Part shown: piece by piece, positions 1-64,000 of the stretch
Layout: each line of letters begins with the position of its first letter
Numbering within the stretch: the stretch's first letter is position 1
Assembly (NCBI RefSeq): GCF_006438955.1
Contig: NZ_RCZK01000006.1
Span: 1-64,000, forward strand
Direction of reading: 5' to 3'
DNA length: 64,000 nt
Origin: Sphingomonas oligophenolica
GTDB lineage: Bacteria > Pseudomonadota > Alphaproteobacteria > Sphingomonadales > Sphingomonadaceae
Program-made: the position numbers and the translations under genes
Notes under the pieces: model-generated
Databases searched by the model: none
Seen by the model: only the letters and a program-made list of their open reading frames with translations
Told to the model about the DNA's origin: nothing

Positions 1-2
1 GT

Positions 3-353
3 GGGCGCGTGATTATCTCCGATCTGGAGCCGGTCGCGAATCCCAACACGACCAACAAATACAAGATCGTCTGGCAGCGCTGCTACGGCAGCAAGACCGC
101 CCACGCCTCCACTTATGGCACCGCGGGTCAAACCAACCTCGACGGCATCGGCCCGGCGGGCCAGCTGGCGGTAGCGCAGCCCGACAATGCGACGATGTTC
201 GTCGAAGTGTATTATGAGTACAAACCGCTGATCGGACTCGGCTCGCGCGCGCCCAGCACGACGATCACCGAGATCGCGTCGATGGCGGTGCGCGATCGAC
301 GCGATCTGTCGCGAATTTACAACAACGAGAACGTCGCACTCTCGGCATGCTGA
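3..353 (+). CDS. TadE/TadG-like pilus assembly protein, 3' part
   Basis: The reading frame is open from the first bases of the window, so the N-terminus, with the expected single membrane anchor, lies outside. The visible part has the look of the C-terminal half of TadE-family minor pseudopilins of Flp/Tad pili: WQRC, a glycine-rich stretch, then MFVEVYYEYKPLIG and a VRDRRDLSRIYN segment before a Cys-ending tail. TadE-like proteins sit in the inner membrane and take part in assembly of tight-adherence pili. Family assignment is from pattern memory and moderately sure; the rest of the locus would be upstream of the window. Confidence 0.6.
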   Translation, partial: GRVIISDLEPVANPNTTNKYKIVWQRCYGSKTAHASTYGTAGQTNLDGIGPAGQLAVAQPDNATMFVEVYYEYKPLIGLGSRAPSTTITEIASMAVRDRRDLSRIYNNENVALSAC

Positions 354-377
354 TCGACCCACTGCACACGCAGCCGA

Positions 378-1790
378 TCAGCTTCGATACGTCACCTTCT
401 TTACCGCCGCGACGATCTTGTCGCTGCTGATCAGCGCCTGTTTCTCGAGGTTTGCGGCATAGGGCATCGGCACGTCCTCGTTGGCGACGCGGATCACCGG
501 GGCGTCGAGATCGTCGAACCCCTCTTCCATGCAGATCGCGACGATTTCGGACGCGATCGAACACGTCGGCCAGCCTTCCTCGGCGACGACCATCCGGTTG
601 GTCTTGGCGAGGCTCTTGAGCACCGTCGCCTTGTCGAGCGGGCGTAGCGTGCGCAGGTCGACGACCTCGACATCGATGCCCTCTTCGGCCAGCTTGGCGG
701 CGGCTTCGAGCGCGAGCCCGACGCCGATCGAATAGCTGACGATGGTGACGTCGCTGCCCTCGCGCATCACCCGTGCCTTGCCGATCGGGAGCACCCAGTC
801 GTCGAGTTTCGGAACCTCGAACGTCCGCCCGTAGAGCAGTTCGTTTTCGAGGAACACGACCGGATCCTGGCTGCGGATCGCGGCCTTGAGCAGGCCCTTG
901 GCATCGGCGGCGTCATAGGGCGCGATCACGATCAGCCCGGGGACGCTGGCATACCACGGCGCATAATTCTGCGAATGCTGCGCGCCGACCCGGCTCGCGG
1001 CGCCATTGGGACCGCGGAAGACGATCGGGCAGCGCATCTGGCCACCCGACATGTAGTTGGTCTTCGCGGCGGAGTTCACGATGTGGTCGATCGCCTGCAT
1101 CGCGAAGTTGAAGGTCATGAATTCGACGATCGGCCTCAGCCCCCCCATCGCCGCGCCAGTGCCGACGCCGGCAAAGCCATATTCGGTGATCGGGGTGTCG
1201 ATGACGCGCTTGTCGCCGAATTCGTCGAGCAGGCCCTGCGTGACCTTGTACGCGCCCTGATATTGCGCGACCTCCTCGCCCATCACGAACACGCGCTCGT
1301 CGGCGCGCATTTCCTCGGCCATCGCATCGCGCAGCGCTTCGCGCAGCGTGATCTTGACCATCTCGGTGCCCGCGGGGACGTCCGGATCGGTGACCTCGGC
1401 GTCATGCTTGGCGGCCTCGAATATCTGGCGCGCGCCGGTTTCGACCTTGTGGGGGACCGGCTCCGCGGCTTTTTCGACCAGCGTGTCGTCCTTGCCGGCC
1501 TGTGCGGCGGGTTCCGGTTGTCGCTCGATCGAGGCGGTGGCGTCGTCGCCCTCGCCCGCGAGCGTCATGATCACGGTGCCGACCTTCACATTGTCGGTGC
1601 CCTCGGCAACGAGGATCTTGCCGACGATACCTTCGTCGACCGCCTCGAATTCCATCGTCGCCTTGTCGGTCTCGATCTCGGCCATGATGTCGCCGGACTT
1701 GACCTCGTCGCCTTCCTTGATGAGCCATTTGGCGAGCGTGCCCTCCTCCATCGTCGGGGAGAGCGCGGGCATCTTGATCTCGATTCCCAT
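378..1790 (-). CDS. pdhB: Pyruvate dehydrogenase E1 component subunit beta with N-terminal lipoyl domain
   Basis: Beta subunit of the thiamine-diphosphate-dependent E1 enzyme that decarboxylates pyruvate and passes the acetyl group to E2. Residues 1-80 form a lipoyl domain with the ETDKATME motif (lipoylated Lys43), followed by an Ala/Pro/Glu linker to about residue 140 and a transketolase-type E1-beta domain ([16 protein letters not shown], ending near [14 protein letters not shown]). At 470 residues it is longer than a plain E1-beta (about 330) because of the lipoyl arm, an arrangement known in alphaproteobacteria. Its ATG shares one base with the pdhA stop (TGATG), so the two are translationally coupled. 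E2 and E3 are not in the window. Confidence 0.96.
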
Positions 1791-2827
1791 CAGTAGGACT
1801 CCACCAGCACGTCGGTATAAAGCTCGGTCTCATCGGGCTCGGGGGTCTGTTCGGCGAAATCGGCGGCTTCGTTCACGGTCTTGCGGATCTCCTGATCGAA
1901 CGATTTGAGTTCGTCGTCCGTCATCCCCGCCTCCTGCAGCATCTTCTTGACGTGCTCGATGGGATCGGACTTGTCGCGTACCGCCTGGACCTCGTCGCGG
2001 CTGCGGTATTTGGCGGGGTCGGACATCGAATGGCCGCGATAGCGATAGGTCTTCATCTCGAGGATGATCGGCCCCTTCCCCGCGCGGACCCAGGCGAGCG
2101 CTTCTTCGGCGGCCCCGCGGCAGGCGAGCACGTCCATGCCGTCGACCTGGATACCAGGGATGCGGAAGCTTTCTCCGCGGCGGTAGAGCTGGTCCTCGGC
2201 GCTGCTGCGGTTGACGCTGGTGCCCATCGCGTACTGGTTGTTTTCGATGACGTAGATGATTGGGAGCTTCCACAGCTCAGCCATGTTGAAGCTCTCGTAG
2301 ACCTGCCCTTGGTTCGACGCACCGTCGCCGAAATAGGCGAGGCAGACGCCGCCGTCCTCGGCATATTTGTGGCTGAACGCGAGTCCCGTGCCCAGCGACA
2401 CCTGCGCGCCGACGATGCCGTGGCCGCCGTAGAATTTATGCTCGACGCTGAACATGTGCATCGAGCCACCCTTGCCCTTCGAGATGCCCGCCTGACGCCC
2501 AGTCAATTCGGCCATCACGTCCTGCGGCGGAATTCCGCACAGCAGCATGTGGCCGTGATCACGGTAGCCGGTGATCACGCTATCCTTGTCCGACAGCGCC
2601 GATTGCAACCCGACCGCGACCGCTTCCTGACCGATATAGAGGTGGCAGAAGCCGCCGATCAGCCCGAGGCCGTAGAGCTGCCCCGCCTTTTCCTCGAACC
2701 GGCGGATGAGCAGCATGTCCTTGTAGAATCGGACGAGTTCATCCTGCGTCGCCGCGTACGCGCTGGGCTCGGCGGGGCGTTCGCGGTTGGGCTTGGGGGG
2801 TTCGACGGTACGGGGGGCTTTGGCCAC
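1790..2827 (-). CDS. pdhA: Pyruvate dehydrogenase E1 component subunit alpha
   Basis: Alpha subunit of pyruvate dehydrogenase E1, 345 residues, normal for the family. The thiamine diphosphate/Mg motif runs from GDGASNQG (residues 167-174) to the paired Asn at 196-197, and the loop [11 protein letters not shown] is present. The start is a GTG at 2825-2827 preceded by GAGG eight bases upstream; no ATG lies nearby in frame. The first 25 residues are basic and proline-rich and probably disordered. It is the first gene of the pdhA-pdhB operon and has a good promoter match just upstream. Confidence 0.96.
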
Positions 2828-2862
2828 AAATAACCTCGGGGTCCTGGGGAGAGGAGATACGC

Positions 2863-2891
2863 CTATAGGCTCGGACCTTCGCGAACATCAA
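2863..2891 (-). promoter_or_regulatory. Predicted housekeeping promoter of pdhAB
   Basis: On the minus strand TTGATG (2886-2891) and CTATAG (2863-2868) are separated by exactly 17 bases, upstream of the pdhA GTG at 2827. The -10 sits inside the perfect palindrome GCCTATAGGC (2861-2870). This fits a vegetative promoter with a leader of roughly 30 bases. Prediction from pattern only. Confidence 0.5.
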
Positions 2892-2981
2892 TTCCCCACG
2901 CCGCGTCCGCGTTCCGGCTTGGGCAGCGCCAAGTACAGCCATGTTGCCCTTTCGCCGGACACCAGCCAAAGCGCACCCACG

Positions 2982-4262
2982 ATGGCAAAGCCCATACATC
3001 CATTCCGCATCCCCGATTTCCGCGCCTATTGGCTGTCGCGCTTCACCGGCACGATCGCGGTGAGCGCGATGTCGATCGTCATCGGGTGGCAGGTCTATAC
3101 CATCGCGCGGCTGACGATGGGCATCAAGGAAGCCGCATTCCTGCTCGGGATGATCGGTTTTTCGCAGTTCGTGCCGCTGTTCCTGCTGACCCCGATCACC
3201 GGGTTGGTCGCGGACAGCGTCGACCGGCGGTGGATCGTGCGGCTGACGACGATGCTGCTGCTCGTGACCGCGGCGACGCTGGGCTATCTGACCTGGGCAG
3301 ACCGGCTGTCGCTGATCGCGCTGTTCGGCGCAGCGGTGGCGTTCGGCGTGTCGCGGGCGTTCGCTGGGCCAGCCTATTCGGCGCTCGCCCCCAATCTGGT
3401 CCCGCGCGACAGCCTGCCGACCGCGATCGCGGTAAGTTCGATCGCGTGGCAGGTGGGAACGATCGCGGGGCCGAGCGTGGGCGGCATTCTCTACGCGATC
3501 CATCCCGATGTCGCCTATGCGACCGCGACCGTCCTGTTCGGGATCGCACTGGCGATGATCTTCCTGATCGGACCGGTGCCGCAGCCGCCGGTGCAGAAGG
3601 ATCACCGCCCGCTCGCGCGGATCGTCGAAGGCTTTTCCTATGTTCGCCGCAACCGGCTGGTGCTGGCGACGATCACGCTCGATCTGTTCGCGGTCTTGCT
3701 GGCGGGCGCGACCGCGCTGCTCCCGGTCTATGCGCGCGACATTTTGCATGTCGGCAGCCAGGGGCTCGGCATCCTGGCCGCGGGGATGGGGATCGGTGCG
3801 GCGACGACCGCGATCTGGTTCTCGGTTCGCCCGATGACGACCAATGTCGGGGTCAAGATGCTGTGGGCGGTCGTAATCTTCGGCCTTGCGATCCTGACCT
3901 TTGGGGTGTCGCGCTATTTCTGGCTGAGCCTGGTCGCGCTGATCGTCGCAGGCGGCGCGGACATGGTTTCGGTCTATGTCCGCCAGTCGCTAATTCAGCT
4001 TCACACCCCCGATGCGATGCGCGGGCGGGTAAGCGCGGTGTCGCAGCTCACCATTTCGGCATCGAACGAACTCGGCGAATTCGAGAGCGGGCTGCTCGCC
4101 AGCCTGCTCGGCCCGGTCGGCGCGGTGGTGGTCGGCGGGGTCGGCGCGATCACGGTCACGCTGATCTGGGCCAGGCTGTTTCCGGAACTCAAGGCTGCCA
4201 AGAGCTTTGACCAGCCAGAGAACCTAGCAATCCCCCCCCAACACGGAGTCGCTGTGCCATGA
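2982..4262 (+). CDS. MFS transporter (MFS_3 / transmembrane secretion effector type)
   Basis: Inner-membrane major facilitator with about 12 hydrophobic segments in 426 residues. It opens with [20 protein letters not shown], the usual cytoplasmic lead-in of the EntS-like MFS_3 group, and has the loop [10 protein letters not shown] between helices 2 and 3. The reading frame extends further upstream, but the ATG at 2982 is preferred because residues before it are not membrane-like and run into the pdhA promoter region. Substrate unknown; relatives export siderophores or drugs. Its stop overlaps the cysK ATG (ATGA), so it heads a coupled MFS-cysK-sleB-like operon. Confidence 0.85.
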
Positions 4263-5179
4263 AGGCCAACACCATCCTGGAAACGATCGGCAACACGCCG
4301 CACATCCGCGTCGCCAAGCTGTTCCCCGATGCCGAGGTGTGGATCAAGTCCGAACGCGCCAACCCCGGCGGGTCGATTAAGGACCGGATCGCGCTCGCGA
4401 TGATCGAAGCGGCCGAAGCTTCGGGCGAGTTGAAGCCTGGCGGCACGATCATCGAACCGACCAGCGGCAACACCGGGGTCGGGCTGGCGATGGTCGCAGC
4501 GGTCAAGGGCTACAAGCTGGTGTTGGTGATGCCCGAAAGCATGAGCCTGGAGCGGCGTCGCCTGATGCTGGCCTATGGCGCGAGCTTCGACCTGACGCCC
4601 AAGGAAAAGGGCATGAAGGGCGCGATCGAGCGCGCGATCGAGTTAATCGACCAGACGCCGAATTCATGGATGCCGCAGCAGTTCGAGAATCCCGCCAATA
4701 TCGACGTCCACGTGAAGACGACCGCGCAGGAAATCCTGCACGACTTCGCGGACGATCCGATCGACGTGCTGATCACCGGGGTCGGCACCGGGGGCCATAT
4801 CACCGGCGTTGCCGAAGCGCTGAAGAAGGTCTGGCCCAAGCTTCAGGTCTTCGCGGTCGAGCCCGCCGCGTCCCCGGTTATCGCGGGCGGCCAGCCGGGG
4901 CCGCATCCGATCCAGGGGATCGGCGCGGGGTTCATCCCCAAGAATCTGCATACCCAGTCGATCGACGGGGTGATCGAGGTCGACGCCGCGGTCGCCAAGG
5001 ACATGGCGCGCCGCGCCGCGGCGGAGGAAGGGATGCTGGTCGGGATCAGTTCGGGCGCAACGCTCGCGGCGATCCTGCAGAAGCTGCCCGACCTGCCCGA
5101 CGGCGCACGGGTTCTCGGGTTTAATTACGACACCGGCGAACGCTATCTGTCAGTCCCGGATTTCCTTCCGGAGGCGTGA
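4259..5179 (+). CDS. cysK: Cysteine synthase A (O-acetylserine sulfhydrylase)
   Basis: PLP enzyme that makes L-cysteine from O-acetylserine and sulfide in the cytoplasm. The PLP lysine is Lys41 in NPGGSIKDR, the substrate loop TSGNTG is at residues 68-73, and the phosphate-binding glycine loop GVGTGGH follows near residue 175. Length 306 is typical of CysK. The ATG overlaps the stop of the MFS gene and the TGA overlaps the next gene, so all three are probably translated from one message. Confidence 0.95.
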
Positions 5180-6513
5180 TGGCAGACTCTCCGTCGCGCG
5201 GCATCGGGCTGCGCGCGACCCTGTGCGCGATTGCGACCGGCGCGATCGCGTTGCCGCTGTGGGTGGTTGCCGACCCTCCGGCGATCCCGCCGCCGCCCAA
5301 GCTTGTCGTCGTGCCGCAGCGCGTCGTGCCGAAGGCGGAAGTCCCCGTCGTCGAACCGATGGCGCTCGTCGATCTGCCGCCCGAGGACGCGCGGGCGTTC
5401 AACGACACCATCCCGTTTTCGACCGCGCCCAATCCCGCTGCCCGGCCCTTCCATTTCAAGGGCGATGCCGCCAACCTGGCGCGCGCGACCGACTGCCTGA
5501 CGGCCGCGGTGCTGTACGAGGCGGGCGACGACGCGGTGGGCGAACAGGCGGTGGCGCAGGTCGTGCTCAACCGGTTGCGGCATCCCGCGTTTCCCAAGAC
5601 GTTGTGCGGGGTGGTGTTTGAAGGATCGGAACGCAGCACGGGGTGTCAGTTCACCTTCACCTGCGACGGCGCGCTGGCGCGCAAGCCATCCGAAACCGGA
5701 TGGAAACGCGCGGCTGGGATTGCGGCGGCGGCGCTCGACGGCTCGGTCTACAAGTCGGTAGGCCAGTCGACGCATTATCATACCGACTGGGTGGTTCCCT
5801 ATTGGCAGTCGAGCCTCGACAAAGTCGCCGCGGTCCATACCCATTTGTTCTTCCGTTGGACCGGCTGGTGGGGCACGCCTGCGGCGTTCAACCGGACCCC
5901 GTCGAGTGACGAGCCCGTCGAACGCCAGCTGGCGGCGTGGTCCGACGCGCATAAAATGGGGCTGGCGCTGGACCAGGCGGCGGGTGCGCTCGACGATGCC
6001 GCGACGCTGCTCGAACCGACCCCGCCCGCGGCGATGTCGAGCGACGCCAGCAGTTTCCTCGTCACGCTACCGCATGGCGCGGTGCCCGAAACCTTTCCCG
6101 CGCTCGCCGCGCGCGCGTGCGGCGAGCGGCTCTACTGCAAATATTCGGCCTGGGCGGATGCGGGCAAGACCCCGAACGCGCTGCCGCTGTCGGCGAGCGA
6201 GATCGCGACGATGACCTTCAGCTATCTGCGCGACCGATCCGCAGCCTACGAAAAGGCGCTGTGGAACTGCCAGCAGGTCAAGCGGCCGGACAAGACGCAG
6301 TGCATGAAAGTCCAGGTGTATCTAACCGCGCAGCCGGTCGAGACGACGCTGCCCCGGCCCGACACCAGCAAGTTGCCCAGGCCGACGTTGGAGCTGGAAG
6401 GCGTGCGGCGGATGGGGAAATTGCTGGTGCCTAAGTCCGAACTCATCCGGCCGGACGCGAGCACGCCGACGGCGCAACGCCCGGCCAAGCCCGCGCCACC
6501 GCCCGCCAAGTAA
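5179..6513 (+). CDS. SleB/CwlJ-type cell wall hydrolase
   Basis: Predicted peptidoglycan hydrolase of the Hydrolase_2 (SleB/CwlJ) family. An N-terminal hydrophobic segment (residues about 12-32) acts as signal or anchor, followed by a proline-rich linker. The catalytic domain lies at about residues 100-215, recognised by LTAAVLYEAGDDAVGEQAVAQ, VVLNRLRHPAFP and THYHTDWV. The remaining 220 residues have no clear domain and end in a Pro/Lys-rich tail. ATG 5179 forms TGATG with the cysK stop; a GTG three bases earlier is possible. The coupling to cysteine synthesis is odd functionally. Signal-peptide cleavage cannot be decided by eye. Confidence 0.85.
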   Translation: MADSPSRGIGLRATLCAIATGAIALPLWVVADPPAIPPPPKLVVVPQRVVPKAEVPVVEPMALVDLPPEDARAFNDTIPFSTAPNPAARPFHFKGDAANLARATDCLTAAVLYEAGDDAVGEQAVAQVVLNRLRHPAFPKTLCGVVFEGSERSTGCQFTFTCDGALARKPSETGWKRAAGIAAAALDGSVYKSVGQSTHYHTDWVVPYWQSSLDKVAAVHTHLFFRWTGWWGTPAAFNRTPSSDEPVERQLAAWSDAHKMGLALDQAAGALDDAATLLEPTPPAAMSSDASSFLVTLPHGAVPETFPALAARACGERLYCKYSAWADAGKTPNALPLSASEIATMTFSYLRDRSAAYEKALWNCQQVKRPDKTQCMKVQVYLTAQPVETTLPRPDTSKLPRPTLELEGVRRMGKLLVPKSELIRPDASTPTAQRPAKPAPPPAK

Positions 6514-6567
6514 CGGCGGTTAGCACCTCGAGTTTGCAGGAGGCGCGATGCTTCGCCAGAGCCCCGG

Positions 6568-6628
6568 TCGTGCTGAGCTTGTCGAAGCGCGTGAGATTCA
6601 AGCCCTTCGACAAGCTCAGGGCGAACGG
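6568..6628. repeat. Sphingomonad palindromic repeat, copy 1 (inverted orientation)
   Basis: Two arms, TGCTGAGCTTGTCGAAGC and GCCCTTCGACAAGCTCAGGG, face each other around GTGAGATTCAA between the convergent sleB-like and acyl-CoA dehydrogenase genes. The same unit occurs at 12410, 37816, 45012 and 55098. It would fold as a long hairpin in RNA and could stop transcription from both sides. Confidence 0.8.
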
Positions 6629-6663
6629 GTCAGGGTCTTGATCGATGTAACGTCAATCGCGCG

Positions 6664-8466
6664 CTACGCCGCCGCGAACATCTCCGGCGGCAGCGCCATG
6701 AGTGAATCGGCACCGCCCTCGATCTCGCGGCGCAGCGCGCCCGCGCGCGGCATCACCCGTTCGGCGAAGAAGCGCGCGGTGACGAGCTTGGCGTCGAGGA
6801 AAGCGGTATCGCCCTCCCCTGCGGCCTTCAGCGATGCCGCGGCGGTCGCCATCCGCAGCCACATCACCCCGACCGCGACGATCCCCATTAGGTGCATATA
6901 CGCATAAGCGCCCGCGCCGACATTATCGGGGTTCTTCATCCCGTTCGCCATGAACCACATCGTCGCGGCCTGGAGCTCGCCATTCGCCTTTTCGAGCGCG
7001 GTGGCGAGGCCTGCAACCGCCTCGTTGCCCTGCGCCGCGGCGACGTCGTCGGCGACGACCTTGAAGAACGCCTGGACCGCGCGGCCGCCATTCTGCGCGA
7101 GCTTGCGCCCGACCAAGTCCATCGCCTGGACGCCGTTCGTGCCCTCGTAGATCATCGCGATCCGGGCATCGCGGACATATTGCTCCATCCCCCATTCCTG
7201 GATGTAGCCATGGCCACCATAGACCTGTTGCGCGGTGGTCGCGATCTCATAGCCCTTGTCGGTGCCGACGCCCTTGATGACGGGGGTGAGGAGGCCGATC
7301 AGGTCGGCGGCCAGCTGACGATCGTCGTCCGATGCCGCGACATGTTCGAGATCGACCTGAAGCGCACCCCACAGGCACAGCGCGCGCAGCCCTTCGGTCC
7401 ACGCCTTGCCCTCCATCAGCATCCGGCGGATGTCGGGATGGACGAACAGCGTGTCGGCCTTTTCCTGCGGGTCCTTCGGCCCGGTCAGCGCGCGGCCCTG
7501 GCGCCGATCGTGCGCATAATGGACCGCGTTCTGGTACGCGACCTCGGCGATCCCGAGCCCCTGGAGCCCGACCCCGAGCCGCGCGGCATTCATCATGATG
7601 AACATCGCCGCGAGCCCCTTCATCTCGTCGCCGACCAGCCAGCCCGTAGCGCCGTCATAGTTCATGACGCAGGTCGAATTGGCGTGGATCCCCATTTTAT
7701 GCTCGATCGACCCGCAGCTGACCGCGTTGCGCGCGCTCAGGGTACCGTCGGCGTTGACCATGAATTTGGGCACGACGAACAGCGAAATGCCTTTCGACGA
7801 ATCGGGCGCGCCGGGGGTCTTGGCGAGGACCAGGTGGATGATGTTGTCGGTGAGGTCGTGCTCGCCGCTCGAAATGAAGATTTTCGTTCCGGTGATCGCA
7901 TAGCTGCCATCGGCCTGCGGCTCCGCCTTGGTGCGGATCAGGCCGAGGTCGGTCCCGCATTGCGGCTCGGTGAGGTTCATCGTGCCGCCCCATTCGCCCG
8001 ACACCATCTTGGGGACGTACATCGCCTGCTGTTCGGGGCTGCCCTTAGCGATCAGTGCCGCGATCGCGCCGTGCGTGAGCCCCGGATACATGGCGAACGC
8101 CATGTTGGCGGAGATCATATATTCCTGGAACGCGGTCGAGACGACGTGGGGCATCCCCTGCCCGCCATATTCGGGCTGGTTGCCGAGCGTCGCCCAGCCG
8201 CTGTCGACGAACTGTCGATACGCCTCCTTGAACCCGTCGGGGGTCGTCACGCTGCCGTCGTCGTGGCGGGTGCACCCCTGCTGGTCGCCCGACTGGTTGA
8301 GCGGGAATAGCACTTCGGCGACGAACTTGCCGCCTTCCTCCAGCACCGCATCGACGACGTCGGGGCTCGCGGCTTCGAAGCCCGGGAGGTTAGCGTAGCG
8401 ATCGAGCCCGACGACGTGGTCAAGCACGAAGCGCGTGTCGCGAACGGGGGGCGTGTACTCAGGCAT
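6664..8466 (-). CDS. Acyl-CoA dehydrogenase, large (600 aa) form
   Basis: FAD flavoprotein that oxidises an acyl-CoA thioester to the 2-enoyl-CoA. The 600-residue form has the N-terminal acyl-CoA dehydrogenase domains ([11 protein letters not shown] near 165, [15 protein letters not shown] near 194), the catalytic base in [18 protein letters not shown] (Glu441), and an extra C-terminal helical domain beyond residue 470 (Acyl-CoA_dh_C type). Such proteins are often labelled FadE or 3-methylmercaptopropionyl-CoA dehydrogenase (DmdC-like); the real substrate cannot be read off. It lies 3 bases after the MerR regulator gene, suggesting control by that regulator in acyl-CoA or branched-chain catabolism. 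Confidence 0.93.
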
Positions 8467-8469
8467 CGA

Positions 8470-8895
8470 TTATCCTTCATGGTCCTGGGCGCGCCCGGCT
8501 TCGAGCACGCCGACGAATTCGGTGAGTTCGAGAATCGCGGCGTCGAGATCGTGTTTCTGGCGTTCGAGCAGCGCGATCCGCGCGCGGCTGTGGTCGATCG
8601 CGACCTGGCGCTGGGTCCGCCGCCCGTCGCCGACGTCGTAGAGGTCGATCATCTCGCGAATCTCGCCCAGACTGAAGCCAACCCGCTTGCCGCGCAGGAT
8701 CCACGCCAGCCGCGCGCGATCGCGATGCGAATAGTGGCGCTGGGTGCCGCGGCGTTCGGGCGCGATCAGCCCCTCGTCCTCGTAGAAGCGCAGCGTGCGC
8801 GCGGTGACGTCGAATTCCGTGCAGAGATCGGAGATCGAGAAACGGTCGCAGTCCGGTCGCGGGGCGACGACGGCATAGGCAGGTGCATTCGCCAT
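8470..8895 (-). CDS. MerR-family transcriptional regulator (LiuR-like)
   Basis: DNA-binding regulator of 141 residues. The MerR winged helix is at residues 19-75 (FSISDLCTEFDVTARTLRFYE, then APERRGTQRHYSHRDRARL), followed by a coiled-coil helix (RIALLERQKHDLDAAILELTEF). No metal-binding cysteines are present, which agrees with the LiuR-type branch that controls branched-chain amino acid or fatty acid degradation genes rather than metal-sensing MerR. A palindrome of the LiuR type sits just upstream (8916-8931), and the acyl-CoA dehydrogenase gene follows after 3 bases, so it likely regulates itself and that gene. Confidence 0.88.
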   Translation of the reverse strand: MANAPAYAVVAPRPDCDRFSISDLCTEFDVTARTLRFYEDEGLIAPERRGTQRHYSHRDRARLAWILRGKRVGFSLGEIREMIDLYDVGDGRRTQRQVAIDHSRARIALLERQKHDLDAAILELTEFVGVLEAGRAQDHEG

Positions 8896-8915
8896 GCCCC
8901 GCCTGTTAGGTCAGC

Positions 8916-8931
8916 TTTACGTTAACGTCAA
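8916..8931. promoter_or_regulatory. Palindromic operator of the MerR/LiuR type
   Basis: TTTACGTTAACGTCAA contains the perfect palindrome ACGTTAACGT (8919-8928), 21-36 bases upstream of the MerR gene start. It resembles the TTTACGT-ACGTAAA motif known for LiuR-like MerR regulators. It overlaps the stop codon of the lipoprotein gene (8928-8930). Confidence 0.6.
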
Positions 8932-9425
8932 CCAGGGCAGAGTGGGGTGCGATCGGGCGCGCGCAGCGTCACCGCCTCCGACCGCGACGCGCTGAGATGC
9001 TCGACCGTCAGCGCGGCGAGCGAGGCGCGCCCGGTGCACAATCCGTGGCAGGCGTGAGGCATGGTGGCGGGGAACACCATCCGGTCGCCGACCAGTTGCG
9101 CGCGAAACCGGCAATCGCCGAAACGGATATCGACACGGTCGCCCTGGCGTTCGGCGGTGCCGCTGGCGGCGCAGCCCTGCGCCGGGCCGTAATCGACGAG
9201 CGCGCCGATGCGGTAAGATGACGGCCCGGCGGGAACAACGCAGACCCGATCGGTGTCGCGCGCCCAGGCCCCGACGAGATTGACGCGGGTCGGATCGACG
9301 ATCAGCCCCGTGCGGGTGGCGGCGGCTTCGAGCGCTGCGCCGGCGCTATTGCTCGCCGTGCGGTCCGGGGCCGGACCGCATGCCGCCACTGCCAGCAATA
9401 TCGTCAACGCGGACGCCCGCGTCAT
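8928..9425 (-). CDS. Putative lipoprotein, function unknown
   Basis: A 165-residue protein beginning [17 protein letters not shown], a lipoprotein signal peptide with lipobox VAAC and lipidated Cys16. The mature part has several cysteines (CVVPAG, GCAASG, DCRF, HACHGLC, PLCPG) that may form disulfides in the periplasm. No family recognised. The frame extends 15 codons upstream, but ATG 9425 overlaps the hisI stop as ATGA and gives a proper signal peptide, so it is preferred. It appears to be cotranscribed with hisI. Confidence 0.75.
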
Positions 9426-9781
9426 GGCAATCGGACGAGCGACCCGCCCTCGACGCGGCGGTAGAAGCAACTCGGCTCACCGGTATGGCACGCGGGGCCG
9501 GCGGGATCGGCGATCACCCACAGCGCATCCTGATCGCAGTCGATCCGCAACTCGACGACGCGCAGGACGTTGCCCGACGTCTCGCCCTTCTTCCACAGCC
9601 GCTGGCGGCTGCGCGAGAAGAAATGCGCCTCGCCGCTCGCCTGGGTCGCGGCCAACGCCTCGGCGTTCATGTGCGCCACCATCAGCAGCGCGCCCGCGCC
9701 ATCGGTCACCACCGCAGTGATCAGCCCGGCGGCGTCGTATTTCGGGTCCAGCACCAATTCGGTTTCGCGGAGATCGGTCAT
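9422..9781 (-). CDS. hisI: Phosphoribosyl-AMP cyclohydrolase
   Basis: Third step of histidine biosynthesis: opens the adenine ring of phosphoribosyl-AMP. The 119-residue protein has the metal-binding motifs [11 protein letters not shown] and [11 protein letters not shown] and the [16 protein letters not shown] stretch typical of HisI. It is a stand-alone cyclohydrolase without the HisE pyrophosphatase domain and is not next to other his genes here. Confidence 0.95.
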
Positions 9782-9823
9782 CCGCGATCCCTAACCCGCG
9801 CAGCGCCGGTGCGGAAGCTCCCG

Positions 9824-10075
9824 CTAGCCTTGGTCGCGGATCGCCTTGACCAGTTCGGTCTTGTCCATCGTGGAACGGCCCTCGATCCCGATCTCCTGTG
9901 CCTCGTCCATCAAATCGTCCTTGGTGCGGTCCTCGAGATTGGTGCCGCGGTGATCGAGCGTCCCCGCGGCCTTCGCATTGGCGATCCGGGCAGCTTTCTC
10001 CTTCGAATTGCCCTGCTTGCGGAGGTCTTCGTAGAGCGTGTCGTCCTTGATCTGGTTGCCGTGGTCCTGCGCCAT
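9824..10075 (-). CDS. Small Rho-N/SAP-like domain protein (DUF7218 type)
   Basis: An 83-residue, strongly charged protein. The N-terminal half (MAQDHGNQIKDDTLYEDLRKQG, NSKEKAARIANAKA) matches the DUF7218 pattern, and the C-terminal half (TKDDLMDEAQEIGIEGRSTM, KTELVKAIR) looks like a Rho termination factor N-terminal/SAP fold. The frame is open further upstream, but ATG 10075 is preferred because family members begin MA-D-GNQIKDD. Function unknown; relatives are often stress-associated in soil bacteria. Confidence 0.78.
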   Translation of the reverse strand: MAQDHGNQIKDDTLYEDLRKQGNSKEKAARIANAKAAGTLDHRGTNLEDRTKDDLMDEAQEIGIEGRSTMDKTELVKAIRDQG

Positions 10076-10206
10076 CCTATGTCTCCGTGTCGATCGAGCG
10101 AAAACCCGCGACGCGACGGAACGCTCCCGATCGTCATGACAAAGGGCGACAATGCGCGCACCTGCCCCTATAGGCAGCGGCGCTACCTGAGCGAGCGACC
10201 GCAACG

Positions 10207-11664
10207 ATGCTGACCACGAACCCCTATGACGACGACAAACTCCGTGAAGAGTGCGGGGTGTTCGGCGTGTCCGGCAGCGACAGTGCCGCGGCGCTCGTCG
10301 CGCTGGGGCTCCACGCGCTCCAGCATCGCGGGCAGGAAGCCGCGGGAATCACCAGCTTCGACGGCGCGCATTTCCACACCCATCGCGCGATGGGGCATGT
10401 CGCGGGCAATTTCGATCGTGACGAGATCATCCGCGCGCTGCCCGGCGATGTCGCGTGCGGCCACGTCCGCTATTCGACGACCGGCGAGACCGCGCTGCGC
10501 AACGTCCAGCCGCTCTATGCCGACCTGTCGACCGGCGGCTTCGCGATCGCGCACAACGGCAATATCTCGAACGCGATGAAGCTGCGCCGCGACCTCGTCC
10601 GGCGCGGATCGATCTTCCAGTCGACCAGCGATACCGAAACGATCATCCACCTGGTCGCAACGAGCAGCTATCGCACGCTGATGGACCGGTTCATCGACGC
10701 GCTGAAGCAGGTCGAGGGCGCCTATTCGCTCGTCGTCATGACCCCCGAAGGGATGATCGCGTGCCGCGACCCGCTGGGCATCCGGCCGCTGGTGATGGGC
10801 AAGCTGGACGGCGCGGTGATCTTCGCCTCCGAGACGGTGGCGCTCGACGTCGTCGGCGCGACCTTCGAACGTTCGGTCGAGCCGGGCGAGTTGATCATCG
10901 TCCAGGGTACGGAAATCCGCTCGATCAAGCCGTTCGCGCCGCTCGCGCCGCGCCCCTGCATCTTCGAATGGGTGTATTTCTCGCGCCCCGATTCGATCGC
11001 GGGGGACCAGTCGGTCTATACCGTCCGCAAGGCGATCGGCGCGCAGCTCGCGATCGAATCGCCGGTCGACGCTGATCTCGTCATTCCGGTGCCCGATTCG
11101 GGCGTCCCCGCCGCGATCGGCTATGCGCAGGAATCGGGGATCCCGTTCGAACTCGGCATCATCCGCTCGCACTATGTCGGGCGGACCTTCATCCAGCCTG
11201 GCGACAAGGTCCGTCACCTGGGCGTCAAACTGAAGCACAACGCCAACCGCGCGCTGATCAAGGGCAAGCGGGTGATCCTGGTCGACGATTCGATCGTCCG
11301 CGGCACCACCAGTCTCAAGATCGTGCAGATGATGCGCGATGCCGGGGCGGCCGAGGTGCATATGCGGATCGCGAGCCCGCCAACGCGGCATTCGTGCTTC
11401 TATGGCGTCGATACCCCCGAGAGCTCGAAGCTGCTCGCATATAAGCTCGACGTTGCGGGGATGACCGATTTCATCCACGCCGACAGCCTGTCGTTCGTGT
11501 CAATCGACGGTCTCTACAAGGCGCTCGGCGAGGCGCACCGCGCCGACATCCGCCCCAAATATTGCGACGCCTGCTTTACGGGCGATTATCCGACCACGTT
11601 GACCGACCATGACGATACCGTCACCGTCGACCAGTTCGCGTTGCTCGCCGAACGCGTCATCTAG
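10207..11664 (+). CDS. purF: Amidophosphoribosyltransferase
   Basis: First committed step of purine biosynthesis: PRPP plus glutamine to 5-phosphoribosylamine. The glutaminase domain follows a 15-residue propeptide ending in EE, with nucleophile Cys16 (ECGVFGV), as in the Bacillus-type enzymes that are processed. The PRPP motif VILVDDSIVRGTT is near residue 360. At 485 residues the length is normal. A -10-like CTATAG lies about 35 bases upstream, but no good -35 accompanies it. An SDR gene follows after 15 bases. Confidence 0.96.
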   Translation: MLTTNPYDDDKLREECGVFGVSGSDSAAALVALGLHALQHRGQEAAGITSFDGAHFHTHRAMGHVAGNFDRDEIIRALPGDVACGHVRYSTTGETALRNVQPLYADLSTGGFAIAHNGNISNAMKLRRDLVRRGSIFQSTSDTETIIHLVATSSYRTLMDRFIDALKQVEGAYSLVVMTPEGMIACRDPLGIRPLVMGKLDGAVIFASETVALDVVGATFERSVEPGELIIVQGTEIRSIKPFAPLAPRPCIFEWVYFSRPDSIAGDQSVYTVRKAIGAQLAIESPVDADLVIPVPDSGVPAAIGYAQESGIPFELGIIRSHYVGRTFIQPGDKVRHLGVKLKHNANRALIKGKRVILVDDSIVRGTTSLKIVQMMRDAGAAEVHMRIASPPTRHSCFYGVDTPESSKLLAYKLDVAGMTDFIHADSLSFVSIDGLYKALGEAHRADIRPKYCDACFTGDYPTTLTDHDDTVTVDQFALLAERVI

Positions 11665-11679
11665 ACCCACGGAGTTACC

Positions 11680-12390
11680 ATGACCGACCAGCCTCTCGCC
11701 GGGCAGCTTGCGCTCGTCACCGGTGCCAGCCGCGGGATCGGCGCCGCGACCGCCACCGCGCTCGCCGCCGCGGGCGCGCATGTCGTGCTGACCGCGCGCA
11801 CCGCCAAGGCGCTGGAGGGAATTGAACAGGCGATCTTCGACGCGGGCGGCTCAGCGACGATCGCGCCGCTCGACCTGACCCAGACCGACAGTATCGCCAA
11901 GTTGGCGACCGCGATTTCGGGCCGCTGGCAGGCTCTCGACGTGATGGTGCTGAATGCGGGGATGCTGGGCAGTCTGTCGGCGGTACCCGCGATCGATCCT
12001 AAGGAATTCGCGCAACTGCTGACACTCAACGTCAGCGCGCAGGTCGCATTGATCGCGGCATTCGACCCGATGCTGCGCAAGGCGGCGGCGGGCAAGGTCA
12101 TCGGGGTGACCTCCAGCGTCGGGCTCAAGCCACGCGCGTATTGGGGGGCGTACGGCGCATCGAAGGCGGCGTTCGAGACATTGCTCGGCGCCTATGGCGA
12201 CGAGACGTGCGACATCTCCAAGATCCGGACCGCGATCGTCGATCCGGGGGCGACGCGGACCGCGATGCGCGCGCGAGCCTATCCGGGGGAGGATCCCGAT
12301 TCAGTGAAGCCGCCCGAAACGGTGGCGGCGCGGATCGTGGCGCTGGCGATGGACGGATTCGCGGCGGGGCATCGCGAGCGGGTGGATTGA
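11680..12390 (+). CDS. Short-chain dehydrogenase/reductase
   Basis: NAD(P)-dependent oxidoreductase of 236 residues, classical SDR length. The cofactor loop is VTGASRGIGAATA (residues 13-25), NAG follows near 98, and the catalytic Tyr and Lys are in YGASKAAFE. Substrate unknown; this purF-linked SDR arrangement is seen in sphingomonads. It lies 15 bases after purF with a possible ribosome site (GGAG) in the gap, so the pair probably share a transcript that ends at the palindromic repeat downstream. Confidence 0.9.
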   Translation: MTDQPLAGQLALVTGASRGIGAATATALAAAGAHVVLTARTAKALEGIEQAIFDAGGSATIAPLDLTQTDSIAKLATAISGRWQALDVMVLNAGMLGSLSAVPAIDPKEFAQLLTLNVSAQVALIAAFDPMLRKAAAGKVIGVTSSVGLKPRAYWGAYGASKAAFETLLGAYGDETCDISKIRTAIVDPGATRTAMRARAYPGEDPDSVKPPETVAARIVALAMDGFAAGHRERVD

Positions 12391-12409
12391 GACGACCGCA
12401 CCCAGCTTC

Positions 12410-12471
12410 CGTTCGCCCTGAGCTTGTCGAAGGGCGTGGCCACCAAGTGCTTCGACAGGCTCAGCACGAAC
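12410..12471. repeat. Sphingomonad palindromic repeat, copy 2
   Basis: CGTTCGCCCTGAGCTTGTCG and CTTCGACAGGCTCAGCACG face each other around GGGCGTGGCCACCAAGT. It lies between the convergent SDR and methyltransferase genes and may serve as a bidirectional terminator. Confidence 0.8.
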
Positions 12472-12475
12472 TTTA

Positions 12476-13663
12476 TTAGGGGGACTTCACCAACGTCACC
12501 TGCGCTACATCGATGCCGCCACCACGGAAGCCGCCTTCGCAATACATCAGGTAATAGCGCCACAGCGCCTTGAACCGGGCGTCGAGCCGCGCGGGTAGCC
12601 GCCCGTCGCGGTCGGCGGCGTCGAAGCGGTCGCGCCACTGGCGGAGCGTTTCGGCATAATCCTGGCCGAGCGGGACGCGGTCGGTCCAGGCGAGACCGCG
12701 CGCCTCGGCAAGCGCGCGAAAACGGCTTTCGCTGAGCAGCATGCCGCCGGGGAAGATATAGCGCTGGATGAAATCAACACTCGCGGCATAGGCATCGAAC
12801 ACGTCGTCGGCGATCGCGATATACTGGATCGCGGCATGACCGCCGGGTTTGAGTACGCGCGCGATCGTGTCGAGATAGGCGGGCCAGAACCGCTGCCCGA
12901 CCGCCTCGACCATCTCGATGCTCGCCACTGCATCATAGGTGCCGATGACGTCGCGATAATCGATCAGCGAGACGGTGACGCCATCGAGGCCATCCCCAGC
13001 AATCCGCGCGAGCACCGCGTCGCGCTGTTCGGTCGACAGCGTCAAGCCGTGGACGCGGCGTCCCTGCTGCGCGGCGCATTCGGCGAACGATCCCCAGCCG
13101 CAGCCGATTTCGAGGATCGTGTCGCCCGGCGCGGTCGCGGTGCGATCGAGGATCGCGGCGAGCTTGCGCGCCTGCGCCGCCTCGATCGTATCGCCGGGCG
13201 CGAACATGGCGCTCGAATAGGTCAGCCCGGCGTCGAGCCACGCGCGGTAGAAATCATTGCCGAGGTCGTAATGGTCGGCGATGTTCCGCCGTGCACCAGT
13301 GCGGCTGTTGCGGCGGAGCGCGTGCCAGCCGCGCAATGCCAGCCGTTGCCATCCCCCTGCCCGCGCCGACCGTCCCAGCGACACGCGGTTGCGCATGAAC
13401 AGATCGAACAGCGGGACGGCATCGGGGCTCGACCAGTCGCCCGCGGCCCAACCCTCATACCAGCCAACCGACCCCGCAGTGGCGAGCCGGACGAGCGCGC
13501 GCCAGCGATGGATCGTGACCACCGGCAGCGGGCCCGGCTGGCGCCCGCCGAGCAGGCGATGGGTTCCGTCGGGCAGATGCGCGTCGATCCCACCCTCGGC
13601 GAGCCCGGCGTCGATCCGGTCGAGAAAATGGTGGAACACGGGCGCGAGCGCGCGCGCGATCAT
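12476..13663 (-). CDS. Cyclopropane-fatty-acyl-phospholipid synthase-like methyltransferase
   Basis: SAM-dependent methyltransferase of the CFA synthase family, which modifies unsaturated acyl chains of membrane phospholipids. Recognisable parts are the family signature NIADHYDLGNDFYRAWLD with TYSSAMFAPGD, the SAM motif LEIGCGWGSFAE, the GVTVSLIDYRDV region and a C-terminal segment ending YYLMYCEGGFRGG. The frame reaches 13720; ATG 13663 (MIARALAPVFHHFL) has an AGGA element upstream and begins at the conserved part, giving 395 residues. The family has several subgroups, so a true cyclopropane product is not proven. Confidence 0.88.
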   Translation of the reverse strand: MIARALAPVFHHFLDRIDAGLAEGGIDAHLPDGTHRLLGGRQPGPLPVVTIHRWRALVRLATAGSVGWYEGWAAGDWSSPDAVPLFDLFMRNRVSLGRSARAGGWQRLALRGWHALRRNSRTGARRNIADHYDLGNDFYRAWLDAGLTYSSAMFAPGDTIEAAQARKLAAILDRTATAPGDTILEIGCGWGSFAECAAQQGRRVHGLTLSTEQRDAVLARIAGDGLDGVTVSLIDYRDVIGTYDAVASIEMVEAVGQRFWPAYLDTIARVLKPGGHAAIQYIAIADDVFDAYAASVDFIQRYIFPGGMLLSESRFRALAEARGLAWTDRVPLGQDYAETLRQWRDRFDAADRDGRLPARLDARFKALWRYYLMYCEGGFRGGGIDVAQVTLVKSP

Positions 13664-13763
13664 GGTGCCGCGGTTGTTTTCCTGATCGATCGAGCCCCCG
13701 GCATTCATCGCGCCGTCCATGGCGCAGCAGGGCGGTGTAGGAAAGCCCGGAAGGGTGGACCGG

Positions 13764-15116
13764 TCAGACGTTCTTCACCGCGGCCAGTGCGCGTTCGCGC
13801 GCTTCGCGGTGGCCGATGATCTTGGCCGGATAGGCGTTGGGCTTGCAGCCTGCTTCCTCGGGATCGTGGATCGCGGCGTCGGGCACGTCGCGCAGTTCGG
13901 GGACGAATGCGCGGATATAGCCCGCCGCATCGAACCTTTCCGACTGGCTGAGCGGCGCCATGATCCGGCTGAACATGTTCGAATCGACCCCGGTCCCCGC
14001 GACCCATTGCCAGTTGACGCTATTGTTGCCGTAATCGGCATCGACGAGGCAATCCCAGAACCACTTCTCGCCCTCGCGCCAGTCGATCAGCAAGTGCTTC
14101 ACGAGGAAGCTTGCGACGATCATCCGGACGCGGTTGTGGATCCAGCCGGTGGTCCAGAGCTGGCGCATCCCCGCATCGACGATCGGGTAGCCGGTGCGGC
14201 CCTGCTGCCACGCCGTCAGGTCCGATTTCGACGACCGCCAGCGTAGTTGGTCGAACCTGGGGCGGCCGTTCGCATCGGCATAGTCGGGCAGTTCGACGAT
14301 CACGCCCGCGGTGAAATCACGCCACGCGAGTTCCTTGCGGAAAGTCTGCACGCCCTGCCCGCGCCCGTCGATCGTGCGCCAGATGTCGCGCGGGCTGATC
14401 TCGCCGAAATGGAGATGCGGCGAGAGCCGCGCGGTACCCTCGATCGAGGGGAGATTGCGGTCCCCGTCGTAATCGTCGGCGATCCGCGCGAAGCGATCGA
14501 CCGCGCGGTGGGCGGCGTCCTCGCCCGCGTCCCAGATGTCGAAACCAGTCGACCAATCGGGTTGGGTCGGAAGCAGCTTCCAGTCGGCGAGGGTATCCGA
14601 GGCCGGCCATTGCTCGGGCGCGGGAATCGTGTGCGGCACGGGGAGCGGATCGCCGGGCGGCATCTGCTCGGCCAGCGCCTTCCAGAACGACGAATAGACC
14701 TTGTACTGGGTGCCCGCGCCGGTGGTGATGTCCTCGACCGGCGCAAGGTAATTGCCGTCGTGGAGGCAGAGCGCGTCGCCGAGTGCCTCCTCCGCCTTGC
14801 GCCACCAGGGTTCGTAGTGGCGGATCGCGTGGATGCGGGTCGCGCCGGTGTCCTTCATCAGCGCCTTCAGCACCGTGACGCCGTCACCCTGCCGCAGGAT
14901 CAGGCGGCTGCCCTTGTCCTTGAGCGACGCGGCGAACGCGTCGAGCGCTTGGTGGAGATACCAACGCTGCGCGGCGCCGATCCGCCAGGTGCCGGGCGCG
15001 TCGTCGTCGAGGATATAGACCGGGATGACGGAGGCTTCATGCGCGGCGGCGACGAGCGCGGGCTGGTCGCGGAGGCGGAGATCCTGACGGACCCAGAGAA
15101 TGACGGGGGTGGGCAT
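13764..15116 (-). CDS. phrB: Deoxyribodipyrimidine photolyase (class I)
   Basis: FAD-dependent enzyme that reverses UV cyclobutane pyrimidine dimers with light. The 450-residue protein starts MPTPVILWVRQDLRLRDQPA (photolyase alpha/beta antenna domain, about residues 1-130) and has the C-terminal FAD domain with WVAGTGVDSNMF, FSRIMAPLSQSERFD and GYIRAFVPEL. The frame runs upstream into a repeat, so ATG 15116 at the conserved start is chosen. It follows the korB gene in the same direction, separated by a large composite palindrome. Confidence 0.94.
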   Translation of the reverse strand: MPTPVILWVRQDLRLRDQPALVAAAHEASVIPVYILDDDAPGTWRIGAAQRWYLHQALDAFAASLKDKGSRLILRQGDGVTVLKALMKDTGATRIHAIRHYEPWWRKAEEALGDALCLHDGNYLAPVEDITTGAGTQYKVYSSFWKALAEQMPPGDPLPVPHTIPAPEQWPASDTLADWKLLPTQPDWSTGFDIWDAGEDAAHRAVDRFARIADDYDGDRNLPSIEGTARLSPHLHFGEISPRDIWRTIDGRGQGVQTFRKELAWRDFTAGVIVELPDYADANGRPRFDQLRWRSSKSDLTAWQQGRTGYPIVDAGMRQLWTTGWIHNRVRMIVASFLVKHLLIDWREGEKWFWDCLVDADYGNNSVNWQWVAGTGVDSNMFSRIMAPLSQSERFDAAGYIRAFVPELRDVPDAAIHDPEEAGCKPNAYPAKIIGHREARERALAAVKNV

Positions 15117-15121
15117 CAATT

Positions 15122-15246
15122 CCTCCCCGGCACGGGGAGGGGGACCGCTCGCCAGAGCGGTGGAGGGGGACTTCCGCAATCGGTATCGTGCGTGGGCCCC
15201 CCCCTCCACCAGCCTGCGGCTGGTCCCCCTCCCCGTGCCGGGGAGG
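15122..15246. repeat. Composite GC-rich palindromic repeat (about 125 bp)
   Basis: Outer arms CTCCCCGGCACGGGGAG (15123-15139) and CTCCCCGTGCCGGGGAG (near 15229-15245) are each self-complementary and also complementary to one another. Inside are two more hairpins: ACCGCTC-GCCA-GAGCGGT and ACCAGCC-TGC-GGCTGGT. It fills the gap between korB and the photolyase gene. Confidence 0.85.
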
Positions 15247-15248
15247 CT

Positions 15249-16274
15249 TTAAATAACATGCGGCTGTTTCTCGACCTGCCAGGTCTGACCCTGACTCAGG
15301 AGCTTCTGGAGGTCGGGCTTCTTGCCCGCGCTGGCCTGTGCATTCTGCGCGATGACCGCGCTGTCGAAGGTCGGGGCGGGATCGTCGTAGATCACCCCCA
15401 GCGCCATCGGAAACTCGCCGAACGGCATGTCGACCAGCATGTGCGCCAGGCTGCGGTTGGTCTGATCGTGGGTCATCACCGCCGACGTGTCGCCATCGAC
15501 GATGTCGACGACGGTGAGCGCGAGCGCGGCGGCATCGAACGCCAGCCCCTTGGTGCCGCCCGCGAACACCAGCGGCGCGCCGTGTTCGACCCATAGCTGC
15601 GAGGTCGCGGCGTTGGGCTTGGCGGCGAAGGGCGCGAACACGTCGTCGTTATAGACGATGCAGTTCTGGAAGATCTCGCAGAACGCGGTGCCCTGGTGCG
15701 CATAGGCGGCCTTGAGCACGCTGACGAGATTCTTGTGGATGTCGATCCCGCGCGCGACGAACCGTGCGCCGCTGCCGAGCGCGAAGGCGCAGGGGTTGGC
15801 GGGGGTGTCGATCGAGCCGAGCGGGGTCGAGGGTGAGCGGGTGCCGACCCGGCTGGTCGGAGAATATTGGCCCTTGGTCAGCCCGTAGATCTCGTTGTTG
15901 AACAGCAGCACCTGGCAATTCAGGTTGCGGCGCAGCAGGTGCATCGTGTGGTTGCCGCCGATGCTGAGCGCGTCACCGTCGCCGGTAATGATCCACACGT
16001 CGAGCTCGGGATTGGCGAGCTTGATCCCGGTCGCCACTGCAGGGGCGCGGCCGTGGATGGTATGGAAGCCATAGGTTTCCATATAATAGGGGAAGCGCGA
16101 CGAGCAGCCGATGCCGCTGACGAACACGGTGTTTTCAGGCCGCGCGCCGATTTCGGGCATGGTCCGCTGGACCGCCTTGAGGATCGCATAGTCGCCGCAG
16201 CCGGGGCACCAGCGCACCTCCTGATCGGTTTCCCAATCCTTGGGTTTTGTTGCGATTGGGGTCATGTCGTTCAT
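15249..16274 (-). CDS. korB: 2-oxoacid:ferredoxin oxidoreductase subunit beta
   Basis: Thiamine-diphosphate subunit of 2-oxoglutarate (or related 2-oxoacid):ferredoxin oxidoreductase, 341 residues. Visible motifs are VRWCPGCGDYAILKAVQ at the N-terminus and GDGDALSIGGNH followed by FNNEIYGLTKGQYSPTS, the ThDP-binding core. There is no ferredoxin-type cluster domain, as usual for the two-subunit Kor enzymes. The start has GGA about 11 bases upstream. It lies 77 bases downstream of korA on the same strand. Confidence 0.94.
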   Translation of the reverse strand: MNDMTPIATKPKDWETDQEVRWCPGCGDYAILKAVQRTMPEIGARPENTVFVSGIGCSSRFPYYMETYGFHTIHGRAPAVATGIKLANPELDVWIITGDGDALSIGGNHTMHLLRRNLNCQVLLFNNEIYGLTKGQYSPTSRVGTRSPSTPLGSIDTPANPCAFALGSGARFVARGIDIHKNLVSVLKAAYAHQGTAFCEIFQNCIVYNDDVFAPFAAKPNAATSQLWVEHGAPLVFAGGTKGLAFDAAALALTVVDIVDGDTSAVMTHDQTNRSLAHMLVDMPFGEFPMALGVIYDDPAPTFDSAVIAQNAQASAGKKPDLQKLLSQGQTWQVEKQPHVI

Positions 16275-16287
16275 GATGAATTCCGGG

Positions 16288-16337
16288 GCAAAGGTAACGA
16301 AGGTAACGCGACGTCAGTGCGGAAAATGCGACGAACT
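16288..16337. repeat. Dispersed ~48-bp repeat, copy A
   Basis: The korA-korB gap holds GCAAAGGTAACGAAGGTAAC followed by GCGACGTCAGTGCGG and a GCGACGAAC end. The same string with few changes lies in reverse orientation at 61271-61319. Confidence 0.7.
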
Positions 16338-16351
16338 GTTCATGAGACCGT

Positions 16352-18304
16352 TCATGGCGTGACCGCCTCGATGCTGGGCAGTTGGTCGCTATTCACCGCC
16401 ACCTCGCCCCCAGGATGACCCGCGAGCGCGGCATCGATCGCGGCTTCGATCTCGGCGATCTGGAACGGCTGGCCCGACACCTTGTTGAGCGGCTTCGCAT
16501 CGACCAGGAACTGGTCGCGCAGGACCGTCTTGAGCTGGCCGGTGTTCATTTCGGGCACCAGGATATGCGCGAAGCCCCGCAGTAGGACAGCCATATTCTT
16601 GGGCATCGGCCAAATGTGGCGGATGTGGATGTGGCTGACGTCGAGCCCACGCTGGCGCGCGCGGCGGACCGCCTGGTGGATCGGGCCGAAGGTCGAACCC
16701 CAGCCGACGATCGCAAGCGTGCCGCTGGTTTCGCCGAGTTCGACCTGCTGGTCGGGGATCGCGATATTGTCGACCTTCGCCTTGCGGATGTCGGTCATCG
16801 CCTGATGGTTTTCGGGGCCGTATTCGATGTTGCCGGTGCCCTGCTGCTTTTCGATCCCGCCGATGCGGTGGAGCAGCCCGGGGGTGCCGGGGATCGCCCA
16901 GGGACGCGCGAGCTTGGCATCGCGCGCGTAGGGCTGGAACCCGCCCTCAGGCACGTGATCCAGGAATTGCACCGGGAAGGGTTCGTAGTCGGCGACGTCG
17001 GGCACCTTCCACGGTTCGGCGGCATTGGCGATATAACCGTCGGTCAGCAGCATGACCGGGGTCATGTACTGCGTCGCGATCCGCACCGCCTCGATCGCGC
17101 AATCGAAGCAATCCGCGGCCGATCGTGCGGCGATGACGGGCATCGGCGCGTCACCATTTCTACCGTATACTGCTTGATATAGGTCGGATTGTTCCGTCTT
17201 GGTAGGAAGTCCGGTCGATGGCCCGCCGCGCTGCGAATTGACGATCACGAGCGGCAATTCGGTCATAATCGCGAGGCCCATCGCCTCGCCCTTCAGCGCG
17301 ATGCCGGGTCCCGACGATGAGGTGACGCCGAGCTGGCCCGCGTAGCTCGCACCGATCGCCGATGCGATCGCGGCGATCTCGTCTTCCGCCTGGAAGGTGG
17401 TGACGCCGAATTCCTTAAGCCGCGACAGGCTGTGGAGGATCGCCGAGGCGGGGGTGATCGGATAGCCGCCGAAGAACATCTTCACGTTGGCGAGTTGCGC
17501 ACCCGCGACAAGGCCGAGGCTGATCGAATCCGCGCCGGTGACGGTGCGCCAAAGCCCTTCCTCCGCCGGGGCGACCGCGATGTGATGCTGCTGCAGCCGC
17601 TTGTCCCCAAGCCCACCCCCGGAAATCTCGGCGGTCTCGCCATAGGCGTGGCCCGCGTTAAGCGCGGCGATATTGGCTTCGGCGAGCGTCGGTGCCTTCG
17701 CGAATTTCTTGGTCAGCCAGTCGACGATCGGCGCACGATCACGATCGAACATCCAGAGCGCGAGCCCCAGCGTCCACATGTTCTTGCAGCGCAGCGCTTC
17801 CTTGTTGCCGAGCCCGAACGGCTTGACCGCTTCGAGCGTCAGCTGGCTGATATTGAACGCCATCAGCTGCCATTTGGCGAGGCTGCCGTCGGTCAGCGGG
17901 TTGGCGTCGTACTTCGCCTTGGCGAGGTTGCGGTCGCCGAATTCGCCCTCGTCGGCGATGATCAGCCCGCCGATCTTGAGCGACTGGACGTTGGTCTTGA
18001 GCGCGGCGGGGTTCATCGCGACGAGTACGTCGGGGGCGTCCCCGGCGGTTTCGATCGCGGTCGAGCCGAAGTTGATCTGGAACGCCGAGACGCCGAACAG
18101 CGTACCCTGCGGCGCGCGGATTTCGGCGGGGAAATCGGGGAAGGTCGCCAGGTCGTTGCCCGCGAGTGCGGTCGAGAGCGTGAACTGACCCCCGGTCAAC
18201 TGCATCCCGTCACCCGAATCGCCCGCAAAGCGGACGACGATCGATTCGGCTAGGGGATGCGCGGATGCTTCCGCGGGCGTGACGTCGTGGGCGGCTGTCG
18301 CCAT
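16352..18304 (-). CDS. korA: 2-oxoacid:ferredoxin oxidoreductase subunit alpha
   Basis: Alpha subunit carrying fused gamma and alpha domains of the 2-oxoacid:ferredoxin oxidoreductase, 650 residues. The gamma part starts at VRFAGDSGDGMQLTGGQFT, and the alpha pyrimidine-binding part begins near residue 230 with GGYPITPAS, followed by SSGPGIALKGEAMGLA. ATG 18304 is chosen over the upstream ATG 18325 because GAGGAA sits 5 bases before it. Together with KorB it converts 2-oxoglutarate and CoA to succinyl-CoA with ferredoxin as acceptor; exact substrate is inferred from subunit layout. Confidence 0.94.
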   Translation of the reverse strand: MATAAHDVTPAEASAHPLAESIVVRFAGDSGDGMQLTGGQFTLSTALAGNDLATFPDFPAEIRAPQGTLFGVSAFQINFGSTAIETAGDAPDVLVAMNPAALKTNVQSLKIGGLIIADEGEFGDRNLAKAKYDANPLTDGSLAKWQLMAFNISQLTLEAVKPFGLGNKEALRCKNMWTLGLALWMFDRDRAPIVDWLTKKFAKAPTLAEANIAALNAGHAYGETAEISGGGLGDKRLQQHHIAVAPAEEGLWRTVTGADSISLGLVAGAQLANVKMFFGGYPITPASAILHSLSRLKEFGVTTFQAEDEIAAIASAIGASYAGQLGVTSSSGPGIALKGEAMGLAIMTELPLVIVNSQRGGPSTGLPTKTEQSDLYQAVYGRNGDAPMPVIAARSAADCFDCAIEAVRIATQYMTPVMLLTDGYIANAAEPWKVPDVADYEPFPVQFLDHVPEGGFQPYARDAKLARPWAIPGTPGLLHRIGGIEKQQGTGNIEYGPENHQAMTDIRKAKVDNIAIPDQQVELGETSGTLAIVGWGSTFGPIHQAVRRARQRGLDVSHIHIRHIWPMPKNMAVLLRGFAHILVPEMNTGQLKTVLRDQFLVDAKPLNKVSGQPFQIAEIEAAIDAALAGHPGGEVAVNSDQLPSIEAVTP

Positions 18305-18413
18305 TTTCGTTCCTCGGGCAGTCATGCGGTCGCGCCCTCTCTATGGGTGGCGCGCGGTTCGACCAACGTAGAATGATATGGGCGCTGCGCAAACTGCCTT
18401 TGTCGTCGTGCCG

Positions 18414-19361
18414 TTATGGCGCCCCCGTCATCGCCGCGCCGAGCGTCAGGATCGCGGCGACGTGGCGCTGCGCGATCGCGAGCGCATCGTTGCCATAGCC
18501 GCCGCCGACGGTGCTCGCGACCGGAATACCCCGCGACGTCATGAGCCGCGCGATCAGCCGGTCGCGGCGGATCAGTCCGTCGAGCGTCAGCGACAACCGC
18601 CCGAGCCGGTCGCCCGCGAACGGATCGACCCCCGCCTGATACAGGACGAGATCGGGCTTCACCGCGTCGAGCAGCGGCGCGAGCGTGCGTTCGAGCGTGG
18701 CGCAATAGGCGTCGTCGCCGGTGCCGTCGGCGAGGGGGACGTCGAGCGTCGAGCGTGCTTTGCGCGCGGGGAAATTCTTGTCGGCGTGGATCGAATAGGT
18801 CGCGATGTCGATACGCCCCGCGAGCAGACTGGCGGTGCCGTCGCCCTGGTGGACGTCGCAATCGACGATCAGGACGGTCGCGACCGTCGCTTCCTCGATC
18901 AGCCGGACCGCGGCGATCGCGAGATCGTTGAACACACAATAGCCCGCGCCGGTGTCATGGAGCGCATGGTGGCTGCCGCCCGCGGTGTTCGCGGCGAAAC
19001 CGTGTTTCAAGGCGAGGTGCGCGGCGAGCCAGGTGCCGCCGGGGACGATCGCGGCGCGGCGCGCGACCGCGGGGGTAATCGGAAAGCCGATCCGGCGCGT
19101 CTTGGCGGGCGGCACGCGCGCCTCGAGGACCTCGGCGACATAGTCGGGATCGTGGACCGCTTCGAGCGCCGCCAGCGGCATCGGGTCGGGCCGGTGCCAC
19201 GCGATCCGATCGCCCTCGGCGCGCAGCAGATCGCGGATCAGCCCGTTCTTGTTCCACTGGTAGGTGGATCGCGCTGGCGCGGGGTTGCCCCGCAACGGAT
19301 TACTTTGCGGGGCCCCCGGCGCATCGGCGACATAATCGGGGTGATGGACGACATGGATCAC
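18414..19361 (-). CDS. Histone deacetylase-family protein (acetylpolyamine/AcuC-like)
   Basis: Zinc-dependent amidohydrolase of the histone deacetylase fold, 316 residues. Motifs include HHALHDTGAGYCVFND (catalytic His pair), VDCDVHQGDGTA (Zn-binding Asp/His), DADKNF-like ADKNFPARKA and GGGYGNDALA. Bacterial members deacetylate polyamines or acetylated enzymes. No ATG fits; GTG 19361 (VIHVVHHPDYV) is chosen because homologous proteins start there and because the longer frame would run into the divergent esterase gene at 19418. Confidence 0.9.
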   Translation of the reverse strand: MIHVVHHPDYVADAPGAPQSNPLRGNPAPARSTYQWNKNGLIRDLLRAEGDRIAWHRPDPMPLAALEAVHDPDYVAEVLEARVPPAKTRRIGFPITPAVARRAAIVPGGTWLAAHLALKHGFAANTAGGSHHALHDTGAGYCVFNDLAIAAVRLIEEATVATVLIVDCDVHQGDGTASLLAGRIDIATYSIHADKNFPARKARSTLDVPLADGTGDDAYCATLERTLAPLLDAVKPDLVLYQAGVDPFAGDRLGRLSLTLDGLIRRDRLIARLMTSRGIPVASTVGGGYGNDALAIAQRHVAAILTLGAAMTGAP

Positions 19362-19417
19362 GCGGCATAGGTAGGGATGAAAGCGGCGCACCAGAAGCAC
19401 CGGGTTGAGGAGATAGC

Positions 19418-20437
19418 ATGACCGACACGACCATCGAGGCACCCGCCGCCGATTCCGCAGCGGCACCGGCGCCCTATGTCCGCCCCGACGTGCGCGGCTT
19501 CCTCGATTTCCTCAACAATCTGCCCGGCCCCAAGATGCACGAACTCGACGCGCCGACCGCGCGACAGGTATATATCGCGATGAAGGAGGTCGCGGATCTG
19601 CCGCTGGGCGAGTTGGCGACGGTGCAGGACCTGACGATCCCCGGCCCCGCGGGCGACATTCCGGCGCGGCTGTTCGATGCGCGCGCCACCCGCGAGCCGG
19701 GGCCTGCGGTGGTGTTCTTCCATGGCGGCGGGTTCGTGATCGGCAATATCGACAGCCACGCGACCTTCTGCGCGGAGATGGCGAGAGTGCTCGACGTGCC
19801 GGTGGTGTCGGTCGACTATCGGCTGGCGCCGGAACACGCCTGGCCCGCCGCGCCCGACGATTGCGAGGCGGCGGCGCGCTGGGTCGCCGACAGTCCCGCG
19901 GCACTCGGGCGGAGCGTGACCAGCCTGATCCTGTGCGGCGACAGCGCGGGCGGCACGCTGACGATCGTCGCCGCGATGGACCTGCGCGACAACCCCGCCA
20001 AGGTGCCGGTGATCGTCCAGGCGCCGATCTATCCCGCCGCGGACACGGCGAAACTGTATCCGTCGTATGAGGAGTTCGCCGAAGGCTTCCTGCTGACGCG
20101 CGCGTCGATGGACTGGTTCAACGACGCGTATCGCGCCGACGTCACGCACATGCGCGGATCGCCGATGGCGGGGGGGCTGGAGGGGCTGCCCCCCGCGGTG
20201 ATCATCACCGCCAGCCTCGACCCGATCCGCGACCAGGGTCGCGCCTATGCGGGGGCGCTGATCGCGCAGGGGATTCCGGTGGTGTTCCGCGAGGCGGTGG
20301 GAAATATCCACGGCTTCATCAACCTGCCAAAGGCGGTGCCGTCGAGCGTCGGCGACATCGCGGGGTATCTCGCAGCGGTGAAGATGATGGTCGCGGAGGC
20401 CGAGGGCGCACGGGTCATGCGCCAGGCGGCGGGGTGA
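19418..20437 (+). CDS. Alpha/beta hydrolase, hormone-sensitive-lipase type esterase
   Basis: Cytoplasmic esterase or lipase of 339 residues. The oxyanion motif HGGG (VVFFHGGGFVIGN, near residue 107) and nucleophile elbow GDSAGG (near 181) define the HSL family; the acid and histidine are probably in SLDPIRDQG and GNIHGFIN. The N-terminus is Ala/Pro-rich. It is divergent from the deacetylase-family gene and its end reaches the rppH start region. Natural substrate unknown. Confidence 0.9.
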   Translation: MTDTTIEAPAADSAAAPAPYVRPDVRGFLDFLNNLPGPKMHELDAPTARQVYIAMKEVADLPLGELATVQDLTIPGPAGDIPARLFDARATREPGPAVVFFHGGGFVIGNIDSHATFCAEMARVLDVPVVSVDYRLAPEHAWPAAPDDCEAAARWVADSPAALGRSVTSLILCGDSAGGTLTIVAAMDLRDNPAKVPVIVQAPIYPAADTAKLYPSYEEFAEGFLLTRASMDWFNDAYRADVTHMRGSPMAGGLEGLPPAVIITASLDPIRDQGRAYAGALIAQGIPVVFREAVGNIHGFINLPKAVPSSVGDIAGYLAAVKMMVAEAEGARVMRQAAG

Positions 20438-20454
20438 CGACAGCGGGAAGCGCC

Positions 20455-20976
20455 ATGACCGACCCCACCACCCTGCCCTATCGCCCGTGCGCGGGGATCA
20501 TGCTCGTCAATCGCGACGGCAGGATCTTCGTCGGGCAGCGAATCGATACGACGCTGGAGGCATGGCAAATGCCGCAGGGCGGGATCGATCCGGGCGAAGA
20601 CGCGCTCGACGCCGCGATCCGCGAGCTGGGCGAGGAGACGGGGATCGTGCCCGCGCATGTCGAACTGATCGCCGCAGCCCCCGACGAGCTGTATTACGAC
20701 CTGCCGCCCGAGATGATCGGCAAGGTGTGGAAGGGTAAATGGCGCGGGCAGCGGCAGCGCTGGTTCCTGTTTCGCTTTCTGGGTAGCGACCGCGACATCG
20801 ACATCGCGACCGCGCATGAGGAATTCCGCGCCTGGCGGTGGAGCGATCCGGCCGACCTTCCCCGCCTGATCGTGCCGTTCAAACGCGCGCTGTACGACAA
20901 GGTGCTCGCCGCATTCGCGCCCCATCTGGCCGCAGACCGGGCGGCGCGGCTTCCCGTCGCGAATCGAGCCGACTAG
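20455..20976 (+). CDS. rppH: RNA pyrophosphohydrolase
   Basis: NUDIX enzyme that removes pyrophosphate from the 5' end of mRNAs and so begins their decay. The protein starts TDPTTLPYRPCAGIMLVN and has an intact Nudix box: G-GIDPG-E-DALDAAI-REL-G-EE-T-GI. WQMPQGG and WRGQRQRWFLFRF are typical of RppH/IalA. The frame allows a GTG at 20434, but ATG 20455 has GGGAAG upstream and matches homologues, giving 173 residues. It overlaps nothing and precedes a DUF481 gene by 9 bases. Confidence 0.93.
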   Translation: MTDPTTLPYRPCAGIMLVNRDGRIFVGQRIDTTLEAWQMPQGGIDPGEDALDAAIRELGEETGIVPAHVELIAAAPDELYYDLPPEMIGKVWKGKWRGQRQRWFLFRFLGSDRDIDIATAHEEFRAWRWSDPADLPRLIVPFKRALYDKVLAAFAPHLAADRAARLPVANRAD

Positions 20977-20985
20977 AGCGACCGC

Positions 20986-21912
20986 ATGATCGCGTTCGTT
21001 GTTGCCGCCGCCCTCGCCCTGTCACCCGCATTGCTCGATGCCCCTCTGCCCAGCGCGACGCCGGGTGACAGCGACGTGCCGATCCCCGCCGCGATCAAGG
21101 CGATGCTGGATGCGGCGATCGAATCGGGCAACGAGGGCGATGTCGCGACGATCGTCAAATATGCGCGGGTCGCCGATCCCGCGACCGCGGACACCGTGCT
21201 GCACATCGCCGGCACCTGGCGCGCCGATCGCGCCGCTGCGCGCAACGAGACGATCCGCGCGGCGGGGATGTTCGACCTGTGGAGGGGGCGCGCCGAACTC
21301 GGCGGGTATCGCACCTCGGGCAATTCGGACACGCTGGGGCTGACCGCGGTGCTCGATGCGACCCGCGAGGGGCTGAACTGGCGGCACAAATTCCATGCCC
21401 AGACGGACTATACCGAGAACGCGGGCGTCACGACCCGCGAACATTATCTCGCCAGCTACGAACCCAATTACAAGATCGACGAGCGGCTCTACATCTATGG
21501 CGCGGCACAATATGAATCGGACCGGTTCCTCGGCTATTACGACCGCGCGTCGACCTCGGTCGGGGCGGGGTACAGCGCGATCAAGTCGCCCTCGATCAAG
21601 CTTGATGTCGAACTCGGCCCCGCGTTCCGCCACACCTATCTCACCGACGGCACCACGCAGGACAGCCCCGCCGCACGTGGGACGGTGGATTTCCAGTGGA
21701 AGCTGCTGGCGGGACTGACGCTGTCGCAGACCGGATCGGCCTATGCGCAGCGCTATAATTCGACGGTCAGCGGGACGACCGCGGTCAACGCCAAGCTGAT
21801 CGGGCCGTTGTCAGCGCAGCTATCCTATTACGTCCAGTACGAGAGCGAACCCCCGGTCGGGTCGGTATCGACCGATACCACCAGCCGCGCGGCGCTGGTC
21901 TATAGCTTCTAG
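20986..21912 (+). CDS. DUF481 (YdiY-type) outer-membrane protein
   Basis: A 308-residue exported protein: residues 1-18 are a signal peptide (MIAFVVAAALALSPALLDAP), then a helical region to about 95, then a beta-barrel-like part with alternating pattern (RAELGGYRTSGNSDTLGLTA, LNWRHKFHAQTDYTENAG, ending AALVYSF with a terminal Phe). This is the salt-induced YdiY/DUF481 outer-membrane family of unknown function. It lies 9 bases after rppH and probably shares its transcript. Confidence 0.82.
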   Translation: MIAFVVAAALALSPALLDAPLPSATPGDSDVPIPAAIKAMLDAAIESGNEGDVATIVKYARVADPATADTVLHIAGTWRADRAAARNETIRAAGMFDLWRGRAELGGYRTSGNSDTLGLTAVLDATREGLNWRHKFHAQTDYTENAGVTTREHYLASYEPNYKIDERLYIYGAAQYESDRFLGYYDRASTSVGAGYSAIKSPSIKLDVELGPAFRHTYLTDGTTQDSPAARGTVDFQWKLLAGLTLSQTGSAYAQRYNSTVSGTTAVNAKLIGPLSAQLSYYVQYESEPPVGSVSTDTTSRAALVYSF

Positions 21913-21957
21913 GGTACCCCGGTGGTTTGGCGCGCGATTGTTCGCTAGTGACCGGGG

Positions 21958-23166
21958 ATGACTTCACTATCCGATGACGAACGCGCGGCGGTGGCGGGCA
22001 TCGACCAGGCTGCGATGCTGGCGCAGGTCGAACGCTGGGCGGCGATCAACAGCGGGACGCGCAACCTTGCCGGGGTCGCGGCGATGGCGGGCGAGCTGGC
22101 CGACGCGTTCGCGGTGCTGCCCGGCGACGTCGCGATGGTCGACGCGGTGCCGGTCGAAAGCGTGGGCGCGGACGGCGCGGTGTCGGTGCTCGATCATGGT
22201 CGCCACCTGCATCTCACGGTACGTCCCGACGCGCCGGTCCAGATGCTGCTGACCGGGCATATGGACACGGTGTATCCGGTCGATCACGCGTTCCAGACGC
22301 TGACGCATCGCGACGACGGGACGATCAACGGCCCCGGCACCGCCGACATGAAGGGCGGGCTGGCGACGATGCTCGCGGCGTTGATGGCGGTCGAGACGAC
22401 GCCGCTCGCGGCGCGGCTGGGCTATGAAGTCGTGATCAATTCGGACGAGGAAACGGGCAGCTTTTCCTCCGCTACGCTGCTGGCATCTGCGGCGCGGGGC
22501 AAGATCGCGGCGCTGACCTACGAACCCGCGCTCGCCGACGGGACGCTCGCGGGCGCACGCGGCGGCACCGGCAATTTCTCGATCGTGGTGCGGGGCCTCA
22601 GCGCGCACGCCGGGCGCAACCCCGACGACGGACGCAACGCGGTGCTCGCCGCCGCCGACATTGCGCTGCGGCTCGCCGAGGCGCGCGGGCCGCGCCTCTC
22701 GGTGAACCCTGCGCGGATCGACGGCGGCGGGCCGAACAACGTCGTCCCCGATCTCGCGGTGCTGCGGGTCAACTTCCGTCCCGCGACCAGCGACGAGATC
22801 GCACGCGCGCAGGCGCATATCGACGCCGCGGTCGCGATGGTCGCGGCCAAGCATGACGTCAGGATCGAGGTCCATGGCGGCTTCAACCGACCGCCCAAGC
22901 CGATCGACGCGCAGGCGGAAAAGCTGTTTGGGCTGGTCAAGGCGGCGGGCGGCGACCTGGGGCTCGCCATCGCGTGGCGCGCGACCGGGGGGGTGTGCGA
23001 CGGCAACAACATCGCCGCGGCGGGCGTCCCCGTCGTCGACACGATGGGGGTGCGCGGCGGCGCGATCCATTCACCGGACGAATTCATGATCGTCGACAGC
23101 CTCGCCGAGCGCGCCGCGCTGTCGGCGGTGACGATGCTGCGGCTCGCGACACAAGGACGGTTATGA
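21958..23166 (+). CDS. M20-family metallohydrolase, first gene of the arginine succinyltransferase operon
   Basis: Zinc-dependent amidohydrolase of 402 residues, closest in pattern to the carboxypeptidase G2/ArgE group: LLTGHMDTVYP (metal His), GPGTADMKGGLATML (bridging Asp), INSDEETGS (catalytic Glu pair) and a GGGPNNVVPDLAVLRVN dimerisation-lid region. Its stop overlaps the astA start (ATGA), and astB follows with the same overlap. In the AST route the last step, succinylglutamate to glutamate plus succinate, is normally done by AstE (a different, M14-like family). This M20 enzyme could do that step; this is inference from position only. Confidence 0.88.
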   Translation: MTSLSDDERAAVAGIDQAAMLAQVERWAAINSGTRNLAGVAAMAGELADAFAVLPGDVAMVDAVPVESVGADGAVSVLDHGRHLHLTVRPDAPVQMLLTGHMDTVYPVDHAFQTLTHRDDGTINGPGTADMKGGLATMLAALMAVETTPLAARLGYEVVINSDEETGSFSSATLLASAARGKIAALTYEPALADGTLAGARGGTGNFSIVVRGLSAHAGRNPDDGRNAVLAAADIALRLAEARGPRLSVNPARIDGGGPNNVVPDLAVLRVNFRPATSDEIARAQAHIDAAVAMVAAKHDVRIEVHGGFNRPPKPIDAQAEKLFGLVKAAGGDLGLAIAWRATGGVCDGNNIAAAGVPVVDTMGVRGGAIHSPDEFMIVDSLAERAALSAVTMLRLATQGRL

Positions 23167-24179
23167 CCTTCATCATTCGACCCGCGCGGCTGGGCGACCT
23201 GCAGCATCTCTACGAAATGGCCAAGCTGACCGGGGGCGGCTTCACCAACCTGCCCCCCGACCGCGCATCGCTGACCGCGAAGCTCGAACGCAGCGAAGCG
23301 GCGTTCGCGCGCGACGGCGACGCGCTCGAGGACGAACTGTTCGTGCTGGTGCTCGAAAACCTCAAGACCCACGAGGTGCGGGGGACGTGCCAGCTGTTCA
23401 CCCGGGTGGGGCAAACGAACCCCTTCTACAGCTATCGCATCGGCACGCTGACCCAGCACAGCCGCGAACTCGACCGGACGTTTCGTGCCGAAATGCTGGC
23501 GTTGACGACCGATCTTGAGGGTTCGTGCGAAGTCGGTGGACTGTTCCTCCATCCCGGCGAACGCGCAGGCGGACTCGGCCTGCTGCTCGCGCGGAGCCGG
23601 TATCTGTTCATCAAGACGCACCGCGCCCGGTTCGCCGACCGCATCCTCGCCGAATTGCGCGGGATCATCGACGAGGCGGGGGGATCGCCGTTCTGGGACG
23701 GTCTGGCGGGGCGGTTCTTCGGGATGAATTTCCAGGACGCCGACCAGTTCAACGCGAGCCACGGCCACCAGTTCATCGCCGACCTGATGCCCAAACACCC
23801 GATCTACACCGCGATGCTGTCCGAGACCGCGCGCTCGACGATCGGGCTGCCGCACCCGTCGGGGCGGGCGGCGATGCGGATGCTGGAGAACGAAGGCTTC
23901 GCCTATGCGAATTACGTCGATATCTTCGACGGCGGGCCGACAATGACCGCGCTGACCGACAAGGTGAAATCGATCGCGGCGGCGAAGGAAAGCCGGATTC
24001 TGACCTGCGACCAGGATGGCGGCCAGGAATCGCTGATCGCGACCGGGCGGCTGACGGATTTCCGCTGCGCCTATGGGCTGGTGCGCGAGGTCGGCGACGC
24101 GATCGTGTTGTCGCGCGACTGCGCGCAGGCGCTGCGCGTCGGCGAGGACGACCATGTGCTCCACGTCGGCCGACTATGA
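23163..24179 (+). CDS. astA: Arginine N-succinyltransferase
   Basis: First enzyme of arginine catabolism by the AST pathway: succinyl-CoA plus L-arginine to N2-succinylarginine. The 338-residue protein has the AstA pattern MTFIIRPARLGDLQHLYEMA, the GNAT-like middle segment CEVGGLFLHPGERAGGLG, and FRCAYGLVRE near the end. ATG 23163 overlaps the previous stop; the longer upstream frame lies inside the M20 gene and is not used. Starts and stops overlap on both sides, so the operon is tightly coupled. Confidence 0.95.
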   Translation: MTFIIRPARLGDLQHLYEMAKLTGGGFTNLPPDRASLTAKLERSEAAFARDGDALEDELFVLVLENLKTHEVRGTCQLFTRVGQTNPFYSYRIGTLTQHSRELDRTFRAEMLALTTDLEGSCEVGGLFLHPGERAGGLGLLLARSRYLFIKTHRARFADRILAELRGIIDEAGGSPFWDGLAGRFFGMNFQDADQFNASHGHQFIADLMPKHPIYTAMLSETARSTIGLPHPSGRAAMRMLENEGFAYANYVDIFDGGPTMTALTDKVKSIAAAKESRILTCDQDGGQESLIATGRLTDFRCAYGLVREVGDAIVLSRDCAQALRVGEDDHVLHVGRL

Positions 24180-25432
24180 GCGTCGTCGAGATCAATTTCG
24201 ACGGGATCGTCGGGCCGAGCCACAATTATGCGGGGCTGTCGCCGGGCAACCTCGCGGCGACCGGCAATGCGGGCGCAGCGTCGCATCCCCGCGCCGCGGC
24301 GTTGCAGGGGATCGCGAAGATGCGCGCCAATCTGGCGCTCGGGCTGGTGCAGGGGATATTCGTGCCGCCGCCGCGCCCCGATCATCGCTGGCTTGCGACG
24401 CTGGCGACCGATTACGCCGCCGCGCCCGCGCATCTTGCCGCGCAGGCGATGTCGGCATCGGCGATGTGGGCGGCGAACGCCGCGACCGTCTCGCCCGCCG
24501 CGGACACGCGCGACGGCACCTGCCACCTGACCGTCGCGAACCTGGTGACGATGCCGCATCGCAGCCACGAATGGCGCGACACGCTCGCGCAATTGCGTGT
24601 CGCGTTCGCGGACCCCGCCTTCAGCGTCCATGCGCCCATCCCCGCGCCGTTCGGCGACGAGGGTGCGGCGAACCACATGCGGCTGTGCGCGCGGCATGGC
24701 GAACCCGGCATCGAGATCTTCGTCTACGGCGTCAGTGGCGGCCCCTTTCCGGCGCGCCAGCACCGCGAGGCGAGCGCGGCGGTCGCACGCGCGCACGGGC
24801 TCGATCCCGATCGCGTCCTGTTCGTCGCGCAGTCGGAAGCGGCGATCGCGGCGGGGGCGTTCCACAATGACGTCGTCGCGGTAGCGAACGAGCGCGTACT
24901 GTTTGCGCACGAACAGGCGTTTGCGGACAGCACGGCGTTCTACGCCGACCTGCGCCGGCTGATGCCCGAGGTCGAGATCGTCGAGGTGCCCGCGGGCGCG
25001 GTGAGCCTGGCCGATGCGATCGCCTCCTATCTGTTCAACGCGCAGCTCGTGACCCCGCCCGACGGCGCGCCGACGCTGATCGTGCCAAGCGAGGCGCGCG
25101 AGACCGCAACGGTATCGGCATGGCTCGACGCGCATGTCGCGGGCAATGGCGCGATCCGCCGGATCGAGACCGTCGACGTGCGCGAATCGATGGCCAATGG
25201 CGGTGGCCCGGCATGCTTGCGGCTGCGCGTGGTCGCGGACCCGGCGACGGTCGACCCGCGGTTCCTGGTCGATTCTGCACGACTCGACCGGATCGCAGGC
25301 GTGATCGAGGCAACCTGGCCCGATCGGATCGATCCCGCGCGGATCGGCGACGCCGCGCTCGTCGTCGCGGTCGAGGCGGCGCACGCCGCGCTGCTCGACG
25401 CGCTCGATCTTGTCGGGTTATTTGACAGTTAA
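24176..25432 (+). CDS. astB: N-succinylarginine dihydrolase
   Basis: Second AST enzyme: hydrolyses succinylarginine to succinylornithine, CO2 and two ammonia. It has the amidinotransferase-fold signature at the start (EINFDGIVGPSHNYAGLSPG), HNDVVAVANERVLFAHEQAF with the catalytic His/Asp region, and the active-site cysteine in MANGGGPACLRLRVV. Length 418 is slightly short of the 440s of the enterobacterial enzymes. AstC and AstD are not present in the window, so succinylornithine is processed by genes elsewhere. Confidence 0.95.
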   Translation: MSVVEINFDGIVGPSHNYAGLSPGNLAATGNAGAASHPRAAALQGIAKMRANLALGLVQGIFVPPPRPDHRWLATLATDYAAAPAHLAAQAMSASAMWAANAATVSPAADTRDGTCHLTVANLVTMPHRSHEWRDTLAQLRVAFADPAFSVHAPIPAPFGDEGAANHMRLCARHGEPGIEIFVYGVSGGPFPARQHREASAAVARAHGLDPDRVLFVAQSEAAIAAGAFHNDVVAVANERVLFAHEQAFADSTAFYADLRRLMPEVEIVEVPAGAVSLADAIASYLFNAQLVTPPDGAPTLIVPSEARETATVSAWLDAHVAGNGAIRRIETVDVRESMANGGGPACLRLRVVADPATVDPRFLVDSARLDRIAGVIEATWPDRIDPARIGDAALVVAVEAAHAALLDALDLVGLFDS

Positions 25433-25497
25433 CCCTGGTCGGTAACGCGGATCGACGCGTTTCCGGGATTGGCGCGGGGTTTGCTTAACATCCGGGC

Positions 25498-25716
25498 ATG
25501 TGGACCCGAATCAAACGCCTGTTCGTCATCAAGACCAAGTTCGAGGCGTTCCTGGTGATCTATGGCCTGGGACTTGGCGCGACCGAGCGCGGGGTCCATT
25601 ATCTCCAGCAATATCCGGGCTACGGCGGTTGGCTGTTATTCGCGTGCTGCCCGATCGCGGTCTTCATGGCGGGAACGCGAATCCTCGATTCGCTCGAGCG
25701 CGAACACGCCGATTAG
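25498..25716 (+). CDS. Small membrane protein, function unknown
   Basis: A 72-residue protein starting MWTRIKRLFVIKTKFEAFLV with ATG at 25498. There are one or two hydrophobic segments (FEAFLVIYGLGLGA and WLLFACCPIAVFMAG), flanked by basic residues at the N-terminus, so it is probably an inner-membrane protein with the N-terminus inside. The region looks coding and the pattern is familiar from other sphingomonads, but no function is known. Unlinked to the AST operon by overlap. Confidence 0.65.
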   Translation: MWTRIKRLFVIKTKFEAFLVIYGLGLGATERGVHYLQQYPGYGGWLLFACCPIAVFMAGTRILDSLEREHAD

Positions 25717-25776
25717 GGTTGATGACGCCCGATCGAGCGACCCGTCGGGCATGATCGCTTCATCGCAGATCTGACG

Positions 25777-26301
25777 TCAGCCACGCAGGCTGTCGACCGC
25801 GGCGCGCTCATCGTCGGGGATCATCCCTTCCAGCACCGCCCAATAGCCGGTGACCGCAGCCTGCCCCGCCTTGGCATAGGCCGCGGACATCCTGACCCGA
25901 ACCGCTTCGAACAAATCGCTTTCTAGCGCGCGGCCCTCGGCCGTCAGCTTCAGCAGTCGCTGGCGCCGATCGCGCTCGCCCGGGCGGATCGCGATGAGGC
26001 CGCGGTCGGTGAGTTGGTTAAGCACGCGTCCCAGCGATTGTTTGGTGATCGCGAGCAGCCCGAGCAGCTCGCTGACGGTCAGGTCGGGCTTGCGCGCGAC
26101 GAAATACAGCGCACGATGGTGCGCGCGGCCAAGCCCTTGACGCGCCAGCGCTTCATCGACCGCGCGGGTAAGATGGCCGTGGCCGAAATAGAGCAATTCC
26201 ATGCCGCGGCGGAGCTCGGCTTCGCGCAGGAACAGCGCCGAAGCGGACGACGATGCGGGTGAAGAGGTGAGCGGGGCAGCCATATTGACCCGTTTAGCCA
26301 T
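25777..26301 (-). CDS. MarR-family transcriptional regulator
   Basis: Regulator of 174 residues with a Ser/Ala-rich head of 25 residues. The winged helix lies at about 60-125: LTVSELLGLLAITKQSLGRVLNQLTDRGL then RPGERDRRQRLLKLTAEGR, the classic MarR wing. It is divergent from ilvE across 56 bases, so it may control ilvE or itself. Ligand unknown. Confidence 0.9.
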   Translation of the reverse strand: MAKRVNMAAPLTSSPASSSASALFLREAELRRGMELLYFGHGHLTRAVDEALARQGLGRAHHRALYFVARKPDLTVSELLGLLAITKQSLGRVLNQLTDRGLIAIRPGERDRRQRLLKLTAEGRALESDLFEAVRVRMSAAYAKAGQAAVTGYWAVLEGMIPDDERAAVDSLRG

Positions 26302-26357
26302 CGGTCCTAGGCGTCCGCAACCCCTTCAATCCAAGAGAAATCCCGAGAAAGAGATCG

Positions 26358-27461
26358 ATGCCCCCCATCGTGACCGACCTGCCCGCCTTTCGCCTGGAGC
26401 CGACCGCGGCGCCAGTCGCCGCCAACGAGCGCACCGAGCGGCTGGCCGACCCCGGATTTGGGCGCGTGTTCACCGATCATATGGCGACGATCCGCTACAG
26501 CCAGGCGCTCGGCTGGCACGATGCGCGGATCAGCGCGCGCGCGCCGTTGACGCTCGATCCCTCGACCGCGGTGCTCCATTATGCGCAGGAGATTTTCGAG
26601 GGGCTGAAGGCGTATCGCCTCGCCGACGGATCGACCGCGTTGTTCCGGCCGCAGGCGAATGCGCGCCGGTTCCAGAATTCGGCGCGGCGGATGGCGATGG
26701 CCGAATTGCCCGAAGCACTGTTCCTCGAATCGATCCGCTTGCTGGTGAAGACCGATCGCGACTGGATCCCCGACGGCCCCGACGGCGCGCTGTACCTGCG
26801 CCCGTTCATGATCGCGAGCGAGGTGTTCCTCGGCGTCAAGCCGTCGGCGGAGTATCTCTACATGGTCATCGCCTCGTCGGTCGGCGCGTACTGGAAGGGC
26901 GGCGCGCGCCCGGTGTCGATCTGGGTCAGCCAGGATTACAGCCGCGCCGCGCCCGGCGGCACCGGCGACGCCAAATGCGGCGGCAATTACGCCGCGAGCC
27001 TCGCCGCGCAGTCCGAGGCGATCCGCCAGGGGTGCGACCAGGTCGTGTTCCTCGACGCCGCCGAACGGCGCTGGGTCGAGGAACTCGGGGGCATGAACAT
27101 CTTTTTCGTATTCGACGACGGCATCCTGTCGACCCCGCCGCTGACCGGCACGATCCTGCCTGGAATCACGCGCGATTCGATTATGACGATCGCGCGCGAC
27201 GCGGGGCTGACCGTGCGCGAGGAACCCTATGCGATCGACCAGTGGCGCGCCGATGCCGCGAGCGGGCGGCTGAGCGAGGCGTTCGCGTGCGGCACCGCGG
27301 CGGTCGTCACACCGATCGGCAGCGTGAAGGCGAACGACGGCGGGTTTGCCATCGGCGGCGGCGGAACCGGGCAAACGACGCAGCGGATGCTCGACACGCT
27401 GACCGCGATCCAGCGCGGCCGCGCACCTGACCCGCATGGCTGGCTCCAGCCGGTGGCGTGA
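26358..27461 (+). CDS. ilvE: Branched-chain amino acid aminotransferase
   Basis: PLP enzyme (fold class IV) that transfers amino groups between glutamate and the 2-oxoacids of valine, leucine and isoleucine. The PLP lysine is Lys206 in GDAKCGGNYAAS; other signatures are LHYAQEIFEGLKAY, ALYLRPFMIASE, EELGGMNIFFVF and CGTAAVVTPIG. At 367 residues it belongs to the longer eukaryote-like BCAT group (ilvE subgroup with GTGDAKCGGNYA). GAGAAAGAG lies just upstream of the ATG. Confidence 0.95.
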   Translation: MPPIVTDLPAFRLEPTAAPVAANERTERLADPGFGRVFTDHMATIRYSQALGWHDARISARAPLTLDPSTAVLHYAQEIFEGLKAYRLADGSTALFRPQANARRFQNSARRMAMAELPEALFLESIRLLVKTDRDWIPDGPDGALYLRPFMIASEVFLGVKPSAEYLYMVIASSVGAYWKGGARPVSIWVSQDYSRAAPGGTGDAKCGGNYAASLAAQSEAIRQGCDQVVFLDAAERRWVEELGGMNIFFVFDDGILSTPPLTGTILPGITRDSIMTIARDAGLTVREEPYAIDQWRADAASGRLSEAFACGTAAVVTPIGSVKANDGGFAIGGGGTGQTTQRMLDTLTAIQRGRAPDPHGWLQPVA

Positions 27462-27519
27462 ACCCGTCCCAGCGGGGCTTTCCATGATCGATCCGGCGGC
27501 TATAAGGCCGCCTCCCGGA

Positions 27520-27594
27520 TGGGGCGTAGCCAAGTGGTAAGGCAGCGGCTTTTGATGCCGCGTACCGCAGGTTCGAATCCTGCCGCCCCAGCCA
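27520..27594 (+). tRNA. tRNA-Gln (anticodon TTG)
   Basis: Acceptor arms TGGGGCG (27520-27526) and CGCCCCA pair fully; the anticodon stem GCGGC/GCCGC encloses the loop TTTTGAT with anticodon TTG; the T arm contains GGTTCGAATCC. The CCA end is encoded at 27592-27594. A -10-like TATAAG lies 14 bases before the 5' end, inside a GGCGGC-GCCGCC inverted repeat. Confidence 0.97.
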
Positions 27595-27723
27595 ATCCCG
27601 GTACCTGCTTAACGTACTGACCGAAGCCAATCGGCCCAGCCGGGCGACGGCAACGTCGCTCGCGCGCTGCCCAACAGCGGTTGATGCGTGGCGCGCACGT
27701 GGTAGGCGCGCTTGGCGCAGTCT

Positions 27724-28884
27724 GTGAAACCCTGCCTGATAAACGAAGGATCGAACATTCGACAGATCGCCGCCTTGCCCTATCGACTGGATGGGGGTCT
27801 CGACGATGTTGGGGTGCAGATCATGCTCGTCACGTCGCGCGGGACGGGTCGCTGGGTCATCCCCAAGGGTAATATCGATGCCGGGCTGAGCCCGCATAGC
27901 GCCGCCGCGATCGAGGCGCAGGAAGAGGCGGGGGTGCTGGGCGCCCTGTGTCCTAGTCCGCTCGGCTCGTATCGCTACCGCAAGCTGCGGCGCAGCGGCG
28001 CATCGTTGATGGTCGATGTCGATGTTTTTCCGCTGGCGGTGAACGATGTGCTTCCCGCCTGGAAGGAACAGGGGCAAAGGGATCGGCGCTGGTTTGCACT
28101 GGCCGATGCGGCGGATGCGGTCGACGAACCGGACCTGCGGGACCTGATGCGGTCCTTCGCACCGTCCGAGTTTCGTGCGGCGGTCAGCCGTGGGGGGATG
28201 CTGGGTACAGTCGCGCAACGATCGGGGTTAGGTTCAATGTTCGGATGGTTTCAGCGGCTGTTGCCGCGCACAGGCAATTTCTTCGAGTTGTTCGAAGCGC
28301 ACGCCGCGACGGTGCTCGCGGGCGCGGAAGCGACCGCCCGGCTGCTCGGCGAGACCGGCGATGGCGCCAAGGAGCATATTCGCGAGATCATCGAGCGCGA
28401 GCATGACGCCGACGACATCACCCGCCAGGTGCTCCAGTCGGTGCGCAAGACCTTCCTGACGCCGTTCGACCGCGGCGCGATCACCGCGCTGATCGGGTCG
28501 CTCGACGATACGATCGACGAGATGCAGGCCGCCGCGGCCGCGATCGACTTGTATGAGATTACCGACTTCGCGCCCGAGATGCGCGACATGGCCGCGATCA
28601 TCGTCGATGCCGCGCGGCTCGCGGCGGAGGCAATGCCGTTGCTGCGCGATATTGGTCGCAACGGCGAGCGGCTCCACGAATTGACCGAGCGGCTGATCCG
28701 GATCGAAGGCCATGCCGACGAGATCCATGCGGCCGGATTGAAGCGATCGCTCCAGCTATATGGGCGCACCGATACGCTGCGGTTCGTGACCGAGCGCGAA
28801 ATCTACAAGCATCTCGAACGGATCGTCGATGCGTTCGAGGATGTCGCCGACCAGGTCGACGGCATCGTCATCGATCACGCCTGA
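27724..28884 (+). CDS. NUDIX hydrolase fused to DUF47/PhoU-like protein
   Basis: One open frame holds two domains. Residues about 15-150 are NUDIX: RWVIPKG and the box G-NIDAG-L-SPHSAAA-IEA-Q-EE-A-GV, where the usual first Glu is Leu and the Arg is Ile while the metal-binding EE remains. From MFGWFQRLLPRTGNFFELFE (internal ATG 28237) to the end is a full DUF47/PhoU-like helical domain, the known accessory of PiT phosphate transporters. A separate DUF47 start at 28237 is possible but has no good ribosome site. The N-terminal start is unclear: TTG 27712, GTG 27724, or ATT 27757, which alone has a well-spaced GAAGGA. A PiT gene follows after 11 bases, so the pair likely handles phosphate. Confidence 0.82.
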   Translation: MKPCLINEGSNIRQIAALPYRLDGGLDDVGVQIMLVTSRGTGRWVIPKGNIDAGLSPHSAAAIEAQEEAGVLGALCPSPLGSYRYRKLRRSGASLMVDVDVFPLAVNDVLPAWKEQGQRDRRWFALADAADAVDEPDLRDLMRSFAPSEFRAAVSRGGMLGTVAQRSGLGSMFGWFQRLLPRTGNFFELFEAHAATVLAGAEATARLLGETGDGAKEHIREIIEREHDADDITRQVLQSVRKTFLTPFDRGAITALIGSLDDTIDEMQAAAAAIDLYEITDFAPEMRDMAAIIVDAARLAAEAMPLLRDIGRNGERLHELTERLIRIEGHADEIHAAGLKRSLQLYGRTDTLRFVTEREIYKHLERIVDAFEDVADQVDGIVIDHA

Positions 28885-28895
28885 CGCGCCGCACG

Positions 28896-29909
28896 ATGCA
28901 CCACCTTGCCCTTCCGCTGCTCGTCGCGCTGATCGCGGTCGCGCTGGCGTTCGATTATCTCAACGGCCTCCACGATGCGGCGAATTCAATCGCGACGGTG
29001 GTGTCGACGCGGCTGCTGACGCCGGTTCGCGCGGTCGGTTTTGCCGCCTTCTTCAACTTTGCGGCGTATTTTCTCACCCTCGCTTTCCCGAGCCTGCATG
29101 CGGTCGCAGCGACCATCGGCAAGGGTCTGGTCGACGAGAATGTCATCACCCCCGCGGTGATCTTCGGCGCACTGGGCGGCGCGATGGCGTGGAACGTCAT
29201 CACCTGGATGCGCGGGATTCCCTCATCATCGAGCCATGCGCTGATCGGGGGATTGATCGGCGCCGGGGTCGCGCATGTCGGGCTCAGCGGCATCAAATGG
29301 GTGGGTCTCAACAAGACGCTGATTGCGATCGTGCTGTCGCCGATGCTCGGGATGTTCCTGGCGATGCTGGTGATGCTGGCGTCGAGCTGGGCGTTTCGCC
29401 GCGCGACCGCCTATCAGGCCGAACGCACGTTCCGATCGCTCCACCTGGTGTCGTCTGCGGCCTATTCGCTCAGCCACGGGCTGAACGATGCGCAGAAGAC
29501 GATGGGGATCATCACCGTCCTCCTCTATTCGACGGGGCGCCTCACTGGCCCGTTCGCGGTGCCCCATTGGGTGGCAATCAGTTGCTATATCGCGATCGCG
29601 CTCGGCACGATGACCGGGGGATGGAAGATCATCGAGACGATGGGATCGCGGATCACCAAGCTGTCGCAGCACCAGGGTTTCAGCTCGTCCCTGGCGGGGT
29701 CGGTCGTGCTGTTCGGTGCCTCATTGCTCGGCATCCCGGTGTCGACCACGCATACGATCACCGGCGCGATCATCGGCGCGGGTACCGCGCGCCGCGCGTC
29801 GGCGGTCCGTTGGGGGGTCGCGCGCGGCGTCGTGATCGCGTGGCTCATCACGATCCCGGCGTCCGCGCTCATCGGTGCCGCCTGCTACGCGCTGACGCTG
29901 CTGTTCTGA
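28896..29909 (+). CDS. PiT-family inorganic phosphate transporter
   Basis: Inner-membrane low-affinity phosphate permease of 337 residues and about ten membrane segments. The two inverted family motifs are visible: FDYLNGLHDAANSIATVVST near the N-terminus and SLSHGLNDAQKTMGIIT in the second half; GIPSSSSHALIGG and GIPVSTTHTITGAIIGAG are the conserved helix-hairpin signatures. It follows the NUDIX-DUF47 gene, its usual partner type. This is the short PiT form; a much longer one is at 55198-56835. Confidence 0.94.
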   Translation: MHHLALPLLVALIAVALAFDYLNGLHDAANSIATVVSTRLLTPVRAVGFAAFFNFAAYFLTLAFPSLHAVAATIGKGLVDENVITPAVIFGALGGAMAWNVITWMRGIPSSSSHALIGGLIGAGVAHVGLSGIKWVGLNKTLIAIVLSPMLGMFLAMLVMLASSWAFRRATAYQAERTFRSLHLVSSAAYSLSHGLNDAQKTMGIITVLLYSTGRLTGPFAVPHWVAISCYIAIALGTMTGGWKIIETMGSRITKLSQHQGFSSSLAGSVVLFGASLLGIPVSTTHTITGAIIGAGTARRASAVRWGVARGVVIAWLITIPASALIGAACYALTLLF

Positions 29910-29929
29910 TCGTCTGTAAGAACGCTGCT

Positions 29930-29946
29930 CGGGGATCATATCCCCG
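29930..29946. terminator. Hairpin after the phosphate transporter gene
   Basis: CGGGGAT-CAT-ATCCCCG forms a perfect 7-bp stem 20 bases after the PiT stop and before the convergent nitronate monooxygenase gene. No T-run follows, so terminator function is only likely from position. Confidence 0.35.
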
Positions 29947-29982
29947 GGCTGCGCGGGATCATCTAGCGCGCGGCGGCGCGTC

Positions 29983-30948
29983 TTAGGAGCGCCCCAACCC
30001 CAGCCGCGCCCGCGCGGCGTCATATTCGCGCTCGAGCCGGTCGACCCGCGCCGCGACGCTTTCGATTCTGTCGACCGCGCCGATTCCCTGCCCCGATCCC
30101 CAGATTTCCTTCCACGCCTTGGGCTTGGCGCTGTTGCCGCCGCCGAAGTCCATCGTCTTCAGGTCGCCTTCGGGCAGATTGTCGGGATCCATCCCTGCCG
30201 CCGCGATCGACGCGCGCAGGTAATTGCCATGGACCCCGGTGAACAGGTTCGAATAGACGATGTCGCTGGCGCGACCGTCGACGATCCCCTGTTTATAGCC
30301 GGGTTCGGCATTAGCCTCTTCGGTCGCGATGAAGGGCGATCCGATATAGCCGAAATCCGCCCCCATCGCCTGTGCCGCCAGCACCGCATCGCCGGTCGCG
30401 ATCGATCCCGACAGCGCGAGCGGGCCGTCGAACCATTGGCGGATTTCCTGGATCAGCGCGAACGGCGATAGCCGCCCCGCATGTCCGCCCGCGCCCGCCG
30501 CCACCGCGATCAGCCCGTCGGCGCCCTTTTCGATCGCCTTGCGCGCGAACCGGTCGTCGATGACGTCGTGGAGCGTAATTCCGCCCCAGCCATGGACCGC
30601 GGTGTTGAGCTCCACCCGCGCACCCAGCGAGGTGATGACGATCGGAACCTGCCACTTGGCGCAGGTAGCCAAGTCCGCCTCGAGCCGGTCGTTCGATTTG
30701 TGGACGATCTGGTTGACCGCGAACGGCGCCGCGGGGCGGTCGGGGTGGTCGCGATTATGCGCCGCCAACTCCTCGGTGATGCGATGGAGCCATTCGTCGA
30801 GCATCGCCTGCGGGCGAGCGTTGAGCGCAGGAAACGAGCCGACGATCCCCGCCTTGCACTGTGCGATCACCAGTTCGGGGCCGGAGATGATGAACAAGGG
30901 TGAGCCGATGACGGGCAGGCGAAGGCGATCGAAAATTGCTGGAATCAT
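29983..30948 (-). CDS. Nitronate monooxygenase-family flavoprotein
   Basis: FMN-dependent TIM-barrel protein of 321 residues. It starts MIPAIFDRLRLPVIGSPLFI and has the FMN-phosphate loops GADGLIAVAAGAGGHAG and SGSIATGDAVLAAQAMGADF, then YIGSPFIATEEA; these match the 2-nitropropane dioxygenase/nitronate monooxygenase family. ATG 30948 has AGAGGA upstream and is preferred to the ATG at 31005. Members oxidise alkyl nitronates such as propionate-3-nitronate, but many are only related flavoproteins; true substrate unknown. Confidence 0.87.
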   Translation of the reverse strand: MIPAIFDRLRLPVIGSPLFIISGPELVIAQCKAGIVGSFPALNARPQAMLDEWLHRITEELAAHNRDHPDRPAAPFAVNQIVHKSNDRLEADLATCAKWQVPIVITSLGARVELNTAVHGWGGITLHDVIDDRFARKAIEKGADGLIAVAAGAGGHAGRLSPFALIQEIRQWFDGPLALSGSIATGDAVLAAQAMGADFGYIGSPFIATEEANAEPGYKQGIVDGRASDIVYSNLFTGVHGNYLRASIAAAGMDPDNLPEGDLKTMDFGGGNSAKPKAWKEIWGSGQGIGAVDRIESVAARVDRLEREYDAARARLGLGRS

Positions 30949-31077
30949 GAAGTCGGCATCCTCTTTGATGCGTTTTGTAGCGCAACCGACCTCGCTGTCC
31001 AGCAACCCGATTGGCCTCGGCGCGCCATCTCGCTAAGCGCCCGGCAACGAAACGAAAAAATTGGAGCCGATGCCGAC

Positions 31078-33660
31078 ATGAAATCCGCCGTGATCATTGC
31101 TCTGTCGCTGACCGTGTCCGCGCCCGCGCTCGCCGCCAACCGGCTGCCGACTGACGTCGCCCCGATTCTGTACGACATCAATGTCACGCCAGACGCCGCG
31201 ACAATGACCTTTTCGGGGGCCGAAACCGTCGCGATCACGGTCAAGAAACCGGTCCGGACGATCACGCTCAACGCCGCCAATCTCGTCGTCAAGAGCGCAG
31301 CGCTCGACGGCAAGCCGGTGAAGTTCAAGCTCAACGAGGCCGACCAACAACTCGTCCTGACGCTTCCCGCCGCCGCCAAGGTCGGGCGGCACAGCGTCAG
31401 CCTGCAATGGACCGGCACGATCAACCAGTCCGCTGCGGGACTGTTCGCGATCGATTACACCAATGCCGACGGATCGAAGGCGCGGATGCTCGCGACCCAG
31501 TTCGAGGCACCCGACGCGCGCCGCTTCGCACCGATGTGGGACGAGCCCGCGTTCAAGGCGCGGTTCCGGCTAAAGGCGACCGCGCCCAAGGGCCAGCTTG
31601 CGTTCTCGAACATGCCCTCCGCCGGGATCACGACCAAGGCCGACGGCAGCCAGCTCTACAGCTTCGCCGAAACCCCGGTGATGTCGAGCTACCTGCTCTA
31701 CCTCGGCATGGGCGATCTCGAACGCAAGACGGTAATGTCGGGCAAGACCGAGATCAGCGTCATCACCCGCCGCGGCGTTGTCGACCAGGGCGATTACGCG
31801 CTGGCGGAGGCGAAGCGGCTGCTGCCCTATTACAACGATTATTTCGGCCAGCCCTATCCGCTGCCCAAGCTCGACATGATCGCGGGGCCGGGCTCGTCGC
31901 AATTCTTCGGCGCGATGGAGAATTGGGGCGCGATCTTCTATTTCGAGAACGAGCTGCTGTTCGACAAGAAGCGCACCACCGAAAGCGGGCGCCAGCGGAT
32001 CTACACCGTCGTCGCGCACGAAATGGCGCACCAATGGTTCGGCGATCTCGTCACCATGGCGTGGTGGGACGATCTGTGGCTCAACGAGGGCTTCGCGTCG
32101 TGGATGGAGAATAAATCCTCGATCGACCTCAACCCGGCGTGGAAGCCCGAAGCGGTCGCGATCGCGGGCGAACGCGAAGGCGCGATGGGGATCGACGCGA
32201 CCGCCGCGACCCACCCGATCGTCCGCCATGTCGAAACGGTCGACCAGATCGGCGAGGCGTTCGACGGGATCACCTATGCCAAGGGACAGGCGGTGATCGG
32301 GATGCTCGAATCGACGCTGGGCGCCGACGTCTTCCGCGATGGCATCCGCCGCTACATGGCGAAGCACAAATACGGCAACACCGTCACCAGCCAGCTCTGG
32401 ACCGAACTGTCCGCCGCCTCGGGCACCGATGTCGCCGCGATCGCCGACGATTTCACGCGCCAGGGCGGCGTCCCGCTGGTCACGCTGACCGGCGCGCGCT
32501 GCGTCGGCGGCACGACCACCGCGACGTTGGCACAGGGCCGGTTCGGGCTCGATGCGCCCTCCAAACTGCCGCAGACGTGGCACGTCCCGCTCGTTGCCGC
32601 GACGCTTGGTGGCGGCGAAACCCGCACGGTCGTGACCGGTCCGTCGACCACCGTCTCGGTCAAGGGGTGCGGTACGCTGGTGCTCAACCAGGGCAAGGGC
32701 AGCTACACCCGCGTGATGTACGACGACGCCGGCCACGCCGCGATCGTCAAGGATTACGCGCGGATGCAGCTGACCGACCGGCTCGGGACGCTCGGCGACG
32801 ATTATGCGCTGGCGGGCGGCGGTTATCAGGATCTGTCACGCTATTTCGCGCTTGAATCGCAGGTCGACGCGCAGTCCGATCCAATCGAATGGGCGACGAT
32901 CGCGGACGACCTGGCGGGGCTCACCGGTCTTTATGGCGACACCCCGCTCGAAGCGCCGATGCGCGCACGGGTCAGCACGATCCTCGCCCCCGAATTCAAG
33001 CGCGTGGGGTTCGAGGCGAAGCCGGGCGAGCCCGTCACCGTCACCAATTTGCGCGAATCACTGGTCGGCATCCTCGGCGCCAACGGCGATACCGCGGTCG
33101 CGGCCAAGGCCCGGACGTATGTCGCTGCGCTCGCGACCGACCCGACCGCGATTCCCACCGCGATTCGCACCCCGATCCTCGGCACCTACGCGCGCAACGC
33201 CACCCCGGCCGAATGGGACCAGCTGCTCGCGCTGACCAAGGCGGAAACTAACCCGGTCACCAAGAACCGCTACGTCAACCTGCTCGGCGCCGCGCAGGAC
33301 GACGCGACCGCCGTAAAAGCGCTCGACCTGCTCAAGGCCGACACCTTCAGCAATCCGCAAAAGGCCGGGCTGCTCCGCGCGATCGCGGGGCGGCACCCCG
33401 ACATGGCGTTCGACTGGGCGGTCGCGAACCGCGAACTCGTCAATTCGTTCATCGAGCAGAGTTCGGAGGCGGGCTATGTCGTCGGCCTCGGCGGCGGATC
33501 GAACGACCCCGCGATGCCGGGGAAAATCCAGGCCTATGCCGACAAATACCTCGCCGCCAGCTCACGCGGCGGTGCCAAGCGGACGATCGCGATCATCGCG
33601 GTGCGCAAGGCCAAGGCCGACCGGCTGCGCCCGGCGGTGACCACGTGGCTGGGGATGTAG
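31078..33660 (+). CDS. M1-family aminopeptidase, exported
   Basis: Zinc aminopeptidase of 860 residues with a signal peptide (residues 1-20, ending ALAA). The exopeptidase motif GAMEN is at 278-282, the zinc motif HEMAHQW at 314-320, and the third ligand Glu337 in LNEGFASW, so all catalytic residues are present. The C-terminal 400 residues form the helical ERAP1-like domain. It would trim N-terminal residues from peptides in the periplasm. A hairpin separates it from the convergent carbonic anhydrase-like gene. Confidence 0.94.
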   Translation: MKSAVIIALSLTVSAPALAANRLPTDVAPILYDINVTPDAATMTFSGAETVAITVKKPVRTITLNAANLVVKSAALDGKPVKFKLNEADQQLVLTLPAAAKVGRHSVSLQWTGTINQSAAGLFAIDYTNADGSKARMLATQFEAPDARRFAPMWDEPAFKARFRLKATAPKGQLAFSNMPSAGITTKADGSQLYSFAETPVMSSYLLYLGMGDLERKTVMSGKTEISVITRRGVVDQGDYALAEAKRLLPYYNDYFGQPYPLPKLDMIAGPGSSQFFGAMENWGAIFYFENELLFDKKRTTESGRQRIYTVVAHEMAHQWFGDLVTMAWWDDLWLNEGFASWMENKSSIDLNPAWKPEAVAIAGEREGAMGIDATAATHPIVRHVETVDQIGEAFDGITYAKGQAVIGMLESTLGADVFRDGIRRYMAKHKYGNTVTSQLWTELSAASGTDVAAIADDFTRQGGVPLVTLTGARCVGGTTTATLAQGRFGLDAPSKLPQTWHVPLVAATLGGGETRTVVTGPSTTVSVKGCGTLVLNQGKGSYTRVMYDDAGHAAIVKDYARMQLTDRLGTLGDDYALAGGGYQDLSRYFALESQVDAQSDPIEWATIADDLAGLTGLYGDTPLEAPMRARVSTILAPEFKRVGFEAKPGEPVTVTNLRESLVGILGANGDTAVAAKARTYVAALATDPTAIPTAIRTPILGTYARNATPAEWDQLLALTKAETNPVTKNRYVNLLGAAQDDATAVKALDLLKADTFSNPQKAGLLRAIAGRHPDMAFDWAVANRELVNSFIEQSSEAGYVVGLGGGSNDPAMPGKIQAYADKYLAASSRGGAKRTIAIIAVRKAKADRLRPAVTTWLGM

Positions 33661-33671
33661 GAAACCTAACT

Positions 33672-33694
33672 CCACCCCGGCGAACGCCGGGTGG
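33672..33694. terminator. Hairpin between convergent genes
   Basis: CCACCCCGGCG and CGCCGGGTGG pair around AA with a one-base bulge, 12 bases after the aminopeptidase stop and 9 bases before the carbonic anhydrase-family stop. It probably ends transcripts from both sides. Similar GGCGAACGCC hairpins recur in the window. Confidence 0.45.
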
Positions 33695-33702
33695 TGGTAA
33701 GC

Positions 33703-34227
33703 TCAATCGACCCGCTTCAGCCCCGCCGCACACGCTTTTGCCTTGGCGACATAATGCTGTGCCGACACCCTGAGGAACGCGCGCGCGGCCTCGTCGAGTT
33801 GGCGCACCGCGCGCGCGGGCGACCCGACGATCAGGCTGCCAGCGGGAAATTCCTTGCCCTCGGTCACCAGCGCGCCCGCGCCGACGATACACTCCGCGCC
33901 GATCACCGCGCGGTTCAGCACGATCGCGCCCATCCCGATCAGCGTCGCGGCGCCGACGGTACAGCCGTGGAGCACCGCGTGATGCCCGATCGTACAATCT
34001 TCGCCGATCGTCAGCGGCGCGCCCGGATCCGAATGGAGCATCGCGCCCTCCTGGACATTGGTCCGCGCGCCGATCGTGATCGGGGTGTTGTCGGCGCGGA
34101 CCACCGCCCCGAACCACACGCTTGCCTCGTCGCCGAGCACGACCTCGGCGATCAGATCGGCGCTCGGCGCGACCCAAGCATCGGTGCCGATCGTCGGGCG
34201 TTTTCCGTCGAGTTCATATTGCGGCAT
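33703..34227 (-). CDS. Gamma carbonic anhydrase-family protein
   Basis: Left-handed beta-helix protein of 174 residues built from hexapeptide repeats (IGTDAWVAPSADLIAEVVLG onward). The three zinc His are at MLHSD and GHHAVLHG, matching gamma carbonic anhydrases and the PaaY/CaiE-like group. ATG 34227 begins the conserved region; the longer frame adds 14 residues not seen in the family. Enzymatic activity cannot be decided: many members are inactive or act on CoA thioesters. Confidence 0.88.
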   Translation of the reverse strand: MPQYELDGKRPTIGTDAWVAPSADLIAEVVLGDEASVWFGAVVRADNTPITIGARTNVQEGAMLHSDPGAPLTIGEDCTIGHHAVLHGCTVGAATLIGMGAIVLNRAVIGAECIVGAGALVTEGKEFPAGSLIVGSPARAVRQLDEAARAFLRVSAQHYVAKAKACAAGLKRVD

Positions 34228-34334
34228 GTCGGTCCCTCTCGTGTTTCCCCTGCGATGGCAAAGCGCCACCGCGATGGCAACGCGCCCGCCAACTAGCGCT
34301 GGCGCGGCGGGGGTGAGTCGCTACAGCCCGCGTC

Positions 34335-35327
34335 ATGCTCCGCCGTCTCGCCGCCCTGTTCGAACCGTTCATCCTCATGCTGGTCGGCACGGTCGTCCTC
34401 GCCAGCCTGCTCCCCGCGCGCGGCGGGTGGACGAGCGTCGCGGGGGTCGCGGCGCAGATCGGGATCGTCGCGCTGTTCTTCCTCCACGGTGCCAAACTGT
34501 CGCGCCAGGCGATTATCGACGGCGTGCGGCACTGGCGGTTGCACCTGACCGTGCTCGGCGCGACCTTCGTCCTGTTCCCGGTGCTCGGTGTTGCGATGCG
34601 GTCGTTGCCGCTGGTCGATCCGATGCTCGCGACCGGGCTCTTGTTCCTCACGCTGCTGCCCTCGACCGTCCAGTCGTCGATCGCGTTCACCGCGATCGCG
34701 CGCGGTAACATCGCTGCGGCGGTGTGTAGCGCGTCCTTCTCCAACCTGCTCGGTATCGCCGCGACCCCCGCGCTGGCCGCGCTGATGATCGGGCCGATCG
34801 GCCAGGGGACTGCCGCGTCGCATGGTGGGGGCGGCTCGCTCGCCGCGGTCGAGCATATCATCCTGGAATTGCTGGTGCCGTTCGTCGCGGGGCATCTGCT
34901 GCGCCCGGTGATCGGCGGGTTCGTCGCGCGGCAAAAGCGGCTGGTGACGATCGTCGATCGCGGCTCGATCCTGCTCGTCGTCTATACCGCGTTCGGTGCC
35001 GCGGTGGTCGAGGGACTGTGGCACCGGGTGTCGGGCGGCGACCTCGCGATCGTGGTCGTGCTGAGCCTGATCCTCCTCGGCTTCGTCCTCGCCGCGACCT
35101 GGATGGCAGGCCGCGCGCTCGGATTCAGCCGCGAAGACCGGATTGTGCTGGTGTTCTGCGGGTCGAAGAAGAGCCTCGCGTCGGGGGTGCCGATGGCAGG
35201 CGTATTGTTCCCCGCCGCGACGGTGGGGGTGATCCTGTTGCCGGTGATGATCTTCCACCAGCTCCAGCTCATCGCCTGCGCGCTGATCGCGCGCTATTAC
35301 GCCGATACCGCGCCGCCCGACGCCTAG
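34335..35327 (+). CDS. Bile acid:sodium symporter-family (SBF-like) transporter
   Basis: Inner-membrane carrier of 330 residues with about ten hydrophobic segments. The family regions are GLLFLTLLPSTVQSSIAFTAIARGN and SFSNLLGIAATPALAALM in the first half and VLVFCGSKKSLASGVPMAG in the second, typical of the SBF-like (YfeH/DUF4137) group. Substrate is unknown in bacteria; related proteins affect cation or organic anion transport. It is divergent from the carbonic anhydrase-like gene. Confidence 0.88.
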   Translation: MLRRLAALFEPFILMLVGTVVLASLLPARGGWTSVAGVAAQIGIVALFFLHGAKLSRQAIIDGVRHWRLHLTVLGATFVLFPVLGVAMRSLPLVDPMLATGLLFLTLLPSTVQSSIAFTAIARGNIAAAVCSASFSNLLGIAATPALAALMIGPIGQGTAASHGGGGSLAAVEHIILELLVPFVAGHLLRPVIGGFVARQKRLVTIVDRGSILLVVYTAFGAAVVEGLWHRVSGGDLAIVVVLSLILLGFVLAATWMAGRALGFSREDRIVLVFCGSKKSLASGVPMAGVLFPAATVGVILLPVMIFHQLQLIACALIARYYADTAPPDA

Positions 35328-35394
35328 AGCGCAATGCCATCGTGCGGCATCGGTCTCACGAAATCCGGGTCAAAACGACTGGTGTCAGCCCACG

Positions 35395-36204
35395 CTACTC
35401 CCGCGCCGCCGCCGCCATCTCGGTATTGCGACGCCGCGCGGCGTCGAGCGTGCGGGTCAGCAGCGTCACCAGCGCGCCGTCCGCGTCGAGCACGTCGAGC
35501 CCCTCGCGGGTCGATCCGCCCTTGCTCGCCACCCGATCGGCGAGCGTGGCGGGGTCGACGTCCGCCTCCACCGCCATCGCCGCCGACCCCGATACCGTCG
35601 CCAGCGCGAACCGTGCGGCCTGGTCCGCGGGGATGCCGAGCGCCTCGCCGGCGCGGGCGAGCGCATCGATGAAGCGAAACACGAACCCCGGCCCCGATCC
35701 CGCCAGCGCGGTCACCGCATCGAACAGCGATTCGTCGGCGATCCATTCGTGATGCCCGAGCGGTGCCGCCAGCGCCTCGACGGTGGCGCGCACCGCGGCG
35801 TCGTGCGATTCGCTGAACAGCGCGGTCACCCCCTGCCCGATCGCGACCGGCAGATTGGGCATCGCGCGCACCACCGCGCCCGCCGCAATCCGCTGCGCGA
35901 GTGTCGCGCTATCGACCCCGGCGAGGATCGACACCAGCAACGCGGGTTGAATTCCCTGCAGCGTCGGTGCGACATCGCCAAGCTGTTGCGGCTTCATCGC
36001 CAGCACGATCGTCTCGGGTTCGGCATCGAGCGGCAGCGCGGTGAGGTGCCGCACACCCGCAGGCACCGTCGCCGGTCCGCGCGTAATCACCGTGACCCGC
36101 GACGGTGCCATTCCCGCCGCGATCCAGCGCCGCAGCATCGCGCCGCCCATATGCCCGCAGCCGATCAGCCAGAGCGGCCCCGCCCCGACCGGGCGCGCGG
36201 TCAT
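35395..36204 (-). CDS. proC: Pyrroline-5-carboxylate reductase
   Basis: Last step of proline synthesis: reduces 1-pyrroline-5-carboxylate with NAD(P)H. The 269-residue protein has the cofactor loop LIGCGHMGGAML at the N-terminus and the C-terminal dimer domain with ALAGSGPGFVFRFIDALARAG and GSTREGLDVLD. ATG 36204 overlaps the ybjN stop as ATGA, so the long upstream frame is rejected. Confidence 0.95.
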   Translation of the reverse strand: MTARPVGAGPLWLIGCGHMGGAMLRRWIAAGMAPSRVTVITRGPATVPAGVRHLTALPLDAEPETIVLAMKPQQLGDVAPTLQGIQPALLVSILAGVDSATLAQRIAAGAVVRAMPNLPVAIGQGVTALFSESHDAAVRATVEALAAPLGHHEWIADESLFDAVTALAGSGPGFVFRFIDALARAGEALGIPADQAARFALATVSGSAAMAVEADVDPATLADRVASKGGSTREGLDVLDADGALVTLLTRTLDAARRRNTEMAAAARE

Positions 36205-36719
36205 GCCTCGCCCTGCGTCTCGATCAGCGCGGCGGCGATCGCTTCGGTGGGGCTCTTGCCGCCCCACAGCACGAACTGGAACACCGGATAGAAGCGTTCG
36301 CATTCCTCGATCGCGGATTCGACCAGCAGCTCGGTCGCGGCGAGCGTCATCATGCCCTCGCCCTCCCCGTCGCTGCCGCCGTCGATCATCGCGGCGTGGC
36401 GGAACAGCACGATCCCCGATGACGACCACAGCTCGAAATGCCCGATCCACAGCTGTTCGTTGACCAGCCCCAGCGTCTCGTAGATCGCGGCGCGCCGATC
36501 GTCGGCAACCTTGATATCGGGAAACGCGAGGAACTGGAGGACGCTGTCGTCGTCGCGCCACAGCGCGCGCAGTTCGTATGTCGTCCAGCTACCCTTGACG
36601 GTCGCGACGATCTCGTCGTCGTGGCGCTCGCTCTCCCAGCCATGCGCGGCGTAATACGCCTCGAGCATGTCGATCGGGGCGGCGTCGTCGGATTCGTGGT
36701 CGGCTTGGGTCAGCATCAT
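36201..36719 (-). CDS. YbjN domain-containing protein
   Basis: A 172-residue acidic protein with one YbjN domain: MLEAYYAAHGWESERHDDEIV, YELRALWRDDDSVLQFLAFPDI, LVNEQLWIGHFELWSSSG and a helix near the end. YbjN proteins resemble type III secretion chaperones in fold and affect motility and stress responses in enterobacteria; the role here is unknown. It is the upstream gene of a coupled ybjN-proC pair, an arrangement common in alphaproteobacteria. Confidence 0.88.
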   Translation of the reverse strand: MMLTQADHESDDAAPIDMLEAYYAAHGWESERHDDEIVATVKGSWTTYELRALWRDDDSVLQFLAFPDIKVADDRRAAIYETLGLVNEQLWIGHFELWSSSGIVLFRHAAMIDGGSDGEGEGMMTLAATELLVESAIEECERFYPVFQFVLWGGKSPTEAIAAALIETQGEA

Positions 36720-36744
36720 CGGTATCCGTTATCGCATGCCGAGC

Positions 36745-36765
36745 GTGCCGGGGCAAAACCGGCAC
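36745..36765. terminator. Hairpin downstream of ubiK
   Basis: GTGCCGG and CCGGCAC pair around a GGCAAAA loop. It lies between the ubiK stop and the ybjN start on the minus strand. Without a T-run the terminator role is a guess. Confidence 0.3.
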
Positions 36766-36797
36766 CGCAACGTCCCACGGGCGATCGTGGATGATCC

Positions 36798-36818
36798 TGT
36801 GCAGAAACCTGTGGAAAA
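36798..36818. other. Two DnaA-box-like 9-mers
   Basis: TGTGGAAAA (36810-36818) is the complement of TTTTCCACA, a match to the DnaA box TTWTNCACA; TGTGCAGAA (36798-36806) is the same with one mismatch, 12 bases earlier in the same direction. They fill the gap between ubiK and ybjN. Confidence 0.3.
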
Positions 36819-36820
36819 CC

Positions 36821-37084
36821 TCAGGGCTTGGCCTTCTCGGCGGGCTTCGCGGCTTCCAGTGCGGCAAGCCGCGCGGTGAGCGCCTCGACCTCGTCGCGCG
36901 CCGCAGCGGCCATCGCCTTGACCGCCTCGAATTCGTCGCGGCTGACGAAATCGAGCCCGCCGATCCATTCGCGCGCGCGCGACCGCGCACCCTGTTCGGC
37001 CTCGCGCCCGACGCCCGCGAGCGTGCCCGCCGCGCCGTTCACCAGCTTCACCAAATCGTCGAACATCCGGTTTTCGGACTGCAT
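36821..37084 (-). CDS. ubiK: UbiK/BMFP accessory factor for ubiquinone synthesis
   Basis: An 87-residue protein with an N-terminal amphipathic part (MFDDLVKLVNGAAGTLAGVG) and a C-terminal coiled coil (VSRDEFEAVKAMAAAARDEVEALTARLAALEAAK), the hallmark of the YqiC/BMFP family. In enterobacteria UbiK helps the Ubi hydroxylase complex and lipid membrane fusion. The frame extends upstream to 37159 without family likeness, so ATG 37084 is used. Confidence 0.85.
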   Translation of the reverse strand: MQSENRMFDDLVKLVNGAAGTLAGVGREAEQGARSRAREWIGGLDFVSRDEFEAVKAMAAAARDEVEALTARLAALEAAKPAEKAKP

Positions 37085-37112
37085 GCGGAACCCTCGATCA
37101 TGAAAACAGACG

Positions 37113-37631
37113 TCACAGCATTTGGGAGGTGTGCGATGCCCGCACAAGGGTGGCGGCATCGGGGTTGAGCTGCCCGATCCGCCACGTCAGCACGCCCGCG
37201 AAGCTGACCCAGACCAGGTACGGCACCATCAGCCACGCCGCCGCGATCCTGATCCGCGCGAAGACGACCGTGGTCGCGATCCCGATGAGCAGCATCGCGA
37301 CGATGTCGAGCAACGCGGTGCCAATCTGGTGCGCGCCGAAGAACAACGGCGTCCAGGCCAGGTTGAGCAACAGTTGGAACACGAACAGCGCGATTGCCAC
37401 GCCGCGCAGCCGCGCGCCGCGCGCGTTGAGGATCATCGCGAGCGCCACGCCGATCAATATGTACAAAGTCGTCCACGCGACCGGAAACAGCCACCCCGGC
37501 GGGGTCAGCGCGGGCTTCACGAGCGCGGCGTACCAGCCGTTCTCATCGCCCGCCGTCACCGATCGTCCCGCCAGGAAGCCGAGCAACAGCACCAGCGGCA
37601 CGCTGACCACCGCCCAGCGCAGGAACGACAT
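37113..37631 (-). CDS. tspO: TspO/MBR-family membrane protein
   Basis: A five-helix inner- or outer-membrane protein of 172 residues. The family marks WYAALVKPALTPPGWLFPVAWTTLYI, WTPLFFGAHQIGTALLDI and WLMVPYLVWVSFA are present. TspO binds porphyrins and, in photosynthetic relatives, adjusts pigment gene expression. ATG 37631 starts the first membrane helix; the upstream extension is basic and unlike the family. It lies 28 bases before ubiK on the same strand. Confidence 0.92.
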   Translation of the reverse strand: MSFLRWAVVSVPLVLLLGFLAGRSVTAGDENGWYAALVKPALTPPGWLFPVAWTTLYILIGVALAMILNARGARLRGVAIALFVFQLLLNLAWTPLFFGAHQIGTALLDIVAMLLIGIATTVVFARIRIAAAWLMVPYLVWVSFAGVLTWRIGQLNPDAATLVRASHTSQML

Positions 37632-37815
37632 CCGCAATTGACCCTTAGACGCGATCCCGCCCACCCATGCTTCTCCCGGTGCTGGCGTAGCTCTGCCGCG
37701 TCGCACCCGCGGGGTAAAGTGCCGTGTCGGGCCGATCGTGCCGTGGTGCGTCATTCTCGGACGTTCGCTGACGGTGAGTCGCGTTTGACAAAGTATAGGC
37801 AAGCCAGACCCTCAA

Positions 37816-37919
37816 CCGTTCGCCCTGAGCCTTCCGAGTTCCATGAAAGTATTACTTTCATGGGGCCGGGTCGAAGGGCGGTGAATGTCACCGAGCTTCG
37901 ACAAGCTCAGCACGAACGG
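37816..37919. repeat. Sphingomonad palindromic repeat, copy 3, with a second palindrome inserted
   Basis: The outer unit matches the other copies (CGTTCGCCCTGAGC ... TCGAAGGGCGGTGA ... CTTCGACAAGCTCAGCACG), but 40 bases (37831-37870) replace the TTG that normally joins the left arm. The insert contains the perfect inverted repeat CCATGAAAGTA / TACTTTCATGG with a one-base centre (37841-37863). It sits between tspO and tlyA. Confidence 0.8.
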
Positions 37920-37941
37920 TTCCGTGCAACGTTAGCCCGTC

Positions 37942-38691
37942 CTACCCGACGGGAACCCGTCCACGGGTCGCCGCGATCAGAAATTCGACATTGCCCTCCG
38001 GCCCCGTGATCGGGCTTTCGACCAGCGCGTCGATCCGCCAGCCGACCCCGGTCAGCCACGCCGCCACCGCGTCGCACACCCGCGCGCGCACCGCTTCGTC
38101 GCGGACGACGCCGCCCTTCCCCACCTCGGCGCGTCCCGCCTCGAACTGCGGCTTGATCAGCGCGATCAACCGCGCACCCGGCGCGGTGAAGCTAAGCGGG
38201 CGTTCGAGCACCTTGGCGAGCCCGATGAAGCTCGCGTCGCACACCACCAAGTCGATCGGCTGGGGGATATGCGCCTCGGTCAGGATCCGCGCGCTGGTCT
38301 GTTCGAGCACCACGACGCGCGCGTCCTGCCGCAGCTTCCACGCCAATTGGTTGGTGCCGCTGTCGACTGCGTAAACCCGCGCCACCCCGCGCGACAGCAG
38401 GACGTCGGTAAACCCTCCGGTCGACGACCCGACGTCGATCGCCACCGCACCCGCGACGTCCCACCCGGTCGCATCGAGCCCGTGCGCCAGCTTGATCCCC
38501 CCGCGCGACACCCAGGGATGATCACGCCCCTTGACCTCGATGTCGGCATCGTCGGCGACCTGCTGCCCGGGCTTGTCGACCTTGCGCGTGCCGACGAACA
38601 CGAGCCCGGCCATGATCAACGCCTGCGCCCGCGTCCGCGATTCGACCAGCCCTCGATCGACGAGCAATTGGTCGATCCGCTGCTTAGGCAA
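37942..38691 (-). CDS. tlyA: TlyA-family RNA methyltransferase/hemolysin
   Basis: 249-residue protein with an N-terminal S4 RNA-binding domain (RIDQLLVDRGLVESRTRAQALI, residues 4-65) and a C-terminal FtsJ-like SAM methyltransferase domain (VAIDVGSSTGGFTDVLL near 85, VVCDASFIGL near 150). TlyA proteins 2'-O-methylate rRNA cytidines. The gene is commonly linked to dxs in alphaproteobacteria, as it nearly is here with a methyltransferase gene between. Confidence 0.93.
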   Translation of the reverse strand: MPKQRIDQLLVDRGLVESRTRAQALIMAGLVFVGTRKVDKPGQQVADDADIEVKGRDHPWVSRGGIKLAHGLDATGWDVAGAVAIDVGSSTGGFTDVLLSRGVARVYAVDSGTNQLAWKLRQDARVVVLEQTSARILTEAHIPQPIDLVVCDASFIGLAKVLERPLSFTAPGARLIALIKPQFEAGRAEVGKGGVVRDEAVRARVCDAVAAWLTGVGWRIDALVESPITGPEGNVEFLIAATRGRVPVG

Positions 38692-38907
38692 AGGGGTTCA
38701 CGATCCGACGTTGGACCTCGATCGTGTCGCGCACGGAGCACGCCCGCGTCATGCCTCTGGCGCCTGCATCATCATGGCTTTGATATACAATATCCCAACG
38801 ATTTTCACGCCCCCAAAACGACCGCGGCGGTTGGGCAGCGATCGGATCGTTGCGAGCAATCGGGGCCTGGTCCACGGTGTCAGCGCCATCATCCACGAGG
38901 TGCGCCG

Positions 38908-39678
38908 ATGACGACCTATCAAAGTATTTCCCCCACCTACGACACCATCGGCTGCGGATACGCCACGCGCCGCCGCCCCGATCCGCGCATCGCCGCGCTC
39001 ATCGACACAGCGCTCGATGGCTGCGCAACGATCGTCAACATCGGCGCAGGAACCGGATCGTACGAGATCGCGGGACGCACGACGCTCGCGGTCGAACCCT
39101 CGGCGGTGATGATCGCACAGCGCGCGCCGGACGCCGCGCCATGCCGCCAGGGCGTCGCGGAGGACCTGCCCGTCGACACCCAGTCGTTCGACGCTGCGAC
39201 CGCCTATCTGACGCTGCATCACTGGTCTGATGTCGACCGCGGGCTGGCCGAACTCGCGCGGGTCGCGCGGCGGATCGTGATCCTGACCTGGGTGCCCGAC
39301 AGCCCGGGATTCTGGCTGACGGATGACTATTTTCCCGCCATCCGCGCGCTCGACGACGGCGTGTTTCCCACCAGCGCCGCGCTCGTCGCGCAATGCCGCG
39401 CAGTCGCCGCGGACGTCCGCCTGCTGCCCGTTCCGATCCCGCACGATTGCATCGACGGCTTCCTCGCCGCCTATTGGGCGCGGCCCGAAGCGTATCTCGA
39501 CGCCGATGTGCGCCGGTCGATCTCGCGCTTCGCGATCATCGATCCCACCGAAGGCCTCGCCCGGCTGCGCGACGATCTGGCGGATGGCGCGTGGGACGAC
39601 CGCTATCGTGCCTTGCGCGCCGAGCGATCCCGCGATCTGGGCTATCGACTCGTCGTCTGCGATCTCGCGCCCGGCTAA
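38908..39678 (+). CDS. Class I SAM-dependent methyltransferase
   Basis: Soluble methyltransferase of 256 residues. It begins [19 protein letters not shown] with GAGG eight bases upstream; motif I is [11 protein letters not shown], and [20 protein letters not shown] is the usual motif after the acidic loop. Pattern matches ubiquinone/menaquinone-type or unknown small-molecule methyltransferases. The 216-base gap before it holds no gene; it contains GATATACAATATC, a possible promoter. Its stop overlaps the dxs stop tail to tail (CTAA). Confidence 0.88.
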
Positions 39679-41615
39679 GCCCGCACGCCCGCTTCCACGC
39701 CGGTGCTGTTGTGGCGCAGCGCGGTCAGCACCGTGTCGACGATCGCGGCGGCATCGAGCCCCGCGGCGGCATATTGGAGTTCGGGCTTGTCCTGGTCCTG
39801 GAAGATGTCGGGCAGCCGCATCGTCCTGAGCTTCAGCCCGCCGTCGATCAGGCCCCCGTCCAACAGACCGGCGTCGCTCGCCAGCGTCAGGACGTGTGCG
39901 CCAAGCCCGCCGACCGCATTTTCCTCGATCGTCACCGCGACCTCGTGCGTCGTCAGCAGGCGGCGGATCAGCGCCTCGTCGAGCGGCTTGGCGAAGCGCA
40001 GGTCGGCGACGCTGGTGCTCAACCCCTTCGCCTCGAGCGCATCGGCAGCGTGGAGCGCCTCCGCGAGCCGCGTCCCGAGCGACAGGATCGCGACCTTCTT
40101 GCCCTCGCGCATCATCCGGCCCTTGCCGATCGCGAGTCGTTCGGGGGTTTCGGGCAGCACCACCCCGGTGCCGTTGCCGCGCGGATAGCGCACCGCGATC
40201 GGGCTACTGTCGTGGAGCGCCATCGTGTGGACCATGTGGACGAGTTCGGCCTCGTCCGCCGCCGCCATCACGACGAAATTGGGCAGCGTCGCGAGATAGG
40301 TGACGTCGAACGACCCGGCATGGGTCGCGCCATCGGCGCCGACCAGCCCGGCGCGGTCGATCGCGAAACGGACTGGCAGGTTCTGGATCGCGACATCGTG
40401 GACGACCTGGTCATAGGCGCGCTGGAGGAAGGTCGAATAGATCGCGCAGAACGGCCGCATCCCCTGCGCGGCGAGCCCCGCCGCGAACGTCACCGCATGT
40501 TGTTCGGCGATGCCGACGTCGAACGCGCGATCGGGGAACGCCTTGGCGAAGCGATCGACCCCGGTGCCCCCCGGCATCGCCGCGGTAATCGCGACGATGG
40601 TGGGATCTCGCTTGGCCTCTTCGACCAGCGCGTCGCCGAACACGTTCTGATACGCGGGCGGCCCCGGCGGCGCCTTCGCCTGCGTGCCGGTGATGACGTC
40701 GAACTTCTGGACGCCGTGGTATTTGTCCGCGCTTTCCTCGGCGGGGGCATAGCCCTTGCCTTTCTTGGTCACGACATGGACCAGGATCGGGCCTTCCTCG
40801 GCATCGCGGACGTTTTCGAGCACCGGGATCAGATGGTCGAGATTATGCCCGTCGATCGGCCCGACATAATAGAAGCCCAGTTCCTCGAACAGCGTGCCGC
40901 CCATCGTCAGCCCGCGCGCGAATTCGTCGGTCTTGCGCGCGGCATTATGGATCGGCCGCGGCAATTTGCGCGCGAACTTGCGCAGGATATCGCGCAATCC
41001 CAGGAATTCGCGGCTCGACACGATTCGGCTGAGATAGGCCGACAGCCCCCCCACCGGCGGCGCGATCGACATGTCGTTGTCGTTGAGGATCACGACGAGC
41101 CGGTTGCCCGCCTTCTCGGCGTTGTTCATCGCCTCGTACGCCATCCCCGCCGACATCGACCCATCGCCGATCACCGCGATCGCCTTGCCGGGCCGGTCGG
41201 TCAGCCGGTTCGCGGTCGCGAAGCCGATCGAGGCAGAAATCGAGGTCGACGAATGCGCCGCGCCGAACGGATCATATTCGCTCTCGCTGCGCTTGGTGAA
41301 ACCGCTCAGCCCCCCGCCCTGGCGCAGCGTGCGAATCCGGTCGCGGCGCCCGGTCAGGATCTTGTGCGGATAGCATTGGTGGCCGACGTCCCACACCAGC
41401 CGGTCACGTGGAGTGTCGAACACATAATGGATCGCAGTCGTCAGTTCGACGACGCCCAGCCCCGATCCCAGATGCCCGCCGGTGGTGCCGACCGCCGAGA
41501 TCACCTCGGCGCGCAATTCGTCAGCGAGTTGGCGCAGCTGATCGGGCTTCAGCGCGCGCAGGTCGGCGGGGACATGGATCGTATCGAGCAATGGCGTCGT
41601 GGGAAGTTCGGACAT
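39675..41615 (-). CDS. dxs: 1-deoxy-D-xylulose-5-phosphate synthase
   Basis: First enzyme of the MEP isoprenoid route: pyruvate plus glyceraldehyde 3-phosphate to DXP. The 646-residue transketolase-like protein has [18 protein letters not shown] (substrate loop), [17 protein letters not shown] (ThDP/Mg motif, GDG...N), HTHSGD-type [13 protein letters not shown] and a C-terminal domain ending near VDTVLTALR. It supplies precursors for carotenoids and ubiquinone. Confidence 0.97.
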
Positions 41616-41692
41616 CCTACCCGCTTACTCCCGTCGGGCCGCGCTTGTCGATTGCCGCTGCGCCATCGGCCCGATTCGACCAATCGCGCGAC

Positions 41693-42157
41693 TCAATCGC
41701 AATCGGCGCACTTCCCGCGCACCTCGATCACCGGGCGCTCGGGCGAGAAACCGGCGGCCACCGCAGCGCTTCTGACCCCGCGCGTGATGACATCGTCGTC
41801 AAGATGGGTCGTCTGCCCGCACGAATCGCACACCAGGAAGATACAGTCGTGGAGGCAATCGGGGTGCGCGTTGGTGATATAGGCGTTGGCGCTTTCGACC
41901 CGGCGGACCAGGTTCGCGCCGACGAACAGGTCGAGGATCCGATAGATGCTGTTCGCGGCGACCCGGCGACCTTCGCGCTTCGACACCGCCTCGGCGATGT
42001 CATAGGCGCTGGCCGGCTTATCGAACTGCGCAAGCGCGTCGAACACGCTGGCGCGCATGCTGGTCCATTGCTCGCCCGATTTCTCGAGCGTCGCCTGCGC
42101 TACCGTGGCCAGTTCCAGGCCCTGCGGTTCGTGATGATGATGCGCGTGTCCGGCCAT
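41693..42157 (-). CDS. zur: Fur-family repressor, Zur-like
   Basis: Metal-dependent regulator of 154 residues. It begins with a His-rich tag (MAGHAHHHHEPQG), has the Fur winged helix (WTSMRASVFDALAQ, NSIYRILDLFVGANLVRRV), the metal site HPDCLHDCIFLVCDSCG and a second CADC pair at the C-terminus, so the structural zinc cysteines are all present. Its sequence and neighbour merC favour Zur (zinc) over Fur. It lies 52 bases downstream of merC on the same strand. Confidence 0.85.
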   Translation of the reverse strand: MAGHAHHHHEPQGLELATVAQATLEKSGEQWTSMRASVFDALAQFDKPASAYDIAEAVSKREGRRVAANSIYRILDLFVGANLVRRVESANAYITNAHPDCLHDCIFLVCDSCGQTTHLDDDVITRGVRSAAVAAGFSPERPVIEVRGKCADCD

Positions 42158-42209
42158 GTCCGCAAATCTAGGGGGTCGCGGGGGGCGCGGCAAGCGCGGG
42201 CAAGTCAAC

Positions 42210-42590
42210 TCAGTAGGTCGCGCGCCGATTGAGGTCATGCCCGAACGCGAGCAGCCCGACGCCGATCACCGTCCACAGCGTCTCCAGCCCGCTGCCGTCG
42301 TGGGGCAGGTGCATCGCCCCCCCCATCACGCCAAGGCCCAGCGATCCCATCATCGCGGGCATCGCATAGCCATGTTCCATCACCCCGCGGCCCAGCGCGA
42401 TCGCGCCCAGGATGATCGCGAACGTCAGCCCTATTTCGTGGAAAATTGGGTTTAGCAGCACCCCGCCCGCCGCCGATAGCATCGCGAGTAACACCGCGCT
42501 GGCCAGGCAATGGACCACGCACAGCCCCGACAGCGCGATCGCGATCCGATCGAGTCCGGCGAGCAGTGGGGGTCGAATCGCGGTCGTCAT
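42210..42590 (-). CDS. MerC-domain membrane protein
   Basis: Four-helix inner-membrane protein of 126 residues with the metal motif SGLCVVHCLASAVL in the first helix and two short loops, matching MerC mercury/heavy-metal carriers. In sphingomonads a MerC-like gene often precedes zur, suggesting metal uptake or export under Zur control. A GTG at 42617 in the same frame would add nine residues; ATG 42590 is taken because homologues start at MTTA-like sequences. No clear Zur box is seen upstream. Confidence 0.75.
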   Translation of the reverse strand: MTTAIRPPLLAGLDRIAIALSGLCVVHCLASAVLLAMLSAAGGVLLNPIFHEIGLTFAIILGAIALGRGVMEHGYAMPAMMGSLGLGVMGGAMHLPHDGSGLETLWTVIGVGLLAFGHDLNRRATY

Positions 42591-42697
42591 GTCGACGTCG
42601 TAGGTAGGCCGGTTCACTCAAGGTGACAATATCTCATCGCAAGCTTTTTTTCGCGCCACGCTTGGCGACCCGGCGACGCGGGAGTAGGCGCGGCGCC

Positions 42698-43771
42698 ATG
42701 CTTCAACCCAGCGCCGCCTTCCTTTCCCCCGCGCGTCCGCGCACGCTCGCGCGTTGGCTGTACGTCGTCGCCGCGATGATCGTCGGAATCGTCGTGGTCG
42801 GCGGGATCACGCGGCTGACCGAATCGGGGCTGTCGATCACCGAATGGAAGCCGTTGACCGGGATCGTCCCCCCGATCACCAACCCCCAATGGCAGGCGGA
42901 GTTCGCCAACTATCGCCGCATCCCGCAATATGCGGCGCTGAACAGCGGGATGACGCTCGCCGGGTTCAAGGCGATCTTTTTCTGGGAATATCTCCACCGA
43001 TTCCTCGGCCGCTTCATCGGCCTCGCCTATCTGGTGCCGCTGATCTGGTTCGCGGTGCGACGGCGAATCCCCACTGGCTATACCGGGCGGCTGATCGCGC
43101 TGTTCGCGCTGATCCTCCTGCAGGGAACGTTCGGCTGGCTGATGGTCAAATCGGGACTGACCGACCGGACCGAGGTCGCGCCCGGCTGGCTGGCGCTCCA
43201 TCTCGTCACCGCGCTGTTCACGCTGGCCGGGATGGTTTGGACCGCGCTCGATCTGCGCGCGCTCGATGGCGCGCCGTACCGCGGACCTGCCCGGTTGCCG
43301 CTGGTGGGGCTCGTCGCGTTGGTCGGCCTGTTCGTCCAGATCATGTTCGGCGCGTTCACCGCGGGGTTGCGCGCGGGCTATGCCTTCGCGAGTTGGCCGC
43401 TAATGGGCGACCGGCTGTTCCCCGCAGACGTGCCGATGCTCCACCCCACGTGGACCAACGCGATCGACAACCCGATCGTCGTCCAGTTCATCCACCGCTG
43501 GTGGGCGTTCGCCGCCGCCGCCGCGCTGGTCTGGCTCGCGGTCGCCGCGACCCGCGCAGGGTCGAAGGCGGGTTTCTGGGTCGTCGGGCTCGTCACGCTC
43601 CAGATATTCCTCGGCATCGCCACGCTGATGACCGGGGTGATGATCGACGTCGCGGTCGCGCACCAGGCCAATGCGGCACTCCTGCTGATCGCCACCGTCA
43701 TCGCCGCTCACGCGGTTGCTACACGGCGCCAGGTATCCCGATACCCGTCAGCAAACCCCCGGTTTGCTTGA
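42698..43771 (+). CDS. ctaA: Heme A synthase (COX15-type)
   Basis: Converts heme O to heme A for cytochrome aa3 oxidase, in the inner membrane. About eight membrane helices in 357 residues. Family marks: GITRLTESGLSITEWKPLTG, WEYLHRFLGRFIG, FTAGLRAGYAFASWPLMGD and QFIHRWWAFAAAAALVWLA, including the heme-binding His. ATG 42698 follows GCGGGAGTAGG; the frame upstream has no membrane-like character. It is next to rplM-rpsI, as in other sphingomonads, with a hairpin at its end. Confidence 0.94.
   Translation: MLQPSAAFLSPARPRTLARWLYVVAAMIVGIVVVGGITRLTESGLSITEWKPLTGIVPPITNPQWQAEFANYRRIPQYAALNSGMTLAGFKAIFFWEYLHRFLGRFIGLAYLVPLIWFAVRRRIPTGYTGRLIALFALILLQGTFGWLMVKSGLTDRTEVAPGWLALHLVTALFTLAGMVWTALDLRALDGAPYRGPARLPLVGLVALVGLFVQIMFGAFTAGLRAGYAFASWPLMGDRLFPADVPMLHPTWTNAIDNPIVVQFIHRWWAFAAAAALVWLAVAATRAGSKAGFWVVGLVTLQIFLGIATLMTGVMIDVAVAHQANAALLLIATVIAAHAVATRRQVSRYPSANPRFA
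43751..43767. terminator. Hairpin spanning the end of ctaA
   Basis: GCAAACC-CCC-GGTTTGC is a perfect 7-bp stem that overlaps the last ctaA codons and ends 4 bases before its stop codon. TTGACT follows directly and could be the -35 of the ribosomal protein promoter. Confidence 0.35.
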
Positions 43772-43856
43772 CTTCCCTGACCACTTCGATCACTGACCCT
43801 GCATTCGCGTCGCCCTTAGGGTCGGCGCGTATTTCATTCTGGAAGGTCCAAGCCCC

Positions 43857-44336
43857 ATGAAGGCGCTCATGAAGACCACCAAGTCGGTTAAGCCGCACGA
43901 GGTGGAGAAGAAATGGCATATCGTCGACGCCACCGACCTGGTGGTCGGTCGCGCCGCGGTGGTCATTGCCAACGTCCTGCGCGGCAAGCACAAGACGAGC
44001 TTTACCCCGCACGTCGATTGCGGCGACAATGTCGTCGTCATCAACGCCGACAAGATCCGCTTCACCGGCAACAAGGCTGCGAAGAAGATCTATTACAAGC
44101 ACACCGGTTATGCCGGCGGCATCAAGGGTGTCACCGCAGCCAAGGTGCTCGAGGGCCGGTTCCCTGAGCGCGTGCTCGAAAAGGCGATCGAGCGGATGAT
44201 CCCGCGCGGCCCTCTGGGGCGTGACCAGATGCGCAACCTGCGTATCTTCAAGGGCGCCGAGCATCCGCACGAGGCCCAAAGCCCCGAGCTTCTCGATATC
44301 GCTGGCATGAGCCGCAAGAACAAGGTGGGCCAGTAA
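43857..44336 (+). CDS. rplM: 50S ribosomal protein L13
   Basis: Ribosomal protein of 159 residues that binds early in 23S rRNA assembly. [47 protein letters not shown] and [23 protein letters not shown] are the L13 signatures. GGAAGG lies ten bases before the ATG; a second ATG at 43869 could serve instead. The stop shares a base with the rpsI start (TAATG). Confidence 0.98.
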
Positions 44337-44887
44337 TGACCGACAACCGCCAATCGCTTTCCGATCTCGCCAGCCTGACCCAGACCCCCGCGACCGACGG
44401 CAGCGCCGCCGCGGCAGCGTCCGCGGGCACCGAGGGTGGCACCACCCCGGCCGCGCCCCCCGTCTCGACGATGCCGCTGCGTGAACAGATCATCGACAAG
44501 CAGGGCCGCGCCTATGCCACCGGTCGCCGCAAGGATGCGGTCGCCCGCGTCTGGCTGAAGCCGGGCAGCGGCAAGATCACGATCAACGGTCGCGATCAGG
44601 AAGTGTATTTCGCACGCCCCACGCTTCGCCTCGTCCTCAATCAGGTGTTCGGCGTGACCGAGCGTGAAGGCCAGTACGACGTCGTCTGCACCGTCAAGGG
44701 GGGTGGCCTGTCGGGCCAGGCCGGCGCGGTCAAGCACGGCATCAGCCAGGCGATTACCCGCTACGAACCGACGCTGCGCGCAGCGGTGAAGGCAGCAGGC
44801 TTCCTGACCCGCGACAGCCGCACCGTCGAGCGCAAGAAGTACGGCCGCGCCAAGGCCCGCAAGAGCTTCCAGTTCTCGAAGCGCTAA
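44336..44887 (+). CDS. rpsI: 30S ribosomal protein S9
   Basis: Small-subunit protein whose C-terminal tail reaches the P-site tRNA. The core runs from about residue 57 ([21 protein letters not shown]) to the basic tail [17 protein letters not shown]. The first 50 residues are an Ala/Thr/Pro-rich extension common in alphaproteobacteria, so 183 residues is longer than the enterobacterial 130. Coupled to rplM. A long hairpin follows. Confidence 0.97.
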
Positions 44888-44895
44888 TCGGGCAC

Positions 44896-44921
44896 CCCGG
44901 GATTGCGCCAGCAATCCCGGG
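44896..44921 (+). terminator. Hairpin after rpsI
   Basis: An 11-bp perfect stem CCCGGGATTGC/GCAATCCCGGG with a GCCA loop starts 9 bases after the rpsI stop. There is no T-run, but position and strength fit the end of the rplM-rpsI operon. Confidence 0.55.
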
Positions 44922-44949
44922 AGATGCCACGGCTGCCCCGTCGTCGTCA

Positions 44950-44967
44950 CCCCAGCGAAGGCTGGGG
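44950..44967. repeat. Short hairpin repeat (CCAGCGAAGGCTGG type)
   Basis: CCCCAGC-GAAG-GCTGGGG, a small intergenic hairpin of a type common in alphaproteobacteria, follows the rpsI hairpin. Related CCGGCGAACGCCGG forms lie at 33676 and near 46690. Confidence 0.55.
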
Positions 44968-45011
44968 TCTCCCTCGATCACGCGATGACGTTAGATTAAT
45001 CAGGCCCTGAA

Positions 45012-45078
45012 CCGTTCGCCCTGAGCTTGTCGAAGGGCGGTGAGTCTCACCGTGCTGCGACAGGCTCAGCACGAACGG
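45012..45078. repeat. Sphingomonad palindromic repeat, copy 4
   Basis: CGTTCGCCCTGAGCTTGTCG ... GGGCGGTGAGTCTCACCGTG ... GACAGGCTCAGCACGAACG. The middle GGTGAGTCTCACC is itself a palindrome. Located in the 274-base gene-free stretch between rpsI and the M28 peptidase gene. Confidence 0.8.
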
Positions 45079-45117
45079 GCATATAAAAGTTATCGCGCTT
45101 TAGCGACCAAGCATGAG

Positions 45118-45137
45118 ATGCCAGCCTGCGCTGGCAT
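45118..45137. terminator. Hairpin downstream of the M28 peptidase gene
   Basis: ATGCCAGC-CTGC-GCTGGCAT is a perfect 8-bp stem, 25 bases after the end of the minus-strand peptidase gene. The adjoining 44888-45161 stretch holds only hairpins and repeats, no gene. Confidence 0.4.
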
Positions 45138-45161
45138 GACGAGGAGGGGAGGAACGGGACC

Positions 45162-46661
45162 CTACTCCACCGCCGCCACCATCCGCGGCGTGGCGTCCTG
45201 CCCCGCCACCCGCGCGACCAGCGCATAGAAGAACCCGTTGAAATCCGCCGCCGCCTGCCAGTCGATCAGCTGGTCTAGGTCGTCCTGCGGTTTGTGATAC
45301 CCGGTCTTGTACCATTGCCGATAGATCGCCTCGCTCTTCGTGCCAGGCTTGTAGCCGAACACGAACGCGGTCGCGGGGATGCCCGCCTGCAGGAACGGCC
45401 AGTGATCCGCGCGGCGCAGCAGGTTGCGTTCGGGCTCGGGATCGCGCTGCACCGCGATCCCCCTCGCCTCCGCCACCGCGCGGACATCGTCCCCCAGTGT
45501 CGTCGTATCGAGCGCGTGGACGGTCAGCAGCTTCAGCGGAAAGATCGGGCGGAGCTGGTCGAGGTTGATGTCGGCGGCGATCCGCGGCTTGGGGCTCGTC
45601 GGATGCGCGACAAACCAGCGCGCACCGAGCAGTCCCTTTTCCTCGCCGGTAAACGCCGCGAACAGGATCGGACGGCGCAGCCCCCTGCCTTGCAACCGCT
45701 GCGCCTCGCGGATCAGCAGCGCGACATAGGCCGCATCGTCGAGCGTGCCGTTGTAGAGGCCATCGCCATTGACGGGCTCGCCATGGCCGTAGCCGTCGAG
45801 ATGTGCCGACAGCACGATCGCCTGACCGGCCAGCGCGGGGTCGGTGCCGGGCAGCATCCCGAGCACGTTGGCCGATTGGATCCGCCGCCGCGCCAGCGTG
45901 AAGGTCGCATGGAAGCGGTCGGCCAGATAGAAGTTCGGCAGCGGCCGCCCCGCGCTCCCCTTTGCGATCAACGCCGCGGCATCGCGGCGCGCAGGGCCAA
46001 TCAGCGTGGCCAGCGAGGCGGCGTTGAGCGTCATACGCACGAACGGGTCGGTATCGAGTTTCGCATCGGCCAGCGTCACGCTACGGCTATACGCATAGGG
46101 CCAGCGCGGCGGTTCAACCGCAAAGCCCGGATCGGCGATCGTCAGCATCCCGACGCCCCCACCCTTGCGCACCGCCGCCTCGCGCGCGGCACCGCTAGGC
46201 AGCCCGTCGCGGTGCGTGCCGTGGCAAATCACCAGCTTGCCGCGCACGTCGCCGATCGCGTCGGCCCCGCAATAGCCGCGATAAACCAACCCCGCGTCGA
46301 TCGTCGTCGGCATCGCCTCGCTCGGCGACAGCGCCAGATCGTAGAGCAGCCGCAGCGGACGATTCCCCACCGCGATCGTCGAACGCCGCACCGCGATCTC
46401 GTGCATCGGCACCTGCTGATACCAGCCGCCCTCGCCCGCGGGCTTCAACCCCGCCGCCGCGAACTTCGCCGCGACCAGCGCGGCGGCGCGGTCGTACCCC
46501 GGCGACCCGGTGTCGCGCCCCGCCATCGCATCGCCCGACAGCTCACCGGTGATCGCCCACCACGCGCGCGTATCGGCATCGGTCGGCGCATCCTTGCGCG
46601 CATCGGCGGCGGTGCCGAGCAACAGCGCGGCGGTGGCGGTAAGCGCGATCCGGAATTTCAT
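45162..46661 (-). CDS. M28-family metallopeptidase, exported
   Basis: Zinc aminopeptidase-like enzyme of 499 residues with a signal peptide (MKFRIALTATAALLLGTAADA). It has an inserted PA domain (VRGKLVICHGTHRDGLPSGA), then the M28 zinc residues: VLSAHLDGYGHG, NGTLDDAAYVALLI, FTGEEKGLLGA and ADINLDQLRP; the last His lies in GYHKPQDDLD. ATG 46661 follows AAGGAT. Such peptidases degrade peptides in the periplasm. No operon partner. Confidence 0.9.
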   Translation of the reverse strand: MKFRIALTATAALLLGTAADARKDAPTDADTRAWWAITGELSGDAMAGRDTGSPGYDRAAALVAAKFAAAGLKPAGEGGWYQQVPMHEIAVRRSTIAVGNRPLRLLYDLALSPSEAMPTTIDAGLVYRGYCGADAIGDVRGKLVICHGTHRDGLPSGAAREAAVRKGGGVGMLTIADPGFAVEPPRWPYAYSRSVTLADAKLDTDPFVRMTLNAASLATLIGPARRDAAALIAKGSAGRPLPNFYLADRFHATFTLARRRIQSANVLGMLPGTDPALAGQAIVLSAHLDGYGHGEPVNGDGLYNGTLDDAAYVALLIREAQRLQGRGLRRPILFAAFTGEEKGLLGARWFVAHPTSPKPRIAADINLDQLRPIFPLKLLTVHALDTTTLGDDVRAVAEARGIAVQRDPEPERNLLRRADHWPFLQAGIPATAFVFGYKPGTKSEAIYRQWYKTGYHKPQDDLDQLIDWQAAADFNGFFYALVARVAGQDATPRMVAAVE

Positions 46662-46764
46662 GCACGATCCTTGCAAATCTTCACCACCCCGCCGAACGCC
46701 GGGGCCCATGTGGAAAGGTAGATGTAACGGAGCACAGCGTCCATCACGCCCGCCAAAAGCGCCT

Positions 46765-47367
46765 TCACCGCGCCATCGTCACGATCCGCGTCCCGATCCG
46801 CTCGGCTTCCTCGGGATCATGCGTCACCATCAGGATCGGCAGCGTCAGCACGTCGCGGATATGCTCGATTCCCCGCATCACCTCCTCGCGGCGCGCGCGG
46901 TCGAGCGAAGACAGCGGCTCGTCGAGCAACAGGAACGCCGGATCGCTCAACAACGCGCGCCCGATCGCGACCCGCCGCGCCTCGCCCCCCGACAGCGACC
47001 GCGGCCACCGATCGAGCAGATCGTCGATTCCAAGAAAACCCGTCACCGTGGTAACGTCGACGCCCGCCGCCGCACCATAGGTCAAATTCGCGCGCACGCA
47101 CTGGTGCGGGAACAGCCGCGCCTCCTGAAAGACATAGCCCGCGCGCCGCCGCTCGATGGGGACGTCGACCCCCGTGCCGAACAGCATCTCGCCGCCGACG
47201 ACGATCCGCCCACGATCGGGGCGCAGCAACCCCGCGACCATGTTGAGCACGCTCGTCTTGCCGACCCCCGACGGTCCGAACAACACCGTCGCCCCGTCGC
47301 CCGCGACCATTTCCAGCGCGACATCGATCTCGCCGAGCCGCTTGGCGACGGTAATCTCAAAGGACAT
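46765..47367 (-). CDS. modC: Molybdate ABC transporter ATP-binding protein, short form
   Basis: ATPase that powers molybdate import. In 200 residues it has Walker A GPSGVGKTS (31-39), the signature LSGGEARRVAIGRAL, Walker B FLLLDEPLSSLD and the switch MVTHDPEE. Standard ModC is about 350 residues because of a C-terminal MOP domain that senses molybdate; that domain is absent here. The gene overlaps the end of modB by 11 bases. Confidence 0.9.
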   Translation of the reverse strand: MSFEITVAKRLGEIDVALEMVAGDGATVLFGPSGVGKTSVLNMVAGLLRPDRGRIVVGGEMLFGTGVDVPIERRRAGYVFQEARLFPHQCVRANLTYGAAAGVDVTTVTGFLGIDDLLDRWPRSLSGGEARRVAIGRALLSDPAFLLLDEPLSSLDRARREEVMRGIEHIRDVLTLPILMVTHDPEEAERIGTRIVTMAR

Positions 47368-48046
47368 GGAACCCCCGCCCCGCGCGCCGTGCGAGCAGTT
47401 CGGACGCGACCAGCGCGGCGAGGCTCAGCGTGACCGAGATCGCTGACAGCCTGAGCGCCATAGCATCGCCATTGGGCTGCTGGAGCATCGAATAGATCGC
47501 CAGCGGCAGCGTCCGCGTTTCACCCGGCACGTTGCTGACGAAGGTGATCGTCGCGCCGAATTCGCCGATCGAGCGCGCGAACCCCAACACCGCCCCCGCG
47601 AGAATGCCCGGCACGCTGAGCGGCAGCGTCAGCGTCCAGAACACCCGCCCTGGCCCCGCCCCCAGCGTCCGCGCAGCATTCTCAAGCCGCCGGTCGACCG
47701 CCTCGATCGACAGCCGCATCGCGCGCACCATCAGCGGCAACGCCATCACCCCCGCCGCGATCGCCGCGCCAGTCCAGCGGAACAGCACGCTGATCCCGAA
47801 CCAGCGCTCGAGCGGCCCGCCGATCGGTCCCGCGGGGCCGAACGCGAGCAGCAACACCCACCCCGTCACCACCGGCGGCACCACCAGCGGCAGATACACG
47901 ATCGCCTCGACCAGCAACCGCCCCGGAAATCGCACGCGCGCGAGCAGCCACGCCAGCGCGAACGCGATCGGCAGCGTGACCATCATCGCCACCCCGCCGA
48001 CCTTCAGCGACAGCACGACGACGGTCCATTCCTCCGCGCTCGGCAT
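47357..48046 (-). CDS. modB: Molybdate ABC transporter permease
   Basis: Inner-membrane permease of 229 residues with about five or six helices and the loop motif SIGEFGATITFVSNVPGETRTLPLAIY, which identifies ModB. Its ATG directly follows the modA stop (TAG-ATG) and its end overlaps modC, so modA-modB-modC are one operon. Confidence 0.93.
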   Translation of the reverse strand: MPSAEEWTVVVLSLKVGGVAMMVTLPIAFALAWLLARVRFPGRLLVEAIVYLPLVVPPVVTGWVLLLAFGPAGPIGGPLERWFGISVLFRWTGAAIAAGVMALPLMVRAMRLSIEAVDRRLENAARTLGAGPGRVFWTLTLPLSVPGILAGAVLGFARSIGEFGATITFVSNVPGETRTLPLAIYSMLQQPNGDAMALRLSAISVTLSLAALVASELLARRAGRGFHVL

Positions 48047-48832
48047 CTACCGCGCGTTGAACCCGTAGCGCGCGAAAATCGCCTTGCCCGCGCGGCTGAT
48101 CAGGAACCGCCTGAATCCTTCGGCCTCAGCATTGGTCGAGGTCTTGAGCCGCGCGACCGGATAAGTGATCGGCGGATGCGTATTCTCGGGGAACACGCCT
48201 GCGATTCTGACGCTGGGCGATGCCTTGGCGTCGGTGGCGTAAACGATCCCGAGCGGCGCCGCCGCGCGCTCGACCAGCGCCAGCGCGGCGCGGACATTCT
48301 CCGCACCGACGACCTTGGCCTCGACCTGCGCCCACACCCCCAGCGCCGTCAGCGCGGCCTTGCCGTATTTTCCCGCGGGCACCGAATTCGTGTCCGCCAT
48401 CGCCAACGGCCCCGCGGTCAGCACCCGCGCCAGCGCGGCGGGTGGGCGCACCGGAATCCGCACCCTGCTCGCCTTGGGCGCCACGACGACGAGCCGGTTG
48501 GCGAGAAAGGTGACGCGGGTCGACGTCACGATCAGGTCGCGCTTGGCGAGGTCGTCCATCCAGTCTTCGTCGGCCGACACGAACAGGTCGGCCGCGCCGC
48601 CGCTCTCGACCTGCCGTGCCAGAGCCGATGACGCCGCAAACGACACCACCGGGCACGGATGCCCCCGCTTCGCCCACGCATCCGCCACCGCGGTCATCGA
48701 TTCCTGCAGGCTTGCCGCCGCCAGCACCAGCGGCCCCTTGCGCTCTGCCGCGTGCGCCGCAATGGGAGCCGACACCATCCCGATCGCCGCAGCGGCGACG
48801 ATGATTCGGCGTGTGATATGATCGTCCAGCAT
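48047..48832 (-). CDS. modA: Molybdate ABC transporter substrate-binding protein
   Basis: Periplasmic binding protein of 261 residues with a signal peptide ending AAHA. VLAAASLQESMTAVADAW, FAASSALARQVESGGAADLFVSAD and IVYATDAKASPSVRI are typical of ModA. ATG 48832 follows AGAAGGGGT; an ATG at 48862 is less likely. First gene of modABC, divergent from the porin gene across 62 bases. Confidence 0.93.
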   Translation of the reverse strand: MLDDHITRRIIVAAAAIGMVSAPIAAHAAERKGPLVLAAASLQESMTAVADAWAKRGHPCPVVSFAASSALARQVESGGAADLFVSADEDWMDDLAKRDLIVTSTRVTFLANRLVVVAPKASRVRIPVRPPAALARVLTAGPLAMADTNSVPAGKYGKAALTALGVWAQVEAKVVGAENVRAALALVERAAAPLGIVYATDAKASPSVRIAGVFPENTHPPITYPVARLKTSTNAEAEGFRRFLISRAGKAIFARYGFNAR

Positions 48833-48894
48833 ACCCCTTCTATAGATCGCTCGTCGCGGCACGCCAGCGGACCCCGCACCCAGGACACCGCACG

Positions 48895-50211
48895 ATGACC
48901 CGATCGACCCTGCTCGTATCGCTCGCAGCCGCGCTCCTGCCCGCTACCGCGCACGCCGAAGACGGTAAGCTCGACATCAGCCTCGAGTTGCGCGCCCGGC
49001 TCGAACCGATCGGCGGACAGTTCCGCCCCTCCCCCGCGCCCCACAACGATCAGGCGCTGCTGCTCCGCACCGCGCTGTTCGCCGAATATGACGCGGGGCC
49101 GTTCCGCATCGGCGGCGAAGTGGTCGATGCGCGCGCCTATCTCGAAAAGCGCCGCTCGTCGGCGGGTACGACCGAGATCGACGCGCTCGAACCGATCCAG
49201 GCCTATGTCGCGACCGATCTCAGCGACGTCGCGATGGCCAAGGCAGGGCGGTTCGTCCTCAACCTCGGTTCGCGCCGCCTGATCGCGCGCAACAATTTCC
49301 GTAACACCATCAACGCCTTCACCGGCATCCAGGGCGTGTTCGGCGACGCGAGGCTCGGCGCCACCGCGTTCTGGACCGTCGCGCAGACCCGTTTGCCGAC
49401 CCATGTCGATGGCCTGCGCGACAACAGGATCGAACTCGACCGCGAACGCGGCAGCCCGCATCTGTTCGGCGTTTTCACCCACGCCAAGACCGCGGTCGGC
49501 ACGCTCGAAGCCTATGGCTATCGCCTCGCCGAAAACGACAGCCGCGACATCCTGACCCGCAACCGGCATCTGTGGACGGTCGGCGCGCGCCTGGTTCGCG
49601 CCCCTGCCGCGAATGCCTGGGACTATGAACTCGAAGCGGCGGGCCAAGGCGGCCATGCGCGCGCCTCCGCCCGCGCGACCGACGTCGCCGACCGCCCCGT
49701 CCACGCCGGATTCGTCCACGCGACGGTCGGGCGGACGCTGCCCGGTGCATGGAAGCCCCGCATCGCGCTGCTCGCCGATTATGCGACCGGCGAACGATCA
49801 GGGCGGAGCATCACCCGGTTCGACACGCTGTTCGGCGCGCGCGTGTTCGAATTCGGCCCGACCAGCCTGTTCGGCGCGGTCCAGCGCGCCAACCTCGTCA
49901 GCGTCGAGCTGCTCGGCGAGGTGAAGCCCGACGCGCGCAGCGACGCGCTCCTCGCAATCCGCCCCCTGTTCCTGGCCAGCGCCACCGACAGCTTCGCGAC
50001 CACCAATGTCGCCGACCCTACGGGTAACGCGGGCACCCACGCCGGGACCCAGATCGAGGCGCGCTATCGCCGCTTCCTCGTCCCCGACACGCTGCGCGTC
50101 AGCGTCGGCGGCGCGTATCTCGCCAAGGGTCGCTTCCTGCGCGACGCGGCCAATGCTCCCACGACCGGCGACACCATCTACGGCTTCGTCGAGCTGACCG
50201 CGACGCTCTGA
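48895..50211 (+). CDS. Alginate-export-type outer-membrane porin
   Basis: A 438-residue protein with a signal peptide (MTRSTLLVSLAAALLPATAHA) and a beta-barrel of the alginate export family: LDISLELRARLEPIGG, LLLRTALFAEYDAGPFRIGGE, RFVLNLGSRRLIARNNFRNT and a C-terminus ending VELTATL. Such porins pass anions, from alginate to other organic acids. It is divergent from modABC, with a shared 62-base promoter region. A role in molybdate or another anion entry is possible but not shown. Confidence 0.83.
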   Translation: MTRSTLLVSLAAALLPATAHAEDGKLDISLELRARLEPIGGQFRPSPAPHNDQALLLRTALFAEYDAGPFRIGGEVVDARAYLEKRRSSAGTTEIDALEPIQAYVATDLSDVAMAKAGRFVLNLGSRRLIARNNFRNTINAFTGIQGVFGDARLGATAFWTVAQTRLPTHVDGLRDNRIELDRERGSPHLFGVFTHAKTAVGTLEAYGYRLAENDSRDILTRNRHLWTVGARLVRAPAANAWDYELEAAGQGGHARASARATDVADRPVHAGFVHATVGRTLPGAWKPRIALLADYATGERSGRSITRFDTLFGARVFEFGPTSLFGAVQRANLVSVELLGEVKPDARSDALLAIRPLFLASATDSFATTNVADPTGNAGTHAGTQIEARYRRFLVPDTLRVSVGGAYLAKGRFLRDAANAPTTGDTIYGFVELTATL

Positions 50212-50231
50212 ACCGTGCGCGGCAGCCACCG

Positions 50232-51566
50232 CTAGCCGCTCTCACCCGCCCGTGCGTCGCCCTCGCCCTCGATCCCCGCGCTGCCGATCGACCGATCGAC
50301 CAGCCCGCTCGCGCTCATCCACCAGAACAGCAGCACGCCGGGGAATGCGATCAGCGTCGTGCCCCAATAGAAATCGACATAGCCGAACCGTTCGACCAGC
50401 CCGCCCGCCGTCGTCGCGGTCAGCAGTCGTCCGACGACGCTCGCCGCTGCGGAAATCAGCGCATATTGCGCCGCGGTAAAGCGCAGGTCGCACAGCGCGG
50501 AGAAATAAGCGACGACCGCGACGCTGCCGATCCCGCTGGTGAAATTCTCGAACCCGATCGTCCCCGCCAGCCCCCAGTTGCTGTGTCCCGCCATCGCCAG
50601 CAGAGCGAAGCTTGCGTTCGACACCGCCATCAGCAAGAGGCTGATCAGCACCGATTTCTTGAGCCCCAGCTTCGAATACAGCGCGCCGCCGACGAACACC
50701 CCAATCAGATACGCCCAGAACCCGACGCCGACGTCGTAGATCGCGATCTCGTCGTTGCTGAACCCCAGATCGTTGAGCATCAGCCGCAACACGATATTAG
50801 CCAACGTGTCGCCGATCTTGTGGATCAAGATGAACGTCAGGATGATCATCGCGCCCTCGCGGCGGAAGAATTCGGCGAACGGCCCCGCGACTGCGCTCAC
50901 CATTTCGCCGATGCCGCGCCGCCTGACGGGCTCGCGATGCCGCTCGGGTTCGCCGATCACCAGCCCGGTCACGATCGCGGGCAGCACGAACGCCGCGCAC
51001 GCCAGATAGCCGACCGCCCAGCCGAACCGCGCCGACAGCACCAGCGCCAGGCTCGCCGCCCCGACATTGCCGATCCGATAGCCATATTGCGACATCCCCG
51101 ATCCGACGCCGAGTTGATACGGCTTGAGCTGCTCGATCCGATAGGCATCGATGACGATGTCGAACGTCGCACCCGCGAATCCCACCAGCACCGCGGCGAT
51201 GATCGTCCCCGACAGATCGGTCGTCGGCCGCGCGAAGGCGAGGTTCGCGACCGCCGCCACCACCAGCGCGCCCGCGAACAGCAACCATGACACCCGCTGG
51301 CCGAGCCCCCCGATCAGCGGCAGTTTCACGCTGTCCACCGCCCACGCCCACAACGGTTTCAGGTTATAGACCAGGAACCCCAGCGTGAACGCGGTGATCG
51401 TCGATTTGGTCAGCCCGTCCTGCGCCAACCGGCTGGTCAGCGTCGCGCCGATCATCGCGATCGGAAAACCCGATGACAGCCCCAGCGTGAACGCGATCAG
51501 CGGCCCTTTTTCGACATAGGGTTTCAGCCCGTCGATCCAGCTCGTCGTCCCTGCCGCTGTCGTCAT
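50232..51566 (-). CDS. AmpG-like MFS permease
   Basis: Inner-membrane transporter of 444 residues with about 12 membrane segments. GPLIAFTLGLSSGFPIAMIGATLTSRLAQDG at the start and ATFDIVIDAYRIEQL in the first half match the AmpG/MFS permease group, which imports anhydromuropeptides during peptidoglycan recycling. ATG 51566 is used although no clear ribosome site is seen; the upstream frame is basic and overlaps the divergent oxygenase gene. Substrate inferred only. Confidence 0.85.
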   Translation of the reverse strand: MTTAAGTTSWIDGLKPYVEKGPLIAFTLGLSSGFPIAMIGATLTSRLAQDGLTKSTITAFTLGFLVYNLKPLWAWAVDSVKLPLIGGLGQRVSWLLFAGALVVAAVANLAFARPTTDLSGTIIAAVLVGFAGATFDIVIDAYRIEQLKPYQLGVGSGMSQYGYRIGNVGAASLALVLSARFGWAVGYLACAAFVLPAIVTGLVIGEPERHREPVRRRGIGEMVSAVAGPFAEFFRREGAMIILTFILIHKIGDTLANIVLRLMLNDLGFSNDEIAIYDVGVGFWAYLIGVFVGGALYSKLGLKKSVLISLLLMAVSNASFALLAMAGHSNWGLAGTIGFENFTSGIGSVAVVAYFSALCDLRFTAAQYALISAAASVVGRLLTATTAGGLVERFGYVDFYWGTTLIAFPGVLLFWWMSASGLVDRSIGSAGIEGEGDARAGESG

Positions 51567-51628
51567 TCGCGTCTTGCCCCTCACCCGATAAACGCCGACA
51601 CTAGCCGCAAAACAACGAGAGGACAGCC

Positions 51629-52765
51629 ATGAACGTGGCCACCAGGATCGCGCCGACCGCAGGCCAGATGGCGCTCGCCGCAACGCTGGCGGGCGGCGGC
51701 ACCCGCCGCGCCGATGCGATCACGCATGTCGACGCCGCGGTCTATACCGATCCCGCGCGCCACGCCGCCGAACAGCGCGCGATCTTTGCGTCCGCCCCGC
51801 TCGTCATCGCACCATCCGCGCTGTTGCCCGAACCTGGCATGGCGGTGCCGCACGACGGCTTCGGCAAGCCGCTGCTCGTCACCCGCGACAAGGCGGGCGT
51901 CGCGCACGTGTTCCTCAACGTCTGCCAGCATCGCGGCACCCGACTGGTCGAGGGCAGCGACGTCGTCTGCCAATCGCGGCTGGTGTGTCCCTATCACGCC
52001 TGGAGCTACACGCTCGACGGCCGCCTCACCGCACTGCCCCGCCCCGATGCGTTTCCGGGGCTCGACAAGACCGACTTAGGCCTGAAGCCGCTCCCGACCC
52101 ACGAAGCGGGCGGCCTCATCTGGTTCTCGTTCGACGACGCCGCCGATTTTTCGCATCCGGAAGCGCTGGGGCATGATTTCGACGCGTTCGGCCTTGCCGG
52201 ACAGTATCTCTTCCGCCGCCGCACCCACGACGTCGCCGCGAACTGGAAGCTGATCATGGACGCCTTCCTCGAAAGCTATCACGTCCAACGCCTCCACGCC
52301 GCGACGATCGGCCCGTTCTTCAAGGACGGCGTCTCGACCGGCGACAAGATCGGCCCGCATCAGCGCAGCGCGGTCGGGCGCGAGGTCGAACAGGCGGCGG
52401 TCGAGGCGGAGGACTGGCCGACGCTGCGCCGCGCGATCACCTATACCTATCAGATGTTCCCCGGCACCGTGCTCATCGTCAGCCCCGATTACGTCAACCT
52501 GATGATCCTGATGCCCCAGGCGCACGATCGCGTGCTGGTCGAGGATTTCATGCTGATCCCCGAAGCCCCCGCGTCCGACAAGGCGCTGGCACATTGGGAA
52601 AAGAGCTGGAACCTGCTCGACGGCGGGGTCTTCGCTGCGGAGGATTTCCGCGCCGCCGAACTCGGCCAGCAGGGGCTGTCGTCGGGCGCGATCGACCGGA
52701 TCACGCTCGGCGCGCTCGAAACCGGGATCCGCCACTTCCACGACGAGGTCGACGCGCGGCTGTAG
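51629..52765 (+). CDS. Aromatic ring-hydroxylating-type Rieske oxygenase, alpha subunit
   Basis: 378-residue Rieske non-heme iron oxygenase. The [2Fe-2S] site is CQHRGTRL ... CPYHAW (near residues 94-116), and the mononuclear iron ligands are likely in MDAFLESYHVQRLHA. ATG 51629 follows GAGAGG. No ferredoxin, reductase or beta-subunit gene is next to it, so electron partners are elsewhere. Substrate unknown; members act on aromatic rings or on quaternary amines such as carnitine. Confidence 0.9.
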   Translation: MNVATRIAPTAGQMALAATLAGGGTRRADAITHVDAAVYTDPARHAAEQRAIFASAPLVIAPSALLPEPGMAVPHDGFGKPLLVTRDKAGVAHVFLNVCQHRGTRLVEGSDVVCQSRLVCPYHAWSYTLDGRLTALPRPDAFPGLDKTDLGLKPLPTHEAGGLIWFSFDDAADFSHPEALGHDFDAFGLAGQYLFRRRTHDVAANWKLIMDAFLESYHVQRLHAATIGPFFKDGVSTGDKIGPHQRSAVGREVEQAAVEAEDWPTLRRAITYTYQMFPGTVLIVSPDYVNLMILMPQAHDRVLVEDFMLIPEAPASDKALAHWEKSWNLLDGGVFAAEDFRAAELGQQGLSSGAIDRITLGALETGIRHFHDEVDARL

Positions 52766-52777
52766 TCCTCCCCGCGC

Positions 52778-53206
52778 TCACGCCTTCTCGAACATCCGGA
52801 ACCCCTGCGGCAACCGCTTCACCTTGCGTCCCGCGGCGTGCGCCTCGATCGCGTCGATCGCGCCGATCAGGTCGCGCTGGTCGTACGGCTTGATCAGGCA
52901 GCCGCGCGCAAACTCGCTGCCCTCGCCCGAAAAATGCCCGGTCACGAACATCACCGCGACGCCCCGCGCGAACGCCGCGCGCGCGACATCGACCCCCGAT
53001 CCATCCGCCAGATTGACGTCGACCAGCACCAGGTCGATCGCGGTTCCCTCGTCGATCAGCGCAATCGCCTGCGCGACGCGATCGACCGTCCCCACCACGA
53101 CGAAATCCTGTTCGGTCAGCAGATGCTCGGTATCGAACGCGACCAGCGGCTCGTCCTCGACGATCAGGAGTCGCACGATCGATCGCTTCTTCTTCCCGAA
53201 CAACAT
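52778..53206 (-). CDS. Single-domain response regulator
   Basis: A 142-residue receiver with no output domain. The acidic pocket is EDE (17-19), the phospho-acceptor Asp63 in LVLVDVNLADGS, the Thr near 89 and Lys106 in LIKPYDQ. Such proteins pass phosphate between sensor kinases and other proteins or act by binding. No kinase gene is in the window. It is convergent with the Rieske gene and divergent from the pseudouridine synthase gene. Confidence 0.9.
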   Translation of the reverse strand: MLFGKKKRSIVRLLIVEDEPLVAFDTEHLLTEQDFVVVGTVDRVAQAIALIDEGTAIDLVLVDVNLADGSGVDVARAAFARGVAVMFVTGHFSGEGSEFARGCLIKPYDQRDLIGAIDAIEAHAAGRKVKRLPQGFRMFEKA

Positions 53207-53293
53207 CGCCGCCTGCCCTCGTTACGCTACCGTCCCCCTAACGCGCAGCAGGCCAATCGAGTCGCAAATATTTTCGCGTCGCGCGCCTATTCC

Positions 53294-54490
53294 ATGTATG
53301 CGCGCGCCATGCCGCCCCCAACAGACGATAAACCGACTGGCGACACGCCAACCGACGCCAAGCCGACCGACGCCAAACCGACTGACGCCAAACCCGGCCA
53401 CCGCATCGCCAAGCTGCTCGCGCGCGCGGGCGTAGCGTCGCGTCGCGAAATCGAACGGATGATCGCAGATGGCCGCGTCGCGCTCGACGGCGTCGTGCTC
53501 GATACCCCGGCGACGATCCTGCGCACGCTGGCGGGGGTCACCGTCGACGGCCAGCCCGTCGCCGCGGCGGAAGCAACGCGGCTGTTCCTCTACCACAAGC
53601 CCACCGGGCTGCTCGTCACCGAACATGATCCCGCGGGCCGCCCGACGATCTACGACCGGCTGCCGCAGGGGCTGCCCCGCCTCGTCCCCGTCGGTCGGCT
53701 CGATTTCAACACCGAAGGGCTGCTGCTCCTGACCACCGATGGCGGGCTGAAACGCCAGCTCGAACTCCCCTCGACCGGGGTCGAACGCGCGTATCGCGCG
53801 CGCACCTATGGCCGGGTGTCGCAGACCCAGCTCGAGGATCTGGCCGACGGGATCGAGATCGAGGGCATGCGCTACGGCTCGATCAACGCTAACATGGAAC
53901 GCCGCACCGGCGCCAATGCGTGGATCGAGATGATCCTGACCGAAGGCAAGAACCGCGAAGTCCGCCGCGTCCTCGAACATCTCGAACTCGAGGTCAGCCG
54001 CCTGATCCGCACCCGCTATGGCCCGTTCCTGCTTGGCGACCTCGCACCCGGCGAGATCGGCGAGGTCAAGCAGAACGACCTCGTCAACTTCCGCAAATGG
54101 CTCGACAGCCCGAAGCGCGGCAACGCCGCCGACGAGCCCGTCGTCACCGTCGACGCGCGCAAACCGCCACCACGTCCCGCGACTCCGACCAGCGAACCGC
54201 AGGGCCGACTCCGCGTCGCCCGCGCGCCGCGCGCCGCGCCGGTCCGACCCCCGGCAACCCGCGATGCTCCGGCGGATCGCACGCCGCGCGACGACGCGCC
54301 GCCCAGCTTCCAGAAGCGTGGCTCGCCGCGGCCCCCGCTCGGCGCCAAACAGACCAGCCGCAGCGCCGCGGGGCGTCCCGGCGCCGCGCCGCGCCCCGAA
54401 TCGTCCAACCCGCGGCCACCCACGCGGCCGACCCGCCCCACTAAAGGGCCAGCGGACGGTCGCGGTCGTCCGCCGCGGGGCAAGCGCTGA
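53294..54490 (+). CDS. RluB/RsuA-family rRNA pseudouridine synthase
   Basis: Isomerises a uridine in rRNA to pseudouridine. After a short tail of KPTDA repeats, an S4 domain (HRIAKLLARAGVASRREIERMI, residues about 35-95) and the catalytic domain follow, with the key Asp in GRLDFNTEGLLLLTTDG. From about residue 275 to 398 it is Pro/Arg/Ala-rich and probably disordered, ending PPRGKR. Start choices are ATG 53294 or ATG 53309; neither has a clear ribosome site. The stop overlaps the rsmD start. Confidence 0.88.
   Translation: MYARAMPPPTDDKPTGDTPTDAKPTDAKPTDAKPGHRIAKLLARAGVASRREIERMIADGRVALDGVVLDTPATILRTLAGVTVDGQPVAAAEATRLFLYHKPTGLLVTEHDPAGRPTIYDRLPQGLPRLVPVGRLDFNTEGLLLLTTDGGLKRQLELPSTGVERAYRARTYGRVSQTQLEDLADGIEIEGMRYGSINANMERRTGANAWIEMILTEGKNREVRRVLEHLELEVSRLIRTRYGPFLLGDLAPGEIGEVKQNDLVNFRKWLDSPKRGNAADEPVVTVDARKPPPRPATPTSEPQGRLRVARAPRAAPVRPPATRDAPADRTPRDDAPPSFQKRGSPRPPLGAKQTSRSAAGRPGAAPRPESSNPRPPTRPTRPTKGPADGRGRPPRGKR
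53351..53395 (+). repeat. Three tandem 15-bp units in the 5' end of the pseudouridine synthase gene
   Basis: ACCGACGCCAAGCCG, ACCGACGCCAAACCG and ACTGACGCCAAACCC follow one another and encode TDAKP three times. Being a multiple of three, changes in copy number would keep the frame. Confidence 0.85.
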
Positions 54491-55044
54491 TGCGCGTCAT
54501 CGCGGGCGAATGGCGCGGGCGTCCGCTGGTCGCGCCCAAGGGCGACGCCACCCGCCCGACCGCGGACCGGATGCGCGAGGCGCTGTTCTCGATGCTCGCC
54601 AGCCGCCTCGGCAGCTTCGAGGATCTCGCCGTCGCCGATCTCTTCGCAGGGTCGGGCGCGCTCGGGATCGAGGCGCTGTCGCGCGGCGCGGCGTCGTGCC
54701 TGTTCGTCGAACACGACCGCGCCGCGCTCGATGCGCTGAAGGCCAATCTCGCCAAGCTTGGCGCCGCGCCGCCCGATCGCCGCGCCGACGTCCGCGCCAC
54801 GTCGGTGATGGCGCTCGGCCACGCGCCCGCGCCACTCGACGTCATCATGATGGACCCGCCCTATGGCTCGGGCGCGGGCGTCGTCGCGCTCGACAAGCTC
54901 GCGCGGCTCGGCTGGATTGGCCCGGCGACCTGGGTCAGCATCGAAACCGCCAAGCCCGAAGAGGTGATCCTCCCTGGCTTCGCGATCGACGCCACCCGCG
55001 TCCACGGCAAGGCGCGCCTCACCCTGCTGCACCGCGCCGACTGA
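54490..55044 (+). CDS. rsmD: 16S rRNA (guanine-966-N2)-methyltransferase
   Basis: Methylates G966 of 16S rRNA. In 184 residues it has MRVIAGEWRGRPLVAPKG at the N-terminus, the SAM loop VADLFAGSGALGIEALSRGA and the catalytic motif MMDPPYGSG (DPPY). Its ATG shares a base with the stop of the pseudouridine synthase (TGATG), a common rRNA-modification pair in alphaproteobacteria. Confidence 0.94.
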   Translation: MRVIAGEWRGRPLVAPKGDATRPTADRMREALFSMLASRLGSFEDLAVADLFAGSGALGIEALSRGAASCLFVEHDRAALDALKANLAKLGAAPPDRRADVRATSVMALGHAPAPLDVIMMDPPYGSGAGVVALDKLARLGWIGPATWVSIETAKPEEVILPGFAIDATRVHGKARLTLLHRAD

Positions 55045-55068
55045 CGCGCCCGCGCGCGCGCGGGCGCG
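55045..55068 (+). terminator. GC palindrome directly after rsmD
   Basis: A perfect 24-base palindrome with half-site CGCGCCCGCGCG starts at the base after the rsmD stop. It could end the transcript, though there is no T-run. Confidence 0.4.
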
Positions 55069-55097
55069 ATAAACGTCAGATCAATCATACCCTAAAC

Positions 55098-55163
55098 CAT
55101 TCGCCCTGAGCTTGTCGAAGGGCGGTGAGTCTCACCGTGCTTCGACAAGCTCAGCACGAACGA
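55098..55163. repeat. Sphingomonad palindromic repeat, copy 5
   Basis: CATTCGCCCTGAGCTTGTCG ... GGGCGGTGAGTCTCACCGTG ... CTTCGACAAGCTCAGCACG. It is almost identical to copy 4, including the central GGTGAGTCTCACC. It lies between the convergent rsmD and long PiT genes. Confidence 0.8.
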
Positions 55164-55197
55164 GTGAAGTGAGGTCGCCGCGCCCAATACGGCGGCG

Positions 55198-56835
55198 TCA
55201 AATCCCCGCGGCGCGAACCACGGCCAGCAGCACCCAGTACAACCCGCCCGACAACAGCATCGCGGCGGGAAGCGTCAGCAGCCACGCCAGCGCCATGTGG
55301 AACATGGTGCGGCGCTGGAGCCCCGCGCCGTTGGCGACCGCCGCGCCCGCGACGCCCGAGGTCAGGATCTGCGTGGTCGATACCGGCAAGCCCAGCCGTT
55401 CGGCGATCAGGATCATCGCCGCCGCGGTCAATTCGGCCGATGCGCCCATGCCATAGGTCAGGTGGGTCTTCCCGATCCGTTCACCGACGGTGACGACGAT
55501 CCGCTTCCACCCCACCATCGTGCCGAGCCCCATCGCCAGCGCGACCGTGATCTTGACCCACAGCGGGATGAATCGCGTACCCTGTTGCAGCTGTCCGGAA
55601 TACGCCTTCAACGCCGCGGTCTCGGGCGCGGTCAAGGTCGCCTTCGCGGTGTCGTTCGCCAGCATCAGCTTGGTCGTGTCGAGCACCAGATACATGTCGT
55701 TGCGCAGGTTGGGGGTCGCCGCCGCGGGCACCTTGCTCAGCGCGCCATAACCACCGATTCGCTGGCCGAGGTCGTTCGAAATCGCCGCCAGCCCGCCGAA
55801 TACGGCTGGGGTCGCGACCCGCTTGGTCTGGAGCGCGCGGGTCACGGTCGTCCGTGCCGCGGCGAGATTCGCAGGCGCCGTCCCGTGCGCCGCGAAGGCG
55901 GAGACCGCGGCGTTCGCGGTCTGGACAAAGGCGGGGGTCGCGCTGTCGGGGACGGTGCGGTTGAGCGCATAGGCGGTGGGTGCGCAGCCGATCAAGATCA
56001 GCATGATCAGCCCCATCCCCTTCTGCCCGTCGTTGCCGCCATGCGCGAAGCTCACCGCGGTGCAGGTGAAGATCAGCAGCGCACGGATGCCCTTGGGCGG
56101 CGGCGCGTCGGTGGCGGGCTCGCGGTACAGCTTGGGATCGCGGATCAGCTTCTTCATCGTGTACAGCAGCAGCAGCGCGCCGATGAAACCGAGTACGGGT
56201 GCCATCAGCAGCCCGCTCAGCACCTTCTCCGCCTGGCCCCATTCGACCCCCGCGGTGCCGCTGGCGCCGTTGATCAGCTGGTTGGCGAGTCCCACCCCCA
56301 GGATCGACCCGATCAGCGCGTGGCTCGACGAATTGGGAATCCCGACATACCAGGTCGCGAGATTCCACAGCACCGCCGCGATCAGCAACGCGAAGATCAT
56401 CGCGAACCCGGCAGCGCTGCCGATGTGCAGGATCAGGTCGACCGGCAACAACGTGATGATCGAATAGGCGACCGCGCCGCTCGAGAACATCACGCCCGCG
56501 AAATTCCACACCCCCGACCACACCACCGCGACCACCGGCGACATCGAATTGGTGTAGATCACGGTCGCGACCGCGTTGGCGGTGTCGTGGAAGCCGTTGA
56601 CGAATTCGAACCCCAGCGCGATCACCAGCGCCAGCCCGAGGAACAGGAACACCCCCGTCGCCATCTGTTCGCCGACCATCGCGGTGTCGCTCGCGATGCT
56701 GATTCCGGCATAGCCGAGCCCGCCGATCATCAGCGCCAGAAACGCCCATCGCCCCGCGGGATGCACCGCGCCATCGAGCCGAGGGCCACGCGCAGGCGAT
56801 AGCGATTCGCTGCCTGTCAAAGCTGTGGATGCCAT
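55198..56835 (-). CDS. PiT-family inorganic phosphate transporter, long form
   Basis: Inner-membrane permease of 545 residues. The two PiT motifs are FEFVNGFHDTANAVATVIYT and SFAHGGNDGQKGMGLIM, plus GIPNSSSHALIGSILGVG and GLPVSTTQILTSGVAGAAVA. A hydrophilic insert of about 130 residues (from RTVPDSATPAF to GTRFIPLW) separates the second motif from the last helices, as in the PitA-like long subgroup. ATG 56835 is chosen for ribosome-site spacing; ATG 56841 is also possible. No PhoU-like partner adjoins it, unlike the PiT gene at 28896. Confidence 0.93.
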   Translation of the reverse strand: MASTALTGSESLSPARGPRLDGAVHPAGRWAFLALMIGGLGYAGISIASDTAMVGEQMATGVFLFLGLALVIALGFEFVNGFHDTANAVATVIYTNSMSPVVAVVWSGVWNFAGVMFSSGAVAYSIITLLPVDLILHIGSAAGFAMIFALLIAAVLWNLATWYVGIPNSSSHALIGSILGVGLANQLINGASGTAGVEWGQAEKVLSGLLMAPVLGFIGALLLLYTMKKLIRDPKLYREPATDAPPPKGIRALLIFTCTAVSFAHGGNDGQKGMGLIMLILIGCAPTAYALNRTVPDSATPAFVQTANAAVSAFAAHGTAPANLAAARTTVTRALQTKRVATPAVFGGLAAISNDLGQRIGGYGALSKVPAAATPNLRNDMYLVLDTTKLMLANDTAKATLTAPETAALKAYSGQLQQGTRFIPLWVKITVALAMGLGTMVGWKRIVVTVGERIGKTHLTYGMGASAELTAAAMILIAERLGLPVSTTQILTSGVAGAAVANGAGLQRRTMFHMALAWLLTLPAAMLLSGGLYWVLLAVVRAAGI

Positions 56836-56924
56836 GCGCATCGCTCTCGCGGATTTACGTGACGGTTTCGTGACAGCGGGCCGCGCGCTTGCCCCCCGCA
56901 CTCGCGTTCCCTACCTGTTCACCG

Positions 56925-59198
56925 GTGACCGACACCAACCTGCAAGACCCGCCCTACCTCGCCGGGCTCAACCCGCCCCAGCGCGAGGCGGTGCTGACCA
57001 CCGATGGCCCCGTCCTCGTCCTCGCGGGCGCGGGCACGGGCAAGACCGCGGCGCTCACCGCGCGGCTCGCGCACCTGCTGTGGACCCGCAAGGCGTATCC
57101 CTCCGAAATCCTCAGCGTCACCTTCACCAACAAGGCCGCGCGCGAGATGCGCCTGCGCGTCGGCAAGCTCGTCGGCGATGTCGTCGAGGGGATGCCCTGG
57201 CTCGGCACCTTCCACGCGATCGGCGCCAAGATGCTGCGCCGTCACGCCGAGCTCGTCGGGCTGCAATCGAACTTCACGATCCTCGACACCGACGACCAGC
57301 TCCGCCTGATCAAACAGCTCATCCAGGCCGCCGACCTCGACGAGAAACGCTGGCCGGCGAGGCAAGCCGCGGGGCTGATCGACGACTGGAAGAACCGTGG
57401 GCTCGTCCCCGCCGACATCGATGCGGGCGAAAGCGAACGCTATGCCAACGGGCGCGGCGGCGAGCTCTATGCCGCGTATCAAACCCGCCTCAGGGCGCTC
57501 AACGCCTGCGACTTCGGCGACCTGCTGCTCCACATGCTCGTGATCCTGAAGACCCACCGGGATGTGCTCGAACATTATCAGCAGCGCTTTCGCTACATCA
57601 TGGTCGACGAATATCAGGACACCAATTCGGTCCAGTATCTCTGGCTCCGCCTCCTCGCGCAGCAGCACCGCAACCTGTGCTGCGTCGGCGACGACGACCA
57701 GTCGATCTACAGCTGGCGCGGCGCGCAGGTCGAAAACATCCTGAAGTTCGAAAAGGATTTCCCCGGCGCCACAATCGTCCGCCTCGAACAGAATTATCGC
57801 AGCACCCCGCACATCCTCGCCGCCGCCAGCGGCGTCATCGCCAACAACGGCGGTCGCCTCGGCAAGGAATTATGGACCGCGCTCAGCGACGGCGAAAAGG
57901 TCAAGGTCGTCGGCGTCTGGGACGGGCCCGAGGAAGCGCGCCGCGTCGGCGACGAAATCGAAACCACGCGGCGCAACGGCAAGTCTTTGGACGACGTCGC
58001 GATCCTCGTCCGCGCCCAGCACCAGACCCGCGAGTTCGAGGATCGCTTCATCGCGATCGGGATGCCCTACAAGATCGTCGGCGGCTTCCGCTTCTACGAA
58101 CGCGCCGAAATCCGCGACGCGCTCGCCTACCTGCGCGTCGTCAACCAGCCCGCCGACGACCTCGCCTTCGAACGCATCGTCAACGTCCCCAAGCGGGGCT
58201 TGGGCGACAAGGCGGTCGCCAAGGTTCACCAACTCGCCCGCGCCGAAGGCGTCCCCCTGATGACCGCCGCCGCGCGCATCCTCGACACCGACGAGCTCAC
58301 CCCCCAGGCCCGCCGCGCGCTCGGCAACCTCGTCGGCGACATCGCGCGCTGGCGCGACATGGCGCGCGACATGCCCCACGCCGAACTCGCCCGCCAGCTG
58401 CTCGACGAGAGCGGCTACACCGCGATGTACCAGGCCGAAAAATCCGCTGACGCCGCAGGTCGCCTCGAAAACCTCAGCGAACTCGTCCGCGCGATGGAGG
58501 AATATGACACGCTCGGCGCGTTCCTCGAACACGTCAGCCTCGTCATGGACAACGAGGGCGCGCGCGACGACCCCAAGGTCACGATCATGACGATCCACGC
58601 CGCCAAGGGCCTCGAATTCGACACCGTCTTCCTCGTCGGGTGGGAGGAAGGCCTGTTCCCCTCGCAACGCGCGCTCGACGAAGGCGGCACCCGCAGCCTC
58701 GAGGAGGAACGCCGCCTCGCCTATGTCGCGATCACCCGCGCGCGCCGACAGGCGGTCATCATCCACGCCGCCAATCGCCGCATCTATGGCCAGTGGACCA
58801 GCAGCATTCCGTCACGCTTCGTCGGCGAACTCCCCGACGCGCACATCGACAGCGAGACGACGATGTCGGGCGGCGCCAGCCTGTGGCAAGCCAACTGGTC
58901 CGAACGCGCCGACCCCTTCGCCGACGTGGCGCGCGGCACTGGTCGCGGCCCCGGCTGGCAACGCGCCGCGGGCGCGACGAGCAGCTTCACCACCAAACCC
59001 GCCCGCATCGTCGAAAGCCGCGCCAGCGCGGTCAGCCTCGGCAACAAGGGCCGCGACGATCTGTCGGTCGGGATGCGCATCTTCCACCAGAAATTCGGCT
59101 ACGGCGAGATTGCGGAAATCGAAGGCAACAAGCTCGAGATCGACTTCGAGGCGGCGGGGCGCAAGCGGGTGATGGATTCGTTTGTGACGGTGAGTTAG
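56925..59198 (+). CDS. UvrD/PcrA-type ATP-dependent DNA helicase
   Basis: Superfamily 1A 3'-5' helicase of 757 residues. Q motif LNPPQREAV and Walker A GAGTGKTAA lie near the N-terminus, followed by TFTNKAAREM, VDEYQDTN (motif II), GDDDQSIYSWRGA (III), VRLEQNYRS (IV), VTIMTIHAAKGLEFDTVFLVG (V) and YVAITRARR (VI). The C-terminal Tudor-like tail (GMRIFHQKFGYGEIAEIEG) is typical of PcrA/UvrD. The start is uncertain: GTG 56925 begins the conserved part; TTG 56889 would extend it. Confidence 0.94.
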   Translation: MTDTNLQDPPYLAGLNPPQREAVLTTDGPVLVLAGAGTGKTAALTARLAHLLWTRKAYPSEILSVTFTNKAAREMRLRVGKLVGDVVEGMPWLGTFHAIGAKMLRRHAELVGLQSNFTILDTDDQLRLIKQLIQAADLDEKRWPARQAAGLIDDWKNRGLVPADIDAGESERYANGRGGELYAAYQTRLRALNACDFGDLLLHMLVILKTHRDVLEHYQQRFRYIMVDEYQDTNSVQYLWLRLLAQQHRNLCCVGDDDQSIYSWRGAQVENILKFEKDFPGATIVRLEQNYRSTPHILAAASGVIANNGGRLGKELWTALSDGEKVKVVGVWDGPEEARRVGDEIETTRRNGKSLDDVAILVRAQHQTREFEDRFIAIGMPYKIVGGFRFYERAEIRDALAYLRVVNQPADDLAFERIVNVPKRGLGDKAVAKVHQLARAEGVPLMTAAARILDTDELTPQARRALGNLVGDIARWRDMARDMPHAELARQLLDESGYTAMYQAEKSADAAGRLENLSELVRAMEEYDTLGAFLEHVSLVMDNEGARDDPKVTIMTIHAAKGLEFDTVFLVGWEEGLFPSQRALDEGGTRSLEEERRLAYVAITRARRQAVIIHAANRRIYGQWTSSIPSRFVGELPDAHIDSETTMSGGASLWQANWSERADPFADVARGTGRGPGWQRAAGATSSFTTKPARIVESRASAVSLGNKGRDDLSVGMRIFHQKFGYGEIAEIEGNKLEIDFEAAGRKRVMDSFVTVS

Positions 59199-59233
59199 AG
59201 TGAGCCTGTTACAGATATACGGGGGCAGTACAG

Positions 59234-59587
59234 GTGTTCTGGGATGGAATTTACGCAGCCTATATGACTGGCGCAGATGGACAGGGCTTTGCCATGTTTA
59301 TTTTTGACAGTGGACGGTTTGTAGGAGCGGACCCCCTTGGGGTGCGATTTGCTGGCGAATACTCTGTAGACACAGACCATGTACTTTCTGGAATAATTTC
59401 TGTCACGGTTCCGCCCAATGGCACTGTAATTCAGGGCGTCTCGACCGGATCGGCTGGTTTCAAATATGAAGTCGCTGTTCGCCTCACGAGCGAGATGGCC
59501 AAAGGAGATTTCTTTCCTCTTTCTACGCCGCTCGGAGACGTAAATGTTCGTCTAGAGCGATTGACTGGACTGGACGGGCTAAGGTGA
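59234..59587 (+). CDS. GrlR-like small protein in a lower-GC islet
   Basis: A 117-residue protein that starts with GTG 59234 (GGGGG eight bases upstream): FWDGIYAAYMTGADGQGFAM, FIFDSGRFVGADPLGVRFAG and EYSVD. This repeats the GrlR pattern of a small beta-barrel in which a short strand pair is followed by a glycine/aspartate turn and GxY. GrlR itself represses type III secretion genes in pathogenic E. coli; sphingomonad relatives have no known role. Base use is clearly more AT-rich than in neighbours. Its stop overlaps the start of the next, frameshifted gene (GTGA). Confidence 0.5.
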   Translation: MFWDGIYAAYMTGADGQGFAMFIFDSGRFVGADPLGVRFAGEYSVDTDHVLSGIISVTVPPNGTVIQGVSTGSAGFKYEVAVRLTSEMAKGDFFPLSTPLGDVNVRLERLTGLDGLR

Positions 59588-60158
59588 GTGCATGGGTAGA
59601 TCCATCGGTCATTGCAGCGTCGTTGAGTGCGGTCGCAGCGATAGCGGCGGCGGTGGCAACCTGGCGTGGGCCACTCGCTGCGGCTAAAATGGTGAAGCGC
59701 TGAGGCAGCAGTCCGCCGACGCGCAGGAAGCCCGACGTATAAAGCTGAACGTATTCGCCGCGATCATGCAAGAACGCGCAGAAATATCCGCCGAGGATTC
59801 TGTTCGAGCGCTAAACTTGATCGATCTAGCGTATAGCGACTCGCTTTCTGTGCGAGAAGCTTGGGCAGAACTTTACCAAGCTCTCAATACGGCACCACTC
59901 TTGAACCATGTCGTAGACGAACGACTACGTAGACTGCTGAGAGAGATGGCTTCAGACCTTGGGCTGACCCCCAAGCTGCGGCAAGACGATTTTGGCCGCG
60001 TTTACTTTCCTACTGCACTGGCAGAAGATCGAAATGTCCGCCGCCTTGAGCGAAGTGCTGCTCTTGCTAGGTTAACAGCATCGACCTCACCTGCTTCTGG
60101 CGAAGGTATTGAGACGGGCCAAGACAAGTGGCCGCCAAAGCCACCCCCATCCGCCTAG
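59584..60158 (+). pseudogene. DUF6680-like gene with a frameshift
   Basis: A GTG at 59584 opens 39 codons (VSAWVDPSVIAASLSAVAAI, a membrane segment) that end at TGA 59701. The frame one base back is open from 59688 and continues as ALRQQSADAQEARRIKLNVF then MQERAEISAEDSVRALNLID to TAG 60156, matching DUF6680-type proteins. Insertion of one base near 59693 (ATGG-C-TGAAGCG) would restore a continuous protein of about 190 residues, so a single-base loss, a programmed shift at CTAAAAT, or a sequence error is likely. The last part (ATG 59766 onward) could be made alone, without the membrane segment. Confidence 0.65.
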
Positions 60159-60159
60159 C

Positions 60160-60456
60160 TCAAGCCGCCACCCGCTCCACCTTAATCGCCCCCTCCCGCT
60201 CACGCGCCACCGCCAGGTCATGCGCCGCCTGCATCCGCATCAGCGTCTCGGCGCGCACGCCGAACGCCTTTTCGAACCGGATCGCCATCTCCGCCGACAG
60301 CCCCGCACGCCCGCCGAGCAGATTGCTCATCGCCTGTCGCGTGACGCGCAGTTTCGCCGCTGCCTCGGTGACGTTCAGCCCATGCGGCTCAACGAGTTCG
60401 GCGCGCAGCCATGGGCCGGGGTGGACCGCGAAACTGGGATGAAGCGTGATCGCCAT
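60160..60456 (-). CDS. higA: HigA-family antitoxin
   Basis: A 98-residue XRE-type DNA-binding antitoxin: MAITLHPSFAVHPGPWLRAE, helix-turn-helix VTEAAAKLRVTRQAMSNLLGGRAGLSAEMAIRFEKAF. It neutralises the HigB toxin and represses the shared promoter. The gene follows higB with a one-base overlap (TGATG). Its stop is one base from the stop of the convergent frameshifted gene. Confidence 0.93.
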   Translation of the reverse strand: MAITLHPSFAVHPGPWLRAELVEPHGLNVTEAAAKLRVTRQAMSNLLGGRAGLSAEMAIRFEKAFGVRAETLMRMQAAHDLAVAREREGAIKVERVAA

Positions 60457-60743
60457 CAGTGATAATCCTCCAGGTCCAAATCCTCGATCGCGCCCGCGCC
60501 GGTCACGCGAAACGTCATCCGCCAGTTTTTCGTCACCGTCAGCGACCAGCTTCCCGCACGATCGCCGGTGAGCACATGCGCCCCGAAGTTCGGCGGCACC
60601 TTCAATTCGTCGGCGGCGTCGATCGCCACGAGATACGCCAGCATGTTGCGCAGCCGGTCGATCAGATTGCCCGGCAAGCCTTTCGCCCTGCCCGCCTCGG
60701 CAAAGGATCGCAGCGCTTTGTGACGAATGCTCTCGATCTCCAC
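60456..60743 (-). CDS. higB: HigB-type RelE-superfamily toxin
   Basis: A 95-residue mRNA interferase: EIESIRHKALRSFAEAGRAKGL, LRNMLAYLVAIDAADELKVP, then SWSLTVTKNWRMTFRVTGAGAIEDLDLEDYH, the usual HigB ending. The start is GTG 60743; no later start fits the family. In host-killing and TA systems of this kind the toxin cuts ribosome-bound mRNA. Toxin-before-antitoxin order is normal for higBA. Confidence 0.92.
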   Translation of the reverse strand: MEIESIRHKALRSFAEAGRAKGLPGNLIDRLRNMLAYLVAIDAADELKVPPNFGAHVLTGDRAGSWSLTVTKNWRMTFRVTGAGAIEDLDLEDYH

Positions 60744-60749
60744 AGAACT

Positions 60750-60778
60750 TAGCTAGTCATGGATCTTCAAAGTGTCAA
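60750..60778 (-). promoter_or_regulatory. Strong predicted promoter of higBA
   Basis: On the minus strand TTGACA (60773-60778), a 17-base spacer and TAGCTA (60750-60755). The -10 ends only 6 bases before the GTG start of higB, so transcription would begin at or within one or two bases of the start codon. Confidence 0.7.
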
Positions 60779-60859
60779 GCGTCGATTTACACGCGACACG
60801 GCTCTTATCATCACCGGATTGTTGGAGAACGCCCGCTCTCCGCACCCCACATCGCCGCC

Positions 60860-61261
60860 ATGACCCAGATCCCCTTCACCCCTGTCCCCAGCCGCACCAA
60901 CCGCCACGACGGCTGGACCCCGGAGCGCCAGCGCGGCTTCATCGCGGCACTCGCGCAGCTCGGTTTCGTCTCTGCCGCCGCGGCGCAGGTCGGCAAATCG
61001 GCCAAGTCCGCCTATGCGCTACGCTCCCGCGCGGGTGCCGAGAGCTTCGCCGCCGCCTGGGACGAGGCGGTTGCCGCCGGGTGTTTCCGCGCCACGACGC
61101 TGGCAGTGGATCGCGCGGTCAAGGGCGTCGCGGTGCCGGTGTTCTACCGCGGGCTCCAGGCCGGCGAACGCCGCGTCTACGACGACCGCCTGCTCATCGC
61201 CGCGCTCCGCCGCTTCAAACCCGATGTCTACGGGAGCGCAATCGAGGACGACGCGCGGTGA
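60860..61261 (+). CDS. Small helix-rich protein, function unknown
   Basis: 133 residues starting MTQIPFTPVPSRTNRHDGWT. The middle (RGFIAALAQLGFVSAAAAQVGKSAKSAYALRSRAGAESFAAAWDEA) looks like a helix-turn-helix as in small terminase or transposase-like DNA-binding proteins, followed by a two-helix part ending RRFKPDVYG. The type is familiar from sphingomonads but without a known role. It is between higBA and the DoxX-like gene; a copy of the ~48-bp repeat follows 9 bases after it. Confidence 0.62.
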   Translation: MTQIPFTPVPSRTNRHDGWTPERQRGFIAALAQLGFVSAAAAQVGKSAKSAYALRSRAGAESFAAAWDEAVAAGCFRATTLAVDRAVKGVAVPVFYRGLQAGERRVYDDRLLIAALRRFKPDVYGSAIEDDAR

Positions 61262-61270
61262 TGCCACTCG

Positions 61271-61319
61271 GTTCGTCGCACTTTCGCACGTGACGTCCCC
61301 TTACCTTCGTTACCTTTGC
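61271..61319. repeat. Dispersed ~48-bp repeat, copy B
   Basis: GTTCGTCGCACTTTCGCACG ... TACCTTCGTTACCTTTGC is the reverse complement of the string at 16288-16337 with few changes. It overlaps the last codons of the DoxX-like gene. Confidence 0.7.
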
Positions 61320-61729
61320 GCGGGTTTCCGCGCGAAGGGCCAGTCGACGATTCCGCTCGCCCACAGCGCCCACCACACGATCACCGGCTGCAACAGCAAC
61401 CGCGGCAGGTGATACCCCAGCCCCAGCCCGGTGCCATGCCCCAGGTCGATGATCGCGTGCTGGATGTTGGCGGGGTACACGCCCACCGCATAGGCCGCGA
61501 GCGCCCAGCCCGCGGCGCGGCGGAACCGCACCGTCATCAGCGCCACCGCGCCCGCCAGCTCGCACAGACCGGTCAGGATCACGACCAGCTGCGGGTTGGG
61601 CACCCAGGCGGGGACGATCCGCACCATCGCCGCGGTGGTGACGAGATGCGCGACCCCCGCGACCCCGTAGAAGGCGATCAGCAACCACCGCGCGATGGTC
61701 CGCCCGCGACCTTCGTCATGCCTATCCAT
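61310..61729 (-). CDS. DoxX-like membrane protein
   Basis: Four-helix inner-membrane protein of 139 residues: ARWLLIAFYGVAGVAHLVTTAAM, ILTGLCELAGAVALM, YAVGVYPANIQHAIID and LLLQPVIVWWALWASG. The pattern matches DoxX-family proteins, small membrane subunits of unclear role linked to redox or quinone processes. ATG 61729 is used; a longer frame exists to 61756. Confidence 0.72.
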   Translation of the reverse strand: MDRHDEGRGRTIARWLLIAFYGVAGVAHLVTTAAMVRIVPAWVPNPQLVVILTGLCELAGAVALMTVRFRRAAGWALAAYAVGVYPANIQHAIIDLGHGTGLGLGYHLPRLLLQPVIVWWALWASGIVDWPFARKPAQR

Positions 61730-61795
61730 CGATCCGCGCTCCCTCATCCGCACCACCCTGCGCGCGTGGGCGGCGCGACGCCAGCCCGCCGTTCA

Positions 61796-61820
61796 GGAAC
61801 GATATCGTTTCACGCTCGTA
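61796..61820 (+). promoter_or_regulatory. Candidate EcfG (general stress) promoter
   Basis: GGAAC (61796-61800), 16 bases, CGTA (61817-61820), about 48 bases before the glycine-zipper gene. The alphaproteobacterial general-stress sigma factor EcfG recognises GGAAC-N16/17-CGTT, so this is a one-mismatch match. Confidence 0.45.
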
Positions 61821-61867
61821 TCGCCCTCACACGGCCCGATTGCCGGGCCACCGAGAGGATCGACGCC

Positions 61868-62446
61868 ATGAAACTCACCCATCTGCTCGCCGCGACGCTC
61901 GCGGTATCGACGGTCGGCACCGGTTTTGCCGGTCCCGCCTTTGCCCAGTCCGCGCAACAGGACGCGCGCTTCGCCCAGGCGCAGGCGCGGTTCGATCGCG
62001 AATATCAAATCTACAAGCAGGAGGTCGACCGCTATCAGGCGACGCGCGACAACGGTGCCACCTATCGCGATCCCGCGTATCGCGATCCGTATAACGACAA
62101 TGGGCGGCGCGAAGCCCCCGACGTCTACAATAACGGCAGCAGCTACGGCGACGACCGCGACGAGGGCAATTACGACCCGTCGCGCTACTATCGCCCCGGC
62201 ACCAATTATCAGGAGCGCACGCTGAGCGCGAACGAGCGCGTCTATGCGGGCTCGAACGGCCAATATTATTGCAAGCGCTCGGATGGCACCACCGGGCTGA
62301 TCATCGGCGCGGCGGGCGGCGGCGTCCTCGGCAACATCATCGACGGCGGCCATTCGCGCGCGGTCGGCACGTTGCTCGGCGCGGCGGTCGGCGGCTTGGC
62401 GGGGCGTGCGGTCGATCAGAACAACAGCCAGGTCCGCTGCCGCTGA
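61868..62446 (+). CDS. Glycine-zipper 2TM-domain envelope protein
   Basis: Exported protein of 192 residues. Signal peptide at 1-27 (ending GPAFAQ), a charged Tyr/Asp/Asn-rich middle (YRDPAYRDPYND, DEGNYDPSRYY), a short YYCKRSDGTTG box and a C-terminal glycine zipper (LIIGAAGGGVLGNIIDGGHSRAVGTLLGAAVGGLAGRAV) of the kind that inserts in or spans the outer membrane (SlyB-like). ATG 61868 follows GAGAGGA. A stress promoter match lies just upstream, which fits envelope-stress use. Confidence 0.87.
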   Translation: MKLTHLLAATLAVSTVGTGFAGPAFAQSAQQDARFAQAQARFDREYQIYKQEVDRYQATRDNGATYRDPAYRDPYNDNGRREAPDVYNNGSSYGDDRDEGNYDPSRYYRPGTNYQERTLSANERVYAGSNGQYYCKRSDGTTGLIIGAAGGGVLGNIIDGGHSRAVGTLLGAAVGGLAGRAVDQNNSQVRCR

Positions 62447-62494
62447 TCGATGATGGATGATGACGGGCGGGGCCGCGCGGCCTCGCCCACGCGA

Positions 62495-62824
62495 TCAACG
62501 TTCGACCGCCATCACCGTCTCGTCGGCATATTTGGCATCACCGGGCTTGAACAGCCCGTTGACCGAAAACGTGCGCGGGGTCAGCCGGATCGCGCTCAGC
62601 CCCGCCACCTTGAACGTGCCGAGCTTGATCTCCTTGGGCGGGCGCCCGTCGCGCGCGAGCGTGACCGCATCGATGTGGAGATCGCCGTGCTTGGTGTAGA
62701 GTATGTGCGGCGCCAGCGTCATCTCGACGCGGTTATACGTCGCCGCGATCGCTACCTTGCGCACGATCGCCTCCAGGATGATCGGCGTCACGCTCGCGGT
62801 GGTCATGGTTAGGGTATCGGCCAT
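62495..62824 (-). CDS. Conserved hypothetical protein
   Basis: A 109-residue protein, MADTLTMTTASVTPIILEAI, VEMTLAPHILYTKHGDLHID, AVTLARDGRPPKEIKLGTFK, ending NGLFKPGDAKYADETVMAVE. Looks like a single mixed alpha/beta domain without signal peptide or membrane part. The type is seen in sphingomonads; function unknown. It sits between convergent and divergent neighbours with no operon. ATG 62806 is an alternative start. Confidence 0.7.
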   Translation of the reverse strand: MADTLTMTTASVTPIILEAIVRKVAIAATYNRVEMTLAPHILYTKHGDLHIDAVTLARDGRPPKEIKLGTFKVAGLSAIRLTPRTFSVNGLFKPGDAKYADETVMAVER

Positions 62825-62879
62825 ACCGCCTATGTAGCCTCTCCATGCTGCGCCGCAACACCGAACCCGCCCGGCGCGG

Positions 62880-64000
62880 TCATTTTGCGGCAGGCCCCAC
62901 CAGCTTCTGCGCGAAATAGGTCATCTGCAACGCCTGCAGCCGCGCGCCCTGCTCGATGTCCGCATCGCCCGAATGGCCGCCCGCGGTGTCTTCGTAGAAC
63001 AGATACGGCAGCCCATATTCCTTCATCCGCGCCGCGAACTTGCGCGCGTGCTGCGGCCCGACCCGGTCGTCCTTGGTCGTCGTCCAGATATAGGGCTCGG
63101 GATACGCCACCCCCTTCTTCAGATTCTGGTACGGCGAAATCGTCTCGAGGAACGCTTTCTCCGCGGGCACGCTCACCGATCCATATTCGTCGACCCACGA
63201 CGCCCCCGCCGCGATCTGTTCGTAGCGGATCATGTCGAGCAGCGGCACCTGGATCGTCACCGCCTTCCACAGATCGGGATGTTGGTTGAACTCCACCCCC
63301 ATCAGCAACCCGCCGTTCGATCCGCCATAGATGCCCAGCTTGGCGGGACTGGTCAGCTTGCGGGCGAACAGGTCCTTCGCGACGCTGGCGAAATCGTCGT
63401 AGATCACCTGCCGCTTGGTCTTGCGCCCCGCATCGTGCCACGCCGGCCCGAACTCGCCGCCACCGCGGATATTGGCAAGGACATAGCTGCCGCCGCGTTC
63501 GAGCCACAGCTTGCCGGTGATCGCCGAATAGCCCGGCGTCATCGACACCTCGAACCCGCCATAGGCGGTCATGATCGTCGGCGTCGTCCCATCGAGCGTG
63601 ATGCCCTTCTTGTGGACGATGAAATACGGCACCTTGGTGCCGTCGGTCGAGGTCGCCTCGAACTGCTCGACCACAAGGTTGGACGCATCGAATTTCGCGG
63701 GCAAGGTCTTGATCGTCCGGGGTTCTGCCGCACTCGCGGCATCGAGCGACAACAGCGACGTCGGGGTCAGGAACCCGGTGACGGTCATGTACGCGTGATC
63801 GGACCGATCGTCGGTGCTCGCGACCCCGATGCTGGCATTGTCGGGCAACGCCAGCGGCCGGCTGGTCCACCCATTTGCGCCGTGGTCGAACACCATCGCG
63901 CGACCACGGACGTTGTCGGTGATCGTCACGATCAGCCGGTCGCGCGTGTCCGCCGCGCTCTCGACCGACTGGCGCGCGTTGGGCGCGAAGATCAGCGTCG
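62880..64000 (-). CDS. Prolyl oligopeptidase-family serine peptidase (S9A), C-terminal part
   Basis: The gene runs off the right edge; the frame is open to base 64000 (visible upstream part contains FAPNARQSVESAAD). The visible 370 or so residues contain the end of the beta-propeller and the alpha/beta hydrolase domain with the nucleophile in GGSNGGLLMG, the acid in DDRVGPQHARKF and the His in GGHSGDAD. Enzymes of this family cut peptides after proline. Whether a signal peptide exists is not visible. Confidence 0.92.
   Translation of the reverse strand, partial: TLIFAPNARQSVESAADTRDRLIVTITDNVRGRAMVFDHGANGWTSRPLALPDNASIGVASTDDRSDHAYMTVTGFLTPTSLLSLDAASAAEPRTIKTLPAKFDASNLVVEQFEATSTDGTKVPYFIVHKKGITLDGTTPTIMTAYGGFEVSMTPGYSAITGKLWLERGGSYVLANIRGGGEFGPAWHDAGRKTKRQVIYDDFASVAKDLFARKLTSPAKLGIYGGSNGGLLMGVEFNQHPDLWKAVTIQVPLLDMIRYEQIAAGASWVDEYGSVSVPAEKAFLETISPYQNLKKGVAYPEPYIWTTTKDDRVGPQHARKFAARMKEYGLPYLFYEDTAGGHSGDADIEQGARLQALQMTYFAQKLVGPAAK

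Follow-up and report, generated by a model that had tools for sequence, protein, structure and literature searches.

The gene that in Sphingomonas oligophenolica joins a NUDIX domain to DUF47 (a domain that we take to be PhoU-like) is a true and old fusion, conserved across sphingomonad genera beside a PiT-type phosphate transporter gene, and comparison of related loci strongly indicates two start sites for its translation. From this one gene there would probably come a rationed NUDIX-PitR protein, begun at a weak AUU or AUC codon, and a separate PitR, begun at an internal AUG (PitR being the name given to the DUF47 protein in Staphylococcus aureus; PMC13170248). It is this probable two-start design, with its conserved AUU/AUC codon, that forms the new point of our study; our searches of open-access literature, by titles and the beginnings of abstracts, brought up no description of a NUDIX-DUF47 fusion or of its starts.

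Within the window, by which we mean the whole stretch of 64,000 nucleotides that was analysed (contig NZ_RCZK01000006.1, positions 1 to 64,000, from a host genome of 3,089,412 bases in 47 contigs), a single frame runs on the forward strand over 27712..28884, with an in-frame TTG at 27712, an in-frame GTG at 27724 and the stop TGA at 28882-28884. The frame matches PF00293 (NUDIX) with 32.1 bits (cut-off 21.1) over residues 39-147, and PF01865 (DUF47/PhoU_div) with 121.3 bits (cut-off 24.4) over residues 186-387; the next open reading frame on the same strand matches PF01384 (PHO4). The preliminary description of this locus, made from the letters of the window, had reported one uninterrupted NUDIX-DUF47 frame with PiT beginning 11 bases after its stop, and this is borne out both by these domain matches and by the open frame of the related loci described below. 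When the whole genome was searched with PF01865 there was one match only, the fused gene itself. A second PiT-type transporter lies in the window on the minus strand, at 55249-56598 (PF01384, 258.8 bits; open reading frame 55198..56901). The features of the locus, with the evidence for each, are as follows:

27520..27594, plus strand: tRNA-Gln (TTG), 5′ of the fused gene (ARAGORN)
27745..27750, plus strand: Shine-Dalgarno-like GAAGGA, 6 nt ahead of the proposed ATT start (sequence; Shine-Dalgarno energy over relatives)
27757..27759, plus strand: proposed non-canonical start ATT of the long form, NUDIX-DUF47 (onset of conservation; residues 2-12 predicted as first strand)
27757..28881, plus strand: long form, 375 codons, before the stop at 28882-28884 (domain matches, alignment, predicted structure)
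27868..27936, plus strand: NUDIX box, residues 38-60, retaining E53, E56 and E57; the family varies at positions 44 and 52 (alignment)
28224..28227, plus strand: G-rich Shine-Dalgarno-like core (codon GGG, then TTA) ahead of the internal start (sequence; codon shift in relatives)
28237..28239, plus strand: ATG proposed to open the short form, which would be DUF47/PitR by itself and run for 215 codons to 28881 (conservation, low local RNA structure)
28896..29909, plus strand: PiT-type phosphate transporter (PF01384, 297.9 bits)

Counted from the proposed ATT, the long form would be laid out as a NUDIX domain at about residues 1-138, a low-confidence linker at 139-172 and DUF47/PitR at about 161-375.

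The fusion is not peculiar to the window. We compared 107 distinct fused loci, the window and 106 others whose proteins are 60-81% identical to that of the window, after dropping one repeat of the window (L082) and three protein duplicates (L029, L031 and L042, of L083, L084 and L095); all 107 keep the fused frame free of stops. A PiT gene follows on the same strand in 105 of them, within 40 nt in 101, and in the other two (L006 and L056) the sequence ends some 75 and 110 bases past the match. These loci are related, top-ranked matches, so that the counts are not independent and favour full-length fusions; one of the six peptide patterns used to find loci also held the internal methionine (GSMFGWFQ), which may have brought in a small bias. 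Among the 52 aligned sequences (window included) every one matched PF01865 at E 0.001 or better.

The order, class and genus loci, and the family genomes, were found by searches with the whole protein, and the window genome is included in each of the counts that follow. One full-length, open fused match was found in 55 of 199 family genomes, and such matches were found in 19 of 147 order genomes and in 4 of 289 class genomes, where the three besides the window genome come from one other family (f46). According to the preliminary description a stop codon or separate genes in close relatives would speak against the fusion: no stop interrupts it in the compared loci and 37 of 61 genus genomes carry it full-length and open, while 14 match in the DUF47 half alone, a part of the result that does lean the other way and from which it follows that the NUDIX half is dispensable. 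The rest of the genus has a weak match to the NUDIX part only (1 genome) or no match (9). In two genus members (L194 and L203, from G612 and G608) one TGA falls within the match to the fused protein, with DUF47 and PiT staying open; in both, the NUDIX half appears to have been lost recently.

Outside the fused loci the same parts were searched for in 32 fetched stretches. NUDIX, DUF47 and PiT stand there as three neighbouring genes, in that order, at L182 and L189; the order DUF47-PiT-NUDIX occurs at L183, L184 and L185; and at L186 the NUDIX gene is divergent from DUF47-PiT. DUF47-PiT without a NUDIX match makes up 25 of the 32 (L187 and L190-L213), and L188 is a lone NUDIX gene in the same genome as L187. 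In the class survey three further genomes (G485, G445 and G577) match both parts, by their coordinates not as close neighbours, the match in G577 being at a contig end. This neighbourhood, recurring in some other alphaproteobacteria, supports a functional tie between NUDIX, DUF47 and PiT that is independent of the fusion. The preliminary description had suggested that the NUDIX half ties phosphate uptake to a nucleotide or polyphosphate pool: the conserved fusion beside PiT, and the separate neighbours elsewhere, lend this partial support. The likely AUU/AUC start and the conserved internal start proposed here had been missed.

Conservation in the family sets in at the ATT at 27757, behind the purine-rich GAAGGA. 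At this site the 107 distinct loci have ATT (44), ATC (23), ATA (2), ATG (27), TTG (5), GTG (2) or some other codon (4), with three alignment slips, seen by eye, left as counted (L057, entered as TTG, where an ATG stands three codons downstream; L037, with ATT one codon upstream; and L067, with ATG at the next codon downstream); a further 26 distinct proteins, from the order, class and genus surveys, have ATT in 21 and ATC in 5. Throughout the 69 ATT/ATC/ATA loci the amino acids of codons 2 to 10 are conserved although the third bases vary, codon 2 being arginine in 68 of the 69 by way of five different codons; codons -1 to -12 are unconserved save for the purine-rich site. The Shine-Dalgarno signal peaks in the 8-mer that starts 14 nt ahead of the start codon, and the mean best energy at these starts is -5.63 (n=69), compared with -3.09 at the remaining in-frame ATGs, -3.03 at random codons and 0.13 ahead of Leu7, as computed with a generic anti-Shine-Dalgarno sequence. 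Canonical starts of the same site (n=34) have a fainter signal that is also less sharply placed (-4.36).

If the gene were a plain fusion, making the long protein only, translation would begin at a GTG or TTG further upstream, and the window by itself allows this, since GTG 27724 and TTG 27712 both lie in frame ahead of the conserved block. Some canonical codon is also present upstream in 33 of 68 ATT/ATC/ATA loci (one of the 69 ran off its DNA and was excluded from this count), but the conserved block starts at codon 1, and 46 of 94 such loci (35/68 plus 11/26) have no in-frame ATG, GTG or TTG upstream at all. A canonical codon within six codons upstream is found in only 6 of the 69, and in L094 an upstream stop stands one codon from the start site. 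In L090 and both ATA loci an ATG stands two codons upstream and is probably the start; relatives with a separate NUDIX gene have a canonical codon upstream of the aligned position in all 26 rows. For the family, then, the alignment shows the marks of a non-canonical start; the window alone is not decisive, and it is the relatives that carry the case. The fused gene probably starts at ATT 27757, and the start that the preliminary description had taken, GTG 27724, is probably wrong.

A quick tree calls for at least 15 switches between ATT and ATC and at least 3 exchanges between ATT/ATC/ATA and canonical codons. ATG, which is one substitution away, appears once only (L027) in the main clade of 60. 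T/C changes are the easier kind of change, and G at nearby fourfold third positions is found in 18 of 69 loci at Pro8 and in only 4 of 69 at Ala5. Weak initiation is not needed everywhere, because most loci of the Sphingopyxis-type clade have ATG at this site.

Two other candidates in this region were set aside. Leu7 is TTG in 37 of the 69 ATT/ATC/ATA loci (and CTT in 13, CTG in 10, TTA in 5, CTC in 3 and TTT in 1), so that most of the loci lacking TTG have a non-start codon there; as a start it would be without a Shine-Dalgarno signal and would cut the first predicted strand. A general Pho box is not claimed, the window reaching 12 as against 12.16 for its simple shuffles. CTGTCAT-N4-CTGTCAT-like sites at 20 of 22 or better occur in 22 of the 107 loci, 21 of those 22 being loci of the canonical-start type; strong Pho-box-like repeats (CTGTCAT-N4-TTGTCAT), absent in the window, are found about 85 nt before the start in Sphingopyxis-type loci (for example L051 and L078).

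The PiT genes of the same loci served as a control for the first start: in 103 of 105 the start is canonical or has a canonical codon no more than six codons away (ATG 78, GTG 2, canonical within six codons 23, ATT 1, another codon 1). A second intended control, ilvE, was present in one locus only and was dropped. The infC gene encodes initiation factor IF3 and is given with the start AUU in E. coli (PMC9410913), ATC in Streptomyces (PMC5472188) and AUA in S. aureus (PMC13009471). In the host, infC (L247, G000:C5:40700-41700) appears to start with ATA, which lies behind TAAGGAG with a stop just upstream and with ATGs four codons later. In 30 family loci a script picked ATA in 20, ATC in 5 and ATG in 5, where six picks (the five ATG and one ATC) are wrong, since inspection by eye shows an ATA or ATC upstream of them; several of these loci also have canonical codons further upstream. 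The family infC loci look like that of the host, with ATA or ATC.

The second proposed start is the ATG at 28237, at the PitR boundary, which is present in 131 of 133 distinct fused loci (105/107 plus 26/26); in the two exceptions, L108 and L110, the ATG stands two codons upstream. A kept internal methionine is on its own no proof of a start, because two other methionine columns are also invariant in the fused proteins, and to this extent the plain fusion, for which the internal ATG is a mere methionine, is served as well. The codon bias just before it and the openness of the RNA are stronger signs of an internal start than the conservation of the methionine. The Shine-Dalgarno site is spelled with rare codons: at the fourth codon ahead of the ATG arginine is the rare AGG in 20 of 22 cases, compared with 55 of 3734 in the rest of the genes, and glycine is GGG or GGA in 56 of 56, compared with 564 of 2527 (Fisher values for this shift ignore kinship). 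The folding energy over 41 nt is -5.96 kcal/mol at the internal ATG, -6.29 at the ATT/ATC/ATA starts and -7.88 at the canonical starts of the same gene, as against -11.70 at 1421 random codons. Both the codon shift and the open RNA speak against a plain fusion, which, together with the evidence at the first start, makes that reading very unlikely. The best Shine-Dalgarno energy at the internal ATG averages -5.90, with single loci that are weak (0.1 in L176).

DUF47 genes that lack the NUDIX half begin at this very position. Of the 25 DUF47-PiT loci with no NUDIX match, 22 have ATG as the aligned codon, the exceptions being L190 and L191, with ATG one codon upstream, and L211, with GTG; over all 31 DUF47 rows only L184 (TTG) and L211 are without an ATG within one codon. 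One could suppose that NUDIX and DUF47 were once separate genes, of which the internal ATG with its Shine-Dalgarno site is a fossil, the long form alone being made today, and the two loci at which separate NUDIX, DUF47 and PiT genes stand in the same order as the fused parts agree with such an origin. Yet the linker ahead of the ATG (residues 131-160) is the least conserved part of the protein, with a mean share of the commonest residue of 0.55 as compared with 0.76 before it and 0.81 after it, and the ATG persists beyond this linker across genera, even the two exceptions having one close by; we regard a fossil start as quite unlikely. With the internal start taken as a working one, a short DUF47 product is to be expected beside the fused one, so that the earlier proposal to count two distinct proteins, with no fused product, against the fusion needs rewording.

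Turning to the NUDIX half, the box of the window reads G-x5-L-x7-I-E-A-Q-E-E-A-G-V, with the two changes from the full consensus GX5EX7REUXEEXGU (Glu to Leu and Arg to Ile) just as the preliminary description gave them, and with the other three glutamates kept. These changes are not special to this protein: positions 44 and 52 vary across the 107 fused sequences, and among 26 rows of relatives with a separate NUDIX gene only one has Glu at 44 and eight have Arg at 52 (in this sample L134 and L186 are the same locus). NUDIX-box glutamates of the E53, E56 and E57 type bind metal. E53 and E57 are invariant in the fused sequences, and at position 56 two have Asp and the other 105 Glu; all three glutamates are found in 24 of the 26 rows of separate-NUDIX relatives.

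These patterns bear on whether the NUDIX half is an enzyme. Both starts could be real and the NUDIX half none the less have lost its enzymatic action, sensing or binding some ligand rich in phosphate and telling PitR when to close or open PiT; non-enzymatic Nudix proteins are described (PMC8064635), and the departures from consensus at 44 and 52 would suit such a role. The near-complete retention of the three box glutamates argues against it, as does the finding that separate-NUDIX relatives vary at the same two positions, and we consider a purely sensory NUDIX half unlikely.

For the enzyme that we prefer, the nearest solved relatives are DIPP/DDP1 and bacterial Ap4A and Ap6A hydrolases (9t4k, 2q9p, 3i7u and 1vc8), none of which shares with it the fusion to PitR. 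By sequence the closest solved structure is human DIPP1 (E 1.2e-6), followed by other DIPPs; further matches are Aquifex Ap4A hydrolase (4.2e-4) and Thermus Ndx1 (0.0043), presumably an Ap6A hydrolase. The structure of the long form, predicted with an alignment of 52 sequences (51 of the 107 distinct ones, chosen for spread, besides the window), has a mean pLDDT of 83.6 and a pTM of 0.58. Its first strand is formed by residues 2-12, and residues 139-172 are of low confidence, so that the model does not fix how the two domains sit with respect to one another. The predicted NUDIX fold matches DIPP1 (2q9p, E 3.2e-7), which is among the nearest, and Ap4A hydrolases, the match to human DIPPs being at about 26-28% identity. 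The predicted DUF47 part matches the PhoU-like BT4638 protein (3l39) with E 7.2e-10 and a TM-score of 0.93 normalised to 3l39 (sequence E 2.9e-15), a match that covers the DUF47 half only.

The NUDIX half is thus DIPP-like in the sense of nearness in sequence and predicted fold only. Polyphosphate, inositol pyrophosphates and Ap5A/Ap6A are all substrates of yeast DDP1 (PMC8064635). The substrates guessed at in the preliminary description (polyphosphate, Ap4A or diphosphoinositol compounds) fit these nearest relatives, and polyphosphate is a plausible substrate because the host genome encodes a PhoU protein and contains a match to polyphosphate kinase.

The PitR half finds its closest known counterpart in the PitR/PitA pair of S. 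aureus, in which accessory regulators of phosphate homeostasis, PitR among them, act with a cognate transporter; it has the same DUF47 domain and an adjacent PiT (PMC13170248). That study took single-domain PF01865 proteins, and the word nudix is absent from its main text, whereas the gene described here carries an N-terminal NUDIX domain and a proposed second start; the long form departs from the single-domain PitR architecture and the proposed short form would have it. As for the first start, infC, pcnB (AUU), cvfC1 (AUU) and ccpN (AUA) likewise begin at AUU, AUC or AUA, and IF3 limits such starts (PMC9410913, PMC5472188, PMC13009471). In S. aureus non-canonical starts go with an extended Shine-Dalgarno site and, in poor medium, yield roughly 10% of what AUG gives (PMC13009471). 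Unlike those genes, the fused gene would combine a weak start for a long form with an internal AUG for a short form in the same frame. Nearer in design is sigR of Streptomyces, a gene with isoforms whose GTC start is repressed by IF3 and sets the dose, or stoichiometry, of one partner of a regulatory pair (PMC5472188); there it is the short isoform that has the non-canonical start and here the long form, and the proteins and the pathway are different. By analogy with the sigR GTC, an AUU/AUC start would ration the enzyme-bearing form.

We propose a DIPP-like NUDIX-PitR fusion that is read from two starts and supplies a dosed enzyme at PiT, a model that, taken whole, we hold with moderate confidence. 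Ribosomes starting at the weak AUU/AUC would make NUDIX-PitR, and those starting at the internal AUG, with its own Shine-Dalgarno sequence, would make PitR alone; the weak start would keep the enzyme-bearing form scarce. The long form would probably depend on IF3, whose own gene here is apparently non-canonical too. Both forms may assemble at PiT via the PitR half, where a limited dose of NUDIX beside the transporter could trim some compound rich in phosphate, most likely polyphosphate or a dinucleoside polyphosphate, and this trimming may adjust phosphate uptake or Pho signalling, in a direction that we can only infer. It is a further, and in our estimate doubtful, step to suggest that the AUU/AUC start lets IF3, or the state of translation initiation, set a polyphosphate- or nucleotide-cleaving activity on the transporter, which would be a bacterial parallel to the control of phosphate transport by DIPP-type enzymes and phosphate-rich messengers in eukaryotes.

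Very few non-canonical starts of bacteria have been characterised by experiment (PMC5472188). A gene caller limited to ATG, GTG and TTG would, if our reading is true, misplace the start of the fused gene. The clade-wide AUU/AUC codon, with its conserved internal start, would then be a clear case of one gene dosing two forms of a regulator, and PitR would in these sphingomonads gain an enzymatic arm.
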